DNA of 32,051 nucleotides from an uncultured Alphaproteobacteria bacterium (lineage in GTDB: Bacteria; Pseudomonadota; Alphaproteobacteria; HIMB59; GCA-002718135). The stretch lies in the NCBI GenBank assembly GCA_902577945.1, contig CACHBB010000013.1, forward strand, positions 1 through 32,051, written 5' to 3'. The position numbers were made by a program, and so were the translations under genes. This document shows, piece by piece, positions 1 through 32,051 of the stretch; positions within the stretch are counted from its first letter, which is position 1, and every line of letters starts with the position of its first letter. The notes beneath the pieces were generated by a model. It saw only the letters and a list, made by a program, of their open reading frames with translations. It did not search any database and had not been told where the DNA came from.

Positions 1-774
<774 letters not shown>

Positions 775-792
775 TTAAGTTTTATACTTTAA

Positions 793-1587
793 TTACAATT
801 CTGTAACAATAGCCTTTTTAAGTCCAGCAATTTCTTTGGCTGGATTTAGACCTTTAGGACAAGACCTAGTACAATTCATTATTGAATGACATCTGTAAAG
901 TTTTAAAGAGTCATTTATAGCAGTTAATCTTTTTTTTCTTTCAGCATCACGGGAGTCTTCAACCCATCTAGCTGCTTGGAGCAATACTGCAGGTCCTAAA
1001 TATTCGTCTCCATTCCACCAATAACTTGGGCAAGATGTAGTACAACAGAAGCACAAAACACATTCCCATTTGCCATCAAGTTTTTCTCTATCTTTTGGTG
1101 ATTGTTTTTTTTCCTCAATTTTATTATTTGAAGCTTTTTCATTGGACTTCGATCTTTCTAACCACGGTTTAATTGATGCTAATTGTTCGTAAGCCTTACT
1201 TAAGTCCGGAACTAAATCTTTAACAACGCGCATATGTGGGAGAGGATAAATTTTTATATCTTTTTTTACTTCAGACATACTTTTAAGACATGCTAAAGTA
1301 TTAACTCCATCAATATTCATTGCACAGGAACCACAAACACCTTCACGACATGATCTTCTAAATGTAAGAGTAGGATCAATCTCATTTTTAATTTTCATAA
1401 GTGCATCTAAAACCATAGGGCCACATTTACTTTGATCTATTTCATAAGTATCTAATCTAGGATTTTTATCATCCTCAGGGTCCCATCTATAAATTAATAA
1501 TTTTTTTGGAGACTCAGCTATCTCTTTACTAGCATGGAATTTGCCACTTGTTACTTTCGAGTTTGAGGGAAGTGAAAATTCAACCAT
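793..1587 (-). CDS. sdhB: Succinate dehydrogenase iron-sulfur subunit
   Basis: The electron-transfer subunit of respiratory complex II, carrying electrons from the SdhA flavin to ubiquinone. All three clusters can be seen in 264 residues. The plant-type 2Fe-2S cysteines are C80, C85, C88 and C100 (CREGVCGSC). The 4Fe-4S and 3Fe-4S ligands lie in the [18 protein letters not shown] region (about 175-192) and in [19 protein letters not shown] (about 233-251). A Lys/Glu-rich linker at about 145-168 is slightly longer than usual. The start overlaps the sdhA stop by one base (TAATG), so the two are translationally coupled. Confidence 0.97.
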
Positions 1588-3380
1588 TAATAAACTCTTC
1601 TTTTAGGTGGAATTGGTTGAACATGGTTTGTTAGTGTATTCATATGTACTGCTCTTGAACCCATATTTACATCTCCTTTATCATTTAACCAAGCTAATGA
1701 GTGAACTAACCAATTCTTATCATCCCTTTCTTTATAGTCTTCACGAGCATGAGCTCCTCTACTTTCTTTTCTATTAAGAGCTGAATATAAAGTTACTTTA
1801 GATTGCGCCATAAGATTATGCAACTCTAGTGCCTCTACAAGATCTGTATTGAATACAAGAGATTTATCTTTAATATCAATCTCATCCATTGAACTTTCAA
1901 TTTCTTGATACTCTTCAATGCCCTTCGATATTAAATCATGAGTTCTAAATACAGCACATTTTTTTTGCATAACATGTTGCATTGAGGTACGAAGCTCACC
2001 TGTTGTAGAATTGCCCTTACTGTGTCTTATTTTATCAAATCTTTGAATAATATCATCTGTCTTAGATTTACTTATTTCAATTTTTTTAGAATTTGGTCTT
2101 ACTTTTTCTTTACATGTCAAGCTTGCAGCTTTTCCAAAAACTACAAGGTCAATTAATGAATTAGTTCCAAGTCTGTTTGCTCCATGAACAGATACACAAG
2201 CGGCTTCACCTACAGCCATAAGTCCTTCACAAATGTTGTCCGGATTTTGTTTTGTAGGTCTTAAAACTTCTGTCCTATAGTTTGTTGGAATACCACCCAT
2301 ATTATAATGTACTGTTGGGAGAACCGGTATTGGGTCTTTTGTTAAATCTACTCCTGCAAAAATTTTTGCAGTCTCAGAAATTCCTGGTAGTCTTTTGTGT
2401 AAAGTATTAGCATCAATATGTTCAAGATGTAGAAGAACATGATCAGAGTTCTCTCCACAACCTCTATTTTCACTGATTTCTATTGTCATTGCTCTACTAA
2501 CGACATCTCTTGAAGCTAAGTCTTTAGCATTTGGTGCGTATCGTTCCATAAATCTTTCACCATCACTATTCGTCAGATAACCCCCTTCACCTCTAGCTCC
2601 TTCAGTTATTAGAACACCAGCTCCATAAACTCCTGTTGGGTGAAATTGTATAAATTCCATATCAGACAGTGGTAAGTTCTGTCTCAGAGCCATTGCACTG
2701 CCATCACCAGTGCAAATATGAGCACTAGTAGATGAAAAATAAGCTCTTCCATATCCACCGGTAGCAAGGATTGTTTGTTGAGATAAAAAACGGTGTATTG
2801 ACCCATCTTCAAGACACCATGCGACAGCACCGATACAATTACCATTATCATCTGAAATTAAATCAAGAACAAAATATTCAATAAAAAATTCAACATTGTT
2901 TTTCAGAGATTGTTGATACAGTGTATGTAATAGTGCATGACCTGTTCTGTCAGCTGCTGCACATGCTCTCATAGCAGGTGCACCTTCTCCATTGTTTGTA
3001 AGGTGACCGCCAAAAGGTCTTTGATATATTTTACCATCATCGGTTCTACTAAAAGGCATACCATATTCTTCAAGTTCAATTACTGCTTCTGGAGCTTTAG
3101 AACATAAAAACTCTATTGCATCTTGATCACCCAGCCAATCAGATCCCTTTACAGTATCGTACATATGCCACTTCCAATTGTCTTCCCCCATATTTCCTAG
3201 CGCTGCACCTATTCCTCCTTGAGCAGCAACGGTATGACTTCTTGTAGGAAAAACTTTTGATATACATGCTGTTTTTAAACCACCTTCTGCACATCCCAAG
3301 GTTGCTCTTAAACCAGATCCCCCAGCACCGATGACAATAACATCATAATGATGATCTATTATATTATATGAATTAAGCAT
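1587..3380 (-). CDS. sdhA: Succinate dehydrogenase flavoprotein subunit
   Basis: The catalytic subunit of complex II, oxidising succinate to fumarate. It is 597 residues, normal for the family. The FAD-binding GAGGSGLRA is at about 18-26, and the covalent-FAD histidine is H49 in [10 protein letters not shown]. The substrate-site segments RGEGGYL and [11 protein letters not shown] are both intact, and the C-terminus is the usual RAVHM...PPKRRVY. It overlaps the end of sdhD by 8 bases and the start of sdhB by one, within sdhC-D-A-B. Confidence 0.98.
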
Positions 3381-3711
3381 TAAGAATTGTTATTTTAATT
3401 ATAAAAATGGTTAATAATATCATTAAAAAATACGCATTTAAATTAATTCCCCATTTACTTAAATTATAAATTTTTTTCGATGTGACATAATCATCTATTA
3501 TTGTTTGAAGGCCTAATTTTGCATGCAAAAGCATAGCCATCATCATTATATAAAATAAAAATGAGTTCAAATAGGATTGAAAAAAGTTAATAGTTCCATC
3601 ATAGTCCATTTTTGAAAGGGAAATTGCAGAATATATAAACCAAAAAGTTAGTGGAATAAGCAGCAATGCTGTAATTCTTTGAATTAGCCATTTTAAAGCA
3701 TAATTTTTCAT
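3373..3711 (-). CDS. sdhD: Succinate dehydrogenase membrane anchor subunit D
   Basis: A small hydrophobic anchor of complex II, 112 residues with three predicted membrane helices (about residues 10-32, 48-70 and 85-108). The chosen ATG at 3709-3711 forms an ATGA overlap with the sdhC stop. An in-frame ATG at 3723 would add four residues. The reading frame stays open up to 3813, but that extension lies inside sdhC and is not needed. The [17 protein letters not shown] segment and the [14 protein letters not shown] segment (quinone/heme region, with the usual H-x-GLQ-x-IxDDY pattern) identify it. It is more divergent than SdhA and SdhB, as is normal for the anchors. Confidence 0.9.
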
Positions 3712-4079
3712 ACTAAAATCCATACCATTATAGTAGATACTAAGGTTAGAAATAGCACTATATATCCAGATCGATATACTGTCGTTAAATCCATTCCAAT
3801 TCCAAATGACCAATAAAGTTTTCTACAACCATTGTAGAGATGGTAAAATACCCCAATTGTCCAAATCAAAAGAATAAACTTAAATATAATATTTTTTGAA
3901 ATTATCTCAAAATATACAAAGTAGTTTGGTCCAAGGCTAATCAATAAAAACCAGATTGAAATAAGAATTGAACCCATGCTTAAACCAATACCAGTTATCC
4001 TATGGAATATTGAAAAAAGTGCTGTAAGTACTTTTTTGTGTATCGATAGATGTGGTGATAATGGCCGATTATCAATCAT
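3708..4079 (-). CDS. sdhC: Succinate dehydrogenase cytochrome b556 subunit
   Basis: The heme b-binding membrane subunit of complex II, 123 residues with three membrane helices. It starts with the family hallmark RPLSPHLSIHK, followed by HRITGIGLSMG at about 26-36. The third signature HLYNGCRKLYWSFG is close to the usual H-x-x-NG-x-RHLxWD and includes the heme-ligand region. It is the first gene of sdhC-D-A-B(-mdh). About 35 bases upstream on the minus strand is a TATAAT (plus 4114-4119), a plausible -10 box for the operon, but I see no clear -35 at the right spacing. Confidence 0.93.
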   Translation of the reverse strand: MIDNRPLSPHLSIHKKVLTALFSIFHRITGIGLSMGSILISIWFLLISLGPNYFVYFEIISKNIIFKFILLIWTIGVFYHLYNGCRKLYWSFGIGMDLTTVYRSGYIVLFLTLVSTIMVWILV

Positions 4080-4257
4080 TGTAAAATTTAATTTTAATAG
4101 TTATATTTACTTAATTATATATTTTTCCTAGAATTTCAAAAAAAAATGAGGATTTAGTCCATTCTTATTTTCTATAAGATTGCCGATATATTGTTAATAA
4201 AACTGCTTAAAATCAGGAATACATTTATAATATTGATATTAAAAATAGCTATATTCC

Positions 4258-4286
4258 TTGAATTTTTTACTATTTAATATTATTCT
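4258..4286 (+). promoter_or_regulatory. Candidate sigma70 promoter of the structured RNA
   Basis: TTGAAT at 4258-4263 and TATTCT at 4281-4286 are separated by exactly 17 bases, each matching the consensus at four of six positions. The expected start, about 7 bases downstream, falls at 4292-4294, precisely where the closing stem of the downstream RNA begins. Such hexamers are easily found by chance in DNA this AT-rich; the spacing and position relative to the RNA are what make it credible. Confidence 0.45.
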
Positions 4287-4288
4287 AA

Positions 4289-4437
4289 AAAAGCCGGATA
4301 ATACTCGATTTCTTTGCTTCGGAGGAACGCCAAGGGATTTTGATCATCTTACCCGCCGTTTGATGATTTTTTGAGTTTCAATTCTAGAGAAGTGTCTGCC
4401 AAGGTACGAACTAGCATAGATATCCGGCTTTTATTTT
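4289..4437 (+). ncRNA. Probable structured small RNA, 6S-like shape, family not identified
   Basis: A segment clearly richer in GC than the flanking intergenic DNA. Its ends form a perfect 12-bp stem: AAAAGCCGGATA (4289-4300) with TATCCGGCTTTT (4421-4432). Inside are UGCUUC (4315-4320) with GAAGUG (4389-4394), and an apical hairpin GAUCAUC (4342-4348) with GAUGAUU (4362-4368) around a 13-nt loop. Three of these pairs are G-U wobbles that would be C-A mismatches on the other strand, which favours the plus strand, as does the upstream promoter. The 3' end runs into TTTTATTTT, giving a possible intrinsic terminator that overlaps the hydrolase stop codon. Size and long-rod-with-internal-loop shape resemble 6S RNA, but I cannot confirm 6S by sequence. 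It lacks tmRNA, SRP RNA and RNase P RNA signatures. A minus-strand RNA is not excluded, since that 3' end has six Ts. Confidence 0.5.
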
Positions 4438-5417
4438 AAGTTTGAATTAAAAAACCTCTCCATTTTATCTGAATATTCATCTGTGTATTTTAACATTCCA
4501 TCAAGGTGGTCTGAGTCTTTTACTAACCAAAATTCAGAATTTATTTTATTCTTAAGACTGAATTCCTGAAAATAATCAAAATGTTTAGTTAAAACTCTTT
4601 TATCTGAATCTCCATGTGTAAAAAAGTATGACTGAGTCTTAGAAAGTTTAAGAGCTGGTGATAAAAGGGTTGGATCAATTCCAGTTAATATTTTACCAGC
4701 CAAACTTACAGCAGGTCCAAATTCTATCGACATACCATATCTTGCTATTTCATCTTTTAAAATCATATTGAATTCAGCCAATGAGCTATCAGACCAAACA
4801 GCTAATATTTCTGGTTCAGCAAATGCTGCAAATATTGATGTGCTAGCACCAAGTGATATTCCGTGCAAACCTATTTCATTACCTTTAAAACCAATTTTTT
4901 TTAAAAAATCAAAAGCACCTAATATGTCATTATAACTTTTTAAACCAAGATCATCAAATGATGTCACTTTATCACTTTGACCATAATTTCTTAAATCAAT
5001 TGTCAAAACATTAAAATTCTTTTTCACAAGTAGTGATGCAACTAAATTTGACTCAGATTTACATTTGCCATTGGGGTTAATTCCATGTGTAACTATGATT
5101 ATTGGTCTATTTGGAAAAAAATTAAAAAGCCACCCACTTAATTTAATATCATTTTCTCTAGAAACAAAATAAACATCTTGCCATTCTTCTAAAAAATAAT
5201 CTTCAGAGGGAAAATTTTCTCTAATAACTCTTTGAGACATATTCTGATATTGATGAGCATCTACAGAAGTACTCCATTTATTTGGCAGTGAACCTTCATG
5301 TAATCCACACGAATGATCAATTTTTAGAATTTGATAAGCAACATAAAATCCAGAAATATAATAAACAAGTGGTATTAATATTATAAAACCAATTAGGTAT
5401 TTAATTATTTTTTTCAT
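4431..5417 (-). CDS. Membrane-anchored alpha/beta hydrolase
   Basis: A 328-residue serine hydrolase of unknown substrate. Residues 5-28 form one uncleaved N-terminal membrane helix, so the catalytic domain is probably periplasmic and tethered to the inner membrane. The fold is shown by the oxyanion-region THG (110-112), the nucleophile elbow GISLG with Ser188, an acid candidate in THGDSDKRV (about Asp270 or Asp272), and the histidine His304 in DSDHLDG. The arrangement resembles the BAAT/peptidase S9-like hydrolases found in many bacteria. It overlaps zapE upstream by 4 bases and is the last gene of the minus-strand run starting at the uracil-DNA glycosylase. Confidence 0.85.
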   Translation of the reverse strand: MKKIIKYLIGFIILIPLVYYISGFYVAYQILKIDHSCGLHEGSLPNKWSTSVDAHQYQNMSQRVIRENFPSEDYFLEEWQDVYFVSRENDIKLSGWLFNFFPNRPIIIVTHGINPNGKCKSESNLVASLLVKKNFNVLTIDLRNYGQSDKVTSFDDLGLKSYNDILGAFDFLKKIGFKGNEIGLHGISLGASTSIFAAFAEPEILAVWSDSSLAEFNMILKDEIARYGMSIEFGPAVSLAGKILTGIDPTLLSPALKLSKTQSYFFTHGDSDKRVLTKHFDYFQEFSLKNKINSEFWLVKDSDHLDGMLKYTDEYSDKMERFFNSNLK

Positions 5418-6454
5418 TTAGTTGGCTGCACTATTGTCATTTCATAGAGTCTACTTGCTGTTCTAGCAAATTCCTCTTTAAGAGATTCAATTGTATTAAG
5501 ACTTGAAATTGGTTTTGAAGCTATAATAACTATAGAACAATTGTTTTCATACAGCATATCTATTAAACTGATAAATCTTCGACAGGAATCTTTTTTTTGG
5601 TCATTTAGTTCAGGAACATTATTTAAAAAAATTAAGTTAAATGTTTTAGCTATATTAATGTAATCCAAATGACTAAAATTTTTTTCACAAAGATTGCTAA
5701 AATCAGTCATTAAAATATTAGAACTGCATTTATCAAATACTATTTCTCTACTATTAGAATTAACTTTAACAGTTGTTAAATGTGACTGATCGACAAACCT
5801 ATTAAATAGTTTTTTAAATTCATCCTGTGTTTCTTGATTAATAGGAGTGAAATAAGTTTTTGATTGATTCAAAGTTTCTCTTCTATAATCAATATTAATA
5901 TTAATGTTAATGACTGAAAAATTTTTGTTTATTAAATCTATAAAAGGTAAAAAGTCATTTCTTTGAAGCCCATTTTTATATAATTCATCTGGATGAAAAT
6001 TAGAAGATATTATTAAAAAAATTTTATATTTGGATAAAAAAAAGAATATTTTTTTTATAATTAGTGCATCAACTATATTGAATATGTGCATTTCATCAAT
6101 AAAAAGAAGTTTAAATTTTTTTCCAATATCTTTAATAAAATTTTCAATTGCGTCATCTTTATTGGAAGAGTTTTGAACTTGTGCATGAATTTCAATCATT
6201 AAATTGTTAAAATGAATTTTTTTTCCAACCTTTGAATTTTGGTAGAATAAATTTAACAAAAATGTTTTTCCAGTACCAACTTTACCATATAAATAAATTC
6301 CATCTTTTTGTTTATTAACAGAAAATAAATTTGTTTTTTTATTTGTATTCCAAGTGATGTTCATTTGTTTTAAAACATCTAATTGTGACTGGTTTGATTT
6401 AATAAAATTATTTTCTACAAAACTATTGTATTGGTCAATTACATCGAAAGTCAT
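5414..6454 (-). CDS. zapE: AFG1/ZapE-family cell-division ATPase
   Basis: A P-loop ATPase of the AFG1/ZapE family, which in E. coli associates with the divisome; mitochondrial relatives act in membrane protein quality control. It has 346 residues. Walker A is GKVGTGKT at 57-64 and Walker B is LLFIDEMH with D120/E121. The family segments HFNNLMIEIHAQVQ (near 81-94) and YKNGLQRNDFLPFI (roughly residues 160-170) are present. An ATGA overlap joins it to a 47-aa ORF upstream, and it overlaps the hydrolase by 4 bases downstream. zapE commonly lies near TCA-cycle genes in alphaproteobacteria, which fits the sdh/mdh cluster nearby. Confidence 0.88.
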   Translation of the reverse strand: MTFDVIDQYNSFVENNFIKSNQSQLDVLKQMNITWNTNKKTNLFSVNKQKDGIYLYGKVGTGKTFLLNLFYQNSKVGKKIHFNNLMIEIHAQVQNSSNKDDAIENFIKDIGKKFKLLFIDEMHIFNIVDALIIKKIFFFLSKYKIFLIISSNFHPDELYKNGLQRNDFLPFIDLINKNFSVINININIDYRRETLNQSKTYFTPINQETQDEFKKLFNRFVDQSHLTTVKVNSNSREIVFDKCSSNILMTDFSNLCEKNFSHLDYINIAKTFNLIFLNNVPELNDQKKDSCRRFISLIDMLYENNCSIVIIASKPISSLNTIESLKEEFARTASRLYEMTIVQPTK

Positions 6455-6594
6455 TTTTGCTCACCTAAGAATGAAGATAGCTGTTTTAAAGTTTCTTCCT
6501 CTGTCTTTGAAAGCGTTTTAATTTCTTTCTTTTTTTTTAATCTCTTAAATTCTTTTACAAGAAAATTTATACTTTCTAAAACTTCTTTATTCAT
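6451..6594 (-). CDS. Small 47-aa hypothetical protein upstream of zapE
   Basis: An ATG at 6592-6594 opens a 47-codon frame ending in a TGA that overlaps the zapE ATG (ATGA). The start lies 8 bases inside the end of the upstream MFS gene, so it bridges two genes that would otherwise be separated. The product is highly charged and likely helical: MNKEVLESINFLVKEFKR, then a KKKK run, and a C-terminus ending in QLSSFLGEQK. No membrane segment, no cysteine. I do not recognise it. Coupling on both sides suggests it is translated. It could instead be only a coupling leader for zapE. Confidence 0.5.
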   Translation of the reverse strand: MNKEVLESINFLVKEFKRLKKKKEIKTLSKTEEETLKQLSSFLGEQK

Positions 6595-7777
6595 TAAATC
6601 TAATAATTATTGGTAAAAGAGTTACTAATATAATTAATGTTAAAGAAATTAAAGCAATCATTCCAATTCCAAATCCCCAATCAATAATATAACCAAATAA
6701 AAGAGGGGAAAGTGCGCTTGCTAAGACCGAAATTGCATGAAATAATGCTTTTACTGTCCCTAAACTTTCTAAACTAAACATAACTGCCCATAAGGAACCT
6801 GTAAATGGAGCTGATATTCCTAAGTTAAATCCAAAAAGAGACATGTAGATGATTAAAAAATAAAAATTATCAAATATTAACAAAATAATTAATGCTACAA
6901 AAATAGGAAATAAAATAAATATAATAGCTTTTTTTGGATCAAGAATATCAATAATTGGGCCTCCAAAAACAAGTCCAATTACAGAAAATACTCCAAAAAA
7001 TAGATATCCTGTTCCAAGCATTTCAAGTGTCCAATCTTTTTCACTAAATATAAAAATTTGGTGAAACATTAAACCAGTGCCAATAAATGAAAATGCAGTT
7101 GTAATTGGTAAATATGTTAAAAAATTTTTATTTTTTAAAACACTCATTGTTGTTAATATTTTATTCCTTTCACCAATTGACTCTTGAAATCTTTTTTGTC
7201 TTATTTTTTGATCAGCCAGCGTAATAAATAATATCGGTAAAAAAAATATTAGAGATACTGAACTTAAAAGCCATATTTGCTTAAATGAAAAAAAATTTTT
7301 AAAATAAACGACTATTATTGGTAAAAACATTATTCCAATTGTACCTCCTAGAGTAGCTACTGATATAGCCTTACCTTTATCTTCACCAAAATATCTTGCC
7401 ATTGTAGTAGTACCAGCATGACCCATTGCACCTTGTCCGAAAAACCTCAAAGCAAATATAATTACAAATAGATAAACTATATTTGATGGCAAGAAATATA
7501 TTATAAAACAGGGTATGATTAATCCAATTGTAATTAAAAAAGAATATAGTTTTAAATCTATATAATCAATAAGCTTTGCAAAATTTATTAGAAGTAATGA
7601 ACTTACTATTGTCGAAATGGCGTACACTAAACCAAACTCACCATCTGAAAGTTTATAATAATTTTTTATATCATCATTGAAAAGAGCAATAAAAAATGTT
7701 TGACCATAACTTGCAAAAAAAATTATTAAGAAACCATATGTCAAAAGCTTAGGATCAAACAAAAAAAATTTTTTCAT
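6587..7777 (-). CDS. MFS transporter, substrate unknown
   Basis: A 396-residue inner-membrane protein with about twelve hydrophobic helices, of the major facilitator superfamily. Loop 2-3 carries NFAKLIDYIDLK, a weak version of the MFS A motif. The ALRFFGQGAMGHAGTTTMARYFGEDKGKA region (split near 110-137) matches the MFS helix 4-5 pattern with R-x-x-GQG and a following cytosolic ARYF..KGKA loop. The C-terminal half repeats the pattern with GGPIIDILDPKK. Its start overlaps the uracil-DNA glycosylase stop by one base (TAATG). Nothing nearby points to a substrate. Confidence 0.85.
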   Translation of the reverse strand: MKKFFLFDPKLLTYGFLIIFFASYGQTFFIALFNDDIKNYYKLSDGEFGLVYAISTIVSSLLLINFAKLIDYIDLKLYSFLITIGLIIPCFIIYFLPSNIVYLFVIIFALRFFGQGAMGHAGTTTMARYFGEDKGKAISVATLGGTIGIMFLPIIVVYFKNFFSFKQIWLLSSVSLIFFLPILFITLADQKIRQKRFQESIGERNKILTTMSVLKNKNFLTYLPITTAFSFIGTGLMFHQIFIFSEKDWTLEMLGTGYLFFGVFSVIGLVFGGPIIDILDPKKAIIFILFPIFVALIILLIFDNFYFLIIYMSLFGFNLGISAPFTGSLWAVMFSLESLGTVKALFHAISVLASALSPLLFGYIIDWGFGIGMIALISLTLIILVTLLPIIIRFNE

Positions 7778-8454
7778 TAATTCTCTAGTTTAACTTTAAC
7801 TTTTTTTAATAAGTTTACCATTTTTGGTTTAGTAATTCTGCCAGTATTTACATTTCTTGGACTGGGGTGGTAACTTCCAATTAACGTTTTATTATCAGGT
7901 AGTATGTTTTGGCTTCCATGACTAAAAATAAAATCTTTATTTTTTAAATCATAATATTGTTTATAGTAATTTATACACGCATCATAAGCAATTTTGCCTA
8001 GAGCTAAAATAGTTGTAATATTTTTTAGCATATTTATTTCTTGATCAAAAAAGTTGAAACAAGTTTTTAATTCTGTTGTTGTTGGTTTATCTCCAGGAGG
8101 TACACATTTTAGTGCTGTTGTTAAATATAAATTATTAAGTATGAGGCCATCATTTTTATTTATTGAAATAGGTTGATTGCTAAAACCGACTTCAAATAAA
8201 CAGTCAAACAAGAAATCTGCTGACCTGTCTCCTGTAAAAACTCTGCCAGTTCTGTTACCTCCATGTGCAGCAGGTGCTAAACCTACCATCAATAATTTTG
8301 CATTTCCATCTCCATAACCTGTAATTGGTTTTCCCCAATATATTTCATCTATATATTGTCTTCTTTTTTCATTTGCTATTTTTTCTCTAAAGTTTACCAA
8401 TCGATCACATTGACGACAACTTATTATAGACTTATTTAATTTACTTAATGTCAT
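7777..8454 (-). CDS. Family 5 (UDGb) uracil-DNA glycosylase
   Basis: Base-excision repair enzyme removing uracil, and in this family often other deaminated bases, from DNA. In 225 residues it shows the family-5 hallmarks: GLAPAAHGGNRTGRVFTGD (about 58-76), where families 1 and 4 have other catalytic residues, and the closing HPSPRNVNTGRIT. Four cysteines, C13, C16, C117 and C132, fit the iron-sulfur cluster of families 4 and 5. It is the first gene of the minus-strand run ending at the hydrolase and is divergent from the DUF924 gene with only 30 bases between starts, so the promoters must overlap. Confidence 0.92.
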   Translation of the reverse strand: MTLSKLNKSIISCRQCDRLVNFREKIANEKRRQYIDEIYWGKPITGYGDGNAKLLMVGLAPAAHGGNRTGRVFTGDRSADFLFDCLFEVGFSNQPISINKNDGLILNNLYLTTALKCVPPGDKPTTTELKTCFNFFDQEINMLKNITTILALGKIAYDACINYYKQYYDLKNKDFIFSHGSQNILPDNKTLIGSYHPSPRNVNTGRITKPKMVNLLKKVKVKLEN

Positions 8455-8484
8455 AAGGAGAATAATTATTTATATTACAGGTAT

Positions 8485-9048
8485 ATGATTAATGAAAGAG
8501 CTAAAGCAATAATTGATTTTTGTTTTATTAAAACAGAAAGAGAGCAATGGTTTAAAAAAGATCATAGTTTTGACAAAAAATTGGATAAATTATTTAAAAG
8601 AGACTACAAAAAAGCAATTAACAACGAATATGATGATTGGCAAGATAATGCAGAAGAATGTGTAGCATTGGTTTTGTTGCTTGATCAATTATCAAGAAAT
8701 TTTTATAGAAATGATGAAAAAGCATATAAACAAGATTATAAATGTAGATTAATAGTTAATGAAGCTATAGATAGAGGATACTTAGAGGAGTTAGATAAAA
8801 ACAAAATACATTTTTTATTATTACCTTTAATACATAGTGAAGATTTAAGTGATCACATTTTTGGTCATAAGTTAGTGGATACATATTTAAAAGATCACAT
8901 AGAATATAATAAAATAAAAAAAGCTTGGGACGATCATACAATAGCAATTAAAAAATTTGGAAGATATCCTCATAGGAATAAAGTTCTTGGAAGAAAATCA
9001 ACTGAAGAAGAAAATAACTTTTTAAAGCAGCCTAATAGCAGTTGGTAA
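8485..9048 (+). CDS. DUF924 family protein
   Basis: A 187-residue soluble, mostly helical protein of unknown function, assigned to DUF924 by the family segments LLLDQLSRNFYR (about 67-78) and FGRYPHRNKVLGRKSTEEE near the C-terminus, where FGR-PHRN and LGR-ST-EE are the usual conserved core. The fold of the family is TPR-like. The ATG at 8485 is preceded by ACAGG at a short distance. An AAGGAG at 8455-8460 is too far upstream to serve it. The stop codon abuts the stop of the convergent YdcF-like gene with no base between. Confidence 0.88.
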   Translation: MINERAKAIIDFCFIKTEREQWFKKDHSFDKKLDKLFKRDYKKAINNEYDDWQDNAEECVALVLLLDQLSRNFYRNDEKAYKQDYKCRLIVNEAIDRGYLEELDKNKIHFLLLPLIHSEDLSDHIFGHKLVDTYLKDHIEYNKIKKAWDDHTIAIKKFGRYPHRNKVLGRKSTEEENNFLKQPNSSW

Positions 9049-9831
9049 TTAAAATATTCTTTCGATTCTATTCATAAAATAATAAGATAATAGACCTAAC
9101 CACTCATGAGATGCTTTTTGAAAAGAAGTTAAGTTATATATTAAATTAAAACTAGGTTTAAATTTAATTTTTTTCGAGGTTTTAAAATCAACAGCGTATG
9201 GAATGAAATTCCATTCATGTCTTTTACCAACAAGTATAGCTCTTTTCATATGAAAAGCAGACGTTATTAAAAGCCAGTTTTCACTTTTTGTTGGATTAAC
9301 AATGTCTTTTGAGAATAATATATTTTCATATGTGTTTCTGGAAGTATTTTCAAAAATAATTCTTTTAGTGTCCATACCCACTGTTTCATAAAAAAACTTT
9401 GCAGAATTAGCATGTCCTAAATCTGGCCTATTTAAAACTCCGGACCCACCACTAAAAACTATTTTTGAATTTTCAGATTCTCTTATAATTTTTACAGACT
9501 CAATCAACCTTTCGGCTGATCCATTTACAGCAACTTGATTAAACTCTTTAAATAATGAAGGTGATGTTGCTCCACCTAATACAAGGATTCCATCTAAATT
9601 ATCAGGAGCTAAAGTAGCAAAATGATATTCTTTTTCTAATTTATGAATAAGAAAATTTCCTATTGGAAAAATTGAGATAGTAAGCAAAAAAACAAAATTG
9701 ATTATAAAGAGAGTAATGCTAATTATTTTAAATCTAAATATATATAAAAAAATAATAATAAAATTTACAAAAATAAAAAAATTATAAGGATTTAATATCA
9801 ACCATAAAATTTTTGATAGATAAAAAGACAT
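9049..9831 (-). CDS. YdcF/ElyC/SanA-like (DUF218) membrane protein
   Basis: A 260-residue protein with two or three N-terminal membrane helices (roughly residues 5-75) and a DUF218 domain. Family features are LDGILVLGGA, KIVFSGGSG, the ENTSRNTYENILFSK stretch and LITSAFHMKRA. ElyC of E. coli acts in cell-envelope (lipid carrier / peptidoglycan) homeostasis, and I infer an envelope role here. The ATG at 9829-9831 is chosen. The open frame continues to a GTG at 9906, but that extension lies in the tRNA-Arg gene and encodes nothing family-like. Confidence 0.85.
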   Translation of the reverse strand: MSFYLSKILWLILNPYNFFIFVNFIIIFLYIFRFKIISITLFIINFVFLLTISIFPIGNFLIHKLEKEYHFATLAPDNLDGILVLGGATSPSLFKEFNQVAVNGSAERLIESVKIIRESENSKIVFSGGSGVLNRPDLGHANSAKFFYETVGMDTKRIIFENTSRNTYENILFSKDIVNPTKSENWLLITSAFHMKRAILVGKRHEWNFIPYAVDFKTSKKIKFKPSFNLIYNLTSFQKASHEWLGLLSYYFMNRIERIF

Positions 9832-9881
9832 AATAATTTTAGATTTTACTCTATAGTATATTGTAGTTAATTTAAATAACG

Positions 9882-9956
9882 GGTCTCGTGGTGAAATGGA
9901 TATCACACGTGTCTTCGGAACATGGATTTGGGGTTCGAGTCCCTACGAGACCGCCA
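9882..9956 (+). tRNA. tRNA-Arg (anticodon UCG)
   Basis: A full cloverleaf can be drawn. Acceptor stem GGTCTCG (9882-9888) pairs with CGAGACC (9946-9952); D stem GTGA/TCAC; anticodon stem CGTGT (9908-9912) with ACATG; loop CTTCGGA with anticodon TCG at 9915-9917; and T arm TGGGG-TTCGAGT-CCCTA. Discriminator base G9953 is followed by an encoded CCA (9954-9956). It decodes CGA and probably CGG. It stands between the divergently placed YdcF-like gene and the end of asd. Confidence 0.95.
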
Positions 9957-10001
9957 AGTAATTATTATGGAAATAAATTATAGATTTACAAAAGAAGATA
10001 A

Positions 10002-11045
10002 TTAAATATTTATGGAATTTGAATATTTTGAAATAATTAATTCAGCAATTTGAACAGCATTAAGCGCTGCTCCTTTGCGTAAGTTATCTGAGACTACCCA
10101 TAAATTCAAACCATTATCTATTGATTGATCATTTCTAATTCTACTAATATAAACTTTATCCTCTCCTGCAATTTCAACAGGAGTCACATAACCTTCATCT
10201 TTTCGATGATCAATTACTGAAATACCTTCAGAGTTAGATAATATTTCGTTAGCTTCTTTTTCATCTAATGGCGAATCAAACTCTATATTTACAGCTTCTG
10301 AATGGCCAATAAATACAGCTGTTCTAACACAAGTTGCTGAAACATTAATTCCCTCATCTAGAATTTTTTTTGTTTCATCAATCATTTTTTGTTCTTCTTC
10401 TGTATTACCATTTTCTAAAAAAGCTCCAATGTGTGGAATAGCATTAAAAGCAATTTGTTTTGTAAACTTTTCTTTTTTTAATTCTTGATTAGCATAAACA
10501 TTTTGGGTCTGATTAAATAATTCATCCATACCTGTTTTACCTGCTCCAGAAACTGCTTGGTATGTGGAAACAACAACTCTGTTTATAATTGCTTTTTCAT
10601 GAAGAGGTTTTAAAGCTACAACCATCTGTATTGTTGAACAGTTGGGATTTGAAATTATGTTTGCCCTATTTTCATCATCAAAAAATTCGTCGAGCACATA
10701 TGCGTTCACTTCTGGGACTATTAGTGGAATATTTTGCTTCATACGAAAATGGGATGTATTATCTATTACTATACATCCTGCCTTAGCTGCTTTAGGAGCG
10801 TACTCAGCAGAAATTTTTCCTCCAGGTGAAAACAAGCCTATATGAGCTTTTGAAAAGTCAAACTCAGATAAATCTTCTACAACAATTTCCTTGTCTTTAA
10901 ATTCTAATTTTTTTCCTTTTGATTTTGATGATGCTAGTAGAAATAAGTTATCAATTGGAAAATTCCTTTGTTCTAATATTTGAATTATCTCAGTCCCTAC
11001 TGCTCCTGTTGCTCCTGCAACTGCTATATTATATTTTTGTGTCAT
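10002..11045 (-). CDS. asd: Aspartate-semialdehyde dehydrogenase
   Basis: Reduces aspartyl phosphate to aspartate semialdehyde, the branch-point for lysine/diaminopimelate, threonine and methionine. It has 347 residues. The NADP-binding GATGAVGTE is at 11-19, and the catalytic cysteine is C136 in SNPNCSTIQMV. It also has SGAGKTGMDEL and the C-terminal ISRIRND region. The ATG follows the leuB stop with no gap, making it the last gene of the ffh-to-asd operon. Its product feeds the diaminopimelate pathway that includes DapF, encoded at 18014. Confidence 0.97.
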   Translation of the reverse strand: MTQKYNIAVAGATGAVGTEIIQILEQRNFPIDNLFLLASSKSKGKKLEFKDKEIVVEDLSEFDFSKAHIGLFSPGGKISAEYAPKAAKAGCIVIDNTSHFRMKQNIPLIVPEVNAYVLDEFFDDENRANIISNPNCSTIQMVVALKPLHEKAIINRVVVSTYQAVSGAGKTGMDELFNQTQNVYANQELKKEKFTKQIAFNAIPHIGAFLENGNTEEEQKMIDETKKILDEGINVSATCVRTAVFIGHSEAVNIEFDSPLDEKEANEILSNSEGISVIDHRKDEGYVTPVEIAGEDKVYISRIRNDQSIDNGLNLWVVSDNLRKGAALNAVQIAELIISKYSNSINI

Positions 11046-12158
11046 TTAATTTCCAGTTAAAATTTTTAATTCTTGAATAACTGCATTGCCCATTTCTTGA
11101 GTAGAAATGATTTTTTCTGCACCATCTTTAATATCAGCTGTTCTTAAACCTTTTAATAAAACATTCTGTACTGCCTTCTCAACCAATTTACTATCTTCGT
11201 GCATATCAAAACTATATTTTAACATCATTGCAAAACTCATAATCATTGCAAGAGGATTGGCCTTAGATTGTCCTGCAATATCTGGTGCACTACCATGAAC
11301 AGGTTCATACATAGCTGCTCTTGTTCCATTTTCATTAACAGGTCCAAGAGCTGCTGATGGTAGCATTCCTAATGATCCTGTCAGCATAGCAGCAGTATCA
11401 CTCAAAAGATCACCAAATAAATTGTCTGTCAATATAACATCAAACTGTTTCGGATAACGAACTAATTGCATTGCACAATTATCTGCTAATATATGTTCTA
11501 AATCTACTGATGAATATTCTTTTTTATGAAGTTCAGTTACTGTTTTTCTCCAAAATAATCCTGTTTCCATAACATTTGATTTTTCTGCAGATGAGACCTT
11601 ATTTCTTCTAACTTTTGCTAAATCAAACGCAACTCGTGAAACTCTATCTATCTCGGATGTAGTATAAACTTGAGTGTCAATCGCTTTACTTTCAGTATCG
11701 TTAATTTTTGAAATTCCTCTTGGTTGACCGAAATATACTCCGCTTGTTAATTCTCTCACGATTAGAATATCTAAACCTTTAACTAAATCTAATTTTAAAG
11801 ATGATGCTCCTGCGAGTGCATCTAAAACTACTGCTGGTCTGAGATTTGCAAATAAATCTAAATCTTTTCTTAATCTTAATAAAGCTGCTTCAGGCCTTTT
11901 ATCTCTCTCAACGTTATCCCACTTAGAGCCTCCAACAGCTCCAAATAATACAGCATCTGAATCTAAGGCAATTTGCATTGTTTCATCACTTATTGAGTCA
12001 CCTTCCTTATCATATGCTGTGCCACCGACGAGTCTTTCAGTAATATCAAAAGTCATAGATCTAGTTTTTGCCATCCAATCTATAATTTTAAGAACTTCTG
12101 ACATAACCTCATTACCTATGCCATCACCAGGTAATATGAGAATTTTTTTATTACTCAT
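11046..12158 (-). CDS. leuB: 3-Isopropylmalate dehydrogenase
   Basis: Oxidative decarboxylation step of leucine synthesis. The 370 residues begin with [14 protein letters not shown] and include the conserved [16 protein letters not shown], which carries substrate-binding arginines. They also include [11 protein letters not shown] and the metal-binding [10 protein letters not shown] aspartates, with the nicotinamide-binding [12 protein letters not shown] near 283-294. All expected landmarks are present, so it should be active. It lies 6 bases downstream of leuD and directly abuts asd. Confidence 0.97.
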
Positions 12159-12164
12159 TTTATA

Positions 12165-12767
12165 TTAGACTATCCAAGGTTGGATACTGTGAATTTTTTT
12201 TTCGTGAATATCTATTTTTTTGTTCTTTTGTAGAGTGAGTCCAATATCATCCAAGCCCTCAATGAGACATTTTTTTCGAAATTGATCAATTTCAAAATCT
12301 ATAATTTTATTACTGTCATATACTATAATTTGTTTTTCTAAATTAACTGAAATTTCTTTTTTTTCTTCGGCCTCTTTCATTAATAGATCAACTTTTACTT
12401 GATCAATTTTAATTGGCAAAATTCCATTCTTAAAACAATTGTTGTAAAATATATCAGCAAAACTTGGTGATATAATTGATCGAAAACCGAAATCTAAAAG
12501 TGACCAAGGAGCATGTTCTCTACTTGAGCCACATCCAAAGTTAGTGCCGGCAATCAAAATTTTTGAAGTTTTATATGGATCCCAATTTAAGACAAAATCA
12601 TTTTTTATATTACCTTGAATATCATATCTCAGTTCATGAAATAAATTTTTTCCTAAACCTGATCTCTTTATAGTTTTCAAAAATTGCTTTGGTATAATCA
12701 TATCAGTATCAACATTGATCATAGGCAATGGGGCAGGTATTCCTTTTATTGTTTTGAAAGGTTCCAC
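12165..12767 (-). CDS. leuD: 3-Isopropylmalate dehydratase small subunit
   Basis: Small subunit of the LeuCD isomerase, 200 residues, the usual size. Landmarks are the PMINVDTDMIIPKQFLK segment near residue 16 and the GTNFGCGSSREHAPWSL swivel-domain substrate loop (about 75-90). SPSFADIFYNNCFKNGILP follows. The ATG directly follows the leuC stop with no spacer. The upstream portion of the operon supplies its partner leuC. Confidence 0.97.
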   Translation of the reverse strand: MEPFKTIKGIPAPLPMINVDTDMIIPKQFLKTIKRSGLGKNLFHELRYDIQGNIKNDFVLNWDPYKTSKILIAGTNFGCGSSREHAPWSLLDFGFRSIISPSFADIFYNNCFKNGILPIKIDQVKVDLLMKEAEEKKEISVNLEKQIIVYDSNKIIDFEIDQFRKKCLIEGLDDIGLTLQKNKKIDIHEKKIHSIQPWIV

Positions 12768-14171
12768 TTATAAATCCTCTACAGTTGCAAAAGAACCCTT
12801 AATTGCAGAAGCGGCAGCAATTGCGGGGCTCACAAGATGTGTTCTACCTTCTCTACCTTGTCTACCTTCAAAATTTCTATTTGATGTTGAGGCGCATCTT
12901 TCCTGAGGTTTTAATTGATCTGGATTCATTGCTAAACACATAGAGCAACCAGGTTCTCTCCAATCAAATCCTGCTTCAATAAAAATTTTATCTAAACCTT
13001 CTTGTTCAGCTTGTTTTTTTACTAGACCTGAACCAGGAACTATCATTGAGTCTACTGAAACTTTTTTTCCTTCTACAACTCTTGCGACTTCACGTAAATC
13101 CTCTATTCTTCCATTCGTACAAGAACCTATAAAAACTTTATCAATTTTAATTTTTTGAATTTCTTGCTCAGGTTCTAGACCCATATATTCAAGTGAACGC
13201 TCCATAGCTTTTTTTCTGTTTGGATTATTTTCTTCTTGAGGGTTTGGAACTCTTCCGTTTATTGAAACGACATCTTGTGGACTTGTTCCCCAGGTGATTT
13301 GAGGGGATATATCTTCAGCTTTAATTATAATTTCTTCATCGTATTTTGCACCCTCATCAGATGGGAGTGATTTCCAGAAGTTTATAGCATTATCCCAATT
13401 TTTCCCTGATGGAGCATATGGTCTGCCTTTGATATATTCAAAAGTCTTTTCATCTGGAGCTATTAATCCAGCTCTTGCCCCTGCTTCAATACTCATATTG
13501 CAGATAGTCATTCTTCCTTCCATTGAAAGAGAAGAAATTGCATCACCAGCATATTCAATAACATATCCTGTACCTCCAGCAGTTCCAATCTTACCTATTA
13601 TATGGAGTATAATATCTTTAGCTGTAACACCTAAATTAAGTTTACCATTAACAGAAATTCTCATGTTTTTAGCAGGCTTTTGAATTAATGTTTGAGTAGC
13701 TAAAACGTGCTCTACCTCACTTGTTCCTATACCAAATGCTAATGCTCCAAATGCTCCATGAGTTGCAGTATGACTATCTCCACAAACAATTGTCATTCCT
13801 GGTTGAGTGATACCCTGTTCTGGTCCAACTATATGAACAATACCCTGCCTACTATCTAATAAGGGGAAAAGTGTAACATCAAAGTCCTTACAGTTTTTTT
13901 CTAGTGTCTCAACCTGAATTCTACTTTCTTTATTTTTTATACCTTTAGATCTATCAGATGTTGGCACATTATGATCAGCTACTGCAAATGTACTCTCAGG
14001 TCTTCTTACCTTTCGATTGTTATTTTTTAAGCCTTCGAAAGCTTGAGGACTTGTAACTTCATGAACTAAGTGTCTGTCAATATATATAAGACATGTTCCG
14101 TCTTCTTGTTTATCAACAAGATGATGTTCCCAAATTTTATCAAAAAGAGTTTTATTATTATTTGTTGTCAT
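12768..14171 (-). CDS. leuC: 3-Isopropylmalate dehydratase large subunit
   Basis: Iron-sulfur catalytic subunit of the leucine-pathway isomerase, a member of the aconitase family. The start is placed at the ATG at 14169-14171 ([17 protein letters not shown]), giving 467 residues. The frame is open for 32 further codons, but those lie within rplS and are an off-frame reading of its acidic tail. The 4Fe-4S ligands are in [14 protein letters not shown] and [33 protein letters not shown] and the catalytic region are intact. It overlaps the rplS stop by 14 bases. Confidence 0.96.
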
Positions 14172-14763
14172 CCGATTTATTTTCGGCTGCTTTATCCTCT
14201 TCTTTACTAGATTCCTCTGCAGCTTCTGCTTTAGATTCTTCTGCTGGTTTAGCTTCAGCTTCTTCAATTTTCGTATCTTCTAATTTTCCTTCGACTTCTC
14301 CAGTTTTTGGTTCTTCTACAGCTTTGGTATCAGTATCTGCAGTTTTTGTTTCTTCTACATGCGGACTTTCTTCAATATACTCGTATTGATCAGCTTCATC
14401 ACCTCTATCTTTATCTGCAATTCTTGCTTTCTTTCCTGACAATTCTCTTAAGTAATATAACTTAGCTCTTCTTACATCACCTTTTCTAGCAACTTCAATC
14501 TTTTCTACTAATGGGCTAAATAAAGGAAAAACTCTTTCAACTCCTTCTCCGTGAGATATTTTTCTCACTGTAAAATTAGAGTTTACTGAATTATTTTTTC
14601 TTGCAATACAAACACCTTCAAATGCTTGAAGTCTTGACTTACTTCCTTCTGTAATTCTTACAGTAACTTTTAGAGTATCACCTGGACGAAAAGCAGGAAC
14701 TCTTTTCTTAGAAGTAAGTTTTTCAATTTGTTGTTTTTCAAATGTCTCTAATAAATTACTCAT
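14158..14763 (-). CDS. rplS: Ribosomal protein L19 with long acidic C-terminal tail
   Basis: Large-subunit protein L19. Residues 1-118 form a complete L19 ([63 protein letters not shown]). They are followed by an 83-residue tail made almost entirely of Glu, Lys, Ala, Asp and Thr. L19 is usually about 115-130 residues, so the tail nearly doubles it. It is low in complexity and likely disordered. It overlaps trmD upstream by 8 bases and leuC downstream by 14. Confidence 0.96.
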
Positions 14764-15463
14764 TTTTATTTTCCTTCTTTAAAAGATCTGGTCTTAAAAA
14801 TTTAGTTTTTTCTAATGATCTTTCATTTCTCCATTTATCAATTTTTTCATGGTGCCCAGATATAAGTACATCTGGAACTTCATGTTTATTTCCCTGATTA
14901 TCCTCCCAGACTTTAGGTCTTGTATAATGAGGGTACTCAAGAAGATTATTAGAAAAAGATTCTTCCAATAAACTTTGTGGATGCCCTAATACTCCAGGAA
15001 TGAGACGAATACAACCTTCAACTAGCACCTGGGCAGCAATCTCCCCTCCTGAGAGAACATAATCACCAATACTTATTTCTTGAAAACCAAGTATTTCTAT
15101 AGCCCTTTGATCAACACCTTCAAATCTACCGCATAAAACAAGCATTTCTTCATATTTTGATAAAATGTTGAGTTTAGCTTGTGATAATTTTTGACCTGAA
15201 GGAGTTAGAAAAATTTTACAAGATTTTTGAGTTTTAAATATGATGGAATTCAAAGCTTTTTCTATAACATCAGGACGGATTACCATACCGGGCCCTCCTC
15301 CAAATGGTTCATCGTCTACACTTCCTCTTTTATCAATTCCAAAATCATGAAGATTAATTATCTCAAGAGAAAATTTATTATTTACTAATGCATTTCCTAT
15401 TACAGAGTATCCCAAAGAACCAGGAAACATTTCAGGATAACAAGTTAAGATTATTACTCTCAT
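14756..15463 (-). CDS. trmD: tRNA (guanine-N1)-methyltransferase
   Basis: Methylates G37 beside the anticodon in a subset of tRNAs, preventing frameshifting. A 235-residue SPOUT (knotted) methyltransferase with [44 protein letters not shown] (knot/SAM-binding region) and [10 protein letters not shown]. It directly abuts rimM and overlaps rplS by 8 bases, in the standard rpsP-rimM-trmD-rplS order. Confidence 0.97.
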
Positions 15464-15970
15464 TTAATCTATAATACCAGATAATGGCTCAGCAATAATT
15501 TCTTTCTCATTAATATTAACTGATAAAATATTTTTTTTATCAAAAGGTATAAGAATAAATTTATTGTTATAATTAACTTCTAATAAATCACCTGCTCCAA
15601 AATTTTGAACACTTGAAACCTTTCCTATACTTGATTTGTCTTTTAAGAAAATATGGCATTCTATTAAGTCATTTATATAGAATTCATTATCTTTTGTTTT
15701 CGGTAAAAATTTCTTATCTGAAAAAATTTTTTTACCTTTTAGCTCTATGACATCTTCTTTAGAAAAGTAGTCCTCAAGCTGAACGACACATTTATTATTT
15801 TTAAATAATATTTTTTTAAAATTCCATGCAACTTTGCCATCAAAATTATAATAGTTTTTTAAATTTTTAAAAACTTCAAATGAGGTAGTCATCATATTAA
15901 CTTTAATTTCACCTTTTAAACCTACGGGAGATCCAAACTGACCAACAAGAATAATATCTTTATTACTCAA
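15464..15970 (-). CDS. rimM: 16S rRNA processing / 30S maturation factor RimM
   Basis: Assists assembly of the head of the 30S subunit and binds S19. It has 168 residues, with the N-terminal GQFGSPVGLKGEIKV and a C-terminal PRC-barrel half including LIECHIF, GKVSSVQNFGAGDLLEV and ILIPF. The sequence is divergent and AT-driven (Lys/Asn-rich), but the landmarks and its place between rpsP and trmD make it secure. Confidence 0.93.
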   Translation of the reverse strand: MSNKDIILVGQFGSPVGLKGEIKVNMMTTSFEVFKNLKNYYNFDGKVAWNFKKILFKNNKCVVQLEDYFSKEDVIELKGKKIFSDKKFLPKTKDNEFYINDLIECHIFLKDKSSIGKVSSVQNFGAGDLLEVNYNNKFILIPFDKKNILSVNINEKEIIAEPLSGIID

Positions 15971-15984
15971 AGCAAAAATTAATT

Positions 15985-16440
15985 TTATTCTTTTTTAGCT
16001 TCTGCGTCTTCTGCTTTTGGTTCTTCAGCAGGTTGTGCATCTTCAGCTGGCTTAGCTTCTGCGTCTTCTGCTTTTGGTTCCTCTGATGCAGCTTTAGCAG
16101 CTTCTTCTTTTTCTTTAGCTGCAGCTAAACGTTCCTGTGCTTTTTTCTTAGGTAGATGTTTTTTTGTTTTTTCAGTAATAACTGGTTTTTCCATAACACC
16201 AAGATTGCTAAGAAAAATAGAAATTCTGTCTGAGGGTTTTGCTCCTTTTGAAATCCATTCTTTAGCTTTGTCTAAGTCCATTTTAACTCTATCAGCACTA
16301 TCCTTTGGAAGCATTGGATTATAAGTTCCAATTTGATCTATAAATTTTCCATCTCTGGCTCTTCTAGAGTCAGCAACTACTATTCTATAAAATGGTCTTT
16401 TCTTAGCACCACCTCTTGATAATCTTATTCTTACTGGCAT
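15985..16440 (-). CDS. rpsP: Ribosomal protein S16 with acidic, repetitive C-terminal tail
   Basis: Small-subunit protein S16: MPVRIRLSRGGAKKRPFYRI, VVADSRRARDGKFIDQIGTY, then the conserved WISKGAKPSDRI at about 62-73. The S16 core ends near residue 100. Residues 101-151 are an Ala/Glu/Lys tail in which EEPKAEDAEAK occurs twice (about 120-130 and 139-149). The repeat is exact at DNA level. It lies 12 bases downstream of ffh and 14 upstream of rimM. Confidence 0.97.
   Translation of the reverse strand: MPVRIRLSRGGAKKRPFYRIVVADSRRARDGKFIDQIGTYNPMLPKDSADRVKMDLDKAKEWISKGAKPSDRISIFLSNLGVMEKPVITEKTKKHLPKKKAQERLAAAKEKEEAAKAASEEPKAEDAEAKPAEDAQPAEEPKAEDAEAKKE
15995..16080. repeat. 29-bp direct repeat within rpsP tail
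   Basis: Bases 15995-16023 are repeated exactly at 16052-16080, with a 57-base period. They encode the two copies of the EEPKAEDAEAK unit in the S16 tail. An exact match of synonymous positions as well as amino acids points to a recent duplication or conversion and makes tail length liable to vary between relatives. Confidence 0.85.
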
Positions 16441-16452
16441 TTTATTTCCTTT

Positions 16453-17817
16453 CTAATTTATGTTTGGAGGAAGATTTCCTTGTAATTTTTGCATTAAATC
16501 ACTGGGAATTCCCCCTTTGCCCATTGATTTCATTCTCTTCATCATTTTTTGTGATTGGAGAAACTGTTTTAATAACCTGTTAACGTCTTGAACTTTTGTT
16601 CCAGATCCTTTTGAAATTCTAATTTTACGTGAAGCCTTTATAATGTCTGGATCAGCTCTTTCTTTTTTTGTCATTGAACTGATTATAGCTATTTGTTTAT
16701 CAATCATTGAATTAGAAATTTTATTTTCTGCCATTAATTTCTGTGCCTTTGAAACACCTGGCATCATAGAAAGTAAACCGGAGACTCCACCCATTTTACC
16801 CATTTGTTTTAATTGGTTGGCAAAATCTTCAAGATCAAATTTTCCTTTAGCGATCTTTTTTGCCATATCTTCCATTTCTTCTTTATCAATATTTTCAGCA
16901 GCCTTTTCGACTAGAGATACAATATCTCCCATACCTAAGATTCTTTGTGCAATTCTTTCAGGATGAAAGGGTTCAAAATTTTCTACTTTTTCACCTAGTC
17001 CTATAAATTTTATAGGAGAGTTTGTTATCGATTTAATTGATAGTGCTGCACCACCTCTACTATCACCATCTATTCGAGTTAAAATTGAACCAGTAATATT
17101 TATTGCATCACTAAAACTTTTAGCCACATTTGCAGCATCTTGTCCTGTTAGAGCATCTGCTACTAATAACGTTTCGTCAGGTTTAAACTTATTTTCAATT
17201 TCTATTAATTCGCTCATTAACTTTTTATCTACAACTTGTCGTCCAGCAGTATCTAAAATAAGAATATCAAACAAATTTTTTTGAGCATAGTCTATAGAAT
17301 CATCAACAATTTTACTAGCTGATGATAGATTGTGACTAAAGAATTCTGATCCGGTTTCATCAGCTAATACTTTTAATTGTTCTTGTGCTGCTGGTCGATA
17401 AATGTCTGCTGATGCTAATAAAATTTTTTTCTTTGAAGACTTCTTTAACAAATAGGAAAGTTTGGCAATTGACGTTGTTTTCCCAGAGCCCTGTAATCCA
17501 CAAAATAATATTTTAGTTAATTGAGAAGACGATAAATTTAGAGATTTATTTTCTGATCCAAGAATTTTTACAAGCTCATCCTGTACAAGCTTTATGATCA
17601 TTTGATCTGGCTTAACAGATTTAAGAATTTCTTTTCCTAAAATGTTCAATTTAATAGAATTTATAAAGTCTTTTACTACAACTAAGGAAACGTCTGCCTC
17701 TAAGAGAGCAATTCTAATTTCACGTAATGTAACTTCAAGATCTGTTTCTGATATAACAGCCTTACCTCGAATACTTTGAACAATTTTTTCAAATTTTGTG
17801 TTCAGTGTATCAAACAT
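16453..17817 (-). CDS. ffh: Signal recognition particle protein Ffh
   Basis: SRP54 GTPase that binds signal sequences and, with SRP RNA and FtsY, targets membrane proteins. The start is the ATG at 17815-17817 (MFDTLNTKFEKIVQSIRGKA), preceded by TTGGAG at good spacing. An upstream GTG would add 20 residues encoded by a structured leader. The 454 residues hold the N domain, G1 GLQGSGKTTSIAKL, DTAGR, TRIDGDSRGGAALS, and a methionine-rich M domain with QKMMKRMKSMGKGG. First gene of the long ffh-to-asd operon. Confidence 0.97.
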   Translation of the reverse strand: MFDTLNTKFEKIVQSIRGKAVISETDLEVTLREIRIALLEADVSLVVVKDFINSIKLNILGKEILKSVKPDQMIIKLVQDELVKILGSENKSLNLSSSQLTKILFCGLQGSGKTTSIAKLSYLLKKSSKKKILLASADIYRPAAQEQLKVLADETGSEFFSHNLSSASKIVDDSIDYAQKNLFDILILDTAGRQVVDKKLMSELIEIENKFKPDETLLVADALTGQDAANVAKSFSDAINITGSILTRIDGDSRGGAALSIKSITNSPIKFIGLGEKVENFEPFHPERIAQRILGMGDIVSLVEKAAENIDKEEMEDMAKKIAKGKFDLEDFANQLKQMGKMGGVSGLLSMMPGVSKAQKLMAENKISNSMIDKQIAIISSMTKKERADPDIIKASRKIRISKGSGTKVQDVNRLLKQFLQSQKMMKRMKSMGKGGIPSDLMQKLQGNLPPNIN

Positions 17818-17820
17818 AAA

Positions 17821-17867
17821 TCTCCAATAGCCTTTTAACTCCAGGGCACGAAACTCGTGGGCTAGAG
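17821..17867 (-). promoter_or_regulatory. Structured leader of ffh that may hide its ribosome binding site
   Basis: On the minus strand, bases corresponding to plus 17839-17867 form a symmetric hairpin of CUCUAG/CUGGAG and CACGA/UCGUG, separated by a CC/CC internal loop, with a GUU loop. It contains a U-G pair that would be a mismatch on the other strand. The same CUCUAGCC (17860-17867) can instead pair with GGCUA...GAG (17822-17832), which includes the ffh Shine-Dalgarno GGAG. The two foldings exclude each other. Its base composition is richer in GC than other gaps here. Confidence 0.4.
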
Positions 17868-18013
17868 TACCTATCACAATTGTAACAAGCTCAATTCGTT
17901 TACAAATATAGGATTTGTTCGTAACCCTCTATTAGCTGAATAATTGAAAGTCAAGTATTCTTAAATTTCCCATATTTACTGAGATTTATCGATAATTAGG
18001 TTATAAAAGAAAT

Positions 18014-18832
18014 ATGCAAAAAGTAGATTTTATAAAGATGCATGGACTTGGGAACGATTTTGTTATCATAGATAAAAGGTCTAACAATATCACAATTACT
18101 GAAGATATTATTAAAAAACTCAGTGACAGAAGAACTGGAGCAGGATGTGATCAATTAATCACAATTAATGATACAAGTAATCAAAGTGCTGATGCTGAAA
18201 TTGAAATTTTTAATCCTGGTGGTGATAGAGCCGAAGCTTGTGGTAATGGAACACGCTGCGTGGCAAAATTATTATTTGATGAAGATTCAAATAATGAAAT
18301 TTTAAAAATTCAATCTGATGCAGGAATATTAGAATCAAAAAAAATAGATAACGATATAAGTGTCAACATGGGGATAATAAAAAATACTTGGGATAAAATT
18401 CCTTTAAGTAAAGAAGTAGATACAATGAATATACCAATTGCAATTGATGGATATAGTAATGGAGTTGCTGTTAATGTAGGTAATCCACATGTAGTTTTTT
18501 TTGGGAAATCGATCAAAGATACAAATCTTGAAATTATAGGCCCTAGAATAGAAAATCATGAGCTCTTTCCAAAAAAAACTAATGTTGAAATAGTTGAAGT
18601 TATTAATTCAAAATTAATTCAAATGAGAGTTTGGGAACGCGGAGTTGGAATCACGTTAGCTTGCGGTAGTGGTGCCTGTGCAGCTGTATATGCGGCGTGG
18701 AAAAAAGGATTGATTGAAAATAACGCTGAAGTAAAACTTGAAAAAGGATCACTGCACATAAATATAGTTAATAATGAAGTTATTATGACAGGACCTGCAG
18801 AAATAAGTTATCGAGGAAGTTTAGAAATATAA
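18014..18832 (+). CDS. dapF: Diaminopimelate epimerase
   Basis: Converts LL- to meso-diaminopimelate for peptidoglycan and lysine. The 272 residues begin with FIKMHGLGNDFVIID. The two catalytic cysteines lie in the expected places: C76 in DRAEACGNGTRC and the second in ITLACGSGACAAVYAAW. It is divergent from ffh across a 196-base gap and leads the dapF-mtaB-ftsY-yciB run, with 3 bases to mtaB. Confidence 0.97.
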   Translation: MQKVDFIKMHGLGNDFVIIDKRSNNITITEDIIKKLSDRRTGAGCDQLITINDTSNQSADAEIEIFNPGGDRAEACGNGTRCVAKLLFDEDSNNEILKIQSDAGILESKKIDNDISVNMGIIKNTWDKIPLSKEVDTMNIPIAIDGYSNGVAVNVGNPHVVFFGKSIKDTNLEIIGPRIENHELFPKKTNVEIVEVINSKLIQMRVWERGVGITLACGSGACAAVYAAWKKGLIENNAEVKLEKGSLHINIVNNEVIMTGPAEISYRGSLEI

Positions 18833-18835
18833 TTT

Positions 18836-20095
18836 ATGAAAAATAAAAACCACATTATTAATCTGGGTTGTAGATTGAACATTTATGAAGGTGAAATTAT
18901 TAAAAACCATCTTAAAACAAATAATTTAAATAATGTTACAGTCATAAACTCATGTGCAGTAACTGAAGAAGCTGAGAAAAAAGTTTCTTATGAAATCAGA
19001 AAAGCAAAAAAAAATTTTCCTAATAATAAAATAGTAGTTACAGGATGTGCGGCTCAAATCAATCCATTAAAATATAAAGATTTAAAAGAAGTAGACTCAG
19101 TAATTGGAAACACAGAAAAATTAGAAACTTTAACATGGAAAAATATTGATCAGTCTAAAAATTTTAAAGTAGGAAATATATTAGAAGAAAGTAAAACAGT
19201 ACCTAATTCAATTGAAAAATTTGAAGGAAAATCGAGAGCTTATATTGAAATACAACAAGGTTGTAACCATCGCTGTACTTTTTGTATCATTCCATTTGGC
19301 AGAGGCAATAATAGAAGTGTACCTGCTGGAGAAATAGTAAATAAAATAAAAAAAATTGTTAGCAATGGATATAATGAGGTAGTCTTAACAGGAGTAGATA
19401 TAACTGATTATGGAAAAGATCTTCCGGCAAAACCTACTTTTTCTAACTTAATTAAAAGAATTCTAAAATTAGTTCCTGAATTAAGACAACTGCGTTTGTC
19501 TTCAATTGACTGCGCTGAAATAGACAAAGATTTTTGGGATGTTTTAAAAGATGAAAGATTGATGCCTCATTTTCATATAAGTTTACAGGCTGGAAACAAT
19601 TTAATTTTGAAAAGAATGAAAAGAAGACATTCACGGGAAATGGCAATTAATTTTTGTAAGAAAGTTTTATCTATTAGGAAAAATGCAACATTTGGTGCTG
19701 ATATAATTGCCGGTTTTCCAACAGAGACAGAAAAAATGTTTCAAGATTCAATTAAACTAGTTGATGAGTGTAACTTAACTCATCTTCATATTTTTCCTTA
19801 TTCACCAAGAGAAAACACTCCTGCATCCAGAATGCCTCAAGTAAAAAAAAATATTATAAAAGATAGAGCAAGAAGACTTAGAGAAAAAGGTATGGAAAAA
19901 TTAAAACAACATTTAAAAAAAAATATTGGAAAGAAGGAACAAATTTTAATTGAAAGTAGAAAAGAAAATTTTTCAATTGGAAAAGATCAGCATTTTTTAA
20001 AAGTAAAACTTGAAGAGGAATTTAAAGAGGGGAATATAATTTCCTGTATATACACAGGCGTAGAAAATGATACGTTATTAGCAAGAATAGCATGA
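18836..20095 (+). CDS. mtaB: MtaB-like tRNA methylthiotransferase (radical SAM)
   Basis: A MiaB/MtaB-family enzyme that adds a methylthio group to the modified A37 of tRNA; MtaB acts on t6A. In 419 residues the N-terminal cluster cysteines are C12 (NLGCRLNIYEGE), C40 (NSCAVTEEAEKK) and the one in VTGCAAQ. The radical SAM motif is CNHRCTFC within IQQGCNHRCTFCIIPFGRG. A C-terminal TRAM-like region follows. NLGCRLN and SRSVPAGEI-type wording favour MtaB over MiaB. It overlaps ftsY by 4 bases. Confidence 0.92.
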   Translation: MKNKNHIINLGCRLNIYEGEIIKNHLKTNNLNNVTVINSCAVTEEAEKKVSYEIRKAKKNFPNNKIVVTGCAAQINPLKYKDLKEVDSVIGNTEKLETLTWKNIDQSKNFKVGNILEESKTVPNSIEKFEGKSRAYIEIQQGCNHRCTFCIIPFGRGNNRSVPAGEIVNKIKKIVSNGYNEVVLTGVDITDYGKDLPAKPTFSNLIKRILKLVPELRQLRLSSIDCAEIDKDFWDVLKDERLMPHFHISLQAGNNLILKRMKRRHSREMAINFCKKVLSIRKNATFGADIIAGFPTETEKMFQDSIKLVDECNLTHLHIFPYSPRENTPASRMPQVKKNIIKDRARRLREKGMEKLKQHLKKNIGKKEQILIESRKENFSIGKDQHFLKVKLEEEFKEGNIISCIYTGVENDTLLARIA

Positions 20096-21012
20096 GTTTG
20101 TTCTCAATATTTAAAGATAAGTTAAGTAAAACTTCAAATATACTTTCTTTTAATATTTTAGAAATTTTAAAAAACAAAAAAATAGACGATTTAACTTTAG
20201 AAGAATTAGAGCATGTTCTTATTTCTTCTGATATTAGTTTAGATGTTGTAAATCAACTAATAGATTCTATAAAAAAAATAAAAATTTCACATGATGATGG
20301 AATAAAAAATGTACTAGAAATCTTAGCTCAAAATATAGAAAGTATATTACTTCCAAGAGAACACGTTCTGATAAATGAAAAAGATGATGAAAAAAAAATA
20401 TTAATTTTTGTTGGGGTAAACGGAAGTGGAAAGACGACCACTATTGGCAAAATTGCAAATAATATTTTATCAAATAAAAAAATTTTGATTGCAGCTTGTG
20501 ACACATTTAGGGCAGCAGCTGTTGAGCAGTTGGAAAATTGGGCAAAAAAAAATAATAATGGTTTTATTGCTGGAAAAAGTAATCAAGATCCAGCAAGCGT
20601 AGCGTATCAGGCAACTGAAGAATTTAGAAAAGAAAATTATGATTTTTTACTTATCGATACTGCTGGAAGATTATCAAATAATACTAACCTAATAAATCAA
20701 CTAATTAAATTAAAGAATGTTATCTCAAAAGTTAATTCCTCTTTTAATATTGAAACTGTATTAGTTTTAGATGGAACGAATGGTTCGAACATGATTAAGC
20801 AAGTGGAAATATTTGGAAATGAGCTTAATGTATCAAGTCTTATAATAACTAAATTGGATGGAACAGCAAAAGGTGGAGCATTAATTTCAATTGCAAATAA
20901 ATTTGAAATCCCTATAAGTTATGTTGGCCTTGGAGAAAGTATTGAGGATCTTGTAACCTTTAATTCTCATAACTTTGCTAGGTCAATTTTAAATCTAGAA
21001 GAACAAAAATGA
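20092..21012 (+). CDS. ftsY: Signal recognition particle receptor FtsY
   Basis: The SRP receptor GTPase, partner of Ffh. The 306 residues contain only the NG domain: GVNGSGKTTTIGKIA, DTFRAAAVEQL, DTAGRLSNNTNL and TKLDGTAKGGALISI. The long acidic A domain of the E. coli protein is absent, as in many alphaproteobacteria, so membrane binding probably relies on the N-terminal helix. It overlaps mtaB and yciB by 4 bases each and lies only about 2.3 kb from ffh. Confidence 0.97.
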   Translation: MSLFSIFKDKLSKTSNILSFNILEILKNKKIDDLTLEELEHVLISSDISLDVVNQLIDSIKKIKISHDDGIKNVLEILAQNIESILLPREHVLINEKDDEKKILIFVGVNGSGKTTTIGKIANNILSNKKILIAACDTFRAAAVEQLENWAKKNNNGFIAGKSNQDPASVAYQATEEFRKENYDFLLIDTAGRLSNNTNLINQLIKLKNVISKVNSSFNIETVLVLDGTNGSNMIKQVEIFGNELNVSSLIITKLDGTAKGGALISIANKFEIPISYVGLGESIEDLVTFNSHNFARSILNLEEQK

Positions 21013-21548
21013 AGTCAGTTTATAAATTATTAATTGATATTGGGCCACTTGCAGTATTCTTTATTTTTTATACAAGAAGTGGTCTTCAGGAAGCAATACT
21101 TCCTCTTATGATTGCAACTGTAATTTCAGTAATCATTTCATATATACTTGAGAAAAAAATACCAATTATGCCAACTCTTGGGGCTTCGATTGTATTAATA
21201 TTTGGAGGTCTAACAATTTATTTTGACAATGAAATTTTTATTAAAATGAAACCAACAATAATAAATATGGTCTTCGCATTAATTTTATATGGGGGAGTGA
21301 TTGTTAAAAAACCTCTTTTAAAGTATCTTTTAGGTGCTGCACTTAAACTAGAAGAAGATGGATGGAGAATATTAACTCAAAGGTGGATTGCATTTTTTGT
21401 TGCACTTGCTGTTTTAAATGAAATTGTTTGGAGAACACAAAGTACTGATGTTTGGGTAAATTTTAAAGTTTTTGGTATCTTGCCAATTACGTTTATTTTT
21501 ACGATGACACAATTCCCTTTAATTAAAAAATATCAAATTGAAGATTAA
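21009..21548 (+). CDS. yciB: Inner membrane protein YciB / septation protein A
   Basis: A 179-residue inner-membrane protein of the YciB (IspA/IspZ) family, linked in other bacteria to cell-envelope synthesis and septation. About five membrane helices can be seen. Family segments are the DIGPLAVFFIFY start, KMKPTIINMVFALIL, GWRILTQRWIAFFVALAVLNEIVWR (about 116-140) and WVNFKVFGILPITFIFTM. It ends one base before the stop of the convergent pgk gene. Confidence 0.93.
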   Translation: MKSVYKLLIDIGPLAVFFIFYTRSGLQEAILPLMIATVISVIISYILEKKIPIMPTLGASIVLIFGGLTIYFDNEIFIKMKPTIINMVFALILYGGVIVKKPLLKYLLGAALKLEEDGWRILTQRWIAFFVALAVLNEIVWRTQSTDVWVNFKVFGILPITFIFTMTQFPLIKKYQIED

Positions 21549-21549
21549 A

Positions 21550-22746
21550 TTAAAAATTGTTTTCTCTTAGTGCTATAAATCCTGGTGATTTATTTCCCTC
21601 AAGCCACTCTAAAAATGCACCCCCAGCTGTAGATAAATATTTAAATGCATCATTGGCTTTGGCTTTTTTTATTGCTGCAAGTGTATCTCCACCTCCTGCT
21701 AAAGCATCTAATTGAGACTTACTTGAATAATTTTGTATAATATTTGCAACTGAAATTGTGCTTTTATCAAATGGACTATACTCAAATGCACCTAAAGGCC
21801 CATTCCATAATACTGATTTAGATTTCGATATTTCATCAGAAATTAATTTTGTGCTTTTTTCACCAACATCTAATATCATTTGATCATTTGGAATATTATT
21901 TATTGAATAAACTTCAATATTTTCTCTATCTTCTAGTTTTTTTGAGCAAACAACATCAATTGGTAAGAGTATTTTGCAATTTTTTGTTTCTGCTTTTTTT
22001 TGAATCTGCATTGATAAATCAATAAAGTCATTTTCTACTAAAGAAGATCCAACATTGTAATTGTTAGATAACAAAAATGTATTAGCCATGGCACCACCAA
22101 TTACTATAGAGTCAAAAATTTCAACTAAATTTTCTAAAACTTTAATTTTTGTTGAAACCTTTGAGCCACCTATAATTGCAAGATTGGGTTTGTTTGAATT
22201 TTCTAAAAATTTGTCTAAATTTTCGATTTCTTTTGAAAAACTTAATCCTGCATACGATGGTAAGTAGTTAGTTATTCCTGTTATAGATGCATGATTACGA
22301 TGTGAGGTAGAAAAAGCATCATTAATATAAATATCAAAACTTGAAGATAATAGTTTTGAAAAATTAAGATCGTTTTTTTCTTCTTCAGCATTAAAACGAA
22401 TATTTTCTAATAGACAAATTTCCCCGAAGTTCATTTCTGAAATTTTGTTATCAATTATTTTTTTTTCACATCTATCTAAAAAATGAATTTTTTTTAAATT
22501 TAATATTTTTTTTAATTCTGGGCACAAAAACTCAATAGAATATTTTTTATTTACTTCTCCATTGGGTCTTCCAAAGTGAGTAATTAAGAAAACTTTATTT
22601 TTATTTCTTATAAGTTTATCTAATGTAGGTAAAACAGCATGAATTCTTGAATGATCAGTTATATTATTTTCAAAAACTGGTACGTTTAAATCAACACGTA
22701 CTATTATTTTTTTGTCTACACATTCTAAATTTCTCAATTCTTTCAT
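21550..22746 (-). CDS. pgk: Phosphoglycerate kinase
   Basis: Glycolytic/gluconeogenic kinase interconverting 1,3-bisphosphoglycerate and 3-phosphoglycerate with ADP/ATP. About 398 residues. It has IIVRVDLNVPVF near the N-terminus, ITHFGRPNGE, LLENIRFNAEEEKND, GGSKVSTKIKVLENL, SVLWNGPLGAFE and the nucleotide loop DALAGGGDTLAAIKK. The ATG at 22744-22746 matches the usual family N-terminus. An ATG four codons earlier (22758) is possible but follows a TATATAAA stretch with no ribosome binding site. Confidence 0.95.
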   Translation of the reverse strand: MKELRNLECVDKKIIVRVDLNVPVFENNITDHSRIHAVLPTLDKLIRNKNKVFLITHFGRPNGEVNKKYSIEFLCPELKKILNLKKIHFLDRCEKKIIDNKISEMNFGEICLLENIRFNAEEEKNDLNFSKLLSSSFDIYINDAFSTSHRNHASITGITNYLPSYAGLSFSKEIENLDKFLENSNKPNLAIIGGSKVSTKIKVLENLVEIFDSIVIGGAMANTFLLSNNYNVGSSLVENDFIDLSMQIQKKAETKNCKILLPIDVVCSKKLEDRENIEVYSINNIPNDQMILDVGEKSTKLISDEISKSKSVLWNGPLGAFEYSPFDKSTISVANIIQNYSSKSQLDALAGGGDTLAAIKKAKANDAFKYLSTAGGAFLEWLEGNKSPGFIALRENNF

Positions 22747-22883
22747 TTCTATACACATTTATATAAAAAAAATGCTTGAATTCATTGGTTTTTTTTAAAA
22801 AATTGCAGTTTTATCTTTTTTAATACATATATTTAGTATATTAATTCTACTATATACTACTAGATGTAGTTAAGGAGTTTTTA

Positions 22884-23354
22884 ATGCCTTGGGATGATAG
22901 TAATGTAACAAAATTAAGGGAGCTTTGGGACCAAGGACTTCCTACTGCACAAATTGGAAAGTTGCTCGGATTCACAAAAAATGCTGTTGTTGGAAAAGCA
23001 CACAGAATTGGATTAGAAAGAAGACCATCCCCAATTAGAAGAACTTCTGTCAAACCTGATCGTAAAAAGGCTAGGTCTCCAGTAATGCCTAAACTAAAAT
23101 TTGAAAATGTTTTAGAAAATCCAGAAAATCAAAAAGAAGACCTAAAATTTCAGCCTGCAGTAAAAAACCTACTTAATACTAAGGTTAAAAGAGGTTGTGA
23201 ATGGCCAATGGGACATCCAGATGAATCTGACTTTCATTTTTGCGAGAAAGAGAGATTTGAAGATAAGCCATATTGTTTACAACATTGTGCAGTAGCCTAT
23301 GTGTTGCCAGAAAAAGAAGAGGCAGAAACACAACAAATAAATACTCAAATTTAA
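22884..23354 (+). CDS. gcrA: GcrA-family cell-cycle regulator
   Basis: A transcription factor specific to alphaproteobacteria. In Caulobacter, GcrA works with sigma70 at promoters containing GANTC sites methylated by CcrM. The 156 residues have the N-terminal helix-turn-helix WDDSNVTKLRELWDQGL / TAQIGKLLGFTKNAVVGKAHRIGL (2-44), a Pro/Lys linker, and the C-terminal GCEWPMGHP...FHFCEK...KPYCLQHC region that binds the sigma factor. TAAGGAG stands 7 bases before the ATG, one of the best ribosome binding sites in the window. No GANTC site occurs in its 125-base upstream gap. Confidence 0.95.
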   Translation: MPWDDSNVTKLRELWDQGLPTAQIGKLLGFTKNAVVGKAHRIGLERRPSPIRRTSVKPDRKKARSPVMPKLKFENVLENPENQKEDLKFQPAVKNLLNTKVKRGCEWPMGHPDESDFHFCEKERFEDKPYCLQHCAVAYVLPEKEEAETQQINTQI

Positions 23355-23393
23355 TAATAGAATTTTTTAATTTAACTGATATCTGTTCTTGTT

Positions 23394-24644
23394 ATGAAGA
23401 GTGATGATACATCAGTTTTTACACCTGTATTAATTGCAGGAAGTTTAATATTACTGATAAGTTTTGCAATCAGATCAACTTTTGGTTTATTTCAAATTCC
23501 TATTGCTGAAGAATTTTTATGGGCTAGGTCAGAATTTTCTTTAGCTATAGCTATTCAGAATCTTGCATGGGGTATTGGCACACCTTTGTTTAGTGCTTTT
23601 GCTGAAAAGTATGGTGACAGAAAAGCCATTACAATAGGTTTACTCTTGTATGCACTAGGAGTTTTTGTAAGTAGTACTGCTACATCACCAGAATCTCATC
23701 AATTTCTTAATGTGATAATAGGTTTTGGTATAGCAGGAAGTGGATTTGGTCCTATACTTGCAGTTGTGGGAAGAGCTACAAGTTCTGAAAAACGTTCCCT
23801 TGCACTTGGTATTACTACTGCAGCTGGTTCTGCAGGCCAAGTAATAGGTCCACCCTTTGCAGCTTTACTATTATCAATTATGCCGTGGTCATCAGTTTTT
23901 GAAATATTTGCAATCATAAGTATTTTAACAATATTAATAGTTCCAATTTTAAAAAATGATAATCCAGTTTCTAAAAAAAAATCTGAAGAAAAACTTAGTG
24001 ATGCGCTAAAAGAAGCAGTTATAGATCCAACATATATAATGCTTTTTTTGGGTTTCTTTTCTTGTGGTTTTCAATTAGCTTTTATAACAGCTCATTTCCC
24101 TGCATTTATAATTGAAAATAGTAGTCCGATAACACAAGGAAGTATAATCAGTTTAGTATGCTCATCTGTTGAAGGACTAGGTGCGCTATCGATGGCATTA
24201 ATTGGTTTGTTCAATATTTTTGGTTCAATTTTAGCTGGAGCTTTAGGTAAAAACTATAGAAAAAAATATTTATTGTCTTTGATTTATTTTGGAAGGACAT
24301 TAGCAGCTATAATATTTATTTTAATGCCTATAACACCAATTTCTGTCGCTTTGTTTTCTATTGTTATGGGTGCTTTGTGGCTGGCTACAGTTCCATTAAC
24401 TTCAGGAATAATAGGCTATATTTATGGTTTAAAATATATGGGAACTTTATACGGAATTGTTTTTTTATCTCATCAAATAGGATCATTCGTTGGAGTTTGG
24501 CTAGGAGGCTTATTTTATGATATTTATGGTAGTTATGATATTGTGTGGTGGGTAGGCATTGGTGTAGGAGCTTTTTCAGCTATTATTCATATGCCAATAA
24601 AGGAAAAGCCATTAATAGATAGAAAAATTGCTGTATACACTTAA
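23394..24644 (+). CDS. MFS transporter, organic anion type
   Basis: A 416-residue major facilitator protein with about twelve helices. The first half has GTPLFSAFAEKYGDRKA (A motif near residue 68, with a canonical D-R/K) and IGFGIAGSGFGPILAVVGR. GITTAAGSAGQVIGPPFAALLL is a motif C-like helix 5. The C-terminal half includes GTLYGIVFLSHQIGSFVGVWLGG. The pattern resembles the monocarboxylate/oxalate-formate antiporter branch, but I cannot fix the substrate. It lies 39 bases downstream of gcrA with no obvious promoter of its own. Confidence 0.85.
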   Translation: MKSDDTSVFTPVLIAGSLILLISFAIRSTFGLFQIPIAEEFLWARSEFSLAIAIQNLAWGIGTPLFSAFAEKYGDRKAITIGLLLYALGVFVSSTATSPESHQFLNVIIGFGIAGSGFGPILAVVGRATSSEKRSLALGITTAAGSAGQVIGPPFAALLLSIMPWSSVFEIFAIISILTILIVPILKNDNPVSKKKSEEKLSDALKEAVIDPTYIMLFLGFFSCGFQLAFITAHFPAFIIENSSPITQGSIISLVCSSVEGLGALSMALIGLFNIFGSILAGALGKNYRKKYLLSLIYFGRTLAAIIFILMPITPISVALFSIVMGALWLATVPLTSGIIGYIYGLKYMGTLYGIVFLSHQIGSFVGVWLGGLFYDIYGSYDIVWWVGIGVGAFSAIIHMPIKEKPLIDRKIAVYT

Positions 24645-24688
24645 AATAATAAATATTATTATTAATAAATTTAAAACATAAAATAATT

Positions 24689-24814
24689 ATGAATGAAAAA
24701 AACATCATTAGAAATCTCATATTAGTTATATTTTTTTTGTTAATTATTTATTCCTTACTAAGAGTAGGCGCAGGATTGGATCTTAGTTTTGGCCCTTATT
24801 ACAAAGAAAAATAA
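24689..24814 (+). CDS. Small 41-aa single-helix membrane peptide
   Basis: An ATG at 24689 opens 41 codons ending in TAA at 24812-24814. It has a positively charged start (MNEKNIIRN), one strongly hydrophobic helix (about 10-24, LILVIFFLLIIYSLL), then R-V-G-A-G-L-D-L-S-F-G-P-Y-Y and a charged KEK end. The gene fills most of the 184-base gap between the MFS gene and the TPR gene. The non-random second half with its Gly/Tyr-rich motif argues for a real protein. Function unknown. Confidence 0.6.
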   Translation: MNEKNIIRNLILVIFFLLIIYSLLRVGAGLDLSFGPYYKEK

Positions 24815-24828
24815 TATTAAATTAAATT

Positions 24829-26082
24829 TTAATTAATTTTTTGATCAAATTTTATTCTATTTAATAATGTGTCGTTAACTTTGTTAATTATGTAACTTGA
24901 GTTTTTTGGGTTTGCATCAATTATTTTATAAGACGAATCACCTATTTGTTTTGCATAAAACAACCAATTTTTTATTATTAATACATCTTTAAGATTGATG
25001 CCTGTTAGAGACTCTAGATTAGAATAAATTTTTTGTTTTCTTTTAGAAATACTTTCATCAATAATTTTTTCTTTTTCTTTCCATTTTGCATCATATTTCA
25101 TAAATTTTGAACTTGATGAATCTGTCTCCTTATAATTGGGAAATTTTTCTGCAAATTCTGAACATCCTCTTTTAATAAATCTTGGTGTTTTTTTTCCAAT
25201 AGTACAATCTATTATAGGATTAATAATTGAAAGTACGTCTTTAGCTTCTTTAATACCTAAACAATATATAAATCCTTTATAAGCACCATCTATGTTTGGT
25301 CTTAATTCAATCATACACTTTCTTGTAAGATTTTTGGGCAATTTAAGAGTATCAAACAAAAAATATAGTTTGATTAAATCAACAACAGTATTGGGAAGAA
25401 TTTGCACTTTGTAACATGTAAAACAATACTCAGGAATAACATTATAGGTATTGAAAACTTCAAAATGTCTATTACAATTATTATATTTAACTACTCCATC
25501 TCTATGTGCTTGCGAAGCTTCTAGCTCTGTATCTATATTTTCTTTTGAAAAAACTTCTTCTATTTTTGCATAAAGATCTTTTATAAAATCATCTGATATT
25601 TTTTTATTTAAATCAATATTATATTTTATTTTTTGAAGTTCCTGGTTTAACTTTATAATTGGATTATTTGATTTATTAATTGGATTTTCAAATGTTAGGT
25701 ATGTAAGTAAATCCATTTTTTCTTTCTTAATTCTTAAATAATTAGTACTTGCACTTTTAAAATTTGGATTGATATTGGTACTTTTTTTGAAACTTAATAG
25801 AGCTGCTTCAATTTCAAGACGTTGCCATTGAATTATTCCTAAATGGTAATGAGCAAGATAATGATTATCGTCTATCTCAATTGTTTTTTTTAAATTGACA
25901 GCAGCTTCAGAAATTTTTTTTCTTTTAATTAAATAAACACTTAAAATAAAGTTAAGTTTACTATTATTGCTGTGTTCTGATTGTAATTTCTTTAAGTGAT
26001 TAATAATTTTATCTATTACCAAATCGTCGCCAATAGAATTTACTTTTTTTTCATACTCATTTATTAAAGAATTAATATCCAT
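24829..26082 (-). CDS. TPR protein with uncharacterised Cys-rich C-terminal domain
   Basis: A 417-residue soluble protein. Residues about 38-115 are TPR helices, for example AVNLKKTIEIDDNHYLAHYHLG and AALLSFKKSTNINPNF. Residues about 190-330 form a second domain with repeated cysteines (NNCNRHF, CFTCYKVQI, RKCMIELRP, IYCLG, DCTIG, GCSEF) and conserved-looking aromatic residues, which suggests metal binding or disulfides. No signal peptide or membrane helix. I do not recognise this second domain and assign no function. It is convergent with the small membrane-peptide gene and divergent from the SDR gene. Confidence 0.75.
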   Translation of the reverse strand: MDINSLINEYEKKVNSIGDDLVIDKIINHLKKLQSEHSNNSKLNFILSVYLIKRKKISEAAVNLKKTIEIDDNHYLAHYHLGIIQWQRLEIEAALLSFKKSTNINPNFKSASTNYLRIKKEKMDLLTYLTFENPINKSNNPIIKLNQELQKIKYNIDLNKKISDDFIKDLYAKIEEVFSKENIDTELEASQAHRDGVVKYNNCNRHFEVFNTYNVIPEYCFTCYKVQILPNTVVDLIKLYFLFDTLKLPKNLTRKCMIELRPNIDGAYKGFIYCLGIKEAKDVLSIINPIIDCTIGKKTPRFIKRGCSEFAEKFPNYKETDSSSSKFMKYDAKWKEKEKIIDESISKRKQKIYSNLESLTGINLKDVLIIKNWLFYAKQIGDSSYKIIDANPKNSSYIINKVNDTLLNRIKFDQKIN

Positions 26083-26182
26083 TTTCTGTATATTGTTTTT
26101 TATAAAATATTTAAATTATCTTATCAAAAAGATATGTAATCTAAACTTATAAAATATATTTCGTTAATAATAATATTAATAT

Positions 26183-26212
26183 TTGACATTCTTTAAAAAT
26201 ATTTTGTATGTA
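26183..26212 (+). promoter_or_regulatory. Candidate promoter of the SDR-panB pair
   Basis: A perfect -35 hexamer TTGACA at 26183-26188, then 18 bases, then a weak -10 candidate TATGTA at 26207-26212, 44 bases before the SDR start codon. It lies in the 173-base gap between the divergent TPR and SDR genes, which is otherwise featureless AT-rich DNA. Confidence 0.35.
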
Positions 26213-26255
26213 TAAGTAAAATAAATATAACTATTTAATTATAAATACAAAAACA

Positions 26256-26954
26256 ATGGATAAAGTTGCCGTATTAATAGCTGCGGGTTCAGGAATGGGA
26301 GCAAATGCAGCAAAAAAACTTTCTAAAGATGGTTTTAAGATTGCAGTAATGTCATCATCAGATAAAGCCATAAAATTAAGTAATAGTTTAAATGGAATTG
26401 GCTTTGTTGGTTCCAACCAAAATATAAAAGATATAAAGAAATTTATTAATTCAGTTCTAAAGAAATGGGGTAGAATTGATGTTTTAGTAAATAGTGCTGG
26501 TCATGGTCCAAAAGGAGAAATTTTAGAAATAACTGATGAAAATTGGTTTAAAGGCATGGAGATATATTTTCTTAATGTCGTAAGAGCAATAAGATTTGTT
26601 ACGCCAATAATGAAAAAACAAAAAAATGGATCAATTATAAATATTTCTACTTATGCAGTATTTGAGCCAGAAAAGAGTTTTCCTACCTCTGGTATAATGC
26701 GTGCTGCAATGTCTTCTTTTATTAAAATTTATTCAAATGAATATGCAAAATATAATATCAGAATAAATAATATTCTACCTGGATTCATAAATAGTCTAAG
26801 CACAAAAAAAGAATTTCAAAAAAGAATACCTCTAAAAAGAATAGGCAGGGTTGAAGAGATTTCATCTGTTGTAAGTTTATTAGCTTCTAAAGATGGCTCA
26901 TATATTACTGGACAGAATATACGGGTAGACGGTGGAATTACAAAATCGGTATAA
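26256..26954 (+). CDS. SDR-family oxidoreductase lacking the usual Tyr-Lys pair
   Basis: A 232-residue Rossmann-fold protein of the short-chain dehydrogenase/reductase family. The glycine-rich loop is AAGSGMGANAA (9-19), the NNAG motif is NSAGHGP (79-85), and catalytic Ser131 is in INISTY. Where YxxxK is expected, the sequence is PTSGIMRAAM, with Ser145 and Arg149 in the Tyr and Lys positions. I recall an SDR subgroup in other alphaproteobacteria with the same (S/T)xxxR arrangement. C-terminal NNILPGFIN and YITGQNIRVDGG are normal. It abuts panB with no spacer, so a pantothenate-related role, such as ketopantoate reduction, is only a guess. Confidence 0.82.
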   Translation: MDKVAVLIAAGSGMGANAAKKLSKDGFKIAVMSSSDKAIKLSNSLNGIGFVGSNQNIKDIKKFINSVLKKWGRIDVLVNSAGHGPKGEILEITDENWFKGMEIYFLNVVRAIRFVTPIMKKQKNGSIINISTYAVFEPEKSFPTSGIMRAAMSSFIKIYSNEYAKYNIRINNILPGFINSLSTKKEFQKRIPLKRIGRVEEISSVVSLLASKDGSYITGQNIRVDGGITKSV

Positions 26955-27746
26955 ATGAAAAAAAAATATAAATTATTATTAAATACAAAATTTACTAAAA
27001 AGATATCAAGTTTAGCTATCTATTCTCCAGCAGTTGCTGAAATCGTGGATGGAAATGTTGATATCATTTTAGTTGGGGATTCTCTTGGAACAACATTATA
27101 TGGTATGAGAAATACGCAAAGTGTATCATTAAGTATGATGAAAGCTCATGGTAAGGCTGTAATTAAAAATATAAAAAAAAGTTTTACCATGATAGACATG
27201 CCTTACAACACATATAAAAATAAAAACCAGGCTTTAAGAAATGCACAGGATTTATTAAGGTATACAAAAGCTAAAATGATAAAGTTAGAAATTAATGAAA
27301 AGAAATTGGAAATAGTTAAACACTTATCAAAAAATAATATAAATGTTGTTGCTCACTTAGGAGTTACACCTCAAGATTACAAAGATTTTTCAAAAATTAA
27401 AATTAAAGGCAAAAATCAAAATGAAATAAATATTTTAAAAAACCTTGCAGTAAATTGTGAGATAAGCGGAGCTAAAGCTATTTTATTAGAATGTATTACA
27501 GAAAAAGCAGCAAAGAAAATAACCTCAACAGTATCAATTCCAAGTATTGGAATTGGAGCGTCAAAAAATTGTGATGGTCAAATTTTAGTTTTTGATGATC
27601 TGATAAATTTAAAAATTGGAAAAAAGAAACCTAAATTTGTAAAAAAGTTTTTAGATTTTGAAAAATTATTAAAAAATGCAGTAAAAAAGTTTTCACAAGA
27701 GGTTAGAGAAAAAAAATTTCCTAGTAAAAAATATAGTTATCACTAA
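26955..27746 (+). CDS. panB: 3-Methyl-2-oxobutanoate hydroxymethyltransferase, divergent
   Basis: First committed step of pantothenate/coenzyme A synthesis, forming ketopantoate with methylene-tetrahydrofolate. Within 263 residues the metal and substrate landmarks remain: VDIILVGDSLGTTLYGM, the DMPYNTY aspartate, IKLEI (the usual KLEGG, with the Gly pair lost), VVAHLGVTPQ, ILLECITEKAAKKIT (catalytic Glu region) and SIGIGASKNCDGQILVFDD. The usual TAYDYPSA near the N-terminus is replaced by SLAIYSPAVAE. It is divergent but probably functional. The stop overlaps the carbonic anhydrase stop in CTAA. Confidence 0.88.
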   Translation: MKKKYKLLLNTKFTKKISSLAIYSPAVAEIVDGNVDIILVGDSLGTTLYGMRNTQSVSLSMMKAHGKAVIKNIKKSFTMIDMPYNTYKNKNQALRNAQDLLRYTKAKMIKLEINEKKLEIVKHLSKNNINVVAHLGVTPQDYKDFSKIKIKGKNQNEINILKNLAVNCEISGAKAILLECITEKAAKKITSTVSIPSIGIGASKNCDGQILVFDDLINLKIGKKKPKFVKKFLDFEKLLKNAVKKFSQEVREKKFPSKKYSYH

Positions 27747-28384
27747 GCTATATTATTGAAGCTTTTAGATTTTTTATCAAAATATTTTATATTTCCTTTC
27801 CCAATATCATACCAAAGACCATGAATTTGTAATTTATTTGTTTTGACTAATTTCTTAATGTATGGATATTCCAATAAATTATTTAAAGAATTTTCAATAC
27901 TCAATCTTTCAAAGTTACTTAAAGTATTTTTTTCGCCCTTTTTTTTTGAAAATTTTATAAATATGCTTTTTAAAGGTTTAACCCAATCCTTTAAATATTT
28001 GTATTTATTGTTTTGATCTATAGTTTTCTTTAAAAAACAATCATGGGCAAATTTAATTCCACCACAATTTGAATGGCCTAGTATAAATATATGAGATACT
28101 TTCAATCCCTTAACTGCATATTCAATCGCAGAATTTGTATTGTTGTTCAATTTTGATTTTTTGATTGGTAAAATTAAATTTGCAATATTTTTGTGAATAA
28201 AATAATCTCCAGCTTCAGCATTGAATATTGCATTTTCTACAATTCTGGAATCGCAACAAGATATAATCATTGCCTTTGGTTTTTGTTTTGTTAAGGAAAT
28301 TTTATGAAAAAACTTTTTTTTATTTTTGAATTTATTTTCTTTCCAATCTTTATATCCATCAACTAAAAAATCTGGTAATGCCAT
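27743..28384 (-). CDS. Beta-class carbonic anhydrase
   Basis: Hydrates CO2 reversibly to bicarbonate, supplying bicarbonate to carboxylases. It has 213 residues, with zinc ligands C44 (in SCCDSR, Asp45-Arg47 dyad next to it), H104 and C107 (GHSNCGG), all intact. FIHKNIANLI in between is the usual RNIAN region. No signal peptide, so cytosolic. It is convergent with panB by a 4-base overlap and divergent from dusA (47-base gap). Confidence 0.93.
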   Translation of the reverse strand: MALPDFLVDGYKDWKENKFKNKKKFFHKISLTKQKPKAMIISCCDSRIVENAIFNAEAGDYFIHKNIANLILPIKKSKLNNNTNSAIEYAVKGLKVSHIFILGHSNCGGIKFAHDCFLKKTIDQNNKYKYLKDWVKPLKSIFIKFSKKKGEKNTLSNFERLSIENSLNNLLEYPYIKKLVKTNKLQIHGLWYDIGKGNIKYFDKKSKSFNNIA

Positions 28385-28431
28385 ATTAAAATAATTTATA
28401 TCGAATACTAATGAATTTTGAAAATATTTAA

Positions 28432-29409
28432 ATGGTAGATATTTATAACAGAAAATTTTGTGTTGCTCCTATGATGGGATATACAACCCCTTATGCAAGA
28501 AAATTATATCGAATCTTATCCAAAAAAGCCTTTTTATTTACAGAGATGATAGCAAGTAAATCAATGATATATTCCAAAAATAAAGATTTAATAATTGAAA
28601 ATGATGATCATAATCCAGTTGCTATACAAGTTGGAGGCTCTGATTTAGATGATCTAAAAAAATGCTCAGTAATTGCAAGTAATTATAATTATAATGAGAT
28701 TAATTTAAATGTTGGTTGTCCAAGTAAAGCAGTTCAAAAAGGGTCTTTTGGTGCGTGCTTGATGAAGGACAAAATTTTAGTTAGACAATGTATAGAGTCA
28801 CTACAAAGTGAAAAGATAATTACTTCAATGAAATGTAGAATTGGTTTGGGTAAAGAATTTAATTATGATTTTTTTGAGGAATTTATTGATGAAGTAATAA
28901 AAAGTGGCATAAAATTAATTTATGTTCATGCAAGAAATGCGATACTTAGTGGTATTAGTCCAAAAGCTAATAGAACAATACCAGCCTTAAATTATGATTT
29001 TATTATTAGGATTAAAAAAAAATATCCGCATATCAATTTTATACTTAATGGTGGAATTGATAGCTTAGAAAAAGCTAAGGATTTATCAAATACTTTTGAT
29101 GGTGTAATGTTAGGTAGATTAATACAAAACAATCCATTTGAATTATCAAAGGTTGATAATTACTTTTTTGAAGAAAAAAATATTGTTAAATCAAATGAAG
29201 ATATAATATCGAGTTACTTTCAATACATAGGACCTAAAATCAAAATAGACTCTATTTTTCGTCTATTGAGTCCGCTTTTAAGTATTTTTTTTGGAGTTCC
29301 AAATAGCAAAAGCCTAAAAAATGAAGTTAATGAATGTATTAAAAATGGCAACTTAGAATTAATTGAAAGTATATTTCTAAGTTTTGTTAAAGAAAAAAGA
29401 TTATTATAG
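28432..29409 (+). CDS. dusA: tRNA-dihydrouridine synthase A
   Basis: FMN enzyme reducing uridines in the D loop of tRNA. In 325 residues it has the N-terminal FCVAPMMGYT, FTEMIASKSMIY, NPVAIQVGGSD, then INLNVGCPSKAVQKGSFGACLM. This carries the active-site cysteine region and the VQxGxFGACLM wording specific to DusA. Then come KCRIGLG, VHARNAILSG, LNGGIDS and the FMN-phosphate segment DGVMLGRLIQNNP. A helical RNA-binding C-terminus follows. Confidence 0.92.
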   Translation: MVDIYNRKFCVAPMMGYTTPYARKLYRILSKKAFLFTEMIASKSMIYSKNKDLIIENDDHNPVAIQVGGSDLDDLKKCSVIASNYNYNEINLNVGCPSKAVQKGSFGACLMKDKILVRQCIESLQSEKIITSMKCRIGLGKEFNYDFFEEFIDEVIKSGIKLIYVHARNAILSGISPKANRTIPALNYDFIIRIKKKYPHINFILNGGIDSLEKAKDLSNTFDGVMLGRLIQNNPFELSKVDNYFFEEKNIVKSNEDIISSYFQYIGPKIKIDSIFRLLSPLLSIFFGVPNSKSLKNEVNECIKNGNLELIESIFLSFVKEKRLL

Positions 29410-29419
29410 AATTATTAAT

Positions 29420-29950
29420 TTAATAAGGAATTTGATAGGATAAACTAAGAATTTCCACACCAGGGTTCTTATCGCCTAAATTAGCATTTGATATGTGTCC
29501 AAATGATAATCCAATTCTGTTTTTGTTTTTCAGTTCATAACTTATCTCTAAAGTTGTTCTAAATTGAATTTCATTACCGAGTTTTTTTCCTTCGCCATCA
29601 TTGTAATAACCAAAACCAAAACTTGGTGTAAAAATAAAATTATTTTCATCACCTTTAAATAATTGGCCTAGATTATCCTCTAGATATATTCCTGTTATAA
29701 AATATGATGCTTCATCACCTGTAAATTCAAAACCCACGAAAGGTCTAAGGAAAAAGAAGTTATCTTCTTTAGGCCCAATATCAAATAAGGTATTACTAAA
29801 TCGATTTTCATAACGGAAGTCGGTAGTTTGATTTTTTTCAGAACCATCAAATTTTATATCGTATACTCCTAGTCCGTATACGTTTAAACCCTTTCCTAAC
29901 AATGTTGTCGAAATAAGGGTTAAAGTTGTAATAAATATAATAAATTTCAT
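29420..29950 (-). CDS. pagL: PagL-like lipid A 3-O-deacylase
   Basis: Outer-membrane beta-barrel that removes the 3-O acyl chain of lipid A. The 176 residues start with a signal peptide (about 1-20), followed by alternating beta strands. The C-terminal GHISNANLGDKNPGVEIL supplies His152, Ser154 and Glu166, the same H-x-S and 14-residue spacing to Glu as the known catalytic triad of PagL. It ends in an aromatic residue, as barrels do. It lies between dusA and rpoH, opposite to dusA. Confidence 0.82.
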   Translation of the reverse strand: MKFIIFITTLTLISTTLLGKGLNVYGLGVYDIKFDGSEKNQTTDFRYENRFSNTLFDIGPKEDNFFFLRPFVGFEFTGDEASYFITGIYLEDNLGQLFKGDENNFIFTPSFGFGYYNDGEGKKLGNEIQFRTTLEISYELKNKNRIGLSFGHISNANLGDKNPGVEILSLSYQIPY

Positions 29951-29985
29951 AATTTATTTATTATAGTATTTTTAATACACAAGTA

Positions 29986-30852
29986 TCAAATAAAAAATTC
30001 TTTATTTTGTTGAGAGATTTCTAAGATAGATTTTTTCAACTTTTCTAACGCTTTTGTTTCTATTTGTCTTACTCTTTCCTTACTTATCTTTAGCTTTTTT
30101 CCCAGTTCATCAAGCGTGATACTTTTTTCTTTAAATTTCCTTAGACGAATTATAGTTTTCTCTCGATCATTAAGTGTATCTATAGCAGCATTGATATAAT
30201 TGGATTTAATTTTTTTATCATTATAGCTTTCATAAGTTTCTTCAGGGTTCTCTCTATCATCTGAAAGTAAGGACATAAGATCATTTCCACTTTCATCATC
30301 AACTGTTTGATTTAAATGTAGATCACCTCCAGTTAGCCTAGACTCCATGTTTTGAACCTCAATGGATTTTACGTTAAGCATATTCGATACTTGATTTATT
30401 TCATCTTGACCCATAAAATCTCTGGAAACATCATTTATTTGTTGTTTGATTTTTTTTAAATTAAAAAAAAGAGCTTTTTGAGATGCAGTTGACCCAGTTC
30501 TAACAACAGACCAGTTTTTTAGAATGTAGTCTTGAATTGAAGCTCTAATCCACCATGACGCATAAGTTGACAATCTAAAATCTTTAGAGGTATCAAATTT
30601 ATCAAGTGCATGCATTATTCCTAAAACTCCCTCGTGTATGAGATCGTCAATGGATAAACCATAGCTAGAGTATTTCCTGGCATACGAAACTGCAAGTCTA
30701 AGATATGAATCTAGAATTTTTTGAAGAGATTTTGGATTTCTATTATCTCTCCAATCATTAATTAGTTTAAATTCATCATCTTTTTCCAAAATTGCTGCTT
30801 TCTTAGAAAACTCAACTAATTTATTTGAAAAAATATTATATTTTGTTGCCAT
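29986..30852 (-). CDS. rpoH: Heat-shock sigma factor RpoH (sigma32)
   Basis: A sigma70-family factor directing heat-shock transcription. It has 288 residues. Region 2 contains DDLIHEGVLGIMHALDKFD and STYASWWIRASIQDYIL. The sigma32-specific RpoH box QKALFFNLKKI begins at about 125. Region 4 ends with LKISKERVRQIETKALEKLK. It is downstream of the phosphoesterase-like gene, with 31 bases between, and probably has its own promoter there. Confidence 0.95.
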   Translation of the reverse strand: MATKYNIFSNKLVEFSKKAAILEKDDEFKLINDWRDNRNPKSLQKILDSYLRLAVSYARKYSSYGLSIDDLIHEGVLGIMHALDKFDTSKDFRLSTYASWWIRASIQDYILKNWSVVRTGSTASQKALFFNLKKIKQQINDVSRDFMGQDEINQVSNMLNVKSIEVQNMESRLTGGDLHLNQTVDDESGNDLMSLLSDDRENPEETYESYNDKKIKSNYINAAIDTLNDREKTIIRLRKFKEKSITLDELGKKLKISKERVRQIETKALEKLKKSILEISQQNKEFFI

Positions 30853-30857
30853 ACTAT

Positions 30858-30887
30858 ATTATACGAAAAATTTCGTAATTGGATCAA
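30858..30887 (-). promoter_or_regulatory. Candidate rpoH promoter with embedded inverted repeat
   Basis: On the minus strand TTGATC (plus 30882-30887) and a perfect TATAAT (plus 30858-30863) are 18 bases apart. The -10 ends only 5 bases before the rpoH ATG, so the transcript would be leaderless or nearly so. No Shine-Dalgarno is seen before the ATG, in agreement. The spacer contains the inverted repeat TACGAAA-TT-TTTCGTA (plus 30862-30877), placed like an operator. Confidence 0.45.
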
Positions 30888-31696
30888 TTTGACTCAAATA
30901 ATTCTATAATTTCTCCATTTTCTCGAAAAATTCCCGAAAATATAATATTATTTGTTAATGGTTGTTTAAAAAGTGTGCAAACTACTTTGTTTTTTGAGAG
31001 CTCTAATTCATTATTTTGATTTGATTGATATCCTCTAACTATTCTTACGAAAGAGTTGTAAGGTTTATTTATTTTAGAAAAATCTTGATATCCCCACCAA
31101 AAGCAATCGTTCTGAGCAGATAGTGGTCTTTTTATATCTACACCTCTATTTACAAAAAGAATTTTTTTGGAAGATGAATATGCAGCATGTTTTAAATTTA
31201 AAAAAAATTCTTTATGTCCAGGATTTTCTTGAAGAATTTGATTTAGTTTTGAAATCCATTTAGAAATAACAACTGTTCCAGATGATGAAACTGATATAGC
31301 TTCTTCTTTTGAAAGACCGTACGAACCGAGAGTTTTATCAACTCCATGTTCAAACATCCAATTTACAATTTCCACAGGATTAGGTGCAATGTGTAATTGA
31401 AGTAATTTACTGAACATTTCCTCTTGCGCACCTCTTAAAAAAACTATTTCAGATGGTTTTATTTTAAACTTTGCCATTAAATTTAAACGTAATTCTAATA
31501 TGCTGGATAGAGTTTCTTTTGAACTAACACCAAGACCAATAACGTTACCAAGAAAAACTAATTTATCATCTTGTTCAAAATTATTAATTATAAATTTTTT
31601 TATTGAATTGAAAGCTTTAATATTAGAGTGAATGGAGCCTATAGCCCAAATCCTTCCGGTATTTTTAAATTCAACAAAATTACTTTCCTCTGCCAA
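30884..31696 (-). CDS. Metallophosphoesterase-fold protein, probably catalytically dead
   Basis: A 270-residue protein with the layout of a calcineurin-like (PPP/ApaH type) phosphoesterase but a ruined metal site. GDxHG has become GSIHS (20-24; only His23 kept). GDxxDRG has become GNVIGLG (50-56), and GNHE has become GAQE (89-92). The later FVHAG is FVNRG (about 181-185), and GHT is GYQ (222-224). Hydrophobic strands between the motifs are retained (RIWAIG, KLVFLG, EIVFLRG, ILFVNRG), so the fold is likely intact. Translation must start at TTG (31694-31696), because the carD stop lies in the same frame only one codon upstream. Likely a regulatory or binding protein. Confidence 0.7.
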   Translation of the reverse strand: MAEESNFVEFKNTGRIWAIGSIHSNIKAFNSIKKFIINNFEQDDKLVFLGNVIGLGVSSKETLSSILELRLNLMAKFKIKPSEIVFLRGAQEEMFSKLLQLHIAPNPVEIVNWMFEHGVDKTLGSYGLSKEEAISVSSSGTVVISKWISKLNQILQENPGHKEFFLNLKHAAYSSSKKILFVNRGVDIKRPLSAQNDCFWWGYQDFSKINKPYNSFVRIVRGYQSNQNNELELSKNKVVCTLFKQPLTNNIIFSGIFRENGEIIELFESN

Positions 31697-31699
31697 AGC

Positions 31700-32051
31700 T
31701 TATTTTTTATTTAATATTGATTCTATTTTTTCAGTTGATTGAAAATAATCCGTTTTTTCTACAGCTGCTACTTCTCTTGCCAATCTTTCAATTGCAACCT
31801 GAAACATTTGCCTTTCACTATAAGATTGCTCTGCCTGACTATTTTTTCTAAATAAATCTCTTACTACTTCTGCAATCTTTATAGGTTCACCTGAAAATAT
31901 TTTAGTTTCATATTCTTGTGCTCTTCTACTCCACATTATTCTTCTAATTTTAGGTTTCAGCTTTAATACTTCAAAAACATCATCGATGATTTTTTTTGAA
32001 GATATTTTTCTTAATCCAACCTCTTCTTGTTTATCGAGAGGAACTCTTATT
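31700..32051 (-). CDS. carD: CarD-like RNA polymerase-binding regulator, partial (N-terminus outside window)
   Basis: Reading in from the window edge (first whole codon at 32050) gives IRVPLDKQEEVGLRKISS, then RRIMWSRRAQEYETKI, SGEPIKIAEVVRDLF, EQSYSERQMFQVAIERLAREVAAVE. That is the C-terminal two-thirds of alphaproteobacterial CarD; the N-terminal RNA polymerase-interacting Tudor-like domain is cut off. CarD proteins bind the polymerase beta subunit and stabilise open complexes, chiefly at rRNA and growth promoters. It lies just upstream of the phosphoesterase-like gene and rpoH. Confidence 0.93.
   Translation of the reverse strand, partial: IRVPLDKQEEVGLRKISSKKIIDDVFEVLKLKPKIRRIMWSRRAQEYETKIFSGEPIKIAEVVRDLFRKNSQAEQSYSERQMFQVAIERLAREVAAVEKTDYFQSTEKIESILNKK

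Follow-up and report, generated by a model that had tools for sequence, protein, structure and literature searches.

What does a protein do that has the look of a phosphatase, has lost the metal site of one, and is encoded between two transcription factor genes? The question is raised by a gene in the window, the 32,051-nucleotide stretch of alphaproteobacterial DNA analysed here, which lies between carD and rpoH and which we call pPPP (pseudo-PPP phosphatase). A reading made from the sequence only had described an uninterrupted frame of 270 codons with a TTG start, separated from the TAA of carD by a single GCT codon. Our analysis agrees on all of these points (Table 1).

Table 1. Features of the carD–pPPP–rpoH region in window coordinates, with the pPPP motifs listed in order of translation
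Feature	Position	Strand	Basis or remark
carD (CdnL), 3' part	31700..32051	(-)	5' end outside the window; ORF list, orthologues upstream in class loci
carD stop TAA (31700-31702) and one GCT codon	31697..31702	(-)	3-nt spacing permitting reinitiation at TTG
pPPP (pseudo-PPP phosphatase), TTG start, TGA stop	30884..31696	(-)	270 aa; ORF list, family alignments, dN/dS, fold matches
pPPP start codon	31694-31696	(-)	
Motif I, GSIHS (canonical GDxHG); D lost, H kept	31625..31639	(-)	alignment and hhalign columns
Motif II, GNVIGLG (canonical GDxxDRG); bridging D replaced by N, second D by G	31529..31549	(-)	alignment
Motif III, GAQE (canonical GNHE); M2 ligand N and catalytic H lost, E kept	31421..31432	(-)	alignment
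FVNRG (canonical FVHAG); M2 ligand H replaced by N	31142..31156	(-)	H to N exchange invariant in the window's family
RGY, then Q (canonical HGH[T]); M2 ligand H replaced by Y	31028..31036	(-)	alignment
rpoH, second RpoH paralogue of the genome, next gene downstream of pPPP	29986..30852	(-)	ORF list

The two RpoH proteins of the window's genome are 43% identical; the one encoded beside pPPP is the divergent copy, and the other is found at G000:C10:31757-32545. Elsewhere in the window, two genes identified from their translations as bL19 and bS16 (14158-14763 and 15985-16440) carry long acidic low-complexity C-terminal tails with EAK/PAE repeats.

Taken alone, the window protein matches nothing significantly in Pfam, in NCBIfam or among PDB sequences, its best weak matches being to metallophosphoesterases and ApaH; with NF001204 (ApaH) it reaches 14.1 bits against a curated cut-off of 176. 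Pfam and NCBIfam searches over 70 members of the family gave scattered sub-threshold matches, none of them convincing, and the commonest weak NCBIfam match is the symmetrical Ap4A hydrolase (ApaH) model (21 of 70 members, best 1.1e-6). A search of a plasmid collection returned one weak match, annotated as a metallophosphoesterase. When the class-wide pPPP alignment is compared with seven intact alphaproteobacterial PPPs by hhalign, the two match over the whole domain with a probability of 99.9% (E 2e-32). We also obtained two AlphaFold2 models (mean pLDDT 71.2 and 76.5, pTM 0.72 and 0.79), and every match listed by Foldseek against the PDB is a PPP enzyme (probability 0.99–1.00), with no other fold among them; a better match to an unrelated fold, named earlier as a refuting outcome, thus did not turn up. 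The putative diadenosine tetraphosphatase 2qjc is the best PDB sequence match and is also among the top structure matches. The TM-scores amount to 0.3–0.5 because residues 185–247 are poorly modelled, and what carries the fold assignment is thus the first 180 residues together with the profile match. On these grounds, pPPP is, by descent, a member of the PPP-fold (calcineurin-like) superfamily.

Alignment with the seven intact enzymes shows that, of the six metal ligands D, H, D, N, H and H, His23 alone is left in the window protein, so that the earlier statement that all but one of the recognisable metal or catalytic residues are substituted is correct. None of the patterns that define the PPP catalytic family, GDxHG in motif I, GDxxDRG in motif II and GNH(E/D) in motif III, is present in the window pPPP. 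The [ILV]D[ST]G signature of bacterial-type PPPs (PMC535813) is likewise absent from the window protein; most class members have an LDxG-like element in which x is mostly Gly or Ala.

We counted the residues at these positions in an alignment of 93 pPPP members and canonical rows, 80 of the members coming from outside the window's family. Not one of the 93 has the ligand Asp of motif I or the bridging Asp. Among the 80 members from outside the window's family, the motif I Asp is replaced throughout (by Ala in 55 and Ser in 19) and His23 is kept in 70; position 51, that of the bridging Asp, is Asn in 76 and Gly in four, and position 54, that of the second Asp of motif II, is Gly in all 80. In the same set, the Asn of motif III is lost in nearly all members, the catalytic His at position 91 is Gln in 73, and Glu92 is present in 80 of 80. 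The HAG His (His183, a ligand of M2) is kept in 38 and the last His (His223) in four, with Arg221 found in 74. The phosphate-binding Arg of motif II is kept in 24 of the 80, and the Arg of the canonical W-x-R is not retained after the WW of pPPP.

These losses do not all carry the same weight. Since active ApaH also lacks the second Asp of the GDxxDRG motif (PMC535813), the loss of this residue alone proves nothing. The change of the bridging Asp is the strong evidence among the ligand losses: the engineered exchange of GDVIG for GNVIG in an ApaH-like phosphatase abolished its decapping activity (PMC8220851). Trp17, Gly50, Gly54, Arg70, Leu87, Gly89, Glu92, Gly118, Trp200, Trp201 and Gly222 are invariant in the class-wide alignment, and His23, Asn51, Arg88, Gln91, Glu93 and Arg221, among others, are nearly so. 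In an entropy ranking of 266 positions, Asn51 comes 26th and Arg221 39th, and variation is seen at positions 90, 183 and 223; one part of the old active site is thus tightly constrained in its new form and another part is free.

Within the window's own family, the substituted motifs are invariant or nearly so in 80 distinct pPPP homologues (consensus WAxGSxHS, FLGNxIG, FLRGAQEEM, FVNRGVD and RGY). Nei–Gojobori dN/dS in this family is about 0.05–0.15, with values of 0.016–0.146 for the closest pairs and a median of 0.15 over pairs with dS <1.5. In the order to which the family belongs, probably that known as HIMB59/AEGEAN-169 (PMC10308909), 89 of 162 genomes match; the matches are confined to the window's family, where they occur in all six of the genera shown, and pPPP is absent from the sampled second family of the order. 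Many assemblies of the window's family are incomplete, and absences there mean little.

The profile of the window's family also matches 102 of 289 alphaproteobacterial genomes (99 strongly, with E <1e-40, and three weakly), in a class sample that was drawn by taxon and is no census; judged by the count of family codes, the matching genomes span more than 50 GTDB-level families. When the class profile was run against a phylum-wide sample of 299 genomes, strong matches (1e-101 or better) were found within Alphaproteobacteria only, and no pPPP was found outside this class in the sample; after a gap, canonical PPPs follow from 5e-19 down, those of other classes included. Two genomes, G188 and G310, carry both pPPP and a canonical PPP. 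In a maximum-likelihood tree with a midpoint root and a bootstrap that is not fully settled, the 93 pPPP rows split from seven canonical rows with 100/100 support, and on this support the family is monophyletic with respect to the canonical alphaproteobacterial PPPs. We conclude that pPPP is an old, conserved, class-wide family whose substitutions are kept by selection. With its catalytic residues lost and its fold kept under purifying selection, the protein would qualify as a pseudophosphatase, and it is predicted to be inactive; the earlier suggestion of a PPP-like protein retained by selection for a non-catalytic role is supported.

How pPPP is translated is suggested by its start. Of the 80 distinct homologues of the window's family, 75 start with TTG, five with GTG and none with ATG, and in most cases no in-frame start other than this codon is available from the upstream stop to motif I; for rpoH, the start is ATG wherever it was scored (72 cases, by a crude call). 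In 77 of the 80 homologues, pPPP starts 0–7 nt past the carD stop. Reinitiation behind carD at a weak start, as put forward in the sequence-only reading, is hence plausible, and the weak start would probably hold the level of pPPP below that of CarD. The non-ATG start is conserved while its spacing to the carD stop varies, which suggests selection for a weak start. The other product that had been considered, a CarD fusion made by readthrough of the carD stop, is rejected. Although carD and pPPP do have a common frame in the window, this is incidental: the frame is shared in only 20 of the 80 homologues and differs in 60, the carD stop may be TAA, TAG or TGA, and no fused gene was seen. Readthrough or fusion is therefore not a conserved feature.

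We then considered the neighbours of the gene across the class. Where 2 kb or more of upstream sequence is available, 58 of 72 class loci have carD on the same strand at a distance of up to 500 nt upstream, and 58 of 72 have fdxA, encoding a 7Fe-type ferredoxin, within ~3.3 kb; 25 of 73 class loci have rpoH at up to 900 nt downstream. In 26 class genomes that lack pPPP and have a carD locus, fdxA adjoins carD in 20, and carD is followed by rpoH in eight. We read this as an old fdxA–carD–rpoH cluster in which pPPP stands between carD and rpoH in some lineages. Window-type RpoH is absent from some genera of the window's family, and three genomes without it (G061, G127 and G128) have kept pPPP. 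For this reason, and because of the modest count of downstream rpoH genes, the link of pPPP with carD is firmer than that with rpoH; the link with fdxA is as frequent as that with carD, but less close. The position between two transcription factors had been taken as a sign of a regulatory or nucleotide-sensing role; the weight laid on rpoH is only weakly supported. Further upstream, homologous helicase genes recur in a larger conserved neighbourhood, helicase–fdxA–carD (class loci such as L224, L253 and L143, of HIMB59 type), which occurs in genomes without pPPP as well.

Two further kinds of role were considered. CarD ends in AA in 60 of the 74 class loci where it neighbours pPPP; in the window's family, it ends in KK, NK or TK (window 31700-31711), the AA apparently having been lost there. 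In Caulobacter CdnL, the AA C-terminus is a ClpXP degron. Presence of this degron and presence of pPPP do not go together: pPPP is kept in the window's family, from which AA has gone, and AA is also found in genomes without pPPP, so that a role as adaptor of the degron is rejected. The second kind of role is in phosphoprotein signalling. Genomes of the window's family usually have no PPP besides pPPP; intact canonical PPPs are patchy there, occurring in four of 100 genomes (G015, G127, G061 and G081; L289-L292) and as one fragment (G035), with pPPP itself accounting for the remaining matches, and no Hanks-type kinase (PF00069) scores over the cut-off in 12 genomes of the family. A partner-phosphatase or phosphoprotein-signalling role is therefore unlikely in this family, be it as a regulator of an active PPP paralogue, a role that is conceivable elsewhere since G188 and G310 have both proteins, or as a phosphoprotein reader for Hanks kinases.

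The explanation that we favour, with confidence that is evenly balanced for the whole of it, is that pPPP is a non-catalytic binding regulator that is coupled to carD translation and acts on CarD or RNA polymerase. Its pseudoenzyme part is well supported. The protein would have the PPP fold without the ability to hold a two-metal centre, which makes activity as a metal-dependent phosphatase or Ap4A hydrolase very unlikely; some lineages might bind one metal, given how often His183 and His23 are kept. It would be made by translation coupled to that of carD via the weak TTG or GTG start just past the carD stop, and it would bind a protein or ligand and so regulate CarD or the CarD–RNA polymerase initiation complex. 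The computations show the relationship in fold, the loss of ligands, the age of the family, the purifying selection, the linkage with carD and the pattern of start codons; from these we infer the absence of catalysis, the coupling and, above all, the target, CarD or RNA polymerase. Adjacency of genes does not prove that their products interact, and fdxA has its link to pPPP as often as carD does. Nor is pPPP a general requirement of CarD, since 26 of 30 genomes tested that lack pPPP have carD. The remodelled former active site would serve as the binding pocket, with His23, Asn51, Gln91, Glu92 and Arg221, judged by homology, probably forming one pocket.

What such a pocket might bind leads to the possible, if unlikely, explanation that pPPP is a nucleotide sensor, in which Ap4A, (p)ppGpp or some other nucleotide is bound, unhydrolysed, by the former active site and the signal is passed on to transcription. 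The weak matches to the ApaH model and the rank of 2qjc in both PDB searches are consistent with this, as are the polar residues that are strongly conserved at the expected metal positions (Asn51, Gln91, Glu92, Arg221 and His23), and an adaptor sensitive to ppGpp has been postulated, but not found, for the turnover of CdnL (PMC11034885). However, the Arg residues that would hold a phosphate, in motif II and after WW, are not conserved. The same pocket could also still be catalytic, if it used a single metal, a rearranged site or another chemistry. His23 and Glu92 are retained, as is His183 in many members outside the window's family; the bridging change alone inactivates a relative (PMC8220851), and here the motif I Asp, the bridging Asp, the Asn and His of motif III and the last His are lost together in nearly all members, which leaves this explanation improbable. 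Pseudoenzymes in which catalytic residues have migrated are known in general.

Turning from the pocket to the genes, pPPP could regulate RpoH, the heat-shock sigma factor encoded beside it, for instance as an anti-sigma factor or as a partner resembling a chaperone; rpoH is the next gene in the window and in about one third of the class loci. We consider this rather unlikely: carD and rpoH adjoin without pPPP in the eight control loci mentioned above, so that the link with rpoH appears to be inherited from the older cluster, and pPPP persists in genomes without window-type RpoH. Finally, pPPP might be a phosphatase that decayed recently and is being lost, in line with the few genomes of the window's family that have no match, even though their assemblies are incomplete. 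This is hardly credible. The substituted motifs are invariant, dN/dS is low, the frames are full length everywhere, and there is no intact orthologue among the 93 members; the search for close relatives with intact metal motifs, proposed earlier as a check, thus did not bear out decay, and the class-wide conservation refutes it. Compared with these alternatives, regulation of CarD or its complex with RNA polymerase by a non-catalytic pPPP is the explanation that we retain. A bolder form of it, in which PPP pseudophosphatases throughout the class are co-translated, ligand-gated partners of CarD that set its activity or stability at RNA polymerase and possibly respond to alarmones, is speculative and, in our judgement, quite unlikely.

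With the canonical alphaproteobacterial PPP Ser/Thr phosphatases (e.g., L190, L193 and L283-L288), pPPP has in common the fold, a full-length profile match, the spacing and the elements WxxxGGxxTLxSYG and FVHAGIDPxxPLxxQ. Unlike pPPP, which has lost five of the six metal ligands, these enzymes keep GDxHG, GDxxDRG, GNHE, HAG and GHT; pPPP also differs from them in forming its own clade (100/100) and in adjoining carD. ApaH and the ApaH-like phosphatases (ALPH; 2qjc, 9ojd, NF001204) show weak similarity to pPPP in sequence and structure and, like pPPP, lack the second Asp of GDxxDRG (PMC535813); however, they keep the bridging Asp (GDVIG in the ALPH of S. arctica), whereas pPPP has GNVIG, the form of the inactive mutant (PMC8220851). 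The Rhizobiales-like phosphatase RLPH2 (5vjv) is among the best PDB matches of pPPP in sequence (8e-5) and in structure, but it is an active enzyme with intact motifs, and those of pPPP are lost.

In Caulobacter, SpoT and ClpXP are needed for the clearance of CdnL during starvation; neither its trigger nor its route is known, and the existence of an adaptor has been suggested (PMC11034885). The control of CarD thus has missing parts. Our results would make pPPP a lineage-specific candidate for such control, although the Caulobacter study does not make it one of the missing parts. There is no Pfam or NCBIfam model for pPPP, and in the literature on open licence we found neither a description of the pPPP family nor a bacterial PPP-type pseudophosphatase. 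Pseudophosphatases in general have a phosphatase fold that is kept by selection after the catalytic residues have been lost, as in pPPP, and are described mostly in eukaryotes (PMC10211241). Those with a PPP fold are known mainly from eukaryotes as well, and pPPP is an apparently old alphaproteobacterial one, encoded beside a global regulator of transcription.
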